DNA of 64,000 nucleotides from Nitrospirales bacterium LBB_01 (GTDB lineage Bacteria; Nitrospirota; Thermodesulfovibrionia; Thermodesulfovibrionales; Magnetobacteriaceae): assembly GCA_004376055.2 (NCBI GenBank), contig CP049016.1, positions 186,001 to 250,000 of the forward strand. The letters run 5' to 3'. Both the position numbers and the translations under genes were made by a program. How positions within the stretch are numbered: position 1 is the first letter of the stretch; every line of letters begins with the position of its first letter. The notes beneath the pieces are model-generated. The model had not been told where the DNA came from, searched no databases, and saw only the letters and a list, made by a program, of their open reading frames with translations. Below, one piece after another: positions 1-64,000 of this stretch.

Positions 1-115
1 TCATTTTTAAAATTAGCCGGTCTTTATATATTTTCAGAGCTATAGATTAACCGTAAGATATCTTTTATGTCAACACGCAATCGCTTATACAAAATTAAGG
101 AAAGACTACTTGTAT

Positions 116-2353
116 TTACAACTTCTTATATGAAAACATCAACTCTGGAATATCCAGTGACGAGACTTGCATGAGGCGCTGTTTTAGGCGGCTGTAGCGC
201 TTTCTTTCCTTGTCATTGTTTACTGCCATATAAAGAGCTTGCTTTGTGCCCACTAAAACCACAAGGCGCTTGCCACGGGTTACCGCCGTATATATCAGAT
301 TTCGCTGAAGCATTATATAGTGCTGCGTGTGTATCGGGATTATAACTGCCGGATATTCACTCCCCTGTGATTTATGAATTGAAATAGCATAGGCTAAATA
401 CACCTCATCCAGTTCCTTGTAGTCATAAGTAACGAGGCGGCCGTAGAAATTGATTTTCAACTCCTGAAGCTCCTCGTTTATGTCGTTAATTCTGCCAATA
501 TCTCCATTGAAGACCTCTTTGTCGTAGTTATTTACGACCTGCATCACCTTATCACCGATCCGGAGAGTCTTACCCATACGCTGGATTCCGGCGGCTTCAG
601 GATTTAGTGCGTTTTGAAGCTCCGCATTAAGGTTTGTAGTTCCCAGAAGTCCCTTGTTCATTGCGGTAAGGATTTGTATATCGCTATGCGTATCAAGATC
701 AAAACGCTCCGGCAAAATTGTCTTATTCAGTTGCAGTATGATTTCAAGTATTTTTTCCGGATCCTTTTCCTCAAGGAAATAGAAACCTCCGGCTTTGTCA
801 AGGTCTTTGACCAGAATCGGCCCCTCGCCTTTGTTTATCTTATGAGCGTTTGTCACTATGAGACTTGTCTGAGACTGACGGAATATTTCGTTAAGCATCA
901 CCGTGTGCACAACTTTTGACTCTATAATATCTTTCAAAACCGTTCCCGCTCCAACCGACGGCAGCTGATCTACATCCCCTACAAGAATAAGCGTTATCCC
1001 CACAGGAAGTGCCCGCAAAAGCTGATACATCAGCATTGTATCGACCATAGAGGCCTCATCAACGACAAGTAAATCCGCTACCAATGGGTTTTTTTCGTTT
1101 CTCTTAAATGCGCCCTCCTTAGGGCTAAAGTCAAGCATTCGGTGAATTGTCTTAGCCTCTGAGCGGGTAACCTCAGACATCCGTTTTGAAGCGCGTCCGG
1201 TTGGCGCACACAGCGATATTTTAAGCCCAAGCTGTTTATACACCCGCAGTATTGAATTGATTATTGTGGTTTTACCTGTGCCTGGGCCACCTGTTATTAT
1301 TAACACCTTTTCAGTAAATGAGCCTCTGACCGCCTCCTTTTGCGCCGCCGCCAATTTAATGTGAAGCTCCTTTTGCACCCAGTCTATCGCCTTAATGTCA
1401 TCAAAGTCATTTATCGTTACAGGAGCAGATTTTAGATTTGCTATCATTTTAGTTATGCCAAGCTCTGCCGTATAGTATTTGTTAAGATACACCATACTTG
1501 AGTTAACTCCGGTCTTGCCCTCAAGGGAATCTTCTAAAACCAGACTACCGGCATCCACCTGAGCCGATATTGCGCGCACCACGTTTTCTTTTGGTATCTC
1601 AAGCACCTTAACACACTCATCTATAAAGGAGTCAAAAGGAAAACAGACATTTCCGGCATTAGTCAACTCAGTTAAAACAAACAAAACTCCAGCCTCAGCT
1701 CTTATCGGTGAGTTTTTCTCTACCCCCAGTTTAGCGGCAATCTTATCTGCTATCACAAACCCAATGCCCCATATCTCCATTGCAAGCCGATACGGATTTT
1801 CAGATACCACCCGCACAGAGTCGTTTCCGTAGCGCTTGTAAATTTTAGCGGCATACGCTGTGCTTACTCCGTAGCTTTGAAGAAACAACATCACACCCCG
1901 AATCTCACGTTGTTCGTCCCATGCGCTCTTTATCTGCTCAAGACGCTTATCCCCAATCCCTTCAACCTGTCGCAGCATTTCTATATCGTTCTCTATTATA
2001 TCCAGAGTGTTTTTACCAAATGTTTTAATCAGACGTTTGGCATACAGTGGGCCTATGCCCTTAATCATGCCAGAGCCAAGATACTTCTCTATACCGTCCA
2101 CAGTGGCAGGCATTATTGATTTGAACGTAGCTGCGTTAAACTGTCGGCCGTACTTGGGATGATTAGACCATGAACCGTTTATGTGAATAGTCTCACCGGG
2201 GAGCACCCCCGGCATTGTGCCACAGACCGTTATCAACTCCCGTACTCCAAGCACCTTGAGCTTTAATATGGCATAGGCGTTTTCATCGCTATAAAACGTA
2301 AGCTTCTCCACTTGACCTTGAAGCTGCCCTGTCTTTGCCTCTGATGTTGACAT
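116..2353 (-). CDS. recD2: RecD2-type ATP-dependent DNA helicase
   Basis: 5'-3' superfamily 1B DNA helicase, 745 aa, cytoplasmic, expected to act in DNA repair without RecBC. Visible features are an N-terminal OB-like region, helix-hairpin-helix repeats (GIGPLYAKRL and VEGIGDKRLEQI, roughly residues 95-145), Walker A GGPGTGKTT near residue 354, Walker B VVDEASMVD near 430, and a C-terminal UvrD_C_2-type motif AISIHKSQGSEYP near 660. The length fits stand-alone RecD2 rather than the RecD subunit. It is transcribed divergently from the MazG-like gene across a 76 bp gap. The family assignment is secure; the repair role is inferred from the family. Confidence 0.95.
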   Translation of the reverse strand: MSTSEAKTGQLQGQVEKLTFYSDENAYAILKLKVLGVRELITVCGTMPGVLPGETIHINGSWSNHPKYGRQFNAATFKSIMPATVDGIEKYLGSGMIKGIGPLYAKRLIKTFGKNTLDIIENDIEMLRQVEGIGDKRLEQIKSAWDEQREIRGVMLFLQSYGVSTAYAAKIYKRYGNDSVRVVSENPYRLAMEIWGIGFVIADKIAAKLGVEKNSPIRAEAGVLFVLTELTNAGNVCFPFDSFIDECVKVLEIPKENVVRAISAQVDAGSLVLEDSLEGKTGVNSSMVYLNKYYTAELGITKMIANLKSAPVTINDFDDIKAIDWVQKELHIKLAAAQKEAVRGSFTEKVLIITGGPGTGKTTIINSILRVYKQLGLKISLCAPTGRASKRMSEVTRSEAKTIHRMLDFSPKEGAFKRNEKNPLVADLLVVDEASMVDTMLMYQLLRALPVGITLILVGDVDQLPSVGAGTVLKDIIESKVVHTVMLNEIFRQSQTSLIVTNAHKINKGEGPILVKDLDKAGGFYFLEEKDPEKILEIILQLNKTILPERFDLDTHSDIQILTAMNKGLLGTTNLNAELQNALNPEAAGIQRMGKTLRIGDKVMQVVNNYDKEVFNGDIGRINDINEELQELKINFYGRLVTYDYKELDEVYLAYAISIHKSQGSEYPAVIIPIHTQHYIMLQRNLIYTAVTRGKRLVVLVGTKQALYMAVNNDKERKRYSRLKQRLMQVSSLDIPELMFSYKKL

Positions 2354-2429
2354 AGTCCGCTACCCTATAGTACCATATTAAACATAATGCGTGTGATTGT
2401 AGCATATAAGTGACAGTGCCGGTGTAAAA

Positions 2430-2792
2430 GTGGATAAACTGGAAAATCTTAAGAATGCGTTACGGGAGTTTGTCCGTGAGAGGGATTGGGAGAGGTTTCA
2501 CAGTCCTAAAAATCTTAGCATGGCACTCAGTGCCGAGGCGGCTGAGATAGTAGAAATCTTTCAGTGGCTTACTGAGGATGAAAGCCGAAGTCTCTCCGAG
2601 AGCAAACTAAGCGGCCTCCGGCAAGAAATTGCCGATGTGTTTATATATCTGATTAATCTATCCGATAAGTTTTCCATTGATTTAATCAAAGAGGCACATG
2701 ATAAGTTGGAAATTAACTGCAAAAAATATCCGGCCCATATTGTCAAAGGCAAAGCCGATAAATATACCGAGTACGATACTGAGGGCAGTTAG
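2430..2792 (+). CDS. MazG-like nucleotide pyrophosphohydrolase
   Basis: All-alpha NTP pyrophosphohydrolase of the MazG/RS21-C6 (dCTPase-like) group, 120 aa. It would hydrolyse (d)NTPs to NMP and pyrophosphate, cleaning the nucleotide pool. The Mg-binding pattern is visible as SAEAAEIVEIFQW (ExxE, about residues 34-46) and QEIADVFIYLINL (ExxD, about 72-84). The start is GTG at 2430, with only a weak ribosome site. Four bases separate its stop from the next gene, so the two are probably co-transcribed. Substrate specificity cannot be read from the sequence. Confidence 0.88.
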   Translation: MDKLENLKNALREFVRERDWERFHSPKNLSMALSAEAAEIVEIFQWLTEDESRSLSESKLSGLRQEIADVFIYLINLSDKFSIDLIKEAHDKLEINCKKYPAHIVKGKADKYTEYDTEGS

Positions 2793-2795
2793 AGA

Positions 2796-3335
2796 ATGGA
2801 AATTATAATAGAAAAATCTGTAACAGGCGGAATGCTTAAGCTTCTAAAGGGTGATATAACGCAACGGAACACGGATGCAATAGTGAATGCCGCTAACTCT
2901 CATCTTCAACACGGTGGAGGTGTGGCGGGAGCGATTGTGCGAAAAGGCGGAGCTATAATTCAAGCAGAGAGCGACGCTATAGGCTATGTGCCGGTAGGAG
3001 GCGCTGCTTTGACTTCAAGTGGAACGCTCCCCTGTAAAGCCGTTATTCATGCCGTTGGACCCAGAATGGGAGAAGGTGACGAGGATAATAAACTTAAAAA
3101 TGCCATCCGCAATTCTCTGACACTTGCCTCAGAAAAAGGTTTTAACAGCGTATCAATGCCTGCTATTAGCTCAGGCATATTTGGTTTTCCAAAAGATAGG
3201 TGCGCAAAAATCCTTGTAACAGAGAGTTTTAGCTTTCTTAATAATAACCCGGAAAGCTCTGTTAAAATCGTAGAGTTTTGCATATACGATCCCGAAACGT
3301 TACAATGCTTTGTCAACGAATTTGACCGTATTTAA
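2796..3335 (+). CDS. Macrodomain protein (probable ADP-ribose/O-acetyl-ADP-ribose hydrolase)
   Basis: Single macrodomain of 179 aa with the signature DAIVNAANSHLQHGGGVAGAI (about residues 27-47), which forms the ADP-ribose pocket, and SMPAISSGIFGFP (about 120-132), the distal phosphate loop. This is the MacroD/YmdB type, which removes ADP-ribose esters or deacetylates O-acetyl-ADP-ribose. It follows the MazG-like gene with 3 intervening bases, a pairing that suggests a nucleotide-housekeeping operon. The exact substrate is inferred from the family. Confidence 0.9.
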   Translation: MEIIIEKSVTGGMLKLLKGDITQRNTDAIVNAANSHLQHGGGVAGAIVRKGGAIIQAESDAIGYVPVGGAALTSSGTLPCKAVIHAVGPRMGEGDEDNKLKNAIRNSLTLASEKGFNSVSMPAISSGIFGFPKDRCAKILVTESFSFLNNNPESSVKIVEFCIYDPETLQCFVNEFDRI

Positions 3336-3378
3336 CAATGATTTATCATAAAATGATCACATAAGAGGTGAAATTAAA

Positions 3379-4398
3379 ATGTTAAGCAAAAAAAGCAAAT
3401 ACGTGGTGGCAGTGGTTGGAGCAACAGGCGCTGTAGGAAATGAAATGATTGAAACGCTTCAGATGAGAAATTTTCCTGTGGACACGCTGCGGCTCTTTGC
3501 CTCGGAACGCTCAGAGGGCGGAACTCTTAAGTTTAAAGATGAAGACATAAAGGTGGAGCGTCTTAAGGCAGGAGTCTTTAAAGGAATAGACATCGCTCTG
3601 TTTTCTGCTGGAGCTGACAGAAGTAAGGAGTTTGCGCCGGATGCGGCTGCTGCCGGATGCGTTGTCGTTGATAATTCAAGCCAATGGCGGATGGATCCTG
3701 AAGTACCGCTTGTCGTGCCTGAAGTAAACCCCCATGATTTAAAAAAACACAAGGGAATCATAGCTAATCCTAACTGCTCCACGATTCAAATGGTAGTAGC
3801 GCTAAAACCCATTCACGATGCCGTAAGGATTAAGCGAATCGTGGTTTCAACCTATCAAGCAGTCTCCGGCACAGGCAAAAAAGCGATGGATGAGCTGCTT
3901 GAGCAAACCAGCGCACTCCTTCAGTTTAAGGATGTTAAAATCTCTGTCTATCCGCATCAGATAGCGTTTAACTGTCTCCCTCATATAGACGTGTTTCTGG
4001 ACAATGGTTACACAAAAGAAGAGATGAAGATGGTACATGAGACCAAAAAAATAATGGGAGATGACACCATAGCTGTAACGGCAACAACTGTGCGAGTTCC
4101 CGTTTTTAGAGGGCACTCAGAAAGCATAAATATAGAGACCGAGCGCAAAATTACTGCAAATGAGGCACGGGCGCTCTTAAGTGACGCTCCCGGTGTGATT
4201 CTATTTGATGCTCCAACTAAAAACGTTTACCCTCTGGCTATTGACTGCGTAGGACGGGATGCCGTCTATGTGGGCAGAGTGCGCGAAGATGAGTCCATAC
4301 AAAACGGCCTTAACATGTGGGTAGTCTCCGATAACCTAAGAAAAGGCGCCGCCCTAAACGCCGTCCAAATAGCTGAAGTGCTGATTAAGGAAATATAA
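3379..4398 (+). CDS. asd: Aspartate-semialdehyde dehydrogenase
   Basis: NADPH-dependent reduction of aspartyl phosphate to aspartate semialdehyde, the branch point to lysine, threonine and methionine. At 339 aa it has the usual length. The N-terminal nucleotide loop VVGATGAVGNEM and the catalytic cysteine in NPNCSTIQ (Cys133) are present, with the substrate-binding VRVPVFRGHSES around residues 238-249. A GGTG-type ribosome site precedes the ATG. dapB and a homoserine dehydrogenase gene, the two pathways it feeds, lie elsewhere in the window. A hairpin-rich repeat starts immediately after the stop. Confidence 0.96.
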   Translation: MLSKKSKYVVAVVGATGAVGNEMIETLQMRNFPVDTLRLFASERSEGGTLKFKDEDIKVERLKAGVFKGIDIALFSAGADRSKEFAPDAAAAGCVVVDNSSQWRMDPEVPLVVPEVNPHDLKKHKGIIANPNCSTIQMVVALKPIHDAVRIKRIVVSTYQAVSGTGKKAMDELLEQTSALLQFKDVKISVYPHQIAFNCLPHIDVFLDNGYTKEEMKMVHETKKIMGDDTIAVTATTVRVPVFRGHSESINIETERKITANEARALLSDAPGVILFDAPTKNVYPLAIDCVGRDAVYVGRVREDESIQNGLNMWVVSDNLRKGAALNAVQIAEVLIKEI

Positions 4399-4399
4399 G

Positions 4400-4618
4400 T
4401 AAGTAAGGGGGTGGACGCTGTCCTCCCCCTTAAACCCCCACCTGCAAGGGGAATGATTCCCCTTGACCCACTGTTTTTTTGATAGCGATTTTTCATTATG
4501 TGTAGGGGTAGCCCCCTGTAGCTGCCCAGATTAAAGAATTTTTCAACCGGCGTTCCGCCGCTTAAAAAGTTTCAATTGCGAGCTCCGCCCGCAAAACAGA
4601 CGAAAAGATTTATAAAGA
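4400..4618 (-). repeat. Multi-hairpin 3'-end element, copy 1
   Basis: About 210 bp element starting within a few bases of the asd stop and matched, inverted, by 25013-25201. Read from the gene outward it holds a stem at 4407-4429 (loop GCT), a 9 bp stem at 4446-4464 followed by a T run (4473-4480), a GGGG/CCCC stem, a CGGCG/CGCCG stem near 4550-4562 and a TTGCG/CGCAA stem near 4577-4595. Differences from the other copy are largely compensatory within the stems. The second hairpin plus T run resembles a Rho-independent terminator for asd. Confidence 0.8.
4446..4480 (+). terminator. Probable terminator of asd (inside the repeat)
   Basis: A 9 bp inverted repeat, AAGGGGAAT with ATTCCCCTT, is followed after eight bases by a run of seven T. 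The preceding 4407-4429 hairpin is also strong. The long gap between stem and T run makes this less than canonical. Confidence 0.5.
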
Positions 4619-4653
4619 TTTATGATTATCTATTTCAATCTATACCATATTTC

Positions 4654-4791
4654 TTAGGTCAAACTGGACTGAGGCATGTATTGTTCGGAAGACTCCCTAA
4701 CCACTTCTACAATTTCCTTAGCCGCTTTATCACTAAGGTCAGCGCTCTTAAGCCGTTCGTATATTTTTGGCGTGACTATTGTTGCCGCCAT
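4654..4791 (-). CDS. Small protein, possible truncated DUF1640-like N-terminus
   Basis: A 45-codon ORF on the minus strand beginning MAATIVTPKIYERLKSADL and ending MPQSSLT. A GGGAGG ribosome site lies about 12 bases before the ATG, and a good promoter (4862-4891) lies about 65 bases further upstream. The amphipathic, charged sequence resembles the N-terminal helix of short coiled-coil proteins related to DUF1640, cut short before the coiled coil. The homology is a recollection, not a search result. It may be a remnant of a longer gene interrupted by the neighbouring repeat. Confidence 0.4.
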   Translation of the reverse strand: MAATIVTPKIYERLKSADLSDKAAKEIVEVVRESSEQYMPQSSLT

Positions 4792-4861
4792 GCCCTTCTT
4801 TACCTCCCAAGCGTTTATCTCAAATCTCCGCTGTGCTGGCCTCAGTTGCAGTACTATTATA

Positions 4862-4891
4862 AATATAACAATTACACAGACTAAACGTCAA
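4862..4891 (-). promoter_or_regulatory. Sigma70-type promoter for the 4654-4791 small ORF
   Basis: On the minus strand TTGACG (4886-4891) and TATATT (4862-4867) are separated by 18 bases, close to the sigma70 consensus. An alternative TATAAT overlaps just downstream. Confidence 0.5.
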
Positions 4892-4930
4892 CTTTGTTGC
4901 ACTCAGTGGATTTAATTGCATTTTGAATTA

Positions 4931-4936
4931 TATAAT
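4931..4936 (+). promoter_or_regulatory. Candidate -10 box for the 4965 E1-like gene
   Basis: A perfect TATAAT lies 29 bases before the chosen ATG and just upstream of its AGGGGG ribosome site. No convincing -35 is visible at the right distance, so support is limited. Confidence 0.35.
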
Positions 4937-4964
4937 ATCAACTAAAAAGCAGGGGGATTTTGAT

Positions 4965-5699
4965 ATGGGATTTTCGGAGCAAGAGCTTAGCCGTTATAAA
5001 AGACAGATGATGATGGATGGATGGGGTGAAAAGACTCAGGAGAAGCTTAAAAACTCTACGGTCTTTGTGGCAGGGGCAGGAGGTTTGGGTTCTCCAGTAT
5101 CCATATATCTTGCTGTTGCAGGAATTGGCCACATTAGAATCTGCGACTTTGACTCCCCCGATTGGTCTAATCTAAATAGACAAATTCTTCACGACCACAC
5201 AAGAATTGGCATAAATAAAGCAGAATCAGCCAAAATGACGCTTAATAAACTAAATCCCGATATAGAAGTAACAGCCTTTATCGACAAAATAACCGCTGAT
5301 AACGTTGATGAACTCGTTGGCAACTCAGTGATAATTGTTGATTGTATGGATAATTTTAACACGAGATACGTACTAAATGAGTGCGCTATCAGAAAGCAGA
5401 TTCCGCTGGTTTACGGCAGCATATGGGGCATGGACGGCAGACTTTCATTTATCCATTATCCAGAAACGCCGTGCCTGATGTGTCTTTTTCCTGACCCTCC
5501 GCCACAAGAAACATTTCCGGTTTTAGGTACGACGCCGGGAGTTATCGGTTCTCTTCAGGCCCTTGAGGCTGTTAAATTCTTAACCGGAGTGGGAAAGCCG
5601 CTAAAGGGAAAACTTCTGGTGTGGGATGGAGCCGCCTGCGAGTTCAGAACATTTAAGATACGTAAAGACCCTAACTGTGCCACGTGCAGTAAGCTTTAG
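4965..5699 (+). CDS. ThiF/MoeB/HesA-family E1-like adenylyltransferase (first copy)
   Basis: E1-like enzyme that adenylates the C-terminus of a small ubiquitin-fold sulfur carrier (ThiS/MoaD type), 244 aa from the chosen start. The ATP loop GAGGLGSP, the Asp/Arg pocket (SNLNRQILH), the DNF motif (CMDNFNTRY) and two zinc-binding pairs (CLMC and CATC) are visible. ATG at 4965 is preferred over the upstream 4923 start because AGGGGG precedes it at normal spacing and the protein then starts as relatives do. No sulfur carrier gene is adjacent, so thiamine, molybdopterin or another pathway cannot be decided. A second E1 gene lies at 33826-34632. Confidence 0.88.
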   Translation: MGFSEQELSRYKRQMMMDGWGEKTQEKLKNSTVFVAGAGGLGSPVSIYLAVAGIGHIRICDFDSPDWSNLNRQILHDHTRIGINKAESAKMTLNKLNPDIEVTAFIDKITADNVDELVGNSVIIVDCMDNFNTRYVLNECAIRKQIPLVYGSIWGMDGRLSFIHYPETPCLMCLFPDPPPQETFPVLGTTPGVIGSLQALEAVKFLTGVGKPLKGKLLVWDGAACEFRTFKIRKDPNCATCSKL

Positions 5700-5789
5700 T
5701 TTATAACTAAATAATGAATCTTCTTTTCATTACTATGAGAGATGCTTTGTTTGCTAAAAAAACATGGGAAATAAGAATCTTATAAACAC

Positions 5790-7508
5790 ATGAAAATAAG
5801 AAATAAGATTATTATCATAATACTATTATCATCAATATTGCCGACTTCTTTAAGCGGAATGGTCGTTTACAATTTAATTGTAAATAATTCAATGGAATCC
5901 ATTAGAAATCACTTGATTGAAGCAGGAAAAGTCCGAGAGTCAATGATTGACTTATTATTTGACAGATACACAGATAATATAAAAATGATAGCAAACAGAA
6001 AATATTTAAAGGAAATGATAAAGATATATAATAATACCAACGATGAACATTTAAAATTGCTTAATCAGACAGCACTGAATGAAATAACTCAGAGTGTACC
6101 TTTGTTACACGAAGTATCAATATATGATCCAAACGGCAATATTATAGCTTCTACAGAAAGTACAAAAATCGGAAATAATTATAAAAATACAGATTATTTT
6201 GTGAAAGGTATAAACACATGTGGTTTTGTTGACATCTTCAGGGGTGAAGACAATGAACCTGATTTTCACTTTTCCTGTCCGCTAACATTAAATGGTAAAC
6301 TACTGGGTGTTGTTATCGGGGTTATGGATGGCAAGCACATTATGGAAATTGCAGATGACTACACAGGACTTGGAGCATCAGGAGAAACAGTAATAGCTAT
6401 GCGAGACAAAGATGGAGATGCCTTGTTTATAACACCAACAAGACACGACAAAAAAGCTGCTTTTCAACGTAAGGTATCACGTAACGATACCAAAGTACTT
6501 ATAACCCAGGCATTAATGAAAAAAGAGAACATATTTAGCGAGTTTTATGACTATCGTGGTGTACGTGTATTGGGAGTTACCCGCTACATAGATAATATGG
6601 ATTGGGGACTTGTTATAAAGATTGATAAATCAGAATTTTTAAAACCTTTGATTTACATAAGAAATATGATGATATTAGGTTACTTTGTACTATTAGGTGT
6701 AATAGTGGGTATTTTGGTCTTCTATATCAATCGAATCATTAAACCCTTGAGTTATTTAAAAGAAATGATTATTCAAATTTCAGAAAGGGGTGTTTATCAG
6801 AAGGTTGAGATATGCAGTAAAGACGAAATAGGTATTTTATCCCAATACTTTAATCAAATGGTAGATCATCTAAATGATGTACATCATAAATTAGAGGATA
6901 ATTTGAATGAAAAAACAATATTATTGAAAGAAATGCACCATAGAGTTAAAAACAATCTGCAAATAATCTCAAGTTTGTTGTATTTGCGGGGTGACTCAAT
7001 TAAAGACGAGAGCACGCATGAGCTAATAGAGGAAACCTGCAGCCGTATTAGGGCCATAGCGCTTTTGCACGAGCAGCTTTATAGATCAAAAAACCTTGCG
7101 AAAATTGATTTTTACGAGTATGTCAAAGTATTAACAGATGACTTGATATATACCTATGGCGCCGATACCGCTAATATTGTAATAACCCTAAACATTAAAG
7201 ACATTTTATTAGGCATTGACATTGCTATACCCTGCGGGCTTATCATTAACGAGTTGGTTACTAATGCTTTAAAATATGCATTTCCATCCGGCACGGGAGA
7301 AATTGTGATTGGAGTTTCTTTAGGCGGCATCAATATGTATGTACTAAATGTTAGTGACAATGGAATAGGAATTTCAAAGGATATCAATATTGCAAATACA
7401 GATTCCTTTGGTATAAGGCTGGTTAATGATTTAGTAGAGCAACAAAACGGGAAAATAACAGTAGAAATAAAAGATGGAACTGTATATAATATTGTTCTAT
7501 ATAGTTAA
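5790..7508 (+). CDS. Membrane sensor histidine kinase (HisKA_2 type)
   Basis: A 572 aa two-component sensor. A first membrane helix (about residues 7-27), a large periplasmic PDC/dCACHE-like domain (about 30-285), a second helix (about 290-312) and a HAMP linker precede a HisKA_2 dimerisation domain, MHHRVKNNLQIISSL, with the phosphoacceptor among His383/His384. The ATPase domain shows LIINELVTNALKYAF and DNGIGI. HisKA_2 kinases usually phosphorylate stand-alone receivers; one lies at 8008. Codon use is noticeably AT-rich compared with asd or serS, which hints at transfer. The signal sensed is unknown. Confidence 0.92.
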   Translation: MKIRNKIIIIILLSSILPTSLSGMVVYNLIVNNSMESIRNHLIEAGKVRESMIDLLFDRYTDNIKMIANRKYLKEMIKIYNNTNDEHLKLLNQTALNEITQSVPLLHEVSIYDPNGNIIASTESTKIGNNYKNTDYFVKGINTCGFVDIFRGEDNEPDFHFSCPLTLNGKLLGVVIGVMDGKHIMEIADDYTGLGASGETVIAMRDKDGDALFITPTRHDKKAAFQRKVSRNDTKVLITQALMKKENIFSEFYDYRGVRVLGVTRYIDNMDWGLVIKIDKSEFLKPLIYIRNMMILGYFVLLGVIVGILVFYINRIIKPLSYLKEMIIQISERGVYQKVEICSKDEIGILSQYFNQMVDHLNDVHHKLEDNLNEKTILLKEMHHRVKNNLQIISSLLYLRGDSIKDESTHELIEETCSRIRAIALLHEQLYRSKNLAKIDFYEYVKVLTDDLIYTYGADTANIVITLNIKDILLGIDIAIPCGLIINELVTNALKYAFPSGTGEIVIGVSLGGINMYVLNVSDNGIGISKDINIANTDSFGIRLVNDLVEQQNGKITVEIKDGTVYNIVLYS

Positions 7509-7520
7509 AAAGGGTGGTTA

Positions 7521-7814
7521 ATGACAATAGAGGATTCTACAAACAGAGTTGGAACATTAAAAGAAGCTCTTGATAATTTGGAAAAAGCAACAGACACTTT
7601 TTTAACGTCAGAGAAAAAAAATCAAAAATGTTGGCAGCTAATGGATTGTCCAAAAGAAGAAATGGAAATTTGTCCTGCCGTCTTGCAAAATGCCGAACGA
7701 AGGTGTTGGTTGGTTGCCGGTACTATGAGTGGTCGTAATAACAACTTAGTTTGTGTAAACAGGGCAGGGAGTTGTAAAAATTGCGAATATTATTTAAAAT
7801 GCTTATTGAGTTAA
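7521..7814 (+). CDS. Two-CW domain protein with repeat-derived C-terminus
   Basis: A 97 aa cytoplasmic cysteine-rich protein. The two CW units are visible: KCWQLMDCPKEEMEICPAV and RCWLVAGT, followed by CVNRAGSC, CKNC and a last Cys. Such proteins occur beside sensory genes in Nitrospirota and deltaproteobacteria; metal or cofactor binding is likely but unproven. It starts 12 bases after the kinase stop with a GGTGG ribosome site, so they are co-transcribed. The last codons (KCLLS and stop) are encoded by the left end of the inserted MITE-like element, so the native C-terminus may have been replaced. Confidence 0.8.
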   Translation: MTIEDSTNRVGTLKEALDNLEKATDTFLTSEKKNQKCWQLMDCPKEEMEICPAVLQNAERRCWLVAGTMSGRNNNLVCVNRAGSCKNCEYYLKCLLS

Positions 7815-7977
7815 CTCCTGTAAATTTTTTCATTCAGCAAATGATACAGTTAAAAGGACTGGATTCCCGCTCGTAGGCGGGAATGACAAAGGGGGGTCAT
7901 TCCTTTTTTTCTTGTCATTCCTGCGAAGTCAGGAATCCATTTTTTTGTTTGCGGAGCTAACTGCATATGCAATTTAT
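7798..7977 (+). mobile_element. MITE-like hairpin element, copy A
   Basis: The left end ATGCTTATTGAGTTAACTCC overlaps the end of the two-CW gene. The core is GGACTGG plus an 8 bp stem ATTCCCGC/GCGGGAAT, then an inverted partner stem ATTCCTGC/GCAGGAAT (written with one mismatch here). The right end is GCGGAGCTAACTGCATA. The ends form an imperfect terminal inverted repeat related to AGTTAACTCC. It carries no transposase. Related copies are at 19605-19796, 24622-24840, 24851-24940, 37630-37853 and 48542-48737. Confidence 0.85.
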
Positions 7978-8007
7978 TTAATAAGAAAAAACATTGGAGA
8001 TAAAGAT

Positions 8008-8436
8008 ATAGCCGATGTTAATATTTTGATAGTTGAGGATGAACGTATTATAGCTCGTGATATAGAAAAGAGATTAAAACGAATGGGGTATGCCGTGGTT
8101 GGAATAATGACCACAGGTGAAAATGCTGTTAAGACGTTATCTGAAAATATACCAGACCTTGTACTTATGGACATTAGGCTTAAAGGTAAAATTGATGGAA
8201 TCGAGGCTGCAAACCAAATACGGAAACAATACGATATCCCTATCATTTTCCTTACAGCACACTCCGATAAAGATACTTTGGACAGAGCGAAAGTAGCCCA
8301 ACCATATGGCTATCTACTGAAACCTTTTAACGTAAAGGATATAGCTACGACAATTGAAATATCTTTATATAAGCACAAAATGGATATAAGATGTAAGCAA
8401 GATTTGAAGCAATGCGTTCAGAAACCGAAAACATAA
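8008..8436 (+). CDS. Response regulator receiver, start codon probably ATA or displaced
   Basis: A CheY-like receiver with ILIVEDE (acidic pocket), LVLMDIRLKG (phosphoacceptor Asp) and LLKPF (Lys). Receivers of this group followed by YKHKM usually continue into PAS or kinase domains; here the chain stops after about 25 residues, so it looks truncated. No ATG, GTG or TTG lies between the inserted element and the first beta strand. An ATA codon at 8008 lies 8 bases after GGAG, exactly where the family start would be. Alternatively translation begins at TTG 7945 or TTG 7912 inside the element, adding about 21-32 element-derived residues. Likely partner of the kinase at 5790. Confidence 0.75.
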   Translation: MADVNILIVEDERIIARDIEKRLKRMGYAVVGIMTTGENAVKTLSENIPDLVLMDIRLKGKIDGIEAANQIRKQYDIPIIFLTAHSDKDTLDRAKVAQPYGYLLKPFNVKDIATTIEISLYKHKMDIRCKQDLKQCVQKPKT

Positions 8437-8474
8437 CTCTACAGACAATAGCTTAAAGCTTAGATACGGAAAAA

Positions 8475-8544
8475 GGCACGTCCTGCTTCAGACCTTGTGG
8501 ATTTGCATCCGTCTGAGAGCGGGTATAAGCATCCTGCACGTGCC
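8475..8544 (-). terminator. Branched hairpin, probable terminator of the DsrE-like operon
   Basis: On the minus strand the outer stem GGCACGT/ACGTGCC encloses a nested hairpin: TCAGAC/GTCTGA, a 5-base bulge, then GGAT/ATCC closed by a GCAA tetraloop. Five T follow the 3' arm (8470-8474). It lies after the last DsrE-like gene and between convergent genes, so termination is the simplest role. The elaboration is greater than a terminator needs. Confidence 0.55.
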
Positions 8545-8561
8545 CCTCTCCACATATTCTA

Positions 8562-8729
8562 TTACCAGCAAATCACTTTATCGCTTGAAACTACCTTGTC
8601 AATTATATCGTCATAGTTTTTGTCTTTTCTAAGGTCAACGACCGTCACCTCGGCAAGTTTCTTTTGCACCTCTATAAAGGTCTTTGCCGTTTCGCTTGCA
8701 TCCTGTTTCAATATGTACAGTACCTTCAT
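8562..8729 (-). CDS. Small DsrH/TusB-like protein
   Basis: A 55 aa protein starting MKVLYILKQDASETAKTF and ending DKVICW, the typical C-terminal signature of DsrH/TusB. GAGGGGG precedes ATG 8729 at good spacing, favouring it over an upstream TTG. It is shorter than usual DsrH proteins (about 95 aa), and no conserved Cys other than the one in ICW is present. It is last of three DsrE-superfamily genes in an apparent operon. A role in sulfur relay is inferred from context. Confidence 0.65.
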   Translation of the reverse strand: MKVLYILKQDASETAKTFIEVQKKLAEVTVVDLRKDKNYDDIIDKVVSSDKVICW

Positions 8730-8744
8730 TATATACCCCCTCAA

Positions 8745-9017
8745 TTAATAGGCTAATATGTTGTCATACTCAAGAAGTTTCTTGGCAATCTCTTCTGTTG
8801 ACAAATATTTAATGTCGTCATAATTACTTATGTTTGTAAACAAGGTCATATCCATTTCTTTGATCATCTCAAAATTCATGTCGTTCTCTTCATTGGATAC
8901 AATCTTATTGTCCAAAATAAACACCTCTATGATGTCGTCCATAACTGTTATGCCAACGCTCATCCTTAACGCCTCTCCCTGTCTGTCCCTAACTAATACG
9001 GCAATCTTCTTAGCCAT
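8745..9017 (-). CDS. DsrE/DsrF-superfamily small protein
   Basis: A 90 aa protein, MAKKIAVLVRDRQGEALRM at the start and EYDNILAY at the end, with the alternating hydrophobic strand pattern of the DsrEFH fold. It has no cysteine at all, as in structural subunits such as DsrF/TusC. It sits between a DsrE-like gene (15-base gap) and the DsrH-like gene (15-base gap). Assignment rests on fold pattern and context more than motif. Confidence 0.6.
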   Translation of the reverse strand: MAKKIAVLVRDRQGEALRMSVGITVMDDIIEVFILDNKIVSNEENDMNFEMIKEMDMTLFTNISNYDDIKYLSTEEIAKKLLEYDNILAY

Positions 9018-9032
9018 TTATTCCCTCCATCA

Positions 9033-9335
9033 CTATATTAACAGAACCCTGTCGGCATCCTGATTCATTACTGAATTCTGATACTGACTTCCTGCTGTAC
9101 AGCCTGCAGGAATCATATCCTCAGTTATATTCCTAAGTTTTGCGCTGTGGTCACACAAGCTCATACTGACACCGGGCAGATCCTTAAGTGCCACAATGTC
9201 TTTATTCTGTGAGTGCCGCGCACCGTCATCCATCATAAACAATATTACCTGATGCCCCTTTTTCACAGCAGCTTTTGTCAGCCCTATGATGTCCTGAGTA
9301 AAACCATCTCGCGTAATCAGTAAACCTATCGTCAT
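9033..9335 (-). CDS. DsrE-like sulfur-relay protein
   Basis: A 100 aa DsrE-family protein. The conserved cysteine lies in SLCDHSAKLRNI (about residue 61), followed by PAGCTAGSQYQNSVM and a closing DADRVLLI, as in DsrE/YchN-type proteins that carry persulfide. AGGAGG precedes the ATG. Together with the next two genes it looks like a compact DsrEFH-like trio. In sulfur oxidisers such trios pass sulfur to DsrC; a dsrC is at 56911-57246. Direction of sulfur flow cannot be decided. Confidence 0.75.
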   Translation of the reverse strand: MTIGLLITRDGFTQDIIGLTKAAVKKGHQVILFMMDDGARHSQNKDIVALKDLPGVSMSLCDHSAKLRNITEDMIPAGCTAGSQYQNSVMNQDADRVLLI

Positions 9336-9373
9336 TTACACTGTCCTCCTTTGTATTTCATTATACAGTTATG

Positions 9374-10546
9374 CTATTTACTTAGTGTCAATTCCTTTTT
9401 TACTACAATGATTGACTTATCGTTTAAGCCCTCTTTCGAGATATTATACTTATCTATGGCAGATGACGGGAACAACCTGTACATAACATAAACGTCGGCG
9501 GTTTTCACGTCACCTCCGGTTATTGGATACGTTAGGTGCCGTTCCTCAGCCGCTTTAAGTCTTGTATCAAATGCGACAGACTCAGCTTTCCATGCGGGAA
9601 CACCTGTCTTATCGCCAGCTTTAAAGGCCTTTGCAAAAACGGATTGTTTATCATCCGCCAGTGGGTTTTCCTTTATGTTAGTCCACAGTGCCTTACCTGC
9701 CGAGTCTCTAAAAGTAACCTTTACGAAGGCTATTCTCATAGGCATAGTTGACGGGAAAGCGTGCCCCGCAATGTTTTTTACCTTAACATGAAGGTTTTTA
9801 CCATCTGATTTGATATCCAGAGTTACAGCTTTTTTCAACATCTCCTCATCATGTCCGCCTGATATGGCATGAGAGGTGTGTTCGGCTGTTTTAGACATGA
9901 GAGCCGGTTCTCCAGCTGTCTTTTGCATATGACACGACAGACAGTTCCCTGTCCCTTCTTCTTTCATGGCACAGATAGTAACATTCTTAGGATTTACTAA
10001 AAACCCATGACAACCAAGACACAGTTCACCGTTTGAAAACATAGGGTTGGACGCTGTCTTGTGCGGAGCCTTGTCACCAGGTTTATTTACAAGGAAACTG
10101 CCGTCTTTATTTATAACACAGGTGTTTCTGTCTTTACCGAGCATTGTGTTTTCTATCCTGTGACAAAATGTACAGCCCACCCCGTCTTGCTCAAGCAGGT
10201 TTTTATCATCTGGTTTTTGTTTTCCGCTTGTTATATCCGTAATATTGTCAGCCATAGGCATGTGGCATGTGGCACAGTTATAACCGGCATCAATTTTATC
10301 TTTCTGCATATCAGAGAGGAATGAATTATACATAGCGGCATGAGCGCCGTCTTTATGCACAGAGGACTTACCGTGCATTGAGTTTGACCATTCCTTAAAT
10401 ATGGCTGGATGGCAGGCGGAACACTTTTGCGAAGACATAAAAGGCTCAGCGCCCTCCGGTATCTCATGCGCAAAACCTGACACTGAAAACACCAAAAGTG
10501 CTACCACTGAAAGCATTATATATTGCACCCCTGATTTATATCTCAT
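9374..10546 (-). CDS. Secreted pentahaem cytochrome c (cytochrome c552/c554-like)
   Basis: A 390 aa periplasmic multihaem cytochrome. A signal peptide ends near SVSGFAHE (about residue 27). Five CxxCH haem sites are visible: CSACH 42-46, CATCH 91-95, CTFCH 125-129, CLGCH 176-180 and CLSCH 202-206. The C-terminal half (about 230-390) has no haem motif and looks like a beta domain. The arrangement fits the cytochrome c-552/c-554 superfamily. The DsrE-like operon follows 38 bases later on the same strand, so an electron-transfer role tied to sulfur is possible but inferred. Confidence 0.85.
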   Translation of the reverse strand: MRYKSGVQYIMLSVVALLVFSVSGFAHEIPEGAEPFMSSQKCSACHPAIFKEWSNSMHGKSSVHKDGAHAAMYNSFLSDMQKDKIDAGYNCATCHMPMADNITDITSGKQKPDDKNLLEQDGVGCTFCHRIENTMLGKDRNTCVINKDGSFLVNKPGDKAPHKTASNPMFSNGELCLGCHGFLVNPKNVTICAMKEEGTGNCLSCHMQKTAGEPALMSKTAEHTSHAISGGHDEEMLKKAVTLDIKSDGKNLHVKVKNIAGHAFPSTMPMRIAFVKVTFRDSAGKALWTNIKENPLADDKQSVFAKAFKAGDKTGVPAWKAESVAFDTRLKAAEERHLTYPITGGDVKTADVYVMYRLFPSSAIDKYNISKEGLNDKSIIVVKKELTLSK

Positions 10547-10581
10547 CTTACCTCCGGTAATTCATTTTTTTTCACAGCACT

Positions 10582-11583
10582 TTAAGTCCGGAAAGACTCA
10601 TGTTCTCTTATTATTTCATAAACAGTGTGAAAAGATAAATCCCTCATACACTCAATGCGATAACATTTTTTTTTGAAACACGGCATACATCTGAGAGAAA
10701 GCCTGATGATGGTGTTGTTTTTGCCATACGGGCCTGTTCTTAGAGGCTCTGTGGGTCCAAAAATCGCATAAACCCATACCCCAAGAGCTGCTGCCACGTG
10801 CATTGGGCCTGTGTCGTTAGATACCATAAATTTTGCTTTTGAAATAATCCACGGAATATCAGACAGTCCGGTTTTGCCTGCCAGACTTATCGCTTTTCCC
10901 TCAGACAACCTTACAACCTCATCGGCTGCCTCCATGTCGTCCTTTGAGCCTATGATTACAGTGGGAATTGGCAGCAAAGCGGCAAGACGGCCAAAATATG
11001 ACGGCGGCCATCGTTTTGTCTCCCATCTGGCGCCAGGCGCCATTACCACAAAATCTAGAGGAAGTTCATCAATAACATTAGGGGGCTCTATATGTAAGTT
11101 TAACGGAAACGACACTACTGATGTGTCACAGCCTAAAAACTCTGCCACTTTGAGGTATCTGTCAACAGCATGGACGTCACGTCCGCCTTCAATTAACTGA
11201 GTATAAAAAAAACGGCTGCCCTCCCGTGCTTCTTTAAAGCCAATGACGTTTTTGCATCCGCTCATTTGCGCAATCAATCCACTTCGGAGCAGCCCCTGTA
11301 AATCCACTACAAGGGAAAAACTCTCAGCTCTGAGCTTTGTCCTCAGAGAGCGTAATTCTCTTATTGTATCGGCAATTTTAAGGGGATTTTTCCAATTGTC
11401 TTTCTCTATTACCCACAGACGGTCTATCATCGGATGCCCTTGAAGGATACTCTTAAGCGAACCGGCTATCACCCAGTGGATTTCGGCTTTGGGGTACTTG
11501 TTTTTTAAAACCTGTAGAAACGGCAGCGCATGAATCACATCGCCGTATGAGCTTGGCTTAATTATTAATATTTTTTCGTACAA
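10582..11583 (-). CDS. Lipopolysaccharide heptosyltransferase (GT9 family)
   Basis: Transfers heptose from ADP-heptose to the LPS inner core. The 333 aa protein has the GT9 start ILIIKPSSYGDVIHALPFL and the C-terminal sugar-nucleotide signature SNDTGPMHVAAALG followed by IFGPTEP. It is most like heptosyltransferase I (WaaC), but I versus II is not certain. The start is TTG with GGAG eight bases upstream. It is divergent from kdsC, another LPS-core gene. The Cys-rich stretch CMPCFKKKCYRIECM near the C-terminus is a common GT9 feature. Confidence 0.9.
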   Translation of the reverse strand: MYEKILIIKPSSYGDVIHALPFLQVLKNKYPKAEIHWVIAGSLKSILQGHPMIDRLWVIEKDNWKNPLKIADTIRELRSLRTKLRAESFSLVVDLQGLLRSGLIAQMSGCKNVIGFKEAREGSRFFYTQLIEGGRDVHAVDRYLKVAEFLGCDTSVVSFPLNLHIEPPNVIDELPLDFVVMAPGARWETKRWPPSYFGRLAALLPIPTVIIGSKDDMEAADEVVRLSEGKAISLAGKTGLSDIPWIISKAKFMVSNDTGPMHVAAALGVWVYAIFGPTEPLRTGPYGKNNTIIRLSLRCMPCFKKKCYRIECMRDLSFHTVYEIIREHESFRT

Positions 11584-11646
11584 GACATTCTCCGCTGCTA
11601 AATTATACCTATCAGTGCACTATTAATGCTACAATACTGCTGCATA

Positions 11647-12180
11647 ATGCTTAATACGATTTCAGAAAAAGCAAAGCCTATAAAACTTCTCATTCTGGAT
11701 GTTGACGGGGTGCTTACAGACGGCAGCATCGCCTTTGACGGCAGCGGCATTGAGATGAAAACGTTCAACGTCCGGGACGGTCACGGGATAGTGCTTTTAA
11801 AAGATCACAGCATCCATGTGGCAATAATAACCGGTAGAGCCTCTGAGGCAGTGACAAGACGCGCTAAAGAGCTTGGCATTACCGACGTATATCAAAAGTG
11901 CTGGGATAAGGTTAAACCGTATGAGGAATTAAAAACCAAGTATAATCTTACTGATTCAGAGTGTGCCTATGTTGGGGATGACATAGTGGATATTCCACTT
12001 CTAATCCGTGTTGGGTTTAGCGTAACCGTTAACGATGGGCATTCTGAGGCTAAAGCGGTTTCTTCATATGTTACAGAGCTTAGCGGCGGTAAAGGGGCAG
12101 CGCGTGAAGTGTGCGAATTGATACTTAAAGCAAAAGGTCTTTGGGATACGATTATAAGCGATTTAAATAAAACTACATAA
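11647..12180 (+). CDS. kdsC: 3-deoxy-D-manno-octulosonate 8-phosphate phosphatase
   Basis: HAD-family phosphatase that dephosphorylates KDO-8-P in LPS core synthesis. The 177 aa protein has the nucleophile motif LDVDGVLTDG, motif II TGRASEAV and motif IV YVGDDIVDIPLL. ATG 11647 places the protein as in relatives; an upstream ATG at 11626 would add seven residues, and neither has a strong ribosome site. It is divergent from the heptosyltransferase. Confidence 0.92.
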   Translation: MLNTISEKAKPIKLLILDVDGVLTDGSIAFDGSGIEMKTFNVRDGHGIVLLKDHSIHVAIITGRASEAVTRRAKELGITDVYQKCWDKVKPYEELKTKYNLTDSECAYVGDDIVDIPLLIRVGFSVTVNDGHSEAKAVSSYVTELSGGKGAAREVCELILKAKGLWDTIISDLNKTT

Positions 12181-12207
12181 AACCCTGTTAAGTCTTTCTC
12201 CACTAAA

Positions 12208-13443
12208 ATGAAATTAAAAAACACAAAAGCGTTTGAAATATTTAAGTACCTTGGGCCAGGGTTTCTTGTAACCGTTGGATTTATTGATCCCGGCAACTGG
12301 GCGGCAAATATCTCTGCCGGGTCGGACTATGGATACAATCTTCTTTGGATGGTGACGCTCTCCACCATAATGTTGATAATCCTGCAGCATAATGCCGCAC
12401 ACCTTGGCATCGTCACGGGGCTTTGCCTGTCTGAAGCGTCAAAGAAGTATTTTAATAAGTACGTTGGCAATGTTTTTTTACTTACCGCCATAGTTGCCGG
12501 TGTGTCAACGGCGCTTGCCGAGATATTGGGAGCTGCTATTGGGTTAAACATGCTCTTTGGGCTTCCCATCACTATAGGCACACCATTTACAGCAGCGTTT
12601 GTCTTTTGGATGGTCTTTGCAAACACATACAGAAAACTTGAAAAGTGGATTATAACTTTTGTGTCGCTTATAGGAATCGCCTTTATTTTTGAATTGTTCC
12701 TTGTTGACGTCAGCTGGAAATCTGTAGCGCTATATTCATTTAAGCCGTCTTTTCCTGTGGGTTCAATGCTGGTAGTGATGAGTGTCCTTGGGGCTGTCGT
12801 TATGCCGCATAATATATTTCTGCATTCCGAGATTATTCAAAGCAGACAGTGGAATCTTAAAAGCCCTGAGATAATTAAACGGCAGTTAAAGTATGAATTC
12901 ACTGACACACTGACAGCGATGATTGTGGGCTTTTTTATAAACGCCGCCATGATAATAGTAGCTGCCGCAGTTTTTAATGCAAAGGGTATTCACGTTACAG
13001 AACTACAGCAGGCTCAAAATACGCTTAAACCTCTGTTGGGTGCAAAGGCCTCGGTGGTGTTTGCGCTTGCGCTCTTATTTGCCGGATTGTCCTCATCAAT
13101 CACCGCAGCAATGGCAGGCGGCTCTATCTTTGCCGGAATGTTTCGTAAACCGCTTGATACCTCAGACAAACACTCACGCATAGGGATTGCCCTGACTATT
13201 ATCTTTGCCGCAGTAATTATCTACTATCTTAAAGACCCGTTTCAGGGAATAATCGTAAGCCAAGCTGTGCTGAGCATTCAACTGCCGCTGACCGTAATTT
13301 TTTTGATTTTTCTTACCTCTTCTAAAGATGTAATGGGTGAATACGCAAACTCCCCAGTAGAGAAAATATCTCTCTGGGCAATTGCAGTTATCGTAATTAT
13401 CCTTAACATTATGCTGTTAGTCCAAATGTTTGTCAGTACATGA
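12208..13443 (+). CDS. NRAMP-family divalent metal transporter
   Basis: Inner-membrane proton-coupled Mn2+/Fe2+ importer, 411 aa with about eleven helices. The TM1 metal-binding motif DPGNW and the TM6 motif MPHNIFLHSE are intact. It follows kdsC by 27 bases. Its end overlaps the convergent adenine deaminase gene by 11 bases. Iron or manganese preference cannot be read. For an iron-rich lifestyle such as magnetite formation this would be relevant, but nothing in the window shows that. Confidence 0.93.
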   Translation: MKLKNTKAFEIFKYLGPGFLVTVGFIDPGNWAANISAGSDYGYNLLWMVTLSTIMLIILQHNAAHLGIVTGLCLSEASKKYFNKYVGNVFLLTAIVAGVSTALAEILGAAIGLNMLFGLPITIGTPFTAAFVFWMVFANTYRKLEKWIITFVSLIGIAFIFELFLVDVSWKSVALYSFKPSFPVGSMLVVMSVLGAVVMPHNIFLHSEIIQSRQWNLKSPEIIKRQLKYEFTDTLTAMIVGFFINAAMIIVAAAVFNAKGIHVTELQQAQNTLKPLLGAKASVVFALALLFAGLSSSITAAMAGGSIFAGMFRKPLDTSDKHSRIGIALTIIFAAVIIYYLKDPFQGIIVSQAVLSIQLPLTVIFLIFLTSSKDVMGEYANSPVEKISLWAIAVIVIILNIMLLVQMFVST

Positions 13444-15058
13444 AAAGCTCTGTAAAGTTAAAACTATCAACATCAAAAAGTCCTTTATCGCTGATTTTTA
13501 GATGTGGAATTACAATCAGCGCCATAAAAGAAAGAAGCATAAACGGGGCTTTCTGAGTGCAGCCCATTTCCTCCTTTACTATGCCGCTAAGAGAGCCGTA
13601 CCTTTTGGCTGTCTCATAGCCATCACAATCAGTCATAATGCCCCCAAAAGGAAGCGGCAAAATATCCTCCCTGCCGTCATACACTGCGGCTATTCCCCCT
13701 CTTTGCCGTATAATTAAATTTACAGCCCGGCAAATGTCTGAATCGCCGACTCCTACGGTAATTATGTTATGGGAGTCATGAGCTATTGATGAGGCAATGG
13801 CTCCGGTTTTTAGTCCGAAATTCTTTATAAATCCAACCGCAGGCGCCACATTTTCATATCTGTTAACTACCGCTATTTTAAGTATATCTCTGCTTGGGTC
13901 AGATATTGCAAATGCCCCCTCAATTTTGGGTTCAAGCAACTCCATCTTAGTGATGATTTGCCCATCAAGAGCAGCAATTGTCTTAATCATTCCGGGTTTG
14001 GCCCTTACTGCGAAATCCATCTCTGATTTTGCTTGCGCATTGAAATTGTTTAAAGGTTTCGCAGGTACAGTTTTTATCAGTGATTTACCGTCTTTAGCGA
14101 CAAGGTCTCCATTTATATAAGTCTCAAGTATATTAAACTCAGCTAAGTTATCAATGACAATACAGTCTGCATAATCCCCTTCTCTTAAAAGCCCGACGTC
14201 AAGTCCATAGTGTTTAACCGGATTTAAGGAGGCAGCCCTTAGTACTTTCATTATATCTATGCCCTGCTTTAGCGCCCGTTTAACCATATCATTAATGTGA
14301 CCGGCAACAAGGTCATCGGGGTGTTTATCGTCGCTGCATAACATAACCGAATCACAATGAGTGCAAATTAGCGGCGCAAGCTCGTCAAAGTTCCTTGCAG
14401 CCGAGCCCTCACGGATTTGTATTTTCATGCCATAAGAGATTTTCTCCAGCGCCTCCTCTATGGTTACACTTTCGTGATCTGTGGTTATGCCGGCATCAAC
14501 GTAGCGTTTACAGCTTTCCCCTCTTAATCCCGGCGCATGACCGTCTATTGGCTTCTTTAGTGATTTCGCAAGATTTAGTTTTTCTAAAACATCGGGGAAA
14601 TTATTAATTACAGCCGGAAAATTCATCATCTCGCTAAGATATTTGAAACTGTCAGACATAAGCAATTCTTTGATTTCACCTATCCCCAGAGAGCCTCCGG
14701 CTGTTTCAAACGCAGTAGCAGGAACGCACGATGGAGCTCCAAAGTAAAACTTAAACGGCACAGCGTCGCCGTTTTCAAGCATAAACCTCACCCCATCAAT
14801 TCCGCACACATTGGCTATCTCATGAGGGTCGGACACTGTGGCAACCGTGCCATGCACTACGGCAAGACGGGCAAACTCGGAGGGTATCAGCATTGAGCTT
14901 TCTATATGGATATGAGAGTCTATTAAGCCGGGGACTATAAATCCAATACAGGACGTACTTTCACGTTTTATTGAAACAATGCGGCTGTTTTCAACTATTA
15001 TTGTAGCTGGATATATTGTTTCATTGAAGACATCTACTATGTTGCCGGTTATCTGCGT
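13433..15058 (-). CDS. ade: Adenine deaminase with probable ACG start codon
   Basis: Converts adenine to hypoxanthine and ammonia (amidohydrolase superfamily). The first ATG (14893) falls in SSMLIPSEF, after the metal-binding HIHIESS motif. The reading frame continues open upstream and encodes QITGNIVDVFNETIYPA and PGLIDSHIHIESS, the standard N-terminus. No ATG, GTG or TTG lies in that stretch. An ACG codon at 15058-15056 sits exactly where Met is expected, behind GGAAAA at about 6 bases and 2 bases after the hemD stop. From ACG the protein is 541 aa, the family's normal length. A sequencing error (ATG to ACG) is the alternative. Confidence 0.85.
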   Translation of the reverse strand, partial: TQITGNIVDVFNETIYPATIIVENSRIVSIKRESTSCIGFIVPGLIDSHIHIESSMLIPSEFARLAVVHGTVATVSDPHEIANVCGIDGVRFMLENGDAVPFKFYFGAPSCVPATAFETAGGSLGIGEIKELLMSDSFKYLSEMMNFPAVINNFPDVLEKLNLAKSLKKPIDGHAPGLRGESCKRYVDAGITTDHESVTIEEALEKISYGMKIQIREGSAARNFDELAPLICTHCDSVMLCSDDKHPDDLVAGHINDMVKRALKQGIDIMKVLRAASLNPVKHYGLDVGLLREGDYADCIVIDNLAEFNILETYINGDLVAKDGKSLIKTVPAKPLNNFNAQAKSEMDFAVRAKPGMIKTIAALDGQIITKMELLEPKIEGAFAISDPSRDILKIAVVNRYENVAPAVGFIKNFGLKTGAIASSIAHDSHNIITVGVGDSDICRAVNLIIRQRGGIAAVYDGREDILPLPFGGIMTDCDGYETAKRYGSLSGIVKEEMGCTQKAPFMLLSFMALIVIPHLKISDKGLFDVDSFNFTELFMY

Positions 15059-15060
15059 AT

Positions 15061-16587
15061 TTATTTTCCAATTAGTTTATTTTCAACAATAGAGTTAACC
15101 ATATCGGCAACAGTGGCGCGCTCAGGCATGACGTTGACAGTTAGACCGTGTTTTTCTAAAGCCCGCTTAGTGACAGGGCCGATTACGGCAATAGTTACGC
15201 TTGATAGAAGTTCTATGAGAGTTTCGCCTATCGATTCAAGCAGATTAGTAAACGTGGCAGCTGATGTAAAGGTGGCGGTTGTGATTTTACGCTCACGTAA
15301 AAATCGCTCAAGGCGCTTTACATGAGGAATCTGACTTATTGCCCTGTATGTCACGGGTGTGTCAATATAGCCGCCATGTGCTCTTACACGCTCAGGGAAG
15401 ATGTCCCGCCCCTTTTCCGCTTGAGGGAGTAAAAACCGCTTGTTTTTAATCCCATCCAGAGTTTCAAATAGTTTAATCAAACCCTCTGCGTTAAACTCAT
15501 CCGGCACAACATCTACCCGCATACCGAATTTTTCAACCGCTTCTTTCGTTTTGATTCCTATTGCGCAAATTCGCAACCCTTTGAGGTCTCTGACGTCGTG
15601 AGATTTTTCCATTAATCGCTTAATAAAATAGTCAACCCCGTTAGCGCTTGTAAATATTAGCCAATCGTAACTTCCAACCTTTTCAATAGCAGCATCTATG
15701 CTGTCAAAATTTTCCGGAGGCACAATTTTAATTGTAGGGAATTCAAAAATTTCCGCTCCCAGTGCTTCAAGCGGTTCGTAGTCGGCGCTGTATGGACGCG
15801 TTATTAAAATCCTTTCACCAAAGAGCGGTCTGGTTTCAAACCAGTTTAGGGTATCCCTTAGAAGCACCGTAGAGCCAACAACCATGATGGCAGGCGGCTT
15901 TATGTTTTCAGTCTGTGAAATTGCTGCAATGTTCTGTAAAACTCCGGTAACGGTTATCTGCTCAGGGCGGCTGCCCCAGCGGATTACCGCAGCGGGTGTT
16001 TCGGCGGGCTTGCCGTTTTCTATAAGCTTTGACGTTATAGAGGAGAAATTCTTTACTCCCATAAGAAACACAAGTGTGTCAAACCCGTTGGCAAGCGCCT
16101 GCCAGTTAATCCTGCTTCCGGTTTTCGTCTCATCTTCATTGCCTGTAATCACGGCAAACGATGAGGAGTACTTTCGGTGCGTTATGGGAATCCCTGCATA
16201 AGCCGGAACGCTGATAGCTGATGTAACGCCGGGAATTATTTCAAACTCTATCCCGTGGCTTTTCAACACCTCCGCCTCTTCGCCCCCGCGTCCAAACACA
16301 AACGGGTCTCCCCCTTTTAGTCTGCAAACAGATTTTCCTGCCAGCGCATGTTCTACAAGGGCGGCATTTATTGCGTCCTGACTCATCTCGTGACGCCCTC
16401 CGCGCTTTCCTGCATAAACAAGCTCAGCGCCTTCTTTGGCATAGTTTAGAATTTGCCCGTTTATGTGAAAATCATACACGATAACATCAGCGCTTTTAAT
16501 GCAATTAAGCGCCTTTACTGTGATTAGCCCGATGTCACCTGGGCCTGCTCCAGTTAGATATACCTTACCCCTCTTTATATACTTCAT
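15061..16587 (-). CDS. cobA-hemD: Fused uroporphyrinogen-III C-methyltransferase / uroporphyrinogen-III synthase
   Basis: A bifunctional 508 aa protein. The N-terminal half (about 1-245) is SUMT: GAGPGDIGLITVKAL, AGKRGG and GGDPFVFGRGGEE are characteristic. It methylates uroporphyrinogen III to precorrin-2, feeding sirohaem and cobalamin. The C-terminal half (about 260-508) is HemD, which closes the tetrapyrrole ring. ATG 16587 is chosen because the GKVYLTGAGPGD strand follows directly; longer starts run into hemC. It overlaps hemC by 23 bases, implying translational coupling. Sirohaem is the Dsr sulfite reductase cofactor, which fits the sulfur genes. Confidence 0.93.
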   Translation of the reverse strand: MKYIKRGKVYLTGAGPGDIGLITVKALNCIKSADVIVYDFHINGQILNYAKEGAELVYAGKRGGRHEMSQDAINAALVEHALAGKSVCRLKGGDPFVFGRGGEEAEVLKSHGIEFEIIPGVTSAISVPAYAGIPITHRKYSSSFAVITGNEDETKTGSRINWQALANGFDTLVFLMGVKNFSSITSKLIENGKPAETPAAVIRWGSRPEQITVTGVLQNIAAISQTENIKPPAIMVVGSTVLLRDTLNWFETRPLFGERILITRPYSADYEPLEALGAEIFEFPTIKIVPPENFDSIDAAIEKVGSYDWLIFTSANGVDYFIKRLMEKSHDVRDLKGLRICAIGIKTKEAVEKFGMRVDVVPDEFNAEGLIKLFETLDGIKNKRFLLPQAEKGRDIFPERVRAHGGYIDTPVTYRAISQIPHVKRLERFLRERKITTATFTSAATFTNLLESIGETLIELLSSVTIAVIGPVTKRALEKHGLTVNVMPERATVADMVNSIVENKLIGK

Positions 16588-17497
16588 CCAGTATTTCCTT
16601 TGCGCCCTTTTGTAGCAGCTCATCAGCCAGCGCCACTCCAATTGCCTCAACATCGGCAGTGCCGCCCTCTCTGACTCCGCTTATTATTCTGTCCCCTGTG
16701 ACAGAGCCTACAAGAGCATGCAGCCGCAGTACATCATTTTCATAAAGCGCTGCATGAGCTGCTATCGGAACCTGACAGCCCCCCTGAAGTTTTCTTAAAA
16801 GCGCTCTCTCAGCCTTTACGCATAGCTCTGTTTCTCTGTGGTTTAATTTATTGAGGATTGGATTTACGATTGCGTCATCCGTGCGGCACTCTACCCCGAC
16901 TGCACCCTGTCCAATTGCTGGCAGACAGACTGTAGGAGCAAGGGCTTCGGTTATGCGATTAGATAGACCAAGTCTGTTTAAACCCGCACAGGCAACAATT
17001 ATAGCGTCAAACTGCCCCTCGTCAAGTTTTCTGACACGAGTGTCAAGATTACCGCGCAATTGGTGTATTTCTATATCCGGTCTCAGGTTTAACAGTTGAC
17101 AGGCGCGCCTTAGGCTGCTTGTGCCGATTTTAGCGGCATGAGGCAGTTCCATAAATTTTAGACCGCTCCTACTTATAAGCGCATCCTCCGGCACCTCACG
17201 CTTTAATATTGCAGCAAGATGAAGCCCCACGGGGAAATCCACCGGCACATCTTTCATGCTGTGAACCGCAAGGTCACACTCGTGGCTTTTTAGTGCCTCT
17301 TCAATCTCTTTAACAAAAAGCCCCTTTCCGCCCACTTTTGAAAGCGGCACATCAAGGATTTTATCTCCGGTAGTTTTTATCGTATTAAGTTGTACTTGAA
17401 TGCCGGGCTGCACCCTTTCAATTTCAGACTTAACCCAGTGCGCCTGCCAAAGGGCAAGCTTACTGCCGCGTGTGCCTATTATAAGTATTCTTTTCAT
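16565..17497 (-). CDS. hemC: Porphobilinogen deaminase
   Basis: Hydroxymethylbilane synthase joining four porphobilinogens, 310 aa. The start RILIIGTRGSKLALWQA, the Arg-rich SSLRRACQLLNLRPD and the dipyrromethane cofactor loop KLQGGCQVPIAAHA (Cys) are intact. It heads the hemC-cobA/hemD-ade run on the minus strand. hemY for a later step is at 45220. Confidence 0.95.
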   Translation of the reverse strand: MKRILIIGTRGSKLALWQAHWVKSEIERVQPGIQVQLNTIKTTGDKILDVPLSKVGGKGLFVKEIEEALKSHECDLAVHSMKDVPVDFPVGLHLAAILKREVPEDALISRSGLKFMELPHAAKIGTSSLRRACQLLNLRPDIEIHQLRGNLDTRVRKLDEGQFDAIIVACAGLNRLGLSNRITEALAPTVCLPAIGQGAVGVECRTDDAIVNPILNKLNHRETELCVKAERALLRKLQGGCQVPIAAHAALYENDVLRLHALVGSVTGDRIISGVREGGTADVEAIGVALADELLQKGAKEILDEVYKEG

Positions 17498-17519
17498 AAC
17501 TTTTACTCAGAGCCTATTG

Positions 17520-17996
17520 TTATTCTTTAGTTTGGGTTGAATCTTTAAGTTTTTTACCTATAACGAAAACAGTTACAAGCCCTACAACAGTAGTGCCGCC
17601 AATAATTGAAGCTGTTGTTTGGGCTTGGAATGAAGCGCAGATTACAGATGCAATTAAACCAGCTAAACCAATTATAATCCCAAATATTTGTCCGAGTCTT
17701 CGTTCTTTTGATTCTATGTTGATAACGTCTTTATTCAGAGACATTACGTCATCGTCTATCTTGTGTTTATGTTTTTGTTCATTCTCTACTAATAATACGA
17801 TTCTTTCAGCAAGTCCAGGCATTACCTTTTCATATTCTTGTAAGGTTACAGGGTTTGGTAAGGGCCCAGTATGTACAGAAATTTGCGTTGAAAATATATC
17901 AGCCGGCAGAGATGGCATCTTGTTAGGGATTGAGGGGGCAGGCATTGATTTATTTATTGTTTGCTTCGGCTCTTTTATTTTCTTCGTCATCAGCAA
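17520..17996 (-). CDS. DUF2335 membrane protein
   Basis: A 158 aa protein of unknown function. A basic, proline-rich N-terminal tail is followed by LPNPVTLQEYEKVMPGLAER, typical of DUF2335, then a helical stretch and two closely spaced C-terminal membrane helices (about 107-125 and 130-148) ending in a charged tail. It overlaps the small gene upstream by 47 bases, so the two are likely translated together. No function is known to me. It lies 22 bases before hemC on the same strand but is not obviously linked to haem synthesis. Confidence 0.65.
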   Translation of the reverse strand: MLMTKKIKEPKQTINKSMPAPSIPNKMPSLPADIFSTQISVHTGPLPNPVTLQEYEKVMPGLAERIVLLVENEQKHKHKIDDDVMSLNKDVINIESKERRLGQIFGIIIGLAGLIASVICASFQAQTTASIIGGTTVVGLVTVFVIGKKLKDSTQTKE

Positions 17997-18165
17997 TGCT
18001 CATGGCAGAACGAAAGTAATTGCCAATGTTTTTAGCGTATAACTGGAAAGGATCATCTTGTGGGGAATGATTTATATTTGTCAAATATTTACTGTAACCC
18101 ATACTTGGACATATATCCAATATGCTTCCCATTCCCTTAATTATATTCTGAAGCTGCCTGCTCAT
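17950..18165 (-). CDS. Small conserved partner of the DUF2335 protein
   Basis: A 71 aa soluble protein, starting MSRQLQNIIKGMGSILDICP. A similar small protein with an SILDI motif near the N-terminus commonly precedes DUF2335 genes as I recall; this is not checked. The start is read from the ATG at 18165. The long overlap with the next gene argues that both reading frames are used. Function unknown. Confidence 0.5.
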   Translation of the reverse strand: MSRQLQNIIKGMGSILDICPSMGYSKYLTNINHSPQDDPFQLYAKNIGNYFRSAMSIADDEENKRAEANNK

Positions 18166-18249
18166 AGATACATTATAACACCGATTTCACTAAATTACAA
18201 CCCCACAATTTAAATCCTAATCTGCAATGTATTATTCAGCTAAAGGCAG

Positions 18250-19563
18250 CTACATAATACCATCAATTATATTTAGTAAACGTACCGCCTTTGTAAGAGC
18301 TGGTATCACGTCTGTTCCCATATAGTGGCGCAATGCTTCAGGGATAACGACAGAGCCGTCTTTTTGCTGGTAATTTTCCAGTATGGCGCACAGTGTGCGT
18401 CCGATGGCAAGCCCTGAGCCGTTTAAAGTGTGGACAAACTCAGTGCCTTTTTTATCCGGTCTTTTAAACCGTATGGCGGCACGCCTTGATTGAAAATCTT
18501 CAAAATTAGAGCACGATGAAATCTCACGGTAGCGGTTTTGCCCTGGAAGCCACACTTCAAGGTCATACGTCTTAGCGGAGGAAAACCCCATATCACCGGT
18601 GCAAAGAAGCACCCTTCGGTAAGGAAGCTCAAGAGCCTCCAGAATGCTCTCGGCAACTGATGTAAGCTCCTCGTGATAGCGGTAAGAGTCCTCCGGTTTA
18701 GTAAACATAACGAGTTCCACTTTGTTAAACTGATGCTGTCTGATAAGCCCCCGTGTGTCTTTGCCGTGAGAGCCGGCCTCTGCTCTAAAACACGGCGTAT
18801 AAGCAGTGTAGCAAATCGGCAGTTCCTCGTCTTTTAGTATCTCATCCCTGTGGATATTTGTAACGGGGACTTCGGCTGTGGGTATCAGATAAAATTCAGG
18901 CTCAACCGTCCTAAACAGCTCTTCTGCAAATTTAGGCAGCTGACCGGTTGCAGTCATACTTTCCCTGTTTACTAAAATTGGTGGAAACACCTCAGTGTAG
19001 CCTCTTTTGACGTTATGGTTTAACATAAAATTCATAAGCGAGCGTTCAAGTTTCGCCCCCATACCTTTCATAAGAGCAAACCGAGCGCCGGCTATTTTTG
19101 CCGCCCGTTCAAAATCTATTATGTTAAGCGCTGTGCCTATATCCCAGTGGTTAAGAGGTTCAAAGTCAAATGTGCGCGGCTCTCCCCAGCGTTTAATCTC
19201 AAGATTTTCTGTCTCGTCTTTTCCCACGGGGACGCTTTCGTGAGGGATGTTAGGGATAAGAAGCGTGATTTCAGATATTTTTGTTTCAATGCTGCTAATC
19301 TCCTCATCAAGACGCTTTATGCGATCTGAGACTTCTTTCATCTCTGCGACAAGGTTGTCGGCATTTTGTTTTTGTTTTTTAAGTTTACCAATTTCATCTG
19401 AGACTACGTTTCTTTGGTTTCTTAGGTCCTCAACCTCTAACTGAAGCGCTTTACGGCGCCTTTCAAAGTCAAGAAGCTCGGTTAGGTCTATATTAGAATT
19501 GCGCTTTTTAAGCGATTGAATTATTAGTTCGGGATGTTCCCGAATGAGTCTTATATCAAGCAT
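18250..19563 (-). CDS. serS: Seryl-tRNA synthetase
   Basis: Class II synthetase charging tRNA-Ser (and tRNA-Sec), 437 aa. An N-terminal antiparallel coiled coil (about residues 28-100, rich in Lys/Glu) precedes the core, which has motif 2 [15 protein letters not shown] and motif 3 [16 protein letters not shown]. Full length and intact. Confidence 0.97.
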
Positions 19564-19604
19564 ATTGGTTAAAACTCCTTAGTACCTTAGTAATTTCATT
19601 AAAA

Positions 19605-19796
19605 TGTCTGTGTAGCTGACTCCTCTAATAAAAAAACTGGATTCCTGCTTTCGCAGGAATGACAAAAAAGGACAAAAGAGCGACAGAAAATGACCTCCCC
19701 CTCCTTTGTCATTCCCGCCCCCGAGCGGGAATCCAGTCCTTTTTCCTATAGCTTCAGATGACATAACACCACTCACTGGAGATAACCTCATAAGCC
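19605..19796 (-). mobile_element. MITE-like hairpin element, copy B (diverged)
   Basis: Minus-strand copy. The left end GCTTATGAGGTTATCTCC overlaps the end of the CheY-like gene. Both inverted stems (ATTCCCGC/GCGGGAAT near 19710-19735 and ATTCCTGC/GCAGGAAT near 19640-19662) are present. The right end GGAGTCAGCTACACAGAC is degenerate. It lies between serS and the CheY-like gene. Confidence 0.8.
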
Positions 19797-20159
19797 AATA
19801 TACTTTTTCAGAGCGCTGACAATCTGTGTATCGAGGTTAGCATCCTTTAGCAGGCACTCTGCAATTGCAAGCTCCTTTCGTTTAGCTTCGGTTAAATCGT
19901 TAGGGGTACCGCTTAAAAGAATAAACGGAATGTATAAATCCCTGTTTTTTACTTCTTGTGCAAGCTCTAAACCGCTCATTTCGGGCATATTTATATCTGA
20001 GACAACAACGTCAAAAAACGACCCCTTATCAATAATGTCAAGAGCATCATTGCCACCTTCGGCAGTAGTGACATCAAATCCGCTTTCTGTCAAAAAAAAC
20101 GATACCATCTCTCTTACCAACTCATCGTCGTCTACCAATAACACCCGTCTGCCTGACAA
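19788..20159 (-). CDS. CheY-like single-domain response regulator
   Basis: A 123 aa stand-alone receiver: VLLVDDDELV acidic pocket and VVVSDINMPEMSG phosphoacceptor. The usual KP lysine region reads LLKDANL, so the Lys is present without the Pro. It follows the CheA hybrid by 65 bases and probably receives phosphate from it. Its stop codon TGA lies in the left end of MITE copy B (...ATTGGCTTATGA). Confidence 0.88.
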   Translation of the reverse strand: MSGRRVLLVDDDELVREMVSFFLTESGFDVTTAEGGNDALDIIDKGSFFDVVVSDINMPEMSGLELAQEVKNRDLYIPFILLSGTPNDLTEAKRKELAIAECLLKDANLDTQIVSALKKYIGL

Positions 20160-20224
20160 AACAGCCTCCCTTCGTGCATCTCTACAGTATAGTCAAACAC
20201 TACAGTAACAAAAATCCTAAATAT

Positions 20225-22387
20225 TTATCCAGCAAGACTTCTGATTGTTTCAAGCAGAGTTGTCTGCTCAAACGTGCCCTTAACTATGTAGGCATCGGCT
20301 CCAACTGCGATTCCCCGTTGTCTATCCACCTCTTTTTCCCTTGAAGTTACGATTATTATAGGGGTGGCGGCGTAATTGACATCTTTTCTGAGAGTCTGAG
20401 TTAAGGCAAAACCATCAAGCCGGGGCATTTCCACATCGGTTATTACAACGTCATATTTCTGTTTTCCTGTTTTTTCCAATGCCTCTATGCCGTCCTCTGC
20501 AATATCCACTTCGTAGCCATAAGCCTCAAGAATACTCTTTTCTATTTCCCGTGTGTTTATGGAATCATCAACAACGAGTATTTTTATTGCATGATGCTCT
20601 TTTGCGACAGGGACTGCGGCTCTTGTTTTTCCTGCCCCTTGACGGACTGCCTTTATAACGCCTGAGACATTCAAAAGGTTGATGACCTCGTTCTTACCGG
20701 ATACAGTCACACCTGAGACAAGCTGCAAGTTTTTCATGTGCTTAGGAAATGGCTTAATCACCATATTTTCCTCTTCTACTATTGAGTCAATGATTAGTCC
20801 TAATTTATCATCAGAAATCTTAATAACAAGGATGAGTACCTCAGAGTGTTTGCCGTTTCCATTATCGGGGAGTCCTAATACTTTGGTCAGTGACTCAACC
20901 GGTATCAATTCCTCCCTGAGTCTGAGAGCTTTACTCATTACCACATCAACAAGCTCCGTATCCGGCACCTTAACTATCTCAACAACAGCGCTCTTTGGCA
21001 GCGCAAACACAAGACCTGCCGTCTCAAACACTATCACACCCATTATGGCAAGTGTCATAGGAACTCTCATAGTAAACCGTGTTCCAAGACCTGGTTTGCT
21101 TTCTATGGAAATTGTGCCTTTTAGCTCATCCACGATGTTTTTCTTTACCACATCCATGCCAACGCCTCGTCCTGAGACATCAGTAATTATAGAGGCAGTG
21201 CTAAAGCCCGGGTAGAAAATTAAATCAAACACCTCTGCATCACTCATAGCGTTAAGTGCGGTCTCATCAAAAAGACGGCGTTGGAGCGCTTTGTTTTTAA
21301 TTTTCTCAATCGCAAGTCCAGCTCCGTCATCAGCCACATCTATGACAACATTGCCTGAATCATAGAAGGCGCGTAAGGCTATTTCGCCAATATCAGCTTT
21401 ACCGGCAGCTCTACGCACAGAGCTTTCCTCTATGCCGTGATCCAGTGAGTTTCGTATCATATGTATAAGCGGGTCGGCAATTTTTTCGACCATCTTTTTA
21501 TCCAGCTCAGTATCTCCCCCCGCAACTGTAAAGTTTATGTCCTTTCCGAGAGCTCTTGAGGCATCCCTGATAGTCCTGCCAAATGAATCAAACACGGTGG
21601 AAAGCGGCACCATACGCATTGTGAGAGCAACCTCTTGAAGGGTTTCATTGAGAAGCTCCTGCACATTGCCATCGTTAGTGAGTTCCGCCGCTAATTGCTT
21701 AGCTCTCAGGTTTATCTTTGCGGCATCGCTGCTTAAACTATCTAACTGAGGAAATTCAGAACTCAGGGCATCCAGTTTAAGGGAGTGTATCTTGCTTAAA
21801 CGCATCACCTCTTTTATCTCAGTAACGCGTTCTTTTAGCTGTCTCTGATGGGTTACAATCTCTCCCATCAGCTTTATAAGTGTGTCAAGTTTATCGGCAT
21901 TTATGCGCAGTGTCTCAGCAGCTTTTACCGGCTGATAGGCTTGTGTGTGTGTATCTTGCTCGTGCTCAGGCGTTTTTTCAACTAAATCCACTGAGTCCTC
22001 CGGCATATTCAAAAGCTCTTCAAGCAAAGCGCAGACGTCAGTTCCGGAGCTACTTATATCTTGCCCTGCCCCAGCGCACTCCACAAGTTCAGAAATTGTA
22101 TCTATCCCCTTGTAAAGAGCCGATACTATTTGTCTTGTCACCACTATTTCGCTATTTTTAATGGCATCAAGGATGTCCTCAATTTTGTGTGCCACCTCGC
22201 CTATAGGCGCAAGTTTAAGCATACGTGCGGAGCCCTTTATCGTGTGAGCAGTGCGAAAGATTGCGTTTAGGTTTTCAGTGTCAGACGGGTCTTTTTCCAG
22301 AGTTGACAGCCCTTCAGTTATCTTTGTGATATGCTCTTTTGCCTCTTCAACGAATATGTTTATAAATTTAGCTCTGTCAAATGCCAT
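20225..22387 (-). CDS. CheA-type hybrid histidine kinase (Hpt-kinase-CheW-REC)
   Basis: A 720 aa chemosensory kinase. An N-terminal Hpt domain has the phosphorylated His in RTAHTIKGSARM (about residue 47). Then come dimerisation and ATPase domains (HMIRNSLDHGIE, DDGAGL, DVSGRGVGMDVV), a CheW-like domain (about 450-580) and a C-terminal receiver with VVITDVEMPRLDGF. This Hpt-to-receiver layout is that of WspE/FrzE-like kinases in alternative chemosensory pathways. No methyl-accepting protein, CheW or CheB gene is present in the window. It abuts the cheR-like gene with 3 bases between. Confidence 0.93.
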   Translation of the reverse strand: MAFDRAKFINIFVEEAKEHITKITEGLSTLEKDPSDTENLNAIFRTAHTIKGSARMLKLAPIGEVAHKIEDILDAIKNSEIVVTRQIVSALYKGIDTISELVECAGAGQDISSSGTDVCALLEELLNMPEDSVDLVEKTPEHEQDTHTQAYQPVKAAETLRINADKLDTLIKLMGEIVTHQRQLKERVTEIKEVMRLSKIHSLKLDALSSEFPQLDSLSSDAAKINLRAKQLAAELTNDGNVQELLNETLQEVALTMRMVPLSTVFDSFGRTIRDASRALGKDINFTVAGGDTELDKKMVEKIADPLIHMIRNSLDHGIEESSVRRAAGKADIGEIALRAFYDSGNVVIDVADDGAGLAIEKIKNKALQRRLFDETALNAMSDAEVFDLIFYPGFSTASIITDVSGRGVGMDVVKKNIVDELKGTISIESKPGLGTRFTMRVPMTLAIMGVIVFETAGLVFALPKSAVVEIVKVPDTELVDVVMSKALRLREELIPVESLTKVLGLPDNGNGKHSEVLILVIKISDDKLGLIIDSIVEEENMVIKPFPKHMKNLQLVSGVTVSGKNEVINLLNVSGVIKAVRQGAGKTRAAVPVAKEHHAIKILVVDDSINTREIEKSILEAYGYEVDIAEDGIEALEKTGKQKYDVVITDVEMPRLDGFALTQTLRKDVNYAATPIIIVTSREKEVDRQRGIAVGADAYIVKGTFEQTTLLETIRSLAG

Positions 22388-22390
22388 AGG

Positions 22391-23905
22391 TTATCCCAGC
22401 GCCTTGTTGATTTTTTCTATATTATGCTTACAAAGATGCAGGATGTCATAAGTATTAAATGAAATAGCGAATAACTCAGCGGCAAGATTTGAGTCTTTGG
22501 TTATTTGCCCTTGTTGCGATTCACTTTGTAAAATTCTTGTAACTGCAAGATACTCTTTTTGGGCAAGCTGTAAGTCTCCAGTATTATGATAAACTTTGGC
22601 AAGGTGATAGTGGGCAAGCCATGAGGATGGGTTAATGTATATAGCCTCTTTAAAACGACGGATTGCCTCATCATTGTCTCCGCCATATTGGGCAATCATG
22701 GCAAGAAACATGTAACTCTCCTCAGACCATCTGTCAGTCTCAAACATTTTCAGAAAAACGTTACGTGCCTCATTAATTTTCTTAAGGTTAAAGAGCGCTG
22801 CCCCTTTTAGCAGGCAAGCCATTATGTAATTAGGCTGTCCTTCTGCTAACGGCTCAAGAACTCTTATAGCTGCCTCGTAGGTTTTTTCTTTTATCAGAAC
22901 ACGAGCGTCTTCTATAAGCTCATCAGGGCGGGGTTCAACTTTTTTAGCGATTTTAACAGCCGCTGAGTCTATTTTCTTAGGTGTGCCTTGTTTTATCGGT
23001 TTGCGTTTCACTGAAACACTGCTGATTGGAAAAACAGCTCCCGATAACTTTTTAAAGACAAAAACGCCATCCAGCTCAATCAGACCCAATGAGCCCATAT
23101 TATGACCAAACGTCTCAACCGACCCGACAAAAAGATAACCGCCGTCATTAAGCTGCATATTAAGATTATCAAAAACCTTCTTTTGGATTTCCTTATCAAA
23201 ATATATTGAAACATTTCTGTAAAAAATAACATCCATTGCAGTAAGGTTATTGCTTGATGGTGCGTCAAGCAGGTTAAAGGTCTCGAAATGTGCGTGCGTT
23301 GTTATTTGTGGATTAACTTTGAAATGGGTTTCATCAACAGCTGTAAAGTATTTTTTTTTCAACACTTCAGAGAAGTTTCTAAATGATGCGCTGCCATATA
23401 CTGCCCTCTGTGCTTTGTCAATTGCCGACTTGTCTATGTCTGCGCCGGAAAAATGAAAGGAGTCAAGGGCTGCGGCTCCAAATGCCTCAATAACGGAAAT
23501 TATCATAGAGTAGAGTTCTTCTCCGGTAGCACAACCGGCGCTGAAAAGTTTGATTTTTGACCCCTTTGGTTTGTGTGCCCGAAGCTCCGGTAAAATCTTT
23601 GATGTTAACAGCTTGTAATGAGCCTGCTCCCGCATGAAATAGGTTTCATTTATCGTAAGAAGGTTTATAAGCCGCTCAAACTCTGTCTGACTCTGAACTA
23701 TAAGACTGTAGTATTCATCGGCTGAGGACAGCCCAAAAGTCTCTACCTGAGAGTGTATGGTCGCTCTCAATGTAGAAAGCCGCGAGGAGTCAAAACTCAG
23801 ACCGCAGCGCTTGCGTATGATTGTCTGGAAACTCTGAAGACAGACATCCTCTTTTCCATTCAGTTCCGAGAGGGTAAGAACATTTGAGAAGCATTCATTT
23901 TTCAT
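22391..23905 (-). CDS. CheR-type methyltransferase with TPR repeats
   Basis: S-adenosylmethionine-dependent chemoreceptor glutamate methyltransferase, 504 aa. The CheR N-domain and catalytic domain occupy about 1-280: ETYFMREQAHYKLL, KLFSAGCATGEELYSM (SAM site) and IFYRNVSIYFD, which is FCRNV in most relatives. A linker follows, then three or so TPR units (about 320-460). This is the WspC-like layout. It is the first gene of the cheR-cheA-cheY run, so receptors and coupling proteins must lie elsewhere. Confidence 0.92.
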   Translation of the reverse strand: MKNECFSNVLTLSELNGKEDVCLQSFQTIIRKRCGLSFDSSRLSTLRATIHSQVETFGLSSADEYYSLIVQSQTEFERLINLLTINETYFMREQAHYKLLTSKILPELRAHKPKGSKIKLFSAGCATGEELYSMIISVIEAFGAAALDSFHFSGADIDKSAIDKAQRAVYGSASFRNFSEVLKKKYFTAVDETHFKVNPQITTHAHFETFNLLDAPSSNNLTAMDVIFYRNVSIYFDKEIQKKVFDNLNMQLNDGGYLFVGSVETFGHNMGSLGLIELDGVFVFKKLSGAVFPISSVSVKRKPIKQGTPKKIDSAAVKIAKKVEPRPDELIEDARVLIKEKTYEAAIRVLEPLAEGQPNYIMACLLKGAALFNLKKINEARNVFLKMFETDRWSEESYMFLAMIAQYGGDNDEAIRRFKEAIYINPSSWLAHYHLAKVYHNTGDLQLAQKEYLAVTRILQSESQQGQITKDSNLAAELFAISFNTYDILHLCKHNIEKINKALG

Positions 23906-24034
23906 TTTACTTGTACTTGTATTTTAACGATTGATGGTAACGTAAAGTCAAGTTTGCTGTTATGAGGGCTGAGCACATCGTGACAGAGGGGTGAGACGCC
24001 CCCGCATGGAATTATAGGTCATGATTGGAAGCCA

Positions 24035-24292
24035 CTAATAATGATAACGGCAAGCTAAAATTCTGATATTAGTTTCTGACACTTCATAGATAATTCTGTG
24101 CTCATGGTCTATACGCCTCGACCAGCAGCCGGAGAACTCATGTTTTAATTTTTCAGGTTTTCCTTGCCCATGGAAGGGATTGCGCTGAATATCTTTAATC
24201 AGGTTGAGAATCTTTAATGCTTTTTTTCTGTCTTTTTCAACGTACCAACATAAGTCGTCAAAAGCATGAGGGTCAAACTCCAAACTTCTCAA
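24035..24292 (-). CDS. YoeB-family toxin (ribosome-dependent mRNA interferase)
   Basis: An 85 aa type II toxin. The RelE-fold signature is clear: EFDPHAFDDLCWYVEKDRK at the start, NPFHGQGKPEKLK in the middle and RRIDHEHRIIYEV then CRYHY at the end, which provide the Arg and the C-terminal His of YoeB. It overlaps its antitoxin by 20 bases, the usual antitoxin-first order. Confidence 0.92.
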   Translation of the reverse strand: MRSLEFDPHAFDDLCWYVEKDRKKALKILNLIKDIQRNPFHGQGKPEKLKHEFSGCWSRRIDHEHRIIYEVSETNIRILACRYHY

Positions 24293-24482
24293 GCACTACC
24301 TCAAAAGGAATACTTTCCTTGCGATTCCTCGCCTCCATAAGCCTTTCTCGCATGGTTTTGCTTTTAAGAAGATACGCTGTCTCCTTTTCAGACTCGATTT
24401 CACGCCACAAGTCAATAGGAACTATAACCCCGCTAACTTTCCCTGTTTCATCAGAAATGTACTGAATTTCTGCATGGCTCAT
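24273..24482 (-). CDS. Phd/YefM-like antitoxin
   Basis: A 69 aa protein upstream of and overlapping the YoeB toxin. The YISDETGKVSGVIVPIDLW segment resembles the strand-rich DNA-binding half of YefM/Phd-type antitoxins, followed by a charged C-terminal helix that would wrap the toxin. Antitoxin identity rests mainly on operon position. It probably represses its own promoter, just upstream in an AT-rich stretch. Confidence 0.8.
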   Translation of the reverse strand: MSHAEIQYISDETGKVSGVIVPIDLWREIESEKETAYLLKSKTMRERLMEARNRKESIPFEVVLEKFGV

Positions 24483-24621
24483 ATAAACTCCTTAGATTTA
24501 AAATAATCCACTTAATTCATTATAACAAAAATGTTCCGTTTTTGATGAGAGGAACTAACATCAACTATTAAATAAATGGTCTTCAAGCTGGTTGATGGTA
24601 CTACTATTATGAATAATATTA

Positions 24622-24840
24622 GATGCTTATATACTTAACTCAGGTACATGGTTTTATGTCAGCTAAGGATACCTTAAAAAGGACTGGATTCCCGCTCGGG
24701 GGCGGGAATGACAAATTAAGGGGCGGGAATGACAAAGGAGGGGATTTTCTTTTTCTGTCATTCCTTTTCTTTTTCTTGTCATTCCTGCGAAGGCAGGAAT
24801 CCAGTTTTTTCTTTGCGGAGCTAAGGGCATAAGCATTTAA
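24622..24840 (+). mobile_element. MITE-like hairpin element, copy C
   Basis: Left end ATGCTTATATACTTAACTC, first stem ATTCCCGC/GCGGGAAT near 24688-24711 with an extra partial copy of GGCGGGAATGACAAA, second stem near 24778-24802, right end GCGGAGCTAAGGGCATAAGC. Unlike the others its left end is not at a gene 3' end. It lies in the 719-base gap upstream of the antitoxin gene. Confidence 0.8.
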
Positions 24841-24850
24841 TATTTATTCC

Positions 24851-24940
24851 CTATGCAGTTAACTCCAATTAAAAAAAATAGAAACCTACCTCCTTAGTAT
24901 CCTGAAAAACCTCTACCGGAGTTAACTCAATAAGCATTTA
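24851..24940 (-). mobile_element. MITE-like element, internally deleted copy C2
   Basis: About 90 bp with the right end CTATGCAGTTAACTCC and the left end GGAGTTAACTCAATAAGC (both reverse-complement orientation) but no hairpin core. The 30 bases inside the left end match copy E closely (GAAACCTACCTCC). This defines the element boundaries well. Confidence 0.7.
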
Positions 24941-25012
24941 ATATTTAAATGGAAATAGCATGAAAACTATTTTATCCCAAAAATATTGAACTAAAGAGAA
25001 TAAATAGATACT

Positions 25013-25201
25013 CTATAAATCCTTTCGTTTGTTTTGAGGGCGAAGCTCTCATTGAAACTTTTTAAGCGGCGGTACGCCGGTTGAAAAATTCTTTTATCTG
25101 GGCAGCCCCTACATATAATAGTCGCTGATAAAAAAATGGGGTTAAGGGGACTAGTCCCCTTACGGGTGGGTTTAAGGGAGGGCAGCGCCCTCCCTTAATC
25201 A
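25013..25201 (+). repeat. Multi-hairpin 3'-end element, copy 2
   Basis: Reverse complement of the 4400-4618 element, here directly after the macroglobulin stop (25202). Stems at 25174-25196 (loop AGC), 25144-25161 (perfect palindrome next to a seven-A run at 25130-25136, a T run in the transcript), 25070-25082 (CGGCG/CGCCG) and 25041-25059 (TGAG/CTCA). It has the same orientation relative to its gene as copy 1 has to asd. Confidence 0.8.
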
Positions 25202-28200
25202 CTATCTAACTATCTCAACTTGCTTATTTGGAATTTCACCAAACATCTCCGGTGCATAGAGAGCCTCAACGCGGCTTTCGGGCAGCATGAATGTTCCCTC
25301 GTTATTAAACCTGACTGTGTATGACACGCTGAATTTGCTCTTTGGTACGTACCGGTAATAGGCTTTCAGGCCTTCAAATGAGTTTTCTCTGTAAACCTCA
25401 TCAGCATACCCCAAAGTTGTTACATTATTGGCAGAAGACAGCATTGCAGAGCTTCTTTTTAATCCGCTGCCCAGTATTGATGACCCCGCAGGGATTGGAT
25501 CAGCAACCGCCACCCAGGTCATATCGCTTTGAGCGTCAATTTCAAGTGTTACACTTGCAACATCACCTTTTGTCCATTTGCCCTGCGTTTTCTGTTGAAC
25601 AGGCTCAACGGTTTTCTTTATCCGATATCCGGTTGAAACCGGCTCTTTCAGGGCAATTGCAGCAAGCGAGGACACTGTGACCCACGGCGCTCCATTGCCA
25701 TTATGAACAACCGATAGCATATTTCCTTTGCCGGTGTTTGTTTCCTGCCAGCCAAAAGACAGTGTGCCGCCTTTTGGAGTTTTATTGAAATCAAGTTTTT
25801 TGCTCTTATCCCCTAATGCTGCCGATGTGATTCCGGTTACTTTAGTGTTCTCAAATTTAGCCGAAAACTTATCCATCGCGACAACACCCCATGCGTTAGC
25901 AACCGTTGTGCTCCAGTGACCGTGTTTTAATGACTGCACAGTGCCGTTAGCTATGCGGACAACGTCCTCTTTCCAGTCGTCAAAGGGTAGCACTGTCAGG
26001 AGCGCCTTAACCGTGTTGGTATCTGGTGAGGACATAAGCCAAAACAGGTTTTGATTAGCGTCTTTGGATAGCCCCATGAAAGTGCCCACAATATTCATCC
26101 TTGAGCGTAAAATTGTCTTTGCCTCTTTCAAGAGTGTGTCCCTATTTGCAAGACTATGTTCCCTCCTTAGGATATTTATCCAGTCAAGCAGGGCTGATGT
26201 CGGCCACAGATTGGGCTCAATGGTTATCGGTTTAAGGTAGTCGGCTTTAACTGAAGCGTAGCTGGAAATTGCCTCTATTGCCGCAAGTTTTCTTATTGAT
26301 ACGTCGGCTGTAGGAAGCGCCGAGCTTCTGATAATCTTTCCTTCAACAAAATTGGTAAGAGCACTGAGCATTTGCGATAAAGCAGGCTCAGGAATCTTAT
26401 ACCCTGCCTCATTTAGTATGGAAAGAATGTATGAGGTCAGCACATCGCTTCCTTCAAGCATTGTTGGAAAGTATTTTGCAAAACCGTCTTTGTCAAGATA
26501 TGCGGGGATTGTCTCCATTATCTTGTCTAACTCCTTTTTATCTTTCAGAGCAACGGCTTTCGATATTCTCTGCTCAAGGCATGTGTAGGGATAGGCGCTC
26601 ATAAAGGATGAGACGCCGTCAAGTCCACGAGACAGCTGACCGGTAACTTTTACATCTATCCCGCCCTTTTCTGAGACTGCACTTGCAGGTTTTTCAATTT
26701 CAATGCTATATTTCTTGTCTTTGATTTGAGCAAGGGTTGATTGAAAAGTCCTCACTTTTACAGCTTCAAGCACCGTTGATGATTTCTTAAGTTTATCTGA
26801 GGCCGCACCAGAAAGCTCTTTAGCGTTAACCTCATAATCAATCCGTTTAACGCCATAGGGAACCGTAATTTCCCAGCCAATGTCTTTTGCCTCCCCAGGT
26901 GCCAATTTCACAGTTGTTTTATCACGAGGTGAGTTTCCCCCTTTTCCATCCATTGTTAAGTTTAGGTTAATATCTGTTTCAATGCTGCGGTCGGAGCCGT
27001 TTCTAACTGTAAACCCAGCCCTGTAATTGTCCCCTTCTCGCACTATAGGAGGAGTGCCTGCAAATAAGATTAAATCCTGAGACGATTTAATAGTGGTCTC
27101 TCCTGTACCAAACAGGCTTGTACCGGATGATGCCACCGCAAGTATTTTAAAAGCGGTAAGTGAGTCATTTAGCGGAATTTCAACATTTGCTTCTCCATTT
27201 GAGTCAACCTTTACAGTGCCTTTCCAAAAAAGCAGCGTGTCAAACAATTCTCTTGTAATCTGTCTGCCGCCACCGCCGCCATGAGGAAGCGCTTTTTTGC
27301 CGAAGTGCCGCTTGCCTACCACCATCATCTGGGCTGTTGAGGTCACAACTTCATACGGGCGCTCTCCCATCATTGCCTTTAACAAATCCCAACTGCTGTT
27401 TGGATAAAGCTCCAAAAGTCCCTCATCAACGGCAGCCACCGCAGCCTCAGTGTCAACAGGCACAGGTTTTCCATCGGGCGTCTCAACTTTTATGTGTACT
27501 TTTGCCTTACTACGAATCTTATAAGTTTCTTTGTCGGCTTTAACCGCCACACTTAAAGTGTTCGGTTTCCACCCAACTCTAATTTTGCTAAGTCCAAACT
27601 TATAAGCCGGTTTCCCAGGATCAAACATAAACCCCGGTTTTTCCTCACCTATCCGCCCCCTTACGGCAAACACAGAAACATAGACGTTAGGTGAATAGTT
27701 GTTTTTGACAGGAAACTCTAACACAGGCTCCTTGCCGCTTACCTTCTTTACAAAGTAATCAATCACACCCTCTCGTTCAACTGACACTAAAACCGTTGCC
27801 TCCCTAAAAGGCATTTTGACCTGAAAACGGGCAGTATCGCCGGCCTCGTATTTTTTCTTTTCCGCAATTACATCTATCCTGTCACTGTTGCCGGTGCTGG
27901 AGTTCCACCAGTCTGTGCCGTCAGATACCCAGAACTCGGTATTTGCAAACGACTTGTTACCGGCATCATCGGTAGTTACGGCTTCAATTATAATATTACC
28001 CCCAGCCTTTGCAACAGCATTACAGATTAACAATCCTTGCGCATTGGTTTTACCCTCACAAGCCGACCCAATTTTCTTTATTTCTGTCACACTGCTGTAG
28101 CCGTAAAATCCGCCGGTTATCCGCCTTCTGTGGCTGTAGGTTTTCCTCTGAAAAAAACCCGCCTTAACTGTGGCATTGGCAACAGGCTTACCCTTTGTAT

Positions 28201-30883
28201 CGACGACTACCGCTTGAAATCTAACAGTGTCTTTAATCAACACCCACCCCTCTGTTTTAATTCCCACAAAATGCTTGGATGGATACAAGTTTGTGTGTGT
28301 AGAAACAGTTTGAACCTCGCCGTTAGGGTCAGAGTATTCAAGTTCAGTTAGGAGCATTGCAGGGGTTTTAATTTCAGGAATTTTCTTAAAAACAGCACGT
28401 CCGCCACCTCCGCCATCAAGATTAAACGTCAGAGTTTCAAGTTTAAACGGTTTCTCTTTTTTGATTGTTTCACCTTGAGTGTCGTCGTCAGTGTTATCAC
28501 CACTGGTTGTTTCAATGCCCTCTTTTAGTTCATTGCCAGAAAAAGTGAAATCCTCATAGTCAGGGAAATGCAGTTGATATGAGCTAATTTCCGCTCTTAC
28601 TTTTACCGGCAATTTTGAAGCGCCGCCGCCGGAAAGATACGTTGCAGAAACGTTAAATGCCGCATCTTTTGGTTTTATAAGCGGAGTCTGAGAAGCTGTA
28701 AGCTGTCCTCTCATAAGCGGCACTCGGAACTCCTCTACTTTAAATGTGCCAGTGAGAACATCCGTTGATTTCCCACTGCTTTTAGACAGGAGTGACTCAT
28801 AGTTGCCTAATTTAGCATCTCTGGGAATTTGCCACAAACCCTCAGAGTGACCGATTGAATTCCACTTTATTGGAATGGTGTAACTCTGCTCGCTGCCGCG
28901 ATGAGTTATTGTCATCTGAGTGGGAAGCTCCTCTGTTTTAACAAGAGCAAACCCTAGTCCGGTTCTCTTTCTGGCAACGTGTTTAAAGTGAACGATTTCT
29001 CCTGCACGGAAAAGTGTCCGGTCAAAAATCGTGTGAATTGTAATCTTGCCGGATTGTGAATAATCATTTGAAAATAAATTAAATCTCCACGGCTCTATCC
29101 CCTCATCCCAGCTTGAGTGAATAAAGGTCAAATCGCTGCCTTTTTTGGCAAATACAAAGAGCCCCCCTCCAATTCCATTTAATGACTGTGTGTTTTCAGT
29201 GTAATTTAATTTAAGGTTGCTGTAGGGGAGTTTATCTGATGAGATTTCCTTATTAATCCTTGCTACACCGCTTTCGTCTGTCTTTCCCTGCCAAATTATT
29301 TTTCCGTTACAGTCCCTGAGGGTAACATCGGCATCCTTAACCGGTTCTGCCGTATCAAGAGTTGTAACCCAAACAATGGAGGACTCCCGTCCCCACTTAA
29401 AGTGTGCCGACAGATTGGTAACCAGTGCTCCTGCCTGCACGTACATGGTCTTAGTGTTTTCCAAAAGGTGTTTGCCTAAAATATTACTTTGCAGCTCCAC
29501 GATGTGAAAACCGGGGGTTTTAAGGGGAATCCCTACGACTTCAAACTCTTTGCCCGCTCCAGGAAGAGGAATAGATACGCTTTCAGTTTTCTCTTTGTCA
29601 GTAAGAATCGGTTTTTCCCTTACAGCCGAAGACAGTGTCCTCAGCCATTTGATAGTGTCCTCCTCACTGGTTTTATTGGAGTGGTGAATTTCCCCTTTTA
29701 CCTCGCCTGATATTGCTCCCTTAAGCGTATTTTCTATATTTCTAACCGTTATGGGGAGTGCGGGGGATGCGTTTAACTCAAGAATGCCAAACCGGGATGA
29801 AAATTTGGCAAGCGGCGGGTACTCATCGGTTAATACTTTTAGAGGGAATTTATCAGAGTTTGAAAGCAGCCGTCCGGAATCGTCTTTAACATTGGCTGGC
29901 AATATGACGCTAAAGGCTGATTTTTCAGGAAACGGCCCCTCAAAATGACCATACGTCACATAGGTATCATTATCGTGTGCTTCTTTATCTTTTAATTTCC
30001 ATGTTTTACCGGAATCTGATTTTAAAGAGATTTCTTTTGCTAAACTCCACGGTATTGGGGCTGAGGATAGAATTTTCATAGGCGTAAGCGGAATACACTG
30101 CTTTTCAGGACGTTCCCGCTGGCATTCAAACGTTATGGTAAACGGCGGGCGTGTTTTATAGGTGAGGGTTTGGTCGGCAGTTGTGGCAGCGCCGGTTTTG
30201 GATTTAACTCCTTTGCCCCAGACTATTTTTACCTCTTTGTCTGGAGGATGTGCTCTTTTGCACTGAAAAATTGCCATTGGAGCTTTTCTGTCTTCTACCC
30301 ACATGGTTTTTATCACTTCTTTTTTCTTTTTATCATCTAATAGACTAATACCGATTTTCTCTCCTATCCCGTTAACGCTGCAATAGACATTTTCCATCAT
30401 TGATTTTTCGTCCGCCGGAGCATCCAGTGTAAAAGCAAACGTCTGTTCCTCTTCAATAGGCGCTCCCTCGTATGGCTCTTGCCGTATAACTGAGGGGCCT
30501 CCAGTTGAGAAACTAAATTCTCTCTTTCCTGTAATAGTCTTTCCCGACAGGGTTTTAATATCGTCTTTTAATTTAAAGTTACACACAATACCAGCCGGTA
30601 AATCAGCGGTAAAATCGTATGACCAGTTTTTGCCGTCAATCCATCTGCCAGTGGCGTTATCGGTACAATTTGTGACAAATGGGTTTTTAAGGAACGGGTT
30701 GCCAAATGGGACGATTTGCTCAGAAAATCTCACCGCCACCTGTCTTACATTTTTAACCGTACCGACAGGAGTAAAAACATCAACCTGCGCAGATTCCACA
30801 GTGCTGACTATTGCAGTTAATGCCAAAAGTATTGCGATTATAATTAAAAAAAGTATGTGTGATTTTACGAAACTTTTCTTCAT
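25202..30883 (-). CDS. Bacterial alpha-2-macroglobulin family protein
   Basis: A very large periplasmic protease-trapping protein, 1893 aa. A signal peptide (KSHILFLIIIAILLALTAIVS) ends near VESAQ, with no lipobox Cys, unlike the lipoprotein YfhM of E. coli. Repeated macroglobulin beta domains fill the N-terminal two thirds. The thioester motif CLEQ is at residues 1435-1438 (26570-26581) inside an alpha-rich thioester domain, and a receptor-binding-like beta domain ends the chain. The usual partner penicillin-binding protein 1C gene is not adjacent. Its ATG overlaps the stop of a HicB-like ORF. Confidence 0.93.
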   Translation of the reverse strand: MKKSFVKSHILFLIIIAILLALTAIVSTVESAQVDVFTPVGTVKNVRQVAVRFSEQIVPFGNPFLKNPFVTNCTDNATGRWIDGKNWSYDFTADLPAGIVCNFKLKDDIKTLSGKTITGKREFSFSTGGPSVIRQEPYEGAPIEEEQTFAFTLDAPADEKSMMENVYCSVNGIGEKIGISLLDDKKKKEVIKTMWVEDRKAPMAIFQCKRAHPPDKEVKIVWGKGVKSKTGAATTADQTLTYKTRPPFTITFECQRERPEKQCIPLTPMKILSSAPIPWSLAKEISLKSDSGKTWKLKDKEAHDNDTYVTYGHFEGPFPEKSAFSVILPANVKDDSGRLLSNSDKFPLKVLTDEYPPLAKFSSRFGILELNASPALPITVRNIENTLKGAISGEVKGEIHHSNKTSEEDTIKWLRTLSSAVREKPILTDKEKTESVSIPLPGAGKEFEVVGIPLKTPGFHIVELQSNILGKHLLENTKTMYVQAGALVTNLSAHFKWGRESSIVWVTTLDTAEPVKDADVTLRDCNGKIIWQGKTDESGVARINKEISSDKLPYSNLKLNYTENTQSLNGIGGGLFVFAKKGSDLTFIHSSWDEGIEPWRFNLFSNDYSQSGKITIHTIFDRTLFRAGEIVHFKHVARKRTGLGFALVKTEELPTQMTITHRGSEQSYTIPIKWNSIGHSEGLWQIPRDAKLGNYESLLSKSSGKSTDVLTGTFKVEEFRVPLMRGQLTASQTPLIKPKDAAFNVSATYLSGGGASKLPVKVRAEISSYQLHFPDYEDFTFSGNELKEGIETTSGDNTDDDTQGETIKKEKPFKLETLTFNLDGGGGGRAVFKKIPEIKTPAMLLTELEYSDPNGEVQTVSTHTNLYPSKHFVGIKTEGWVLIKDTVRFQAVVVDTKGKPVANATVKAGFFQRKTYSHRRRITGGFYGYSSVTEIKKIGSACEGKTNAQGLLICNAVAKAGGNIIIEAVTTDDAGNKSFANTEFWVSDGTDWWNSSTGNSDRIDVIAEKKKYEAGDTARFQVKMPFREATVLVSVEREGVIDYFVKKVSGKEPVLEFPVKNNYSPNVYVSVFAVRGRIGEEKPGFMFDPGKPAYKFGLSKIRVGWKPNTLSVAVKADKETYKIRSKAKVHIKVETPDGKPVPVDTEAAVAAVDEGLLELYPNSSWDLLKAMMGERPYEVVTSTAQMMVVGKRHFGKKALPHGGGGGRQITRELFDTLLFWKGTVKVDSNGEANVEIPLNDSLTAFKILAVASSGTSLFGTGETTIKSSQDLILFAGTPPIVREGDNYRAGFTVRNGSDRSIETDINLNLTMDGKGGNSPRDKTTVKLAPGEAKDIGWEITVPYGVKRIDYEVNAKELSGAASDKLKKSSTVLEAVKVRTFQSTLAQIKDKKYSIEIEKPASAVSEKGGIDVKVTGQLSRGLDGVSSFMSAYPYTCLEQRISKAVALKDKKELDKIMETIPAYLDKDGFAKYFPTMLEGSDVLTSYILSILNEAGYKIPEPALSQMLSALTNFVEGKIIRSSALPTADVSIRKLAAIEAISSYASVKADYLKPITIEPNLWPTSALLDWINILRREHSLANRDTLLKEAKTILRSRMNIVGTFMGLSKDANQNLFWLMSSPDTNTVKALLTVLPFDDWKEDVVRIANGTVQSLKHGHWSTTVANAWGVVAMDKFSAKFENTKVTGITSAALGDKSKKLDFNKTPKGGTLSFGWQETNTGKGNMLSVVHNGNGAPWVTVSSLAAIALKEPVSTGYRIKKTVEPVQQKTQGKWTKGDVASVTLEIDAQSDMTWVAVADPIPAGSSILGSGLKRSSAMLSSANNVTTLGYADEVYRENSFEGLKAYYRYVPKSKFSVSYTVRFNNEGTFMLPESRVEALYAPEMFGEIPNKQVEIVR

Positions 30884-31059
30884 CTGTGATTTCCAACAAT
30901 TTTCCCCGCCTCTTCTAAGAAAAGTCTGACTGCGGTTTTCAGCATTTCTTTGGAATGCTCAACGCTGTCTCCACAGCTTGAAACATCCAGCTCAGGACAA
31001 TAGGCTACAAATACACCGCCCTCCTTAAATACAATTATGTCATAATCTAATGATACCAC
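30880..31059 (-). CDS. HicB-like small antitoxin domain overlapping the macroglobulin start
   Basis: A 59-codon ORF, GTG start at 31059 behind GGAG, reading VVSLDYDIIVFKEGG then VFVAYCPELDVSSCGDSV and an LFLEEAGK helix. This is the HicB half-RNase H pattern (strand, YCPELD, G-D-S, helix). Its TGA overlaps the macroglobulin ATG (ATGA), implying translational coupling. A complete HicA/HicB pair lies just upstream. It has no own toxin and no visible DNA-binding tail, so it may be a solitary HicB or an evolutionary leftover. Confidence 0.7.
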   Translation of the reverse strand: MVSLDYDIIVFKEGGVFVAYCPELDVSSCGDSVEHSKEMLKTAVRLFLEEAGKIVGNHR

Positions 31060-31127
31060 TTGACTCCTCGTTTTATTGCCTTAATGCTAACATGAATTGA
31101 GTATCATTATAAGGAGGAACTAACATT

Positions 31128-31337
31128 TTAAGCATAAATCAACCGGCCCTTAGGCTGTGGAATTGGACGTCCCGACTCTTTTGCAGTTTCAATCCACTCT
31201 GTGATAATGACCTCGATGTTTGACAAAGCCTCATAGTAAGTGGAGCCATCGGCTGCGCATCCAGGCAGCTCAGGTACTTCTGCCACAAATGACTCATCCT
31301 CATCACTCCAATATATTATTATCTCATATCTATTCAT
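31128..31337 (-). CDS. hicB: HicB-family antitoxin
   Basis: A 69 aa HicB-type partially degraded RNase H fold: IYWSDEDESFVAEVPELPG, CAADGSTYYEAL and a WIETAKESGRPIPQP helix. It overlaps hicA by 8 bases, in the common toxin-first order of HicAB loci. It lacks a separate C-terminal ribbon-helix-helix, as many short HicBs do. Confidence 0.88.
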   Translation of the reverse strand: MNRYEIIIYWSDEDESFVAEVPELPGCAADGSTYYEALSNIEVIITEWIETAKESGRPIPQPKGRLIYA

Positions 31338-31590
31338 CTTCCTTTACCCCTAATTTGTATTTTACTATGATATTGCGAATTTGTTTAATCTGATATGGTT
31401 TTCCTTTACCATTTTTTGACTGAATATTTATGATTTCTTCTATACCTTCTTTCAAATAAATGTGATGAGAGCTTTTTATCCTTTCGGTAAACCCTATATG
31501 TACTAACAACTCTCGTAATTTTTCAAAATTTATATTAGCATCAGATACTCCTCTCAATATTTGACCTAATAGTTTATTGTATTTACTCAT
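31330..31590 (-). CDS. hicA: HicA-family mRNA interferase toxin
   Basis: A double-stranded-RNA-binding fold toxin, 86 aa from ATG 31590. The family core is seen as INFEKLRELLVHIGF and the catalytic His in SSHHIYLKEG. The ATG overlaps the end of the wzt-like gene (GCATGAGTAA), so it is read from the same message. Upstream in-frame starts would lie inside wzt and are rejected. Confidence 0.82.
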   Translation of the reverse strand: MSKYNKLLGQILRGVSDANINFEKLRELLVHIGFTERIKSSHHIYLKEGIEEIINIQSKNGKGKPYQIKQIRNIIVKYKLGVKEDE

Positions 31591-32848
31591 GCGGCATGCT
31601 TCGCCACCTCTGATTAATAAACATTGTAACATTAGAGGAATAAATGTTAAATCCGGTCTTGTACGGGTCGCAGTCGGTTATATAAAATGAGACTGCCTGC
31701 TGCCACACATCCCACGGGTGCATTTGCCATATTTTAGTGTGCAGCGTAAAGAAGTATTTGCCTGTTGTAAGCGGTAACGGACCCAAAGTGCAGACAAAGT
31801 ATCGGTCAGTTTTTTCAAAAAAGCAGTCATTGATTGGATTAGCCGTGCCAAATGTTATCCTGTCGCCATACTCGCTGTGTAAATCAAATCCTACGGTAAA
31901 GTTTTCGTAAGGAGCCTCTCCTTCTGCCCATATATGAAGCTGCATGGTTTGTCCGGTCTCAAATCGGTTACAAATATTACCATCCAAATCTCTAATCTGT
32001 ACCTTTGAAAGATAAAACGGGCTGATCTGAGGTTTTCTTATCACCTCAGCCGGTGAAACATCAGAACCGTAGAGAGCATTCTGTTCATATAACAATGTGG
32101 TTTCGTTTGCCTCACCGTCTTTTAATATCCTGCCCTCAGACAAAATTATCACCCTTTGGCATATTTGTCTTACAGTGGGAATATCATGGCTTACATAAAC
32201 AATAGTCCGCCCGGTCTCTGTGTTTATCTCTCTTATCCGTTCCATACACTTTCTTCTGAAACTGATGTCCCCTACGGCCAACACCTCATCAACAAGCAGT
32301 ATGTCTGTATCCATATGCGCAGAGACTGCAAATGCCAGCCGCACATACATCCCAGATGAGTATCTTTTAACCGGCGTATCGAGAAATTTTTCAACTCCAG
32401 CAAAATCCACAATTCTATCAAAACTGGCCTTTATCTCCTTTTTTTTCATACCAAGAACGGCGCCGTTTAGATAGATATTTTCACGCCCGGTTAGCTCCTG
32501 ATGAAACCCTGTGCCAACTTCTAAAAGGCTGCCCACACGCCCTCTTAATACCGCACGACCCTCTGTAGGAGATGTTATGCGGCTTAGGATTTTAAGCAGT
32601 GTGCTTTTCCCTGCCCCGTTTCGCCCAATTAAGCCAATCCTTTCACCCTCGTTTATTTCAAAGTTAATATCCTTAAGCGCCCATAACTCCTCTTGTGTGG
32701 CGCCTGAACCATTGTGCCCCAACATTTTTCTGAAAACCCCTTTTACTAACCCAGAGGCTGACTCACGAAGGGTCTTATAATTACCGGCAAGTTTGTGGCT
32801 TATCATGTAGCTTTTACTGAGGTTTTCCACTAAAATTATTGGCGTCAT
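31583..32848 (-). CDS. Polysaccharide ABC transporter ATP-binding protein (Wzt-like)
   Basis: ATPase of an O-antigen/capsule exporter, 421 aa. Walker A GRNGAGKST, signature YSSGMYVRLAFA and Walker B DILLVDEVLAVGD are present. A C-terminal beta domain (about 260-421) of the Wzt type, which reads the terminal modification of the glycan, is recognisable. Its start shares one base with the stop of the permease gene, a tight operon. The 3' end overlaps hicA. Confidence 0.93.
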   Translation of the reverse strand: MTPIILVENLSKSYMISHKLAGNYKTLRESASGLVKGVFRKMLGHNGSGATQEELWALKDINFEINEGERIGLIGRNGAGKSTLLKILSRITSPTEGRAVLRGRVGSLLEVGTGFHQELTGRENIYLNGAVLGMKKKEIKASFDRIVDFAGVEKFLDTPVKRYSSGMYVRLAFAVSAHMDTDILLVDEVLAVGDISFRRKCMERIREINTETGRTIVYVSHDIPTVRQICQRVIILSEGRILKDGEANETTLLYEQNALYGSDVSPAEVIRKPQISPFYLSKVQIRDLDGNICNRFETGQTMQLHIWAEGEAPYENFTVGFDLHSEYGDRITFGTANPINDCFFEKTDRYFVCTLGPLPLTTGKYFFTLHTKIWQMHPWDVWQQAVSFYITDCDPYKTGFNIYSSNVTMFINQRWRSMPHE

Positions 32849-33675
32849 CAGATTATATCTGCAAAGGTTGATTCATTTTTGTTAAAAAACCAGACCCCTG
32901 TAAACAATATCAATAAGGTAATAGAAATTGCCAAATAGATTCCCATAGGATATAGCTCTGCCGAGCTCCCTGATAAAACCCATCTGAATCCTTCAATTAT
33001 GCCAACCATCGGATTTAGAGAATAAAGTAGTTTCCATTTATCAGGCACAACCGTACTGGAAAAACCAACAGGCGTTACATAAAGCCCAATCTGTAAAACA
33101 AACGGTATAACATAACGAAAATCTCTGTACTTAACATTTAGCGCAGAAAGCCAATAGCCAATCCCAAGGGACAAGAGAGTTAACAAAAGTAAAAACAGAG
33201 GAAGAAACACAATCCTCATATTAAACCAGATGTGATAATAAAACAACATGCCGACTAAAAGAGCGAAGGAAATAAAAAAATCCAATAAACTGACCATAAC
33301 AGAGGATGTCGGTATGATTATCTTTGGGAAAAACACCTTTGATACCATGTTTTCATTTAGGATAAGCGAGTTGCTGCTCTCAGCCACGGTGTTAGAGAAA
33401 AACTGCCACGGGAGCATTGCGGTAAAAACCAGTACAGGGTATGGAGTTCCGTGTGAGGGCATCTTCGCAAGCTTTCCAAATATAAACGTGAAAATAGCCA
33501 TAGTTAAAACCGGTCTCAAAACTGCCCACGCTATGCCAAAGAAGGTTTGTTTGTAGCGCACAAGAACGTCCCTGATAGATAGGAACACTAAAAGCTCACG
33601 GTAGTCATAAAGTTCACGAAAAAAGTGTGCAGCGCTTCTCTCAGGCGTTATTATTATCTGAAAGGATTTTTTCAT
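32848..33675 (-). CDS. ABC-2 type polysaccharide export permease (Wzm-like)
   Basis: Inner-membrane permease, 275 aa with six helices. YRELLVFLSIRDVLVRYKQT, FGIAWAVLRPVL and LNPMVGIIEGFRW are hallmarks of the Wzm/RfbA group. It pairs with the adjacent Wzt-like ATPase. Glycosyltransferases for the chain are not adjacent. Confidence 0.93.
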   Translation of the reverse strand: MKKSFQIIITPERSAAHFFRELYDYRELLVFLSIRDVLVRYKQTFFGIAWAVLRPVLTMAIFTFIFGKLAKMPSHGTPYPVLVFTAMLPWQFFSNTVAESSNSLILNENMVSKVFFPKIIIPTSSVMVSLLDFFISFALLVGMLFYYHIWFNMRIVFLPLFLLLLTLLSLGIGYWLSALNVKYRDFRYVIPFVLQIGLYVTPVGFSSTVVPDKWKLLYSLNPMVGIIEGFRWVLSGSSAELYPMGIYLAISITLLILFTGVWFFNKNESTFADII

Positions 33676-33713
33676 GGTGATATGCTGACTCCTTGATTAA
33701 GGGAAAGAACTTC

Positions 33714-33816
33714 TACCACGAAAATCACGAAAAACGCGAAATTTTTAAAAAATGAATATTCCCAACTATTTTCTTCTTTATGAATCCTTTTTTTGTGCCT
33801 TTCGTGGTTAATATCT
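33714..33816. repeat. Short dispersed repeat (CACGAAAATCACGAAAA / TTTCGTGGTTAA)
   Basis: The 150-base gap between Wzm and the E1 gene holds CACGAAAATCACGAAAA at its start and TTTCGTGGTTAA at its end. The same words recur, in the other strand sense, at 37854-37877 inside the tail of the glycosyltransferase gene. Confidence 0.5.
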
Positions 33817-33825
33817 TTATATTTC

Positions 33826-34632
33826 CTATACCTCGCAATATTCCCCGCCATAGTTAGCTCCGTTCATAGAGGTAATAGTCGGGTGTTTTCCGCAAACCGG
33901 ACAGTCAGGGTTTTTGGGTACTTTTACTTTTCTAAAAGTTGTCTTAAGCGCATCATATATAAGCAGTGACTCCTTTAGCACATCCCCTTGACCGAGTATT
34001 ATCTTAAGAACCTCCATAGCTTGAAGCCCTCCAATAACGCCCGGTAAAACTCCAAGCACTCCTGCCTCCTGACACGAGGGGACAAGACCGGGGGGCGGCA
34101 TCTCTTCAAACAGGCAGCGATAACAGTGCCCAACGCCAGGAATTATAGTTGTCACCTGCCCTTCAAATCTTAAAATCGCAGCGCTTGCCAGCGGCTTTCC
34201 TGTTAGCACGCAAGCGTCGTTTATCAGGTATCTGGTGGGAAAGTTGTCACTTCCGTCCACAACTATGTCATAGCCGTCAATCAGCTGCATTATGTTTTCA
34301 GCAGTGATTCTTTCCTTTAGAGCGATAAAATCAACGTCAGGGTTAAGGGCTTCAAAAGTAGCACGAGCCGAGTCCACCTTTGGCATTCCAATGGTGCGTG
34401 TGCTATGGGCTATTTGTCTTTGCAGGTTGCTTAACTCAACGTAATCGTCATCAATCATCGCTATGGTTCCAACCCCTGCGGCAGTTAAGAAAAATCCGAC
34501 AGGACAGCCAAGCCCGCCGGCTCCTATTATGAAAACCTTTGCCTTAGCAATTTTAGCCTGCCCCTTGCCGCCTATCTCAGGCAGGATTATGTGTCTGCTG
34601 TAGCGTAAAATCTGCTCCTCAGTAAAATCCAT
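33826..34632 (-). CDS. ThiF/MoeB-family E1-like adenylyltransferase (second copy)
   Basis: A 268 aa E1 enzyme activating a sulfur-carrier protein. The ATP loop GAGGLGCPVG, LSNLQRQIAH, SDNFPTRYLIN, zinc pairs CYRC and CPVC, and a possible catalytic Cys in PSCQEAGVLG are visible. It precedes no carrier gene but lies with a TusA-like gene and a homoserine dehydrogenase on one strand. In Wolinella, E1 plus sulfur carrier supply sulfide for homocysteine synthesis; a similar role here is inference. The 34633-34801 gap upstream holds a dispersed repeat. Confidence 0.88.
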   Translation of the reverse strand: MDFTEEQILRYSRHIILPEIGGKGQAKIAKAKVFIIGAGGLGCPVGFFLTAAGVGTIAMIDDDYVELSNLQRQIAHSTRTIGMPKVDSARATFEALNPDVDFIALKERITAENIMQLIDGYDIVVDGSDNFPTRYLINDACVLTGKPLASAAILRFEGQVTTIIPGVGHCYRCLFEEMPPPGLVPSCQEAGVLGVLPGVIGGLQAMEVLKIILGQGDVLKESLLIYDALKTTFRKVKVPKNPDCPVCGKHPTITSMNGANYGGEYCEV

Positions 34633-34654
34633 TGCCTCTCCTTATACCAAGCTA

Positions 34655-34762
34655 CATTCTATTGCCTAACTTCGTTGGCATCGTCAAAAGCTCCTCAACG
34701 TACTAAGAGTACGCCTCCGTCGCTTTCTCCTTGCCGCCAAGGGGACTCCCCTTTAGGGGATG
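34655..34762. repeat. Dispersed repeat with CGTACT/AGTACG hairpin
   Basis: The gap between the E1 gene and the TusA-like gene holds ACTTCGTTGGCATCGTC, a perfect CGTACT-AAG-AGTACG hairpin and GGGGACTCCCCTTTAGGGG. The last part recurs, inverted, in MITE copy D (37685-37707). I recall similar sequences in other Nitrospirota and deltaproteobacterial genomes. Confidence 0.5.
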
Positions 34763-34801
34763 CTTCAGACTGCAACTCGGTATTAAACTGTATGTATAAA
34801 A

Positions 34802-35047
34802 CTAATCCCTTTCTTTTCTTATGAGAATTATCCAATCGGTAGCACTCACTTTTTCAACCCTTAAGACCTTATGACCGTGGTCCTCCATAGACTTTGGAAT
34901 GCTGTTTGACGCCTCCTGATAATCCAGCAGTATCTCTAACACCTGCCCTACATCCATTGCCTCTATGGTAAGCTTTGACCTGACAAAAGTGTATGGACAC
35001 TTAAGCCCTCTTATATCTAATTTTTTATTCGGAATGATATCTTCCAT
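34802..35047 (-). CDS. TusA-like sulfur carrier protein
   Basis: An 81 aa TusA/YedF-family protein. The family signature is LDIRGLKCPYTFVRSK with the persulfide-bearing Cys at about residue 17 in CPxxxxR. It is followed by the usual two-layer alpha/beta pattern. It sits 21 bases downstream of the homoserine dehydrogenase gene, suggesting co-transcription and a sulfur-transfer step in amino acid synthesis. Confidence 0.9.
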   Translation of the reverse strand: MEDIIPNKKLDIRGLKCPYTFVRSKLTIEAMDVGQVLEILLDYQEASNSIPKSMEDHGHKVLRVEKVSATDWIILIRKERD

Positions 35048-35068
35048 TATGATGCCTCCCTTTTGGGA

Positions 35069-36358
35069 TTATTCTTTTCCCTCTACCCGTATGAATTTGG
35101 TTTTTGCTGCGACTATCGGCATTTTGTCTATTTCGCCGATTGCGCCTGTTACATTACTTTCTATGGCCTTATGAGTCAGCACCACAAGAGGAACTGCCTC
35201 ACCTGCTCGGCGTTCCTTTTGAATCACCGCAGAAATGCTGATATTGTGAGCACCCAGCACTCCCGATATTTTAGAAAGAACGCCGGGTTTATCAAGTGCC
35301 GTAAAGCGGAAATAGTACATCGTCTCTATGTCTTTTATATCTTTTATATTAAATTTTTCACGCTCTGCCCCTATGACTTGTGTAAGCGGAGCGTTTGGAT
35401 TTTTGGCTATATCAATTATATCACTTACTACGGCACTCCCCGTAGGCATATCACCGGCCCCGCGCCCGTAGTACATCGTCTCTCCCACAGCGTCTCCGGT
35501 TATATACACGGCATTTAGGACGTCATCCACCTTTGATATCATAAAACTATCCGGTATCATTGTTGGATGGACGCGGAGTTCTATTTCTGCTCCAGCAGTT
35601 TTAGCTATGGCAAGCAGTTTGATTTTATAGCCCAACTCCGCTGCATACACAATATCTTCGGGGGTAATGGCTGTGATACCCTCTTTGTAGATACTGTCAA
35701 AGGATAGCGGTATGCCGTAAGACAGGGAAGCAAGAAGTGTCAGCTTGTGTGCCGTGTCTATCCCTTCAATGTCAAATGTGGGGTCGGCCTCAGCATAACC
35801 AAGCCGTTGTGCCTCGGCGAGAGTTTTTGCAAACTCCGCTCCCTCTTTGGTCATCTTTGTTAGAATGTAATTAGATGTGCCGTTTATTATGCCGTATATG
35901 GATTGTATGTGATTTGCTGCAAGCCCCTCTTTGAGCACCTTTATAATAGGAATGCCGCCTGCCACAGCAGCCTCAAAGCCTACAATACGTTTGCTGTCCA
36001 TAGCTGCCTGAAAGATGTCTGTTCCGTGAGTAGCTAGGAGCGCCTTATTTGCCGTAACCACATGTTTGCCGTTTTTCAGGGCATCAATCATGAACTTTTT
36101 GGCAGGATTTATGCCTCCAATAAGCTCAACGACAACGGATATTTCAGGGTCATTTATAATTTCGTATGCGTCTCTTGTCAAAACTCCGGCAGGTATATTA
36201 AACCCGCGGTCTCTCTCAATATCAAGGTCGGATATTTTCTTAAGCCGGATATTTATTCCTGAGCGTTTTTGAATTAAGTCGGCATTGTTAAGAAGGATTT
36301 TAGCGGTGCCGCTGCCAACCGTACCAAGACCTATAATGCCAACATTTATGGTTGTCAT
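35069..36358 (-). CDS. hom: Homoserine dehydrogenase
   Basis: NAD(P)H-dependent reduction of aspartate semialdehyde to homoserine, 429 aa. The nucleotide loop [13 protein letters not shown], the catalytic-region [14 protein letters not shown], the [12 protein letters not shown] segment and a C-terminal ACT domain (about 350-425) for allosteric control are present. It overlaps the aminotransferase gene upstream by 4 bases and precedes the TusA-like gene. Confidence 0.96.
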
Positions 36359-37527
36359 TTTGACAGGAACTTTTTAATTCCCTTGACGGCTTGTTTGATT
36401 CTCTGCTCGTTTTCGACAAGCGCAAAGCGCACGTAATCGTCTCCGCCCTCTCCAAAACCAATACCCGGTGAGACTGCCACTTTAGCCTCCATCATCAGCA
36501 GTTTTGAAAATTCCAGAGAGCCGAGCTTTCTGAACTCCTCCGGTATCTGAGCCCACACAAACATGGTGGCCTTAGGGGAGGGAATGTCCCAACCGGCTCT
36601 TTTAAGCCCATCTATAAGAACATCTCTACGTTTTTCGTAAGTTTTTGCAATTTTATCCACACAGTCCTGTTTGCCTCTTAGGGCTACGATGGAGGCTATT
36701 TGAATTGGCTGAAAAGTTCCATAATCAAGATAACTCTTTATTTTTGTAAGAGCACCCACGATCTCCTTATTACCGGAACAAAAACCCATTCTCCAGCCGG
36801 CCATTGAGTAACTTTTGGTCATAGAGAAAAACTCAACGCCAACATCAAGCGCTCCCTTAACCTGCAGGAAGCTGGGTGCTTTGTACCCATCAAACACTAA
36901 ATCGGCATAAGCAAGATCGTGTACCACAAGGAGTTTATTTTCCTTTGCAAAGTCCACCACTTTTTCAAAGAAATCTAATCCAACGACCTCTGTGGTAGGG
37001 TTATGGGGGAAATTGATAATAAGCAGCTTTGGGCGCGGCCATGAATTTTTATAGGCGTTTTCCATTTCTTCAAAGAAATCAATACCTGGCCCAATTGGAA
37101 TATTTCTGACCTGACCGCCGGCAATTATCACAGCATACGGATGAATTGGGTACGCAGGGGTTGGAGTAAGGGCAACGTCTCCGGGCTCTATAACAGCAAG
37201 TGCAAGATGACTCAGCCCCTCTTTTGAGCCGATTGTAACCACAGTATTTATATCCGGGTCAAGATAGACGTTATATCGTCTTTCGTACCACTCGCAAATT
37301 GCCATTCTAAGCTGAGTTATGCCGCGTGAGGCGGAGTATCTGTGGTTTTTGGGGTTTTTTGAGGACTCTCTCAGCTTACTGACTATATGGTCAGGGGTTG
37401 GGAGGTCCGGGTTTCCCATGCCAAGGTCAATTATGTCCTCACCCCGCCGTCTTGCCTCAGACTTCAGACTGTTTACTATAGCAAACACATACGGAGGAAG
37501 CCGTTTTATTCTTTTAAATTCAAACAT
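36355..37527 (-). CDS. Class I aminotransferase (AlaC-like)
   Basis: PLP-dependent aminotransferase, 390 aa, most like the alanine transaminase AlaC group. [29 protein letters not shown] and the PLP lysine in [15 protein letters not shown] are visible. ATG 37527 is preferred over an upstream TTG. A TATAAT lies only 6 bases before the ATG and there is no ribosome site, so the transcript may be leaderless. It is the first gene of the hom-tusA run. Confidence 0.9.
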
Positions 37528-37533
37528 GGGAGT

Positions 37534-37539
37534 ATTATA
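37534..37539 (-). promoter_or_regulatory. -10 box suggesting a leaderless transcript
   Basis: On the minus strand TATAAT ends 6 bases before the aminotransferase ATG, which places the expected transcription start at or next to the ATG. No -35 consensus is clear; the -35 region is overlapped by one copy of a 16 bp direct repeat. Confidence 0.45.
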
Positions 37540-37544
37540 CAAAA

Positions 37545-37610
37545 ACTGAAAAATTAAATCTATATTTTTAATTAATTATGAATAACATTTTTTTACTGAA
37601 AAATTAAATC
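37545..37610. repeat. 16 bp direct repeat, 50 bp apart, upstream of the aminotransferase gene
   Basis: ACTGAAAAATTAAATC occurs identically at 37545-37560 and 37595-37610. The exact 50-base spacing is close to five helical turns, as for paired operator sites. No other copy was noticed in the window. Confidence 0.6.
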
Positions 37611-37629
37611 CTTTAAAAATTCGTGAATT

Positions 37630-37853
37630 GCCTATGCAGTTAGCTCCGCAAACAAAAAAATGGATTCCTGCCTTCGCAGGAATGACACTCCCCTAAAGGG
37701 GATTCCCCTGTAAATGAATTACAAGAAAAAAGAGAATAACAGAAAAAAAGAGCACTCTCCTTTGTCATTCCCGCCTACGAGCGGGAATCCAGTCCTTTTA
37801 ACTGTATCATTTGCTGACTGAAAAAAATCTACAGGAGTTAACTCAATAAGCAT
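37630..37853 (-). mobile_element. MITE-like hairpin element, copy D
   Basis: Minus-strand copy between the aminotransferase and glycosyltransferase genes. Right end CTATGCAGTTAGCTCCGC, stems near 37669-37685 and 37770-37791, left end GGAGTTAACTCAATAAGC. It carries an internal insertion of the TCCCCTAAAGGGGATTCC motif. The left end encodes the last residues (KCLLS) and stop of the glycosyltransferase. Confidence 0.85.
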
Positions 37854-39808
37854 TTTTCGTGATTTTCGTGGTTAAAATTCTTTAAATACACAGCAGTAAG
37901 ATACATAACAGCAATTATGTTTACTACAGAGACAAGTTTCATAAAAAGCGTAAAAAACTCAACGTGGTATATGTTGTGCACAGAGCGATACTGAATGTGA
38001 GAATCATTGAGAAACATAGTCGTTGAAAAAAGCGCATACAGAAATATTACTTTAAAATTCCGTGTTGTTATAAAAGTAAAAATAGAAAATATTAATGCCG
38101 AATAAATATATCTGGAACTCATCTGTGTTGCAAACACGTAGAAAAATGAAAATAAGAAAAATGCCGTAAAGTAAACGTAATTTATATTCCTCCTCTTACT
38201 ATAAACATATAATGAAATAGCCGTTGCTGACAAAACCAGTAAAGCCCCAGCAGTTATGTAATTGATAACAAAAAAAGTGTTTTCAACCGGTACACTCATG
38301 CCGTCTAACAGAGCGTACAGATTAAACGCGCTGTTTGTGGCATACGGATATTGAGTAAATTTGCTGGCAAAGAATTTAATGGGCGTAATAATATCAATTT
38401 TACAGTAAAATGGTATGAAGGCCGCATAAAATAAAATAACGCTAAAGAACATTGAATAAACATACCGTCTTTTTTCCGTACTTAGTATAAAAGCCCACAG
38501 ATACACAGGGATAAATAAAAGCCCTTGTGGTTTAATTAAAATAGTTACAGCAAATGTCAGAATGGATTTCTCTATTTTCCCATTAACCAAAAACCATGCT
38601 GCCATAGCCAATGCTAACGTAAAAACAGAGTCAACCTGTCCCCACACGCTTGAGTTTACTATAATTGCTGGATTAAAAAGATAAAGAGCCGATAGCACAA
38701 CAGACATTGACTGTGTCAAACCCTTTTGTTTAGCGGTTTTATAAATGATGACGCCACAAAGGACATCTGCAGCAATCGCTGGAGATGTCAAAATTACAAA
38801 AAACAGACGTGAATCCGGCACTATAGAAAAAATACGCCCTAACAATTGCACAACGTAAAGAATATAAACATACCCTGGCGGATAATCGGCAACAATCTCA
38901 CCAGAATAGTAATGTCCTATTCCTTTCTGTCCAATATAGACAGCCCACTCTTTAAACAGTTCTATATCATAAGGATACCCCTCGATATAAAAAGCAGCTA
39001 AAATACGCACTGTTAAAGCCGTAGCTAATACCACTGCTAAATCCCGTCCAACAGTGTCCAAAATAAGACGGTTTTTAATTCCAAAGACGCATATAAGGAA
39101 AAATACAACTGCTATGGTGGTGTTATAAAGGAGAAATTTTGCCTCTGGGCCGGAAACAGATAAAAAGTCAGAGTGATTTTTATTATTTTCAAAATGATAC
39201 ATCCTCTCTTCATTAAGTCTCTCTTTGGTTACCGAACAATTGTCAAAAGCTGCCTCACCTGTTGAAAAATTCTCGTAGGCGCCAAGTCCTACGACAGCCG
39301 TTAGGGTGGTTTGTGAGTCTGAGGTCTTAACAGTTTCCGAAAGCGGCGTCCATTTTCCGTGAGTGTCAAATAGTGAGTCAGAGTAGCCTCCCATAGACCT
39401 GTAATGCCCATACATATCTCCAAAAGTTGCGGCCAAGACGCCCTGTGCTGCCAAATGACGCTCCCTAAGCCCAACATAAGCGCCTGCTTTACCTACAGTG
39501 GAGGCCTTTACCATACATGAAATCCTGTAATACGTTGATGGACTAACGGTAAGAGCTTGTATCAACTGGCTTTCACCAGCCACTACATTTTTTATTGTGA
39601 GATAATAGTTTTTTTCAAAAGGCGCTGCATCAGACAACCCCAAGTACACAGCGTTTGGTCTGTAATGCCAAAAAAGCGAACTCCAGTAGGCAGGCTTTAC
39701 ATCTTTTATTTCCTCAAATCCACCGTTTTTTAGAATATTCTCAGATGCACTTAATTTTAGCGGCAACAACACAATAATAAGCAGACTTACAGCAACTATT
39801 ATTTTCAC
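37838..39808 (-). CDS. Multi-pass membrane glycosyltransferase with N-terminal beta domain
   Basis: A 656 aa membrane protein. After a signal-like helix, about residues 22-200 form a carbohydrate-binding-like beta domain (starting NILKNGGFEE). About ten or more helices follow, with the GYPYDIELFKEWA and ADYPPGY segments typical of lipid-linked sugar mannosyl/arabinosyl-type transferases (GT-C fold). It presumably adds sugars on the periplasmic side; acceptor unknown. AT-rich and probably horizontally shared. The tail NHENHEKCLLS is encoded by two repeats, so the native C-terminus was altered. Confidence 0.75.
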   Translation of the reverse strand: MKIIVAVSLLIIVLLPLKLSASENILKNGGFEEIKDVKPAYWSSLFWHYRPNAVYLGLSDAAPFEKNYYLTIKNVVAGESQLIQALTVSPSTYYRISCMVKASTVGKAGAYVGLRERHLAAQGVLAATFGDMYGHYRSMGGYSDSLFDTHGKWTPLSETVKTSDSQTTLTAVVGLGAYENFSTGEAAFDNCSVTKERLNEERMYHFENNKNHSDFLSVSGPEAKFLLYNTTIAVVFFLICVFGIKNRLILDTVGRDLAVVLATALTVRILAAFYIEGYPYDIELFKEWAVYIGQKGIGHYYSGEIVADYPPGYVYILYVVQLLGRIFSIVPDSRLFFVILTSPAIAADVLCGVIIYKTAKQKGLTQSMSVVLSALYLFNPAIIVNSSVWGQVDSVFTLALAMAAWFLVNGKIEKSILTFAVTILIKPQGLLFIPVYLWAFILSTEKRRYVYSMFFSVILFYAAFIPFYCKIDIITPIKFFASKFTQYPYATNSAFNLYALLDGMSVPVENTFFVINYITAGALLVLSATAISLYVYSKRRNINYVYFTAFFLFSFFYVFATQMSSRYIYSALIFSIFTFITTRNFKVIFLYALFSTTMFLNDSHIQYRSVHNIYHVEFFTLFMKLVSVVNIIAVMYLTAVYLKNFNHENHEKCLLS

Positions 39809-39872
39809 GATTTATACATTTTGGCTTACAGCAATTTTTTCTTAAAAACTCAGCACTAATTAATCAAATGTT

Positions 39873-42377
39873 TCAGATTTTAATATGTACAGCTTTTGCG
39901 TCCCATATATCTTTTACGTATTCCATGATAGTTCTGTCGCTTGAGAAAAACCCTGTGTTGGCAACATTCAGTACGGAACGCTTGCTCCACAGTGCCTGAT
40001 TTTTATATACTTCAGAGACCTGCTGCTGAGTTTTTTCGTAAGAGGCAAAATCGGCAAGAAGTAGGAACCTGTCGCCTTGGTTAAGAAGCGAATCCACTAT
40101 TGGTTTGAAAAGGTCATGGTTTTCAGGTGAGAAATACCCTGAGTCTATCATGTCGAGCGCTTGTTTAAGCACCGGATTGTTGTCATAGTAGGCACGAGGG
40201 TTATAGCCGCTGTTTTTTAACGATTCCGCCTGCTTGTCTGTAAGTCCAAACGCAAAGAAATTATTCTTTCCAACTTCTTTTTGAATTTCTATATTTGCGC
40301 CATCCAATGTACCGATTGTAAGCGCTCCGTTTAGGGCAAATTTCATATTGCCGGTTCCTGATGCTTCAGTGCCAGCTGTGGAAATCTGCTCGGAGAGATC
40401 GGCTGCCGGTAAAAGTGTCTCGGCAATAGAAACCGAATAGTTCTCAACAAAAATCACCCTTAGCTTGTCCTTTATATCGGGGTCAAAGTTTACCTTCTGT
40501 GCTACGGAATTTATGAGCTTAATTATCAGTTTTGCCATAAAATACCCGGGCGCTGCCTTTCCAGCAAATATCACACTGCGCGGAACCATATCCATTGCTG
40601 GGTTTTCCTTCAGGCGGTTATAGAGCGTCACAACGTGTATGATATTTAGCAGTTGCCGCTTATACTCATGAATCCGCTTAAACTGGCAGTCAAACAGAGA
40701 ATCCACGTTAACGTTGACTCGGTTGTGGTCTTCAAAGCACTTTGCCAAAGACAACTTATTTGACCACTTGACCTCACGCCATTTTTCTAGAAATGCCGAA
40801 TCCTCAGCAAGCGGTATCAGTTTTTTAAGCTCAGTCAGGTCACGTACCCATTTTTCCCCGATACTTTCACTGATAAGGGCAGAAAGCGCTGGATTACACA
40901 GCCTCAGCCATCTTCTTTGGGTAATACCGTTTGTTTTATTGTTAAACTTCTTTGGCCACAAAGCATTAAAATCACTAAACAGTGAATCCTTTAATATTTC
41001 TGTGTGAAGAGCGCTCACTCCATTTACCGAATGACTTCCAACGATAGCTAGATTTGCCATTCTTATGCGCTTTTCGTCTCCCTCCTCAACAAGCGACATG
41101 TTTCTGAGCTTGTTAACATCGCCGTTAAAGCGCTCTCCGACCATTTTTAGGAAACGAGAGTTTATCTCATAAATTATTTCAAGGTGACGCGGCAGCACCC
41201 TCTCTAACAAAGACACCGTCCAGCGCTCAAGCGCCTCTGGCATTATTGTGTGATTAGTGTAACAAAACGTTGCCGTTGTAATATCCCATGCCTTCTCCCA
41301 GCCAAAACATTCCTCATCTACCAAAATCCGCATCAACTCTGCTATTGCTATGGCAGGATGCGTGTCGTTTAACTGTATTGCGACCTTATCGGAGAAATTA
41401 TTAAAATCGGCTCGCTCAGGATGGTTTTTCTTGTACCGCCTTATAATGTCTTGCAGTGTTGCCGAGACAAAGAAATACTCCTGCTTTAGGCGCAGTTCCT
41501 TGCCTTCAAATATATTGTCGTTTGGATAGAGCACCTTTGAGATTGTCTCAGTCTGAACCTTATCGGCTACAGCGCTTTCGTAGTCCCCGTGCTGAAAATA
41601 CCCAAGCTCAAACTCACGTGAAGACTTAGCCGACCAAAGGCGCATATTGAGCACTGTGTTATTTTTGTACCCCGGAATAGGAGTATCATAAGCAACAGCA
41701 ACGACATCCTGAGTGTTTACCCACTCATGGCGCAAAGTGCCAGCTCCATTAGTATATTGTTTAACGTTACCATAAAACTTAACTATATAAAGGTATTCCG
41801 GACGCTCAATTTCCCACGGATTACCATATCTTAGCCAATTATCGGGTGTTTCCAGCTGATATCCGTTTCTTATCCGTTGAAAGAAAATCCCATACTCATA
41901 GCGAATCCCGTAACCGTAGGATGGGATTTCAAGTGAGGCAAGGGAATCTAAGAAACAGGCTGCAAGCCTCCCAAGTCCTCCGTTACCAAGTCCAGGGTCC
42001 CACTCGTATTTCTTTATTTCCTCAAGGTCATAGCCGGTTTTTGCCAGTGCCTCAGCTACCGGCTCCTCAATATCCAGATTAACCAAAGTGTTACCTAAAG
42101 AGCGTCCAATCAGGAACTCTAACGACAGATAATAGACTCTCTTTGCGTCTTTTTCGTAGTAGGTTTGCTGGGTATTCAGCCACTTATCTATTAGATGGTC
42201 TCTTGCAACATAAGATATGCACTTATAGCAGTCACGTTTAGTAGCAGTGTATTCATCTTTCCCCAGTGTGTACTTCATATGATGCAGAAAGGAGGTCATG
42301 ATAGCATCCACCTCTGTGCTTATCGTACACTCATTCAGTATGTCTAACTTATCGTTTTTTTTGTGTTTTTCTGCCAT
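39873..42377 (-). CDS. glgP: Glycogen/starch/maltodextrin phosphorylase
   Basis: Phosphorolysis of alpha-1,4-glucans to glucose-1-phosphate, 834 aa, full length. GNGGLGRLAACFLDS, the substrate region RRWLRLCNP and the PLP-binding EASGTGNMKFALNGALTIG (about residue 670) are intact. An AAGGAGG lies about 21 bases upstream of the ATG, farther than normal. No other glycogen gene is in the window. Confidence 0.96.
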   Translation of the reverse strand: MAEKHKKNDKLDILNECTISTEVDAIMTSFLHHMKYTLGKDEYTATKRDCYKCISYVARDHLIDKWLNTQQTYYEKDAKRVYYLSLEFLIGRSLGNTLVNLDIEEPVAEALAKTGYDLEEIKKYEWDPGLGNGGLGRLAACFLDSLASLEIPSYGYGIRYEYGIFFQRIRNGYQLETPDNWLRYGNPWEIERPEYLYIVKFYGNVKQYTNGAGTLRHEWVNTQDVVAVAYDTPIPGYKNNTVLNMRLWSAKSSREFELGYFQHGDYESAVADKVQTETISKVLYPNDNIFEGKELRLKQEYFFVSATLQDIIRRYKKNHPERADFNNFSDKVAIQLNDTHPAIAIAELMRILVDEECFGWEKAWDITTATFCYTNHTIMPEALERWTVSLLERVLPRHLEIIYEINSRFLKMVGERFNGDVNKLRNMSLVEEGDEKRIRMANLAIVGSHSVNGVSALHTEILKDSLFSDFNALWPKKFNNKTNGITQRRWLRLCNPALSALISESIGEKWVRDLTELKKLIPLAEDSAFLEKWREVKWSNKLSLAKCFEDHNRVNVNVDSLFDCQFKRIHEYKRQLLNIIHVVTLYNRLKENPAMDMVPRSVIFAGKAAPGYFMAKLIIKLINSVAQKVNFDPDIKDKLRVIFVENYSVSIAETLLPAADLSEQISTAGTEASGTGNMKFALNGALTIGTLDGANIEIQKEVGKNNFFAFGLTDKQAESLKNSGYNPRAYYDNNPVLKQALDMIDSGYFSPENHDLFKPIVDSLLNQGDRFLLLADFASYEKTQQQVSEVYKNQALWSKRSVLNVANTGFFSSDRTIMEYVKDIWDAKAVHIKI

Positions 42378-42573
42378 CGTACCGTTTTAAACAACCGCCT
42401 CCTTAATCGTAATTTATAGAAACCATATCAAACTAAAGCCGGTACCATATTTCCTATAACAGCTTTGTCATACTACCATAACTCAATATATAATGCAAAT
42501 AGTTTTTTCCTTTTGTTGCATAGTACCATCTGTTGGTAGTGGGTCATTTTGAGTTTGATTTTAGAAACTTATT

Positions 42574-42978
42574 TTATTTGCCAAGTGCGTTAAGAAGAAT
42601 ATTCAAGCATTTATCAAAATCTTTTTTTATGTCATATTCCCATAACCTAATAACAATCCAGCCGTCATTTATTAGGATTTGACTAACAGCTTTGTCTCGT
42701 TGCCGGTTACGTTCAATTTTGTTTTTCCAATATTCAATATTTGTTTGAGGCATAATAAACCGCTTAGGGTGACCGTGCCAAAAGTCAGAATCTATGAACA
42801 CAGCAATTTTCCTTCTCCTAAAAACAATATCTGGTTTTCCGGTAATTGATTTTGCATGACTTGCGAAATAAATTTTTCTTCTTCTTAATTCACGCATTAT
42901 CAATAGCTCCGGCGCAGTTCCAGTGGAGCGGATATTTTGCATGTTTTTACGGCGTTGTTCTCTGGTAAGATTATCCAT
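42574..42978 (-). CDS. vsr: Very short patch repair endonuclease
   Basis: A 134 aa Vsr-type DNA mismatch endonuclease that nicks at T:G mismatches arising from deamination of 5-methylcytosine. NLTREQRRKNMQNIRS, the catalytic DIVFRRRKIAVFIDSDFWHG and PKRFIMPQTN are characteristic. ATG 42978 gives the standard N-terminus and overlaps the nuclease gene by 8 bases. It is last in the restriction-modification operon with its C5 methyltransferase. Confidence 0.94.
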   Translation of the reverse strand: MDNLTREQRRKNMQNIRSTGTAPELLIMRELRRRKIYFASHAKSITGKPDIVFRRRKIAVFIDSDFWHGHPKRFIMPQTNIEYWKNKIERNRQRDKAVSQILINDGWIVIRLWEYDIKKDFDKCLNILLNALGK

Positions 42979-43981
42979 TATGGGCGGAAACAGAAAAATC
43001 CATGAAATAAGTTTCATCATCTATTTTGTAGAAATCAACATCAGTGCGGCCATATCTCATAAGGTCATCTTTGGTAACAAATGCGCCATTTGGAAGGCCA
43101 AGCCGGTTCCTAAAATATTCACCGATTAGGCTGTTCTTCTGAGGGGTTTCAATTGCGTGACCCTGTTTGTCTTTTTGTGCACGCGTACATATAAGTGTCT
43201 TGTCATCATCAGTTAGGACAGTAAATGGTATAGAGCGTACAGGGAAAAAATCACTTTTATATACTTCTGGACGCAGTTGAATATAAGCTTCGTTCTTATT
43301 TCTTTTTGAAAGTTTATCTTGACGAAAACCCCAGTTAAGCCCTGCTGTTTTCTGGACATTGCCTTCATGGTCAAGCAGAGGAACCCTGACAGGAGGTAAG
43401 TTCTGGAAATCAGTTTTTTCATAAGTAATTGGTTGTGTGCCTTGCTTTTCTATTATCTCTTTATTTCTGAGGCTGTAATTTGTATCGCGGTAAATCTTGA
43501 CAAAATTTTCTATTTCATTGTGAGTGCAATAAATTGAGTCGGATATTAGACTTTGAAAATAGTCAAACCCAAGTTTTGGATCGCATGGAATTAATAATTC
43601 CCGCTGAGATTTACTAAAAGCATTTTGAGTATAATTTGCCGAGCCTACGAAGCCGCTGAACGGATTTTTTCCTTGAAACCATGTGTATGCTTTTGAATGT
43701 ACCTGAGGGGGATTAAAAATATAACTGCATTCAAAATGATCATGAAAATCAACTCTGGCAAGTTGCTGAAATGCCTTATGATTGCTTACAGCTATACCAT
43801 CATATGGACACATTCCAACAATAAGATTAATATTAATCTGTTTACTGTAATTTTTTTTTAGAAAGTTAAAATGGTGAACAGTCATATTTGCAGTTGCATA
43901 GCCTGAAACAACATAGAGTGTATCAGCCCCTTTTTTAACAGGGTCTACTAGAACTTTATCAAAAAGATTTTTTGTAATCAT
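42971..43981 (-). CDS. PLD-family type II restriction endonuclease (NgoFVII-like)
   Basis: A 336 aa nuclease. The N-terminal half resembles phospholipase D-type nucleases such as NgoFVII/BfiI: QVHSKAYTWF gives the HxK pair and GSANYTQNAFSKSQRELL the downstream Asn and Glu. The C-terminal half would recognise DNA. It lies 9 bases after the methyltransferase stop. Recognition site unknown. Confidence 0.85.
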   Translation of the reverse strand: MITKNLFDKVLVDPVKKGADTLYVVSGYATANMTVHHFNFLKKNYSKQININLIVGMCPYDGIAVSNHKAFQQLARVDFHDHFECSYIFNPPQVHSKAYTWFQGKNPFSGFVGSANYTQNAFSKSQRELLIPCDPKLGFDYFQSLISDSIYCTHNEIENFVKIYRDTNYSLRNKEIIEKQGTQPITYEKTDFQNLPPVRVPLLDHEGNVQKTAGLNWGFRQDKLSKRNKNEAYIQLRPEVYKSDFFPVRSIPFTVLTDDDKTLICTRAQKDKQGHAIETPQKNSLIGEYFRNRLGLPNGAFVTKDDLMRYGRTDVDFYKIDDETYFMDFSVSAHNG

Positions 43982-43990
43982 CGTATCTTA

Positions 43991-45124
43991 TTAACAGATA
44001 GCATATTCTGGTTGTTCTTCAAACAATACAATTGGAGAAGTGTCAATTCTGTTGCTACATATGCTTTTTTTAATATTGTTTTCTATTTTGGAATATTCAA
44101 TACCTGCAAAACTTTTCAGAACTGCTTCAAAAATTATCCTTACACCTAACGATGGAACTGCCATACCTATTTGTTTTCTAACACTTTCTTTAGAGCCGTA
44201 AAAAACGTAATTATCAGGAAATGTCTGCAATCTTGCTCTTTCCCTGTTGGTTAATGCCCTGTTTTCTTTCCAATGGTAAACATGAGTTCCGCCGCCGCCG
44301 CTCCCTGTAATAGTGTAAGCGGGCTTATCAGGGTCAAGTCTTTTATAAATCTGGCTTATCTTTGCTCCTTTTACGTTCAACCTTAAATCTTTAGGTAAAA
44401 AGGCAGTGAAAGCGTTTTCCCCAGGTTTTATAAACTTCAAGCGGTCAATGACCTGCTGGGATTGTCTTGTTAATTCATTGTTTGGTACATCTTGAGATAT
44501 TGGGGGGGTTTCAATAGCTTCTCTGCATGTTATAGGTGAGCGATGAGTAGTTGCAGGTACATAAAATTTTATATTTATATCATTACGGATTCCTATTATA
44601 ATTATTCTATGTCTTGCCTGCGGCACTCCATATTGTTCAAATTTATATAAGTGCGGCGTGATAACATATCCTGCTTCTTGCAAATCGTTTAATATTTTGT
44701 CAAACGAATTTCCATCATTAGCGTTTCTTAACCCCCCGACATTTTCTGCCATGAAAAATTTCGGCTGGAAATGTTTTAATGCCTTTACCCCATATGAATA
44801 TAAGGGGCCGTAAACTCCGTTCATACCCTTCTGTTCGCCAACTACGCTGAAATCATTGCAAGGGAAACCAAAGGCTAAAGCATCAATCTCTGATATTTTC
44901 TTTAATGTTTCAAAGTCAAGTTTTCTAATATCACAACAAATAACTGACTTTGGATTGTCTGGACAGATATTGTGGCGGTATGTTGTACAAGTATCTTTGT
45001 CATAATCTGTTGACCATACATGAGAAATAAAGAAAGACCTGCCGCCTGCAATAACCTTTGCTGATTTAGCGCCAAGAGCTAACCCGCCTGGGCCGCTAAA
45101 TAATTCACCAAATCTAAAATCCAT
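43991..45124 (-). CDS. DNA (cytosine-5) methyltransferase
   Basis: Type II modification enzyme, 377 aa. Motif I FGELFSGPGGLALG, motif IV FGFPCNDFSVVG with the catalytic Cys, motif VI MAENVGG, motif VIII QARHRIIIIG and motif X GMAVPSLGVRI are in order, with a variable target-recognition region between. It leads the methyltransferase-nuclease-Vsr operon. Base composition is clearly more AT-rich than the hemY/ilvD neighbours, consistent with acquisition. Confidence 0.95.
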   Translation of the reverse strand: MDFRFGELFSGPGGLALGAKSAKVIAGGRSFFISHVWSTDYDKDTCTTYRHNICPDNPKSVICCDIRKLDFETLKKISEIDALAFGFPCNDFSVVGEQKGMNGVYGPLYSYGVKALKHFQPKFFMAENVGGLRNANDGNSFDKILNDLQEAGYVITPHLYKFEQYGVPQARHRIIIIGIRNDINIKFYVPATTHRSPITCREAIETPPISQDVPNNELTRQSQQVIDRLKFIKPGENAFTAFLPKDLRLNVKGAKISQIYKRLDPDKPAYTITGSGGGGTHVYHWKENRALTNRERARLQTFPDNYVFYGSKESVRKQIGMAVPSLGVRIIFEAVLKSFAGIEYSKIENNIKKSICSNRIDTSPIVLFEEQPEYAIC

Positions 45125-45219
45125 ATAGCATCATTATAACAACAATCCAAGATTTTCTCAATACTCCTTTTGACTTTTTCCTCCCTTAGATGTCATAATG
45201 TGCGGGGGTATGATATAAG

Positions 45220-46578
45220 ATGGATGTGTTGATAGCGGGCGGAGGGATTTCAGGTTTAAGTCTTGCTTTTTTGCTGTTAAAAAGCAGGCCGGAACTTAAT
45301 GTTGTTGTCTATGAGTCGGAGCCGAAGTTAGGCGGGAAAATTTGGACTGAAAAACAGGACGGCTATACGTTAGAAGGCGGCGTTAACGGCTTTTTAGATA
45401 ACAGACCGAAAACCCTTGAGCTTGCCAATATGCTAAACTTAGAGCCGTTAAGCAGCAGCGACACGGCAAGAAAACGCTATATTTACAAAGGCGGAGGGCT
45501 GCGGCAAATAATGGACTCGCCGCTTGGATTTATGACTTCTGACTTATTAAGCCTCAGAGGCAAACTACGGCTGCTCTATGAGACCGTTGCCCCACGCAAC
45601 TGTCAGGATGATGAGTCACTGCGGGATTTTGCCGTAAGAAGACTTGGACGTGAGGCATTTGAGACACTGATTGAGCCTATGGCTTCAGGCATTTATGCCG
45701 GAGACGCCACAAAGCTCTCTCTGAAATCATGTTTTCCTAAAATCAACAATCTTGAGCAGGCATACGGTGGGCTTATCCGCGGCATGGTCAGGATGAAGTG
45801 GGATGCACGGAAAAGTAGGCGCGAGGTGTCAGCCGGGCCCGGCGGTAAACTTACATCATTTGAAGGCGGAATGGGCTCACTTATAGACGCACTTAAAGAA
45901 AAACTTGGTCAGAGAGTCAAAACCGGAGCCAAAATTGTCTCAATAGATAAAGCACAAAGCGGATATACGGTCACTCTGGATAACGGCAAAACAGTATCAG
46001 CCGACAGAGTTGTTCTGTCAACACCGGCATACGCATCTGCCGAGATAGTCAGAGACTTTGACGCCTCTATGACACGGGAACTTGCTAAAATCCCATATCC
46101 AAGTGTAGCCGTGGTGTGTATGGGATTTAAGACTGATAGCTTCAAACAGGTTTTTGATGGATTTGGTTTTTTGGTTCCATCGGTGGCAAACACAAGGATA
46201 CTGGGCACATTGTGCGATTCGTGTATATTTCCAGGCAGAGCGCCTGAGGGATTTCTATTACTGCGTACAATGATAGGGGGCGCCAGAGCATCAGAGTTAG
46301 CCAATAAGAGTGACTCCGAGCTGACGACTCTGGTAATGGAGGAACTTTCCAGTATAATGGGAATTCAGGGAGAGCCAGAGCTTATAAAAATCTACCGGCA
46401 CGAACGTGCCATTCCCCAGTACAATGTAGGACATGCGGCAATTTTAGATCGTCTTCAACAATTACAGAGAAAACATATAGGGCTTTACCTGCATGGTAAT
46501 TCGTACAAAGGAATAGGGGTAAACGACTGTATTGAGAGCTCCTTTAAGTTATCAGGCGAAATACTGAATTCCATGTAA
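45220..46578 (+). CDS. hemY: Protoporphyrinogen oxidase (HemY/HemG FAD type)
   Basis: FAD enzyme oxidising protoporphyrinogen IX (or coproporphyrinogen III) in haem synthesis, 452 aa. The FAD loop IAGGGISGLSLAFLL, EGGVNGFLDN and the C-terminal YKGIGVNDCIESSFKL are characteristic. This oxygen-dependent type suggests at least microaerobic conditions. It is divergent from the restriction-modification operon. Other haem genes (hemC, hemD) are at 15-17.5 kb. Confidence 0.93.
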   Translation: MDVLIAGGGISGLSLAFLLLKSRPELNVVVYESEPKLGGKIWTEKQDGYTLEGGVNGFLDNRPKTLELANMLNLEPLSSSDTARKRYIYKGGGLRQIMDSPLGFMTSDLLSLRGKLRLLYETVAPRNCQDDESLRDFAVRRLGREAFETLIEPMASGIYAGDATKLSLKSCFPKINNLEQAYGGLIRGMVRMKWDARKSRREVSAGPGGKLTSFEGGMGSLIDALKEKLGQRVKTGAKIVSIDKAQSGYTVTLDNGKTVSADRVVLSTPAYASAEIVRDFDASMTRELAKIPYPSVAVVCMGFKTDSFKQVFDGFGFLVPSVANTRILGTLCDSCIFPGRAPEGFLLLRTMIGGARASELANKSDSELTTLVMEELSSIMGIQGEPELIKIYRHERAIPQYNVGHAAILDRLQQLQRKHIGLYLHGNSYKGIGVNDCIESSFKLSGEILNSM

Positions 46579-46618
46579 CAGTTAGAATTATTAACAGCAT
46601 AAAAGGAGGTATTCATTA

Positions 46619-46843
46619 GTGACTGAGCAGGAGATAGTTGAAAAACTGAGGGCAGGCAATGAGGTGTTCAAAAAGATTGAGGATGAACACAGGACATTGG
46701 ACAAACAGATTGACGAATACGACACAAAGGTCTATCTGACGCTGGATGAGGACATGCACAGAAAGATGCTCCAAAAGGAAAAGCTGCAAAGAAAAGACAA
46801 GTTAGCGGAGATGATCAGGGAGTTCAAAAAGTTTACAAATTAG
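46619..46843 (+). CDS. DUF465-like small coiled-coil protein
   Basis: A 74 aa, highly charged, all-helical protein reading MTEQEIVEKLRAGNEVFKK at the start. GTG start behind AAAGGAGG. The pattern matches DUF465/YdcH-type proteins, function unknown. It lies between hemY and ilvD in an apparent operon. Confidence 0.75.
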   Translation: MTEQEIVEKLRAGNEVFKKIEDEHRTLDKQIDEYDTKVYLTLDEDMHRKMLQKEKLQRKDKLAEMIREFKKFTN

Positions 46844-46861
46844 TTATTTGAGGAGGTGAGA

Positions 46862-48535
46862 GTGAGAAGTGATCAGATAAAAAAGGGGCTTGAACGAGTG
46901 CCGCACAGGAGTCTTTTATACGCTACAGGGATTCCGCGCTCTGAAATGGAGAAGCCGTTCATCGGAGTAGCTACGAGTTTTACAGATATAATTCCCGGGC
47001 ATACCGGAATGAGAGACATGGAGCGGTTTATAGAAAAAGGGGTGCACACAGGGGGCGGCTATCCGTTTTTCTTTGGAGTGCCTGGAATATGCGATGGAAT
47101 AGCTATGGGTCACAGTGGGATGCACTATTCGCTGCCGTCTCGGGAACTCATAGCTGACATGGTAGAGGCGATAGCTAATGCTCATCAACTGGACGGTCTT
47201 GTGCTGTTAACCAACTGCGATAAGATTACTCCGGGAATGCTTATGGCGGCAGCACGAATTAACATTCCATCCATTGTAGTAACGGCAGGCCCCATGCACT
47301 CAGGTTACCTTAAAGGTAAACGACTGTCAATGGTAAATGACACGTTTGAGGCTGTTGGAAAGTACAAAAAGGGATTGTTAAACGATGCTGATTTAGAGTC
47401 GCTTGAGATGTGCGCCTGCCCGGGCACCGGTTCCTGTCAGGGCATGTACACGGCAAACACGATGGCCTGTGTGACAGAGGCTCTGGGGATGAGTTTACCG
47501 TTTACTGCAACGGCATTAGCCATATCGGCAGAGAAACGGCGCATAGCTTTTGAAAGCGGCGCCCGAATAGCTGAACTTGTCAAAAAAAATATTACCCCAC
47601 GAAAAATTATGACTCAGAAGGCATTTGAAAACGCCATCCGAATTGACACTGCTCTTGGCGGCTCAACAAATACAGTTCTTCATATTCCTGCCATTGCTCA
47701 TGAAGCAGGGGTAAAACTGCCGCTTGAGACATTTAATGCAATAAGCAAAACAACTCCTCACATAGCCAATATGCTCCCAGGAGGAGACAACTACCTTGAA
47801 GACCTTCACTATGCCGGTGGTATTCCTGCGGTGTTTAAACGCCTTGCTCATCTGATGCACGATCTGCCCACAGTGTCCGGTAAACGCATAAGCGATATAA
47901 TCCGCACGGCCACTATTGAGGACGAGGAGGTTATAAGGCCTCTGGACAAAGCCCATCACAAAGAGGGTGGGATAGCAATTTTAAGAGGTAACCTTGCTCC
48001 GGGCGGTGCTGTTGTGAAGCAATCGGCAATCATAGAGAAAATGATGGTTTTTGAGGGTACGGCGCGTGTGTATGACTCAGAGGAGTCTGCAATGAGCGCC
48101 ATTATGGATGGTAAAATCACGCACGGCGATGTTGTTGTGATTCGGTATGAGGGACCAAAGGGCGGCCCAGGTATGCGAGAGATGCTCTCCTCAACTGCAA
48201 CCATTGCCGGCATGGGATTGAGTGAATCCGTAGCGCTTATCACAGATGGCAGGTTTTCCGGCGGCACGCGCGGCCCCTGCATTGGTCATATATCGCCTGA
48301 AGCTATGGAGGGAGGCACTATCGCAATCATAGAAAACGGTGATAAGATAAAAATAAACGTCCCTGCGCGCACCATTGATCTCCTTGTTGATGCCGCAGAA
48401 ATAAAGCAAAGACTAAAAAAATGGAAACCACCGGAGCCTAAAATCACAACCGGCTACCTGCTTAGATACGCTCAGATGGTTACATCGGCAGGGACAGGCG
48501 CCGTTATGCAGGGCGCTAAACGCAAACGGAAATAA
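46862..48535 (+). CDS. ilvD: Dihydroxy-acid dehydratase
   Basis: Iron-sulfur dehydratase in isoleucine/valine synthesis, 557 aa. The cluster ligands lie in [11 protein letters not shown] and [18 protein letters not shown], and SDGRFSGG-like [12 protein letters not shown] near the C-terminus. GTG 46862 is chosen, since AGGAGG overlaps the earlier GTG at 46856 and is correctly spaced for the second; the protein then starts [19 protein letters not shown] as relatives do. MITE copy E begins 6 bases after the stop. Confidence 0.96.
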
Positions 48536-48541
48536 AGGGTA

Positions 48542-48737
48542 AATGCTTATTGAGTTAACTCCGGTAGAGGGTTTTCATGGTTCTAAAGAGGTAGGTTTCT
48601 ATGTTTTTTAAAGTGGAAAAAAGGACTGGATTCCCGCTCGTAGGCGGGAATGACAAGAGGTGGTTTTCTTTTTTTGTCATTCCTGCGAAGGCAGGAATCC
48701 AGTTTTTTTGTTAACGGAGTTAACTGCATAGTCAATT
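48542..48737 (+). mobile_element. MITE-like hairpin element, copy E
   Basis: Left end ATGCTTATTGAGTTAACTCC 6 bases after the ilvD stop, stems ATTCCCGC/GCGGGAAT near 48630-48651 and ATTCCTGC/GCAGGAAT near 48680-48699, right end CGGAGTTAACTGCATAG. The clearest copy of terminal inverted repeats AGTTAACTCC/GGAGTTAACT. Confidence 0.85.
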
Positions 48738-48747
48738 TTAATATCTC

Positions 48748-48783
48748 TAATCTGTGTTCATCAGTGTTTATCTGTGGTTAATT
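48748..48783. repeat. Short dispersed repeat (TCTGTGTTCATC type), copy 1
   Basis: ATCTGTGTTCATCAGTGTTTAT followed by CTGTGGTTAATTTT. Diverged copies occur at 49741-49773 and 63281-63315, each in an intergenic gap. Confidence 0.5.
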
Positions 48784-48793
48784 TTTTTTTTAG

Positions 48794-49153
48794 CTAATTG
48801 GTCTTATGATGTGGAGTAACTGGTTGAGTGTAAACAGAGACGGACTCTTTGTGTTTGTTTATAGGCGGAGATGGAAAAACTGTGTATGCTCCCGGCAGCA
48901 GTGTTTTACCGATAATCTTGCCGCCTGTGCAGAGAACCTCTTCTGAGTCCTCTGATTGACGCATCAGACAAAAACCATCTGGCGCTCCGGTTACTCTTAA
49001 AACCACATGCGGTACGTTTAAATAGACAGATTTGGATACTATTTTCCCATTAGCGCCATGTTCTGCCCTTACATACGTACCCGATATTTCTGCGGCTGCC
49101 ACCTGATTTACAGCAAACATGATAAATAGTAATGTAAAAAATATAGATTTCAT
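48794..49153 (-). CDS. Secreted protein of unknown function
   Basis: A 119 aa protein with a clear signal peptide (MKSIFFTLLFIMFAVNQVAAA, cleavage after AAA). The mature part is a short beta-rich domain with two cysteines (GFCLMRQ and VLCTGGK) that could form a disulfide, and a low-complexity C-terminus rich in Pro, Thr and His. I do not recognise it. It follows the methyltransferase gene by 6 bases. Confidence 0.6.
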   Translation of the reverse strand: MKSIFFTLLFIMFAVNQVAAAEISGTYVRAEHGANGKIVSKSVYLNVPHVVLRVTGAPDGFCLMRQSEDSEEVLCTGGKIIGKTLLPGAYTVFPSPPINKHKESVSVYTQPVTPHHKTN

Positions 49154-49159
49154 CAGCCG

Positions 49160-49726
49160 TTATTTATTTAACATGAGCACAGCGCTTTGGCTCATAAATA
49201 CTTTAGGAGTTTCCACCAAAAAAAGCCCATGTTCGTTGGCTGTTTCAATTGAGGCTTTAAAATCTTTCTCTTTAACGTGCATTTTAGGCTCAGCGATAAA
49301 CATTTTAGCTCCGGGATTTAGCATAGCACTGACCTGCTTAAATAACCCGTTTTGGTCAGGCATCTCATGAACTACCCAAAAGGCAAGTACAAAATCCACT
49401 TTTTCGGTGACCTCAAGACTGTTTTCCTTACAAAGCACTGGAGTTATACGGTTGGCAACACCGGCGCATTTTGCCCTTTTTGTGAGCACTTCAAGCATCT
49501 TTGGCTGAAGGTCAACCGATGTGATGTGACCGCTGTCTCCTACAAGTTTTGCCATCCCAATTGAAAAATACCCCATGCCGCAGCCAATATCCAGCACTCT
49601 CATTCCAGCTTTCACGTATGGCGACAGGAGTTTTTTCGGCTCATGCGCCAGGTTTCTTAAAGGGTTGTCAAATGTATAAGCCAAATACCACGGGCATACG
49701 TGATGTTCTTTCACTTTATCCTCCAT
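49160..49726 (-). CDS. Class I SAM-dependent methyltransferase
   Basis: A 188 aa cytoplasmic methyltransferase. The SAM loop VLDIGCGMGYFSIGMAKLV, acidic motif TSVDLQPKMLE and VDFVLAFWVVHEMPDQ are clear. Substrate unknown; the small size and HE-MP motif resemble methyltransferases acting on small molecules or arsenic-like substrates, but this is not decisive. Confidence 0.88.
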   Translation of the reverse strand: MEDKVKEHHVCPWYLAYTFDNPLRNLAHEPKKLLSPYVKAGMRVLDIGCGMGYFSIGMAKLVGDSGHITSVDLQPKMLEVLTKRAKCAGVANRITPVLCKENSLEVTEKVDFVLAFWVVHEMPDQNGLFKQVSAMLNPGAKMFIAEPKMHVKEKDFKASIETANEHGLFLVETPKVFMSQSAVLMLNK

Positions 49727-49740
49727 TTGCTTTTATTCTA

Positions 49741-49773
49741 TCTGCGTTCATCTGTGTCATCTGCGGATTAATC
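49741..49773. repeat. Short dispersed repeat (TCTGCGTTCATC type), copy 2
   Basis: TCTGCGTTCATCTGTGTC followed by ATCTGCGGATTAATC, just upstream of the methyltransferase gene. Nearly identical to 63281-63315. Confidence 0.6.
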
Positions 49774-49844
49774 TTTTTCAAGAGTTCCTTACTGTAAGTA
49801 TGCCAAATCCGTTTTAGACATTGGACGTTAGTAAACATTTTAAA

Positions 49845-50645
49845 CTACTTAAGCCCCAGCACATCCTGCATATCATAAAGTCCGGCTGGTTTGTTTTTAA
49901 TCCACAGTGCCGCTCTTAGAGCGCCACGAGCAAAGGTGTCACGGCTTGAGGCCTTATGGGTTATCTCTATACGCTCACCAAGCCCTCCAAACATTACCGT
50001 GTGCTCACCCACAATGTCACCGGCTCTTACCGTTTGAATCCCGATTTCCTTTTTGCTGCGTTCTCCAATTAACCCCTTACGCTCATACACTCCAACCTCG
50101 TTTAAATCCCTACTTAAAGACTCTGCTATCACCTGAGCCATCTTAATAGCCGTTCCGCTTGGGGCGTCTTTTTTAAGCCTATGGTGAGCCTCCACTATCT
50201 CTATGTCATAATCATCGCCAAGCGTTGAGGCAACATCCTTAAGCACCCTTAGAAGAAGATTGACGCCTACCGACATGTTTGGAGCAAACACTATAGGAAT
50301 CGTTTTAGCAAACTGCTTAAGTTCCTCAATTTGCGGCGCACTAAGACCTGTTGTGCCTATGACAGCAGGAATTTTAAGGGAGGCATAGGTTTTTAAATTT
50401 TCAAGTGTTGCCTCAGCCGCCGTAAACTCTATTGCCACATCCGCGCCTTTCAAAGCCTCTGAGGAATTTGATATTAAAACGCCGGTTTTAGCGCCTCCTG
50501 CCACATCGGCAAAATCTTTGCCAATTGTGCTGTGCCCAAGCCTTTCAAACGCTCCGCTAAGGGTTATGTCAGGATGCTCTGTTGCCAAAACACCGATTCT
50601 TTGTCCCATTTTGCCGGATGCTCCGGCTACTGCTACTTTTATCAC
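49845..50645 (-). CDS. dapB: 4-hydroxy-tetrahydrodipicolinate reductase
   Basis: Second step of lysine/diaminopimelate synthesis from aspartate semialdehyde, 266 aa. VAGASGKMGQRI nucleotide loop, ETHH-type VEAHHRLKKDAPSGTA catalytic motif and VMFGGLGERIEITHKASSRDTFARGAL are standard. GTG start behind GAGGAGG. It follows the YacG-like gene by 4 bases. Confidence 0.96.
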   Translation of the reverse strand: MIKVAVAGASGKMGQRIGVLATEHPDITLSGAFERLGHSTIGKDFADVAGGAKTGVLISNSSEALKGADVAIEFTAAEATLENLKTYASLKIPAVIGTTGLSAPQIEELKQFAKTIPIVFAPNMSVGVNLLLRVLKDVASTLGDDYDIEIVEAHHRLKKDAPSGTAIKMAQVIAESLSRDLNEVGVYERKGLIGERSKKEIGIQTVRAGDIVGEHTVMFGGLGERIEITHKASSRDTFARGALRAALWIKNKPAGLYDMQDVLGLK

Positions 50646-50649
50646 TTTT

Positions 50650-50832
50650 TTAAACCTCCTCTATGTCGTCTTGATTATCAGCATCATCAGTAAGCGGCCC
50701 ACCTGCAATCCTGTACTCATCGGCTGCCCACTTACCCAGATCTGTTAATTTACACCTCTCCGTACAAAACGGTCTGAATGGATTACCACTCCACTCTACA
50801 TCTTTGCCGCACATAGGGCATTTCACCACCAT
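50650..50832 (-). CDS. yacG: YacG-type zinc-finger protein (DNA gyrase inhibitor family)
   Basis: A 60 aa zinc protein: [11 protein letters not shown] and [21 protein letters not shown], the two halves of the YacG four-Cys zinc site. Family members inhibit DNA gyrase. Start and the stop of the preceding transporter overlap (TGATG). Confidence 0.92.
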
Positions 50833-51353
50833 CAGGTATTGTGTACATTCTCCTGAGTTTTTTTCAAGCGCTCAAGCACAACTGTTGTGACTATTCCGTT
50901 TGCAGCACCTGTCAATGTTCCCAAAAGAAGTATAATCGGCGTTATTACAAGTATTGCCCTGAAGTTTTGAATGAACAGAAGATACGCCGACAGTATTTGC
51001 CCCAAATTGTGAAAGAGCGCTCCAATTAGACTTAGTCCTACCGGACTAAATACCCTCGGCATAACCTTATAGAGCGCTCCCATAGATAGCACACTTAACA
51101 CGCTGCCGCTTAAACTTAACACAAAGGCTGGGCCTAAAAATGTCCCTGTTACGATAGAGCCTCCAATGACGCGTATCAATGAGACTGTAAAAGCCGCTTT
51201 AAATCCATAAAGAGTTAACGTTATCAGTATGATGATGTTGGCTAGCCCAAACCTAAGCCACGGGACAGGTGTTGGGATAAACCTCTCAAAACCTGTAATT
51301 GCAACAGCAAATGCACTTAGCATAGCAAGCGTTAACTTCTCACGTTGTTGCAT
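50832..51353 (-). CDS. Gx transporter family membrane protein
   Basis: A 173 aa membrane protein with about five helices, recognisable as the Gx/HepT-component-I-like family by [26 protein letters not shown] and [14 protein letters not shown]. Substrate unknown. It overlaps the NusG-domain gene by 14 bases, and ApbE precedes that. This trio is common in flavin-linked extracytoplasmic electron-transfer loci. Confidence 0.88.
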
Positions 51354-51711
51354 CTACTACTCCCTGCTTGTCAGGTTCCTCAACAGTTATGACGGTTCTG
51401 TTGGGAAGACAAATTATGGCGCCTCTATCTACAAACCCCTGTTTGACACAAATTTTATTCGGGCAGTTTGCCTCAGTTACGGCAACCCGTCCGCCTTTTA
51501 TCTCTATATCCATAAACTCAAGATGAATACGCCTGTCTTCGTTAAGCGGATACTGGTAGAGAAGTTTGTTGTTAACCTCTATTTTTACAACAGCTCCCTG
51601 AGATACCCCCACAGAGACATAAATTAGAGCTGAAACCGAAATGATTATAAGAAGCGAAAACAATGCTAAATCCCCATAAGTCAGCCTCTTAATGAGAGTT
51701 TTCCTGCTCAA
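51340..51711 (-). CDS. NusG domain II-containing membrane-anchored protein
   Basis: A 123 aa protein: one N-terminal membrane helix (about 13-32), then an extracytoplasmic NusG domain II-type beta domain with CPNKICVKQGF and AIICLPNRTVITVE. Two of its Cys could pair. It overlaps apbE by 23 bases. In related loci it travels with ApbE and Gx transporter; function uncertain. Confidence 0.88.
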   Translation of the reverse strand: MSRKTLIKRLTYGDLALFSLLIIISVSALIYVSVGVSQGAVVKIEVNNKLLYQYPLNEDRRIHLEFMDIEIKGGRVAVTEANCPNKICVKQGFVDRGAIICLPNRTVITVEEPDKQGVVDATT

Positions 51712-52717
51712 ATTCCTCTTTCAGGTTGTCCGTTATATAGGTTGTGTTATCGCTAAATATCAGAAATGCTTTAAGATTATGTTTTTTTATAAATTCAAGC
51801 CCCTTTTCTTTTCCCATCACAAAGACGGCGTTATCAAGGGAGTCTGTAACGAAACCCTCTGGGTTAACGATGGTTACACTTTGAAATTCCGGTGCCGGAA
51901 GCCCAGTTTGAGGCATTAATATGTGATGGTAACGATGTCCATTCTCAATAAAAAAACGTTCATAATCGCCTGCGGTTGATACGGCTTGGTCTTTAAGTTT
52001 AAGGATTCCCACAAGGTCTGATGGTGTCCCGCGAGGATTACGAATACCTATAAACCAAGGGCTGCCATCTAGCTTTGAGCCAAAAGTTTTAATATCTCCG
52101 GCTATTGCTGCAATCCCTGAGCGTATTCCCATTGACTTAAGCAGCTCTACAATTTTATCAGCCGTATAACCTTTAGCATTGCCACCAAAGTCAAGCATCA
52201 TACCCTTTTGTTTAAGCATAACGGAGGAGTCCGCCTCATTTACCTCAATGTTTTTATAATTAACCAATGGAATTCGTTTTTTTAATTCATCGTCAGAGGG
52301 TTTAACAGCCTTAGCAAAATCCCATAACACCATAAATGCACCTACTGAAGCATCAAAAGCCCCTCCGGTTAACTCAGAAATTTCCACAGTTTTCTTCACT
52401 AACTCAAAGGTATCCTTTGACACCCGTACGGGTTTAATGCCGGCATTTTTATTAATCAGGGAGATGTCGCTATCCGGCAAAAAGAAACTAAATTGATGGT
52501 CGTAGTAATCAATTTTTCTAAACGCTGTATCTATGGCTTTCTCCGCTTTCTCTTGACTATCTGAGACAACCGTAATAGTAATGGCAGTATCCATTGCGAT
52601 TTTTGTTTTTTTATACACTTGTGCCCCGCTATGATACTTCTGCTTGACAAAAACAAACAGAGCGGCTAAAGCCGTTGTCGCCAAAAGCGCCAAAAGAATT
52701 TTTAATACGAGTTTCAA
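51689..52717 (-). CDS. apbE: FAD:protein FMN transferase
   Basis: Attaches FMN covalently to Thr/Ser of target proteins, 342 aa. A membrane-anchor helix (about 5-25) leads into the ApbE fold with MDTAITITVVSD, GGNAKGYTADKIVE, AIAGDIKTFG and VTDSLDNAVFVMG. No lipobox Cys is seen, so it is probably anchored by the helix. It is first in the apbE-nusG II-Gx-yacG-dapB run. The flavoprotein target is not in the window. Confidence 0.93.
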   Translation of the reverse strand: MKLVLKILLALLATTALAALFVFVKQKYHSGAQVYKKTKIAMDTAITITVVSDSQEKAEKAIDTAFRKIDYYDHQFSFFLPDSDISLINKNAGIKPVRVSKDTFELVKKTVEISELTGGAFDASVGAFMVLWDFAKAVKPSDDELKKRIPLVNYKNIEVNEADSSVMLKQKGMMLDFGGNAKGYTADKIVELLKSMGIRSGIAAIAGDIKTFGSKLDGSPWFIGIRNPRGTPSDLVGILKLKDQAVSTAGDYERFFIENGHRYHHILMPQTGLPAPEFQSVTIVNPEGFVTDSLDNAVFVMGKEKGLEFIKKHNLKAFLIFSDNTTYITDNLKEEFEQENSH

Positions 52718-52870
52718 TCTGGTCTCCTTATTGAATTATACACTAACAGCCTGTGATGATGTACATTGATAATAGCGATAAGCACATGTAGTTTTGAAAT
52801 AGTTTTTACATTTTATTAGGAAAGAAAAGTTACCGGCCTCTTGTTCAGTCAGCCGGAGAAGCATGTGGAT

Positions 52871-53785
52871 TTACACGTAGGTAAGCCAGTGCCCGTACTT
52901 GCTGAGCTTTCCTTTTACTGTATCAAAATAAAGAGATTGCAGCTTTTTTGTGATTTCACCGGGGCAGCCGCGCCCTATCTTGCGGTTGTCAACCTCGCGG
53001 ATTGGAGTTATCTCTGAAGCGGTGCCGGTAAAGAAAGCCTCCTCCGCTATATATAACTCATCTCTGGTAAATCTGGCCTCTACAATTTCTATGTTTTCAT
53101 CTTTGGCCATTTTCATAATGGTGTCTCTTGTGATTCCCTCTAAAATAGATGTAAGCGGGGTTGTTTTAATCAAGCCGTTTCTAACCACAAATATGTTCTC
53201 GGCAGAGCCCTCAGACACGTATCCCTCAGTGTCCAGAAGCAGAGCCTCTTCGTAACCCATTGAAATTGCCTCTTTTTTGGCTAGCTGGCTGTTTACGTAA
53301 TATCCGCTCACTTTTGCCCTTGTCATATTAGAGTTAACATGGCTTCTTATGTAGGACGACACTTTTATGGAAATCCCCTTTGTCAGACCCTCTTCGCCAA
53401 GGTACTTGCCCCACGGCCACGCAGCTATCGCCACACTTATCGGATTGCCCTTAGGATACAACCCCATCATGCCATAGCCAATATATACAAAAGGTCTTAT
53501 ATAACCCTCATCCAGCTTGTTAACTTTCACAACATCAATTATCGCCTGTTCAATCTCCTCAGGTCTATACGGAATCTCTATCTGACAGATGTGCGAGGAA
53601 TCATAAAGGCGCTGAACATGCTCTTTTAATCTGAATATGGCTGGCCCTTTGTCTGTTTTGTAACACCGGATTCCCTCAAAAACCCCAAGCCCGTAGTGCA
53701 AGGTATGAGTCAGTATGTGAACATTGGCATCGTCCCATTTTACGAACTTGCCGTCCATCCAAATCTTATCAGTCTTACTAATCAC
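52871..53785 (-). CDS. ilvE: Branched-chain amino acid aminotransferase
   Basis: PLP enzyme of valine, leucine and isoleucine synthesis, 304 aa. [16 protein letters not shown], the lysine region [12 protein letters not shown]-like [29 protein letters not shown] and [12 protein letters not shown] are typical. It is separate from ilvD (46.9 kb). Confidence 0.95.
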
Positions 53786-53836
53786 AGCATCTTTTTATAC
53801 CAGCATTTGATATAGTTTGTCAAGTCCATGTATTGG

Positions 53837-53877
53837 AAAAAAAAAGAGGGTTTTTGTACAGCAACCCTCTTTTTTTA
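53837..53877. terminator. Bidirectional Rho-independent terminator
   Basis: An 8 bp stem AGAGGGTT/AACCCTCT (53845-53852 and 53863-53870) is flanked by an A run on the left and a T run on the right. On the minus strand it ends the dsrC-M-K-cytochrome operon right after the cytochrome gene, separating it from ilvE. Confidence 0.85.
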
Positions 53878-53899
53878 TGACTATGTTGTTAAGGTAAAC

Positions 53900-54418
53900 T
53901 TACTTATCAATTTTCCTTATGTTAGCGTTTAAATGGCACTTATTACAGAAATTATCCGGCTCAATGTGACAGGCAAGACACTCATCAAGCTTAGCCTTTC
54001 CGGTAATAATGTAAGTGTCATGTGTGTAGCGCCATTCATTTGGCGGCATATGGTAGTCAGGCGCAGGAATGTCTTTATTTACCTCAAGACCAAGTACCTC
54101 ATTATAAGGCTTGTCAACAGAGACTTTAGGAGCGCCGACATATTCGTGGCACTTGTTACAAAAGTTTTTTGGCTCTGTGTGACAGGGCAGACAAGCATTT
54201 TGCGGAATCTGCCCTGATTTAAGCAGATTCATATGATTTTTTCTTACATTGGAGGTTGGAACATGGTACCACGGCAAAAGATTAACATTCGCAGGCACCG
54301 TAAGGGCATACTCACCAGCGCCGTTAGCGGCAGGCGGCTCCTGTTTGGAGCAAGCGGAAATCGCAAACATTGCCGCCAATATGGCAAATAACAGAATTAT
54401 CTTCATTGAGCTTTTCAT
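53900..54418 (-). CDS. Tetrahaem cytochrome c lipoprotein of the Dsr module (DsrJ-like)
   Basis: A 172 aa periplasmic cytochrome. The signal peptide has a lipobox-like AISAC, so it is probably a lipoprotein. Four CxxCH sites occur as two repeats: CLPCHTEPKNFCNKCH and CLACHIEPDNFCNKCH. Canonical DsrJ has three haems, one with an unusual Cys ligand; here no Cys remains outside the haem and lipobox sites. Its position directly after the DsrK-like gene (start one base after the K stop) argues it takes the DsrJ place, but a TmcA-like origin is possible. No dsrO or dsrP follows. Confidence 0.82.
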   Translation of the reverse strand: MKSSMKIILLFAILAAMFAISACSKQEPPAANGAGEYALTVPANVNLLPWYHVPTSNVRKNHMNLLKSGQIPQNACLPCHTEPKNFCNKCHEYVGAPKVSVDKPYNEVLGLEVNKDIPAPDYHMPPNEWRYTHDTYIITGKAKLDECLACHIEPDNFCNKCHLNANIRKIDK

Positions 54419-56014
54419 CTATATGCCCTCCTTCGCTCCAAGCACTATGGCCCGTCCCACAAGTTGGTGAATTCCACCTACCTCCTCCATGGCTATACCA
54501 TAGGTGGGAAACATTTTACTCAGCTGTGCCTTACATATGGCACAAATCAGGGCTACAAAGTTTACACCCTTTTCACGCTTGGCATACGAATATGCCTGCA
54601 TACGAGGAATGGCGCCCTTAACTCTGGTAGCTATCATATCGTCGCCCAAAAGTCCCTGACCGGCACCGCAACAGAACGTCCTTTCCTTAATTGTATTCTC
54701 CGGCATATCTTCAAAGCGATTACACACACCGCGTATTACTCCACGTGGGATTTCAAACTGACCATACTTTGTGCCGCCCATCTCAAGCCCTCTTGCTACC
54801 TGACATGAGTCGTGCATTGTGACCACAAACTCATCGTTTGCCGTCTTGTCAATTTTTAAGGCCCCGCGGTTTAGCAAATCCAAAGTAAACTCGCATATAT
54901 GCTGAGGACGAGGATATCTGGAATCAAGCCAGTCAAACGGACCAAACATCGTGTTACTGTATGAGGAGAGCACTCTCCACATGTGGCCGCACTCGCCGCC
55001 GATTACCCGTTTTACTTTCAAATCACGGGCTGCCTCCCAGATACGTTTATTAATCTTTTTCATATTTCCATAGTTATGCACAAACATGCCAAAATTGCCG
55101 CCCTCTGAGGCATGTGTGCTCATAGTCCAGCTAATACCGGCCTGATGAAACACCTTTGCATAGCCATACAGTGATTCTATGTGAGGGGATGCAAAGAAGT
55201 CGGCAGAAGGAGTAACAAACAGCACGTCCGCTCCTTCTTCATCTATCGGTATCCTTATGTCAGGAATCTCAGTTGTCTCCTGCAGCTCATCCTGCACAAA
55301 TTCAAGCGCATTAACAATTGCATTTTGCTGCATACCAAGGTTGTTTCCAATGTTTTGGGCTTTGTCAATAATCTCATGCATGTACTTTTGCACAAGCCCC
55401 ACACTGTTTAGAATCTCTCTTGCCGCCATTGTGATTTCAGCCGTATCGATACCAGAAGGGCAAAATACCGCACACCGCCTGCACTCCGAACACTGATAAA
55501 AATACGTGTACCACATGGCAAGCAACTCTTCACTTAAGTCGGAGCCGTTAACAAATTTGCTCCCAAGCAGCTTTCCCTGCCATGTGAAATATCTGCGATA
55601 CACTTTCCGCATTAACTCGGCACGAGCCACAGGCATGTTGTTTGGGTCAGCGGTTCCTATAAAGTAGTGGCATTTATCTGTACACGCTCCGCACCGTACA
55701 CATATATCTAAGAAAAGTTTGACTGAGCGGTACTTTTTCAAAATCTCGTCCATCTTTTTCAGAAAGACTTCTTTCCAGTTTGGAACTAGGCCGCCAATGG
55801 GATACCCTAACCTCTGAAGAGGTTCTATCGCCGTTAGGAGCTGTGGTTTCACATCTATGAAAGAATTCGGCTTTATGCACGGAACTTTTATTTCGCCAGT
55901 TAACTCTACTGGCTTTTCTTTTATCTTGACATATTTAATCAGCGCCTGAACACGTGCATTGGCATCATTTGCGTCTCCCTGAGCGCTGCTGTCGGTAGTT
56001 TTATCATCAGCCAT
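54419..56014 (-). CDS. dsrK: DsrK-like HdrD-family iron-sulfur protein
   Basis: Cytoplasmic catalytic subunit thought to act on DsrC disulfide/trisulfide, 531 aa. Two 4Fe4S motifs, CVRCGACTDKC (about residue 106) and CSECRRCAVFC (about 174), precede the HdrD-like CCG region with GGECGHMW, HDSCQVARG, CCGAGQGL and ICAICKAQL, which would bind the non-cubane cluster. The length resembles DsrK of Allochromatium. It follows dsrM by 18 bases. TmcB is the main alternative. Confidence 0.9.
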   Translation of the reverse strand: MADDKTTDSSAQGDANDANARVQALIKYVKIKEKPVELTGEIKVPCIKPNSFIDVKPQLLTAIEPLQRLGYPIGGLVPNWKEVFLKKMDEILKKYRSVKLFLDICVRCGACTDKCHYFIGTADPNNMPVARAELMRKVYRRYFTWQGKLLGSKFVNGSDLSEELLAMWYTYFYQCSECRRCAVFCPSGIDTAEITMAAREILNSVGLVQKYMHEIIDKAQNIGNNLGMQQNAIVNALEFVQDELQETTEIPDIRIPIDEEGADVLFVTPSADFFASPHIESLYGYAKVFHQAGISWTMSTHASEGGNFGMFVHNYGNMKKINKRIWEAARDLKVKRVIGGECGHMWRVLSSYSNTMFGPFDWLDSRYPRPQHICEFTLDLLNRGALKIDKTANDEFVVTMHDSCQVARGLEMGGTKYGQFEIPRGVIRGVCNRFEDMPENTIKERTFCCGAGQGLLGDDMIATRVKGAIPRMQAYSYAKREKGVNFVALICAICKAQLSKMFPTYGIAMEEVGGIHQLVGRAIVLGAKEGI

Positions 56015-56032
56015 TATATGTTTTAACCTCCT

Positions 56033-56797
56033 TTAAGAATTATCCCAGGGATTGACGTGTTTGACGTCTCTTGGGTTGTTAACCATGTTCCTTGTCGGGC
56101 TGAAGAAGTAACCGGCAGAGTGCATCAACTTGCTGAACGGGAAATACATAAGTAAAAAGCAGACGAGGCTTAGGTGACACATAAAGACAACGTTACCTGG
56201 CGCCACAGCCGGATGCATACCCAACATGTGAAGCGGAGCCTTGACGTCCATAAGCTCCATAACAAACCTGTTAACGGCTACAATGTCCGGCCTGAAAGGT
56301 TCATGACGCAAAAGAATTCCTGTAAACACTATGCCAATTATCACAAGGAGTACAAAGTAATCGGCAAGAGAAGTTACATAGGCTGTCCTCTCATCTAAAG
56401 CCCTTCTGATAACAAGCAATACAAGGGATAAGAGGAGTACAACAGACAAAAACATGGCTGCGCCCCCTAATGCCACTATGCACTCCGGTACCGGATGTAT
56501 GAAATACCTTAAATGCCGAATAATCATCAATAGGAAAGTGAAGTGGAAAATCCACCCGGTTATAAACAGAAACGTCGTTCCCTTAGACAGACTTCTAAAA
56601 AATAACACGTCCCCTGCCATCCTCAATATTACACCTGAAAGGGTGGTTGGCTGTGGTGTTTGCGGTATTTTCAGAGGTTGAGGCGTCTTGTAGTATTCAC
56701 AATAGACCTTATAAATGAACCCTAAGGCGAATACGGAACAGCCAACATACACGATTGTGTTCATGTACATATTCATTATAAATGTTATGCCCGTCAT
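56033..56797 (-). CDS. dsrM: DsrM-like membrane cytochrome b (NarI-like)
   Basis: Inner-membrane dihaem cytochrome b, 254 aa with about five to six helices. GWIFHFTFLLMIIRHLRYF supplies His ligands, with others in VFMCHLSLVCF. The short length is like DsrM of sulfur oxidisers (about 250 aa) rather than the longer proteins of some sulfate reducers. It would exchange electrons between the quinone pool and DsrK. A 113-base gap with a hairpin separates it from dsrC. Confidence 0.88.
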   Translation of the reverse strand: MTGITFIMNMYMNTIVYVGCSVFALGFIYKVYCEYYKTPQPLKIPQTPQPTTLSGVILRMAGDVLFFRSLSKGTTFLFITGWIFHFTFLLMIIRHLRYFIHPVPECIVALGGAAMFLSVVLLLSLVLLVIRRALDERTAYVTSLADYFVLLVIIGIVFTGILLRHEPFRPDIVAVNRFVMELMDVKAPLHMLGMHPAVAPGNVVFMCHLSLVCFLLMYFPFSKLMHSAGYFFSPTRNMVNNPRDVKHVNPWDNS

Positions 56798-56838
56798 CGC
56801 ACGATCCTTACTTTGAATAGATTTTTACTCTAACTGAA

Positions 56839-56865
56839 AGCGCCTGATAGAAACTACCAGGCGCT
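56839..56865. promoter_or_regulatory. Intercistronic hairpin between dsrC and dsrM
   Basis: An 8 bp perfect stem AGCGCCTG/CAGGCGCT with an 11-base loop, not followed by a T run on either strand. It could stabilise the dsrC message end or attenuate read-through into dsrM. Confidence 0.5.
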
Positions 56866-56910
56866 CCTTTACTCTGTCACAGTGCTAAAACACACGCCCT
56901 GCTGTTTTTT

Positions 56911-57246
56911 TTATACGCAGCCGGTAGGCTTAGGAAGACCAGCATAACGACACGCCTGCTTTGCAGGACCATCTGGAAACAACTGATACAGGTACTTGGT
57001 GTTGCCCTTGTCTGCACCCATCGTCTTTTTAATCTCCTTGACCAATATCTTAATCATAGGAGCTATCTGATACTGCTGATAGTACGACCTTAAAAAATTA
57101 ATGACCTCCCAGTGCGCATCTGTCAAATCAAGGCTGTCCTCTGTGGCCAACATCTTTGCCACACCCTCAGACCAGTCATTTAGGTTTGTCAGATACCCAT
57201 CCTCGTCAAGCTCTATGCTCTTACCATCACAACTAATTGAACGCAT
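56911..57246 (-). CDS. dsrC: DsrC sulfur-carrier protein
   Basis: A 111 aa DsrC. Both functional cysteines are present on the C-terminal arm: Cys99 and penultimate Cys110, ten residues apart (ACRYAGLPKPTGCV), the hallmark of true DsrC rather than TusE, which has only the last. DsrC carries sulfur to or from sulfite reductase and is the substrate of DsrMK. GGAGG ribosome site upstream. It leads the dsrM-dsrK-cytochrome genes. No DsrAB is in the window. Confidence 0.95.
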   Translation of the reverse strand: MRSISCDGKSIELDEDGYLTNLNDWSEGVAKMLATEDSLDLTDAHWEVINFLRSYYQQYQIAPMIKILVKEIKKTMGADKGNTKYLYQLFPDGPAKQACRYAGLPKPTGCV

Positions 57247-57363
57247 ACAAAACCTCCTGCTTTTTTAAATTAAACTCCGGGAAACTCCCTATTTTTCACA
57301 GTTGTAAATTTGTCCGGTACGATTACCCCTTAAACCTTAATATACCACTGAGGACATCGTCAA

Positions 57364-57399
57364 ATAAAATAAATTGATATGTTTATCAATTTATTTTAT
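57364..57399. promoter_or_regulatory. Perfect 16 bp-arm AT-rich palindrome upstream of dsrC
   Basis: Arms ATAAAATAAATTGATA and its exact complement flank TGTT. It lies 118 bases before the dsrC start and 39 bases after the zinc-ribbon gene stop. It could be an operator for the dsr operon or a weak terminator of the upstream operon; there is no T run. Confidence 0.6.
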
Positions 57400-57437
57400 C
57401 ACAAGCAAAACCAAAGCCCTGCAGCCTCTAAAACCAC

Positions 57438-57815
57438 CTAATCCTTCAACTTTAAAAACAGCATGTTGCCATTTTTTTCATACGGCCCTCTGCCATTTGT
57501 CTTAGACGACAGTGTGTGTGTCTGGGGAACATAGCTTAAATAAGTGCATGAGTAGTCCACATCCTCAGTCAGTGAAAGTGCTAAATCCCAGTCCTCTTTG
57601 CACGCATAAGCAAGGGCGTCCATAAATGCATTACCCATATCTTTTTGTGTGGGGTCATGCACATAGACAGCGCCACAGCTGCACTGTCCGCCAGTAAAAG
57701 AGCCAAGTAAGGTAGGCACATTCTCAGGTCTCCCGAAAAACTGCCTGCAAAACGGACACCTTGGTTCAGTCAGAACACTTTTGTCCTCTCTTATTTTATT
57801 ACCAAAACGCGCCAC
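57438..57815 (-). CDS. Zinc-ribbon protein of unknown function
   Basis: A 125 aa protein with an N-terminal zinc ribbon (RCPFCRQFF then QCSCGAVYVHD) and an alpha/beta remainder. GTG start 2 bases after the HNH stop codon region. I do not recognise it; the conserved-looking DALAYACKEDWDLALSL segment suggests a folded domain. It is last in the rpsF operon. Confidence 0.65.
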   Translation of the reverse strand: MARFGNKIREDKSVLTEPRCPFCRQFFGRPENVPTLLGSFTGGQCSCGAVYVHDPTQKDMGNAFMDALAYACKEDWDLALSLTEDVDYSCTYLSYVPQTHTLSSKTNGRGPYEKNGNMLFLKLKD

Positions 57816-57819
57816 CTTG

Positions 57820-58125
57820 TTACACCAATGACTCCATGCCTTTCAGTCTTTCCATATACTCAGTCCAGTCAACTGTTAGCTGAGAATTTTTCTTGGTGTT
57901 ACAGTTTCTACAGGCGGCCACAATGTTTTCCCGTGCTGACATGCCGCCCTTTGAAAGCGGTATCAAGTGGTCCATGGTAAGCTCGGTGGCAGGGAATTTG
58001 AGGCCGCAGTAGTAACAGACGCCATCAGTGAGTTTCCTCATCCACCATCGTGTTTTTCTTAACCTTCGCGCCTTCTCTTTCTCACGTTTTGCAAAATCCT
58101 CATGAGAAAGCAACAACTTTCTCAC
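57820..58125 (-). CDS. HNH endonuclease family protein
   Basis: A 101 aa HNH protein with CYYCGLKFP and CRNCNTKK zinc pairs and the MDHLIPLSKGG core. The N-terminus is very basic (KREKEKARRLRKTRWW). GTG start overlapping the DUF507 stop (GTGA). Role unknown; not part of an obvious phage or restriction locus. Confidence 0.88.
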   Translation of the reverse strand: MRKLLLSHEDFAKREKEKARRLRKTRWWMRKLTDGVCYYCGLKFPATELTMDHLIPLSKGGMSARENIVAACRNCNTKKNSQLTVDWTEYMERLKGMESLV

Positions 58126-58406
58126 GTAAACGTTCCCCCTCGTCTTGCGCTTTCCTCTTCAAAAAACTTTCTATACATGATGTCCCATTCCTGAGTGCCC
58201 TCAGTTAGCCCCTTTTTTAGTGACTTAACTTTTTTCCTTACCGCTGCGTCAACATCCTGCCACACATTCAAGTGTGCTGTGAGTATAGATTTTATTGTCT
58301 TTCTGATTGCTGGTTCATCTGCAATGAGCTTTACCAGTTTTTTAGTCTTTAACCCTGTTACAACTATGTGCGACAGGTGGGATACTTTATCATCGGAGAG
58401 CATCAT
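58122..58406 (-). CDS. DUF507 family protein (second)
   Basis: A 94 aa helical protein, MMLSDDKVSHLSHIVVTGL at the start and the EWDIMYRKFFEEESARRGG tail typical of DUF507. It overlaps its paralogue by 4 bases. DUF507 genes commonly occur in pairs; function unknown. Confidence 0.82.
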   Translation of the reverse strand: MMLSDDKVSHLSHIVVTGLKTKKLVKLIADEPAIRKTIKSILTAHLNVWQDVDAAVRKKVKSLKKGLTEGTQEWDIMYRKFFEEESARRGGTFT

Positions 58407-58684
58407 ATGACGATGTTTCTCTCTCTTATTAACTTATGCTTAGTCATATCGAAGAGTTTTTTGTAGTCCATACGACCCTTCTCTATTTCAGGCTCATAGG
58501 ACTTTAGAAGCTCTCTGACCTCCTCGTTCACTCTATCTTCTGCCATAAGCTCATCCATCATAATATCCCTTACCTCACGCACCAGCTCTTCTTTGGTAAC
58601 AGCAGCTGTCACCAACCCATCCGTCAGCAACCTGCTAACTATATCTGCCGCTACAATTCCAACCCATGCCTTTTGTACTCTCAT
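58403..58684 (-). CDS. DUF507 family protein (first)
   Basis: A 93 aa helical, acidic protein starting [22 protein letters not shown] 58684 overlaps the rpsR stop (TAATG) and is chosen because upstream codons lie inside rpsR. Paralogue of the next gene. Confidence 0.82.
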   Translation of the reverse strand: MRVQKAWVGIVAADIVSRLLTDGLVTAAVTKEELVREVRDIMMDELMAEDRVNEEVRELLKSYEPEIEKGRMDYKKLFDMTKHKLIRERNIVI

Positions 58685-58938
58685 TATTTTTCCATAAAAG
58701 AAAGCATGGCAATATTTCTGGCACGTTTTACTGCAGTGGTAAGCTCCCTCTGATGCCCGGCGCATGTGCCTGTCATCCTGCTGGGAAGGATCTTCCCTCG
58801 TTCGGTAACATACGATCTAAGTGTCCGCATATCTTTGTAATCTATAAACGGAGTTTTTTCTGCACAAAACCTGCAAAACTTCTTTCTTGCAAACCTCTTA
58901 AACTTTGCCTGGTCTGCGCTCCTGCTCTTTTGAATCAT
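58684..58938 (-). CDS. rpsR: 30S ribosomal protein bS18
   Basis: An 84 aa bS18 with the [20 protein letters not shown] core and [20 protein letters not shown]. The extra Cys/CxxC (CRFC plus TCAGH) indicates the zinc-binding form. A roughly 12-residue longer N-terminus than E. coli. Part of rpsF-ssb-rpsR. Confidence 0.95.
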
Positions 58939-58976
58939 CTCTTTACGCTCCTCATAGCTGTTTTTCCAATCTCTAT

Positions 58977-59369
58977 CTAAAATGGCTCAAGGTCGGTCAT
59001 CTCATCCGGCGCTGAAAAACCATCCTGACTTCCTTTGAAGGACTCTCCCCCTCTTTTAGGTAAAAACTTAATTGTCTGGGATACTACTTCAAACTTGCTC
59101 CTCTTTTGTCCCTCAGACTCCCAGCGCCGCTCCCTGAGCCGTCCCTCTACCAACACCGGATTTCCTTTGTTAAGGTACTGACCGCAGGCCTCTGCTTGTT
59201 TTCCAAAAACGGAAACATCAATAAACAACGTCTCCTCTTTCCACTCGTCTCCCTGCTTAATTCTTGTATTAATTGCGATGGCAAAACTGGCAACCGCCAA
59301 CCCCTGTCCTGTGTACCGAATCTCAGGGTCCCTTGTCAGATTTCCAACAAATATTACTTTGTTAAACAT
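58977..59369 (-). CDS. ssb: Single-stranded DNA-binding protein
   Basis: A 130 aa SSB: OB fold starting [19 protein letters not shown], flexible linker, acidic tip DLEPF for partner binding. Sits between rpsF and rpsR as in many bacteria. Confidence 0.95.
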
Positions 59370-59375
59370 TGCCAG

Positions 59376-59750
59376 TTATTCCGTTTTAGGCTCAGTCTCT
59401 GCTGCGGCCTCTTCTTTAGGCTGCTTACTTTTCAACGTTTCCTCAAGAGCATGAATTTCCTTTTTTTCCAGCTTGATTACCATAAACTTAAACACAGCGT
59501 CATATACCTTATAAAAACTCTCAAGGGCTTTCACTGCCGCAGGCGGAGACTTAAACGCAATAAAGATATAAAACCCCTTGTCTCTTTTGTTTATCGTGTA
59601 TGCAAGCTTCTTTCTGCCCCAGCGCTCTTTTTTTAGTACCTCACCGCTTGATTTCTCAATGACGTCTAAAATTTTCTTCTCTGCCGCTTCTATCGCTGCA
59701 TCATCCAAAGCTGCATCCAGTATTGCAATATTTTCGTAGTAATTCATCAA
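59376..59750 (-). CDS. rpsF: 30S ribosomal protein bS6
   Basis: A 124 aa bS6 with YYENIAILDAALDD, the KRDKGFYIFIAFKSPPAAV core and an acidic Ala/Glu-rich C-terminal tail. First gene of the ribosomal operon. Confidence 0.95.
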   Translation of the reverse strand: MMNYYENIAILDAALDDAAIEAAEKKILDVIEKSSGEVLKKERWGRKKLAYTINKRDKGFYIFIAFKSPPAAVKALESFYKVYDAVFKFMVIKLEKKEIHALEETLKSKQPKEEAAAETEPKTE

Positions 59751-59849
59751 CTAACCCCCGCCTTTATTTTAAACTATCCAAACATCAAGTGTTTTTTAAC
59801 ATAATTTATTAATAAAAATCAATATGAGTCTCTGACATTATTACACTTT

Positions 59850-61241
59850 TCATGAAGTCATCTGAAACTGTTTTGCCTTTGTACGCAGAGTGTTTCTGTT
59901 TATGCCGAGTATTCTTGAGGCTTTCAACTGATTTCCGGACGTTTCTTTGAGCGCTATGCTGATAAGTGCCTTTTCTACCTCATCCACTATAGTGCTGTAG
60001 AGATTACCGGAGTTTAACTCTGTTACATCCTGTAAATAATTAACAATTTTTTTCTCAAGAAATTCCGAAATAGAATACCGTGAAGTGTCGTAATATATCA
60101 TGTCTTTATATTGAATTTCGGTTTTTTTGGTTAAAATTGCCGCTCGCTTTACTGTCTCTTTTAACTCTTTGACATTGTCCGGCCAGTAGTGTTTCATGAA
60201 GTAATCTATAGCTGTGGTGCCGAATTTTTTGTCGCCGGTCTGATAACGCCTCGCATACTTTGCTAAAAAATACTCAGCTAAGGGAATAATATCTGCTTTT
60301 CTTTCCCTCAATGGCGGAACTCTGATCTCGCCATCTGCAAAGGCCTCGCGGAGTTCCTTTAAAAAAAGCCCCTTTCTTACAAGCTCCGGCAGATTTTGTC
60401 TTGATGACGCTATCACTCTGGCATCTGAGGAAAGCACCTCAGTTGAACCAGAGAGGCTGTGTGTTTTTATGAAATCAAGAAGTTTCTCTTGGAGAGTTGG
60501 CGTGAGGGCAGCTATTTCAGATATATACAGCGTACCGTTTGTTGAAAGAGCCATGGAGCCATAACCATAATAATTATGACCGGCAAAATTTCCTTCTTTC
60601 AAACCGAAAATCTCCTGCCACTGATGCTGTTCAGACATAGAATCGGCGTTTACTACCAAAAATCGTCCTGTTTTTCTTTGACTGAAGTAGTGTATAAACC
60701 TTGCAAGATTTCTCTTGCCAGTACCAGTTTCACCCAAAATCAGTACGGGAGCATCGCTGCCTGAAAGCCGCTCAGCATCCTTCAATGCTTTAAGAAACCT
60801 ATTGCTGCTCCCTATAACATCCCTGCCCTCTGGCACTGTGGCAACTCTTAGACCCTCTAACTCCTCCCTGAGCGCTGCCCTTTCCCAGGCCCTCTCTACA
60901 GCAGCCCGCAGCTCGTCAGGGTAAAAGGGTTTTTTCATACAAAAGAAAGCCCCTATCGCCAAAGCACTCATCGCATCATTTCGCTCAGCATCTTCATAGA
61001 GCACTATAATTTGTGCCGCAGGGGACATGGCCTTCACTTTGGTTAGAGTCTCAACTCCTGTGCCGTTTAGGTAAGAAAAATCAATAAGTGCTAATCGTAC
61101 CCCTTCAGTTAACTGTAGGGTAAGTTGAGCAACATCAGAAACATGACATAATCCACGACCACCCAAACCCGCAGCATCCTCAACAGCTCTTAGTGCTCCG
61201 GCATCTTTACCGACAAATAATATATCTCCTCTAACGCTCAT
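59850..61241 (-). CDS. Degenerate NtrC-type response regulator lacking GAFTGA
   Basis: A 463 aa receiver/AAA+/Fis-type HTH protein. The receiver has phosphoacceptor Asp54 and KP-like Lys103/104. The AAA+ domain keeps Walker A GETGTGK (170-176). The GAFTGA sigma54-contact loop reads GNFAGH (217-222), and Walker B reads GTLYISEI (236-243), Ser replacing the first acidic residue. The Arg-finger segment is rearranged (FLKELREAFADGEIRVPPLRER). The C-terminal HTH (about 428-463) is intact. It probably cannot remodel sigma54 holoenzyme and may act as a simple DNA-binding regulator. GGAGG precedes the ATG. Confidence 0.88.
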   Translation of the reverse strand: MSVRGDILFVGKDAGALRAVEDAAGLGGRGLCHVSDVAQLTLQLTEGVRLALIDFSYLNGTGVETLTKVKAMSPAAQIIVLYEDAERNDAMSALAIGAFFCMKKPFYPDELRAAVERAWERAALREELEGLRVATVPEGRDVIGSSNRFLKALKDAERLSGSDAPVLILGETGTGKRNLARFIHYFSQRKTGRFLVVNADSMSEQHQWQEIFGLKEGNFAGHNYYGYGSMALSTNGTLYISEIAALTPTLQEKLLDFIKTHSLSGSTEVLSSDARVIASSRQNLPELVRKGLFLKELREAFADGEIRVPPLRERKADIIPLAEYFLAKYARRYQTGDKKFGTTAIDYFMKHYWPDNVKELKETVKRAAILTKKTEIQYKDMIYYDTSRYSISEFLEKKIVNYLQDVTELNSGNLYSTIVDEVEKALISIALKETSGNQLKASRILGINRNTLRTKAKQFQMTS

Positions 61242-61282
61242 ACCCTCCGGCTGCCCTGTTGTTCACTTTACGCTTATTCCAG

Positions 61283-61933
61283 CTAAAAGCTCAAACCTGT
61301 TGTGTTATCAGCCCAGTACATACCCGTCGTAAAGACAGCGTTACCATTTGCGTCAGGCTGCGCGTCATACGGTTGATTCTGATAAAGTGCCTGAGAGTTT
61401 ATTACGTATCCAGCTTCACAAATTGTACCCTCCATGTTTCGCTTTGGGTTAGACGTGCCCATAAAGCATGCCATAGGGATGTTCTTACAGTTCAGATGGC
61501 TTGTTCTTAAAGCGTTTGAGTCTTTTTGTATTGTTGAAATAAAGGTCAGTTTAGCGCCATAGACTTCAGAGGTACCTACTAATGTAGAAATATCTACCTT
61601 GTTACTGGTTGACGTTCCAACATACATATTTTGTCCGCTAAAGGTCAACATTACAGTACGTCCGTAATTTAACAGATTAGTGCTTTCAAGAGAAGTGAAG
61701 TATCTATTAAACGTGCTTGTTTCTGCCGACATAACATTGAGACTTAATGAGGTAATGTTGTCAGCGCCAATGCCGAAATTCGTTACAACACAGTACACAG
61801 GATTATTGGTGTCAGTGTGGAGATATGGCATAAAATAAGTTACATAGGTGCCAGTGCCGGACTCCACAGTTGTTACATAGGCAAAAGACAATGCGATAAT
61901 TAAAAAAAACACACAACTTAATTTTCTACACAT
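61283..61933 (-). CDS. Secreted protein of unknown function
   Basis: A 216 aa protein from ATG 61933, which has an ideal AAGGAGG ribosome site and starts a signal peptide (LSCVFFLIIALSFAYV). The mature protein is beta-rich and rich in Thr, Ser and Asn, with Cys in YCVVTNFGIG, LNCKNIPMACF and TICEAGYV. I do not recognise it; the composition suggests a surface or periplasmic protein. It lies 41 bases before the regulator at 61241. Confidence 0.7.
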   Translation of the reverse strand: MCRKLSCVFFLIIALSFAYVTTVESGTGTYVTYFMPYLHTDTNNPVYCVVTNFGIGADNITSLSLNVMSAETSTFNRYFTSLESTNLLNYGRTVMLTFSGQNMYVGTSTSNKVDISTLVGTSEVYGAKLTFISTIQKDSNALRTSHLNCKNIPMACFMGTSNPKRNMEGTICEAGYVINSQALYQNQPYDAQPDANGNAVFTTGMYWADNTTGLSF

Positions 61934-62096
61934 TTTAGTATTCCTCCTTAATTTCAAAAAATCCGCACGGTTCATCCGTTTCAACAATTTCAAAGAATCC
62001 TCCAAAACAAGCAACAACATAGCTTGCCGACATTATAGCTTTAAACGAGCTGGCTTGTCAATACAAACTGCAAAGTTAAATGTGTGATAAAACATC

Positions 62097-62420
62097 TTAA
62101 AAACACGTTGAAATTGCTTGAATCAGATCATCCTGAATAATTGGTTTTATGACAACAGCTCTAACAGTCGCTGGCCTGTGTCTTTCGTCATTGTATGCCG
62201 TTGTCACTATAATTGGAACATCTGAGGAGTGTTCCCTAATTTTTTCAATCATTTCAAATCCGTTCATAAGCGGCATCTCTAAATCTGTTATGCCGTTTTC
62301 CGCAATATGAATTGTTTTTACCCTCCTTTTAATAAATTTCCCAAGTGATTCTCTTGTTATAAACTCATCCTCTACATAAAGCACCGTCAGCTCTTTTAAT
62401 CTCTCCGAAATATCCATCAT
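62097..62420 (-). CDS. Response regulator receiver with internal deletion
   Basis: A 107 aa single receiver. VLYVEDEF acidic pocket, DLEMPLMNGF phosphoacceptor (Asp46) and VVIKP (Lys92) are all present. Asp46 follows AENG by only three residues, where about eighteen is normal, so helix 2 and most of strand 3's lead-in are missing. A second short loss lies before RAVVIKP. The frame is open. A functional fold is doubtful; it may be an in-frame pseudogene. Confidence 0.7.
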   Translation of the reverse strand: MMDISERLKELTVLYVEDEFITRESLGKFIKRRVKTIHIAENGITDLEMPLMNGFEMIEKIREHSSDVPIIVTTAYNDERHRPATVRAVVIKPIIQDDLIQAISTCF

Positions 62421-62457
62421 TGTTGTCTCCAGTACCGTATCCCAAATCTTTTACCCA

Positions 62458-63258
62458 TTACTTAAAACTTTCCTTCTCTGATGGAAAAACGCCGCCCTTT
62501 ACCTCATCCCTATACGTACAAAGCGCCTTAAGAGCATCTTCTTTCAGGTTAGCGTACCGCTTGGCAAATCGCGGCATAAAACGCTCAAACAGCCCTATCA
62601 CATCATGGAGAACCAGAATTTGCCCGTCACAGTGGACTCCAGCACCGATTCCTATAGTTGGAATTGACAGTTTCTCGGTTATCTCCTTAGCAAGCCCAGA
62701 GGGAACCGCCTCTATAACCATGCTGAACACCCCGGCATCTTCAAGCATAAGGGCATCCTCAAGGAGCCTCACCCTGGCCTCATTGGTTTTCCCTTGAACC
62801 TTAAAACCACCAATTCTGTAAATAGCCTGCGGCGTAAGCCCAATGTGTGCCATCACTGGAATCTCGGCGGCTATCATTGCCCTTATCTGAGGCAGTATCT
62901 CACGTCCCCCTTCAGTCTTAACTGCCTGAGCGCCTCCCTCTTTTATGAATCTGCCTGCGTTTCTGACAGCCTCTTCTACCGACACCTGATACGACATATA
63001 TGGCATATCCCCTATGACAAGAGCATTTGTAACAGCGCGTGAGACAATACGTGTGTGGTAAATCATCTCATCCATAGTGACAGGCAACGTGTTTTCAAGC
63101 CCCTGCACTACCATAGAAAGAGAATCCCCAACGAGTATCCCCTCAAAACCCGCCTCATCAACTATACGCCCAAACGCATAGTCATAGGCTGTCATGAGGG
63201 CAAGTTTTTGTCCCTTTATCTTTCTGTCAAGAAAATCGCTTATACTTATTCTTGCCAT
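62458..63258 (-). CDS. panB: 3-methyl-2-oxobutanoate hydroxymethyltransferase
   Basis: First committed step to pantothenate: transfers a hydroxymethyl group from 5,10-methylene-THF to 2-oxoisovalerate, 266 aa. LTAYDYAFGRIVDEAG, VGDSLSMVVQG, GDMPYMSYQ, MAHIGLTPQ and GIGAGVHCDGQILVLHD are standard. It lies downstream of metF, which makes or uses the same one-carbon pool. Confidence 0.96.
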   Translation of the reverse strand: MARISISDFLDRKIKGQKLALMTAYDYAFGRIVDEAGFEGILVGDSLSMVVQGLENTLPVTMDEMIYHTRIVSRAVTNALVIGDMPYMSYQVSVEEAVRNAGRFIKEGGAQAVKTEGGREILPQIRAMIAAEIPVMAHIGLTPQAIYRIGGFKVQGKTNEARVRLLEDALMLEDAGVFSMVIEAVPSGLAKEITEKLSIPTIGIGAGVHCDGQILVLHDVIGLFERFMPRFAKRYANLKEDALKALCTYRDEVKGGVFPSEKESFK

Positions 63259-63280
63259 GTCATGCCCTTAGTGATATTTC

Positions 63281-63315
63281 ATCTGTGTCCATCTGCGTCA
63301 TCTGCGGATTAGTCC
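63281..63315. repeat. Short dispersed repeat (ATCTGTGTCCATC type), copy 3
   Basis: ATCTGTGTCCATCTGCGTC followed by ATCTGCGGATTAGTC, between metF and panB. Nearly identical to 49741-49773. Confidence 0.6.
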
Positions 63316-63323
63316 TTTAGCTA

Positions 63324-64000
63324 CTAAAGCAGCCCCGCTCTTTCTAAAATTATCGGAACCTTATCCTCCATACCAATAGCCATGATATGAACCCCGTCAC
63401 AGATTTTTTCCTCTTTCAACTGTCTGATATGCCGTGCGGTTATATTGAGTCCGGTATCCAGCGCTTTTTCCTTTCCAGCTGCCTTCATCTCGTCTATCAA
63501 CTCCTGCGGCACTTTGATTCCGGGAACAAAATTGTTCAGAAAATTAGCCATCCCAGCGCTTTTTAACACTACCAGTCCTGCCATAATTTTTACGGGAAAC
63601 TTACGCGCAAACTTCATAAACTCCTTAAAGTTATCTATGTTGTAGATGGCCTGAGTTTGAAAGAAATTAGCCCCTGCTTTGACTTTCTTTTCAAACTTCA
63701 TCAACTGAGGCTCAATGGGGTTAGACTCAGGGGTCACAACAGCACCCTGAAAAAATGAGGTGGCTCCCTTCATATCGTTACCCGCCATATCTTTTCCGTT
63801 GTTGAGGGCATTGACCACCTGAAGCAGCTGCACACTTTCTATGTCATAAACAGGACGGGCGCTCTTATGGTCTCCGGCGCTTACATGGTCTCCTGTCATA
63901 CAAAGCACATTGCGTATTCCCAACACGCTTGCTCCTAAAAGGTCAGACTGAAGTGCTATGCGGTTTCTGTCACGGCAGGTCATCTGCAAAATCGGCTCAA
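63324..64000 (-). CDS. metF: Methylenetetrahydrofolate reductase, 5' end beyond the window
   Basis: Partial gene; the frame stays open to the window edge and reads EPILQMTCRDRNRIALQSD at 64000 downward, so the first part is missing. The TIM-barrel MetF pattern (LGIRNVLCMTGDHVS, GANFFQTQAIYN, PVKIMAGLVVLKSAGMANF) is clear. It reduces 5,10-methylene-THF to 5-methyl-THF for methionine or the acetyl-CoA pathway. Confidence 0.9.
   Translation of the reverse strand, partial: EPILQMTCRDRNRIALQSDLLGASVLGIRNVLCMTGDHVSAGDHKSARPVYDIESVQLLQVVNALNNGKDMAGNDMKGATSFFQGAVVTPESNPIEPQLMKFEKKVKAGANFFQTQAIYNIDNFKEFMKFARKFPVKIMAGLVVLKSAGMANFLNNFVPGIKVPQELIDEMKAAGKEKALDTGLNITARHIRQLKEEKICDGVHIMAIGMEDKVPIILERAGLL

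Follow-up and report, generated by a model that had tools for sequence, protein, structure and literature searches.

A dsrC-dsrM-dsrK operon with a duplicated DsrJ-like cytochrome, probably acting in place of DsrMKJOP in a Nitrospirota bacterium

A first-pass annotation read the locus described here as a Dsr module of DsrC, DsrM, DsrK and a tetrahaem cytochrome without adjacent DsrO or DsrP, which raises the question of whether it is a fragment of DsrMKJOP, a relative of another complex, or an electron-transfer unit in its own right. The window (the whole stretch of 64,000 nucleotides that was analysed, G000:C1:186001-250000; 42.5% GC) belongs to a closed genome of 3,273,455 bases. The organism, apparently Ca. 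Magnetomonas plexicatena LBB01, has been described as a magnetotactic member of the Nitrospirota with a complete circular chromosome of 3.27 Mb and 42.0% GC, for which dsrABC, dsrEFH, aprAB and sat are reported (PMC9376291); the host is probably magnetic.

The ORFs of the window and family searches bear out the annotated gene content: dsrC, a short dsrM, dsrK and the tetrahaem cytochrome are four genuine genes on the same strand (Table 1), and the start codon of the cytochrome directly adjoins the stop codon of dsrK, with zero gap. The strong terminator claimed to follow the cytochrome is also present, as a 14-bp hairpin with a U-run (z -3.05), which a simple consensus terminator scan overlooks because its loop exceeds 8 nt; beyond it lies the unrelated ilvE. 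No dsrO or dsrP thus adjoins the operon, and their presence just beyond 53837-57246 is ruled out. Between dsrC and dsrM, a strong stem-loop whose stems in relatives differ in sequence yet still pair, when compared by eye, suggests a candidate conserved processing, attenuation or partial-termination element; the inverted repeat upstream of dsrC is a possible operator.

Two further genes lie next to the operon. The first, encoding a Cys-rich protein with the motif CPFC...GGxCxCGAVYV and no Pfam family, is an uncharacterised dsr-linked gene: relatives occur upstream of dsrC (L200:3166-4143, L103:10542-11597, L107:5182-5616), in Nitrospirota dsr clusters of either type, and are sometimes fused to a DVU0298-family domain. 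The second (57820-58125) encodes a small stand-alone HNH protein resembling the HNH part of IscB/Cas9, and is conserved beside the dsr operon within the genus.

Table 1. Features of the dsr operon and its upstream flank (window positions).
Feature	Position	Strand	Description
terminator	53839..53876	-	strong hairpin and U-run 3' of the cytochrome
tetrahaem lipoprotein cytochrome	53900..54418	-	two tandem DsrJ-like dihaem units
dsrK	54419..56014	-	HdrD-like Fe-S subunit of the oxidative-type lineage; sole DsrK of the genome
dsrM	56033..56797	-	254 aa; short oxidative-type, NarI-like dihaem-b membrane subunit
stem-loop dsrC/dsrM	56837..56867	-	14-bp stem; paired though altered in relatives
dsrC	56911..57246	-	sole DsrC of the genome; both C-terminal cysteines
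inverted repeat	57363..57400	-	17-bp, AT-rich, upstream of dsrC
Cys-rich protein	57438..57815	-	no named family; many dsr clusters of Nitrospirota have a relative between dsrN and dsrC

The three core proteins retain the residues that electron transfer to or from DsrC would use, in agreement with the initial reading of DsrC, DsrK and a short DsrM. DsrC (PF04358, 1e-46) ends in ...QACRYAGLPKPTGCV, with both cysteines intact; DsrK exceeds the cut-off of its family (NF045796, 549.5 bits against 400) and has all of its Fe-S and CCG cysteines; DsrM stays under the cut-off of NF038037 (162 bits against 300), which is still its best family, scoring close to the DsrM of a sulfur oxidiser (161.6 and 171.5 bits, against 537 for a canonical DsrM), and its four haem-b histidines are invariant across 30 sequences that include canonical and sulfur-oxidiser DsrM. 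The intact haem ligands, cluster cysteines and DsrC cysteines therefore make a core path from quinone through haem b and Fe-S clusters to DsrC credible. Searches of PDB sequences returned no relative of DsrK or DsrM, and for the cytochrome a weak haem-protein match only. With dsrC, dsrM and dsrK, two C-terminal cysteines in DsrC and no dsrO or dsrP, the locus has the make-up of a JOP-less DsrMK module; it shares with DsrMKJOP the DsrK family and the haem-b histidines of DsrM, and has neither a trihaem DsrJ with its cysteine nor O and P in the operon.

DsrK and DsrM fall outside the ordinary DsrMKJOP of the phylum. In a tree of 72 DsrK rows, which contains no archaeal or Desulfurella references and whose oxidative side is sampled by similarity to the query, a split with 100/100 support separates canonical Nitrospirota DsrK from a group that unites this type of DsrK with those of Pseudomonadota sulfur oxidisers, Nitrospinota, Actinomycetota and Desantisbacteria; the DsrM tree has the same main split (SH-aLRT 100). 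As judged from these trees and the family scores, both subunits belong to the oxidative-type lineage of sulfur oxidisers, and neither to Tmc nor to the reductive DsrMKJOP of Nitrospirota. The Tmc-like relative that had been offered as an alternative, in which electrons would move among quinone, a tetrahaem cytochrome in the periplasm and a partner in the cytoplasm, has in its favour the common cofactor plan of HdrD-like, NarI-like and tetrahaem cytochrome subunits, and weak TmcB and TmcC matches. These matches lie far under the cut-offs (205 against 735 bits, and 25 against 240), DsrK is above its own, dsrC lies within the operon, the cytochrome is DsrJ-like, and K and M group with DsrMK; a Tmc-like identity is rejected on the family scores, and kinship with Tmc is highly improbable.

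The cytochrome has four CxxCH motifs and a lipobox-like ISACS, read from the sequence, by which it is probably lipid-anchored. Its match to the DsrJ model NF038038 is weak (41 bits against a cut-off of 100), and the 98.5% obtained in profile-profile comparison with DsrJ is inflated by CxxCH, as are profile matches among multihaem cytochromes generally; kinship with DsrJ also agrees with an HM motif and with the place downstream of dsrK. Canonical Nitrospirota DsrJ follows the pattern KQC...MRxEHM...CMxCH...FCDxCHNY..VKPYCWDCH. The simple form of the cytochrome, of ~100 aa, reads YHxP..W...HM...ECLxCHxEPDxFCNxCH.Y.GxKK; it has two CxxCH, lacks the third CxxCH and the KQC-type cysteine, which we take to be the His/Cys haem ligand of DsrJ from the Allochromatium work, and carries an N-terminal lipobox-like Cys where canonical DsrJ has an N-terminal hydrophobic segment. 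This dihaem unit is doubled in Ca. Magnetobacteriaceae and in G146, and the two halves of the protein align with a score of 121, whereas 300 CxxCH-preserving shuffles gave no more than 82. On these comparisons the cytochrome is a DsrJ-related dihaem unit, tandemly duplicated, without the third haem site or the conserved cysteine.

Whether the cytochrome belongs to the module at all bears on a simpler alternative, in which it is unconnected and DsrMK alone transfers electrons between quinol and DsrC, as in JOP-less archaea and Gram-positives. Such JOP-less systems are already known (PMC10504309), and in two lineages (G012/G045 and G006) no cytochrome follows K. In most loci where downstream sequence is present, however, a di- or tetrahaem cytochrome comes directly after K with no O or P behind it, abutting or overlapping K in six families (f1, f2, f3, f13, f15, f24), and this DsrJ-like cytochrome is nearly absent from Nitrospirota otherwise. 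An unconnected cytochrome is thus improbable.

The cassette recurs across the phylum. Among 396 Nitrospirota genomes there are two types of DsrK: the present one (58-95% identical), found in ~31 genomes, and the canonical one (~49%), which has DsrP within a few kb and accompanies the present type in only ~8 of those ~31. DsrA was found in 30 of the 32 genomes searched and in all but two of the 31 with this type of K. One genome, 100% complete, has dsrC-dsrM-dsrK and a dihaem cytochrome, yet no DsrA match (G004, L105); DsrC and DsrMK stand there without a sulfite reductase. The order dsrM-dsrK-di/tetrahaem cytochrome, often with dsrC, is repeated in many Nitrospirota without O or P. Six compact clusters (L103, L104, L107, L108, L118, L206) have the order dsrA-dsrB-dsrD-dsrN-(Cys-rich)-dsrC-dsrM-dsrK-cytochrome, with tusA and dsrEFH on the opposite strand and O and P in none of them; in L204, from the family to which L206 belongs, dsrTMKJOP fills the slot between dsrN and tusA/dsrEFH. 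The two electron-transfer cassettes, sharing a slot, thus substitute for one another. By gene neighbourhood, an O/P-less cassette of DsrMK with a di- or tetrahaem cytochrome is widespread in Nitrospirota, often within complete clusters running from dsrABDN and dsrC to tusA/dsrEFH.

Family and protein searches of the closed genome find a single DsrC and a single DsrK, both in this operon, and no second, canonical dsrMKJOP; dsrAB lies at 2.165 Mb with a DsrD-like ORF of 74 aa, QmoC is present above its cut-off, and two DsrE-family genes are paired at 0.536 Mb. The site where the canonical operon would lie is recognisable and empty. In G062, dsrTMKJOP stands between an nrfD-like gene and a gene for a 772-aa regulator; the same flanks, 84-85% identical, are here 209 bp apart, against ~6.4 kb in G062; G326 is filled ahead of this regulator and G096 is empty, so that two sister species keep dsrTMKJOP where this genome has none. 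The canonical DsrK of five family members form one clade (99/97), which fits an ancient presence of dsrTMKJOP with losses, or a gain in the sisters. G310 keeps canonical dsrTMKJOP, and its K of the present type is a long branch with neither dsrC nor cytochrome adjacent. The best reading of the site is that a slimmed DsrMK-cytochrome version took the place of the standard DsrMKJOP.

DsrO and DsrP might still be supplied in trans, from genes that would make the complex complete though scattered. Of three NrfD-family proteins in the genome, the one at 2.807 Mb exceeds the cut-off for DsrP (412 bits against 350); it lies in a set (G000:C1:2807211-2809977, L010) with a DsrO-like protein that nearly reaches its own (188.5 against 200) and a tetrahaem cytochrome. 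Cable bacteria offer a precedent, with dsrTMKJ and a distal dsrOhPh-tetrahaem locus, although the authors themselves doubt that the latter joins DsrMKJ and suggest that it may serve another process (PMC13047784). The remote DsrP-like protein, however, forms a separate DsrP clade (~42% identical to canonical DsrP), and the set is common in genomes without this type of K and missing from three with the cassette: no DsrP-family protein is found at E<=1e-20 in G146 (96% complete, tetrahaem) or in G003 and G013 (96-97%, dihaem). In family members, moreover, this set adjoins another cytochrome-FeS-NrfD set, of the L011 type, far from it in this genus; the L011 set itself lies at 972694-975280. Distribution and neighbourhood thus give no support to the remote genes as partners, and a split DsrMKJOP is unlikely; the set is treated as a separate complex resembling dsrOhPh, apparently unconnected to the DsrMK-cytochrome module.

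We therefore regard as likely a self-sufficient DsrMK complex linking quinone and periplasm to DsrC, in which a tetrahaem lipoprotein derived from DsrJ substitutes for DsrJOP and which acts instead of dsrTMKJOP. The partners of DsrM, with its two b-haems, would be menaquinone and/or carriers in the periplasm, the latter reached by way of the cytochrome, which would lie on the periplasmic side and give electrons an added entry or exit there; DsrK, in the cytoplasm, would exchange electrons with the DsrC cysteines (trisulfide/dithiol), and DsrC would serve the reductive-type DsrAB-D of the genome. The link between DsrC redox chemistry and a periplasmic cytochrome that the first-pass annotation had proposed is thus plausible, given the gene content and the position of this DsrMK as the only one in the genome. 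Cues to the direction of flow conflict, a DsrD-like ORF and reductive-type DsrAB standing against oxidative-lineage DsrMK and DsrEFH; the balance tips slightly towards sulfur oxidation or disproportionation rather than sulfate reduction, which is also how this organism's genes have been read previously (PMC9376291).

O/P-less DsrMK and DsrMKJ are already known. PMC10504309 describes JOP-less DsrMK in archaea and some Clostridia, and oxidative-type DsrMK in Desulfurellales and Ca. Acidulodesulfobacterales; these likewise combine DsrC with DsrMK without O or P, and the Desulfurellales type may be of the same lineage as the present module, differing in that no dedicated DsrJ-like cytochrome is described in the part of that source covered. 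The cable-bacterial arrangement is similar in its MKJ locus without O/P and its distal O/P-like tetrahaem locus, but has a reductive-type MKJ with DsrT, whereas here an oxidative-lineage MK accompanies a remodelled cytochrome (PMC13047784). With the oxidative-type DsrMKJOP of sulfur oxidisers the module shares the DsrK/DsrM lineage, the short DsrM and the link to DsrC; it differs in having no dsrO or dsrP, in a DsrJ pared down to a dihaem unit that has neither the third CxxCH nor the conserved Cys and is doubled to four haems, and in occurring with reductive-type DsrAB and a DsrD-like ORF. The DsrTMKJOP of other Nitrospirota (Thermodesulfovibrio type) holds the same pathway position and at times occupies the same slot of the cluster in related genomes, but has the ~49% identical K, a longer DsrM, a trihaem DsrJ, O, P and DsrT. 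In the main texts of the open-licence papers searched we found no di- or tetrahaem DsrJ variant, no such duplication and no replacement or empty-site evidence.

In the proposal that the module is a reduced DsrMKJ-type unit, "reduced" is uncertain, because K and M sit in an oxidative-type lineage whose O/P-less members are apparently basal. With the DsrK tree rooted between its two sides, O/P-less Nitrospirota form a basal grade within which O/P-bearing operons are nested; a single clade for the 28 core O/P-less rows is not rejected (AU p 0.0575), and the basal-grade reading is therefore tentative. The topology fits that of Neukirchen et al. (PMC10504309), where lineages that combine reductive DsrAB with DsrMK only take a basal position in oxidative-type DsrK, and O/P may never have been present in this lineage. 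A further possibility, which we consider less likely than not, is that the O/P-independent respiratory complex of DsrMK with a DsrJ-like di/tetrahaem cytochrome is widespread and of a kind separate from DsrMKJOP, that either can replace the other within the same pathway, and that oxidative-type DsrMKJOP evolved from this stage.

These considerations bear on the roles of DsrJ, DsrO and DsrP and on the possible energy conservation of DsrMKJOP through them. Close species with dsrTMKJOP and the module, against the module alone, and complete Dsr clusters with a swapped cassette, amount to natural knock-outs; if the complex works as proposed, a DsrC-linked complex can do without the conserved cysteine, the third haem and both O and P. 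The module bears equally on the origin of the oxidative-type Dsr pathway.
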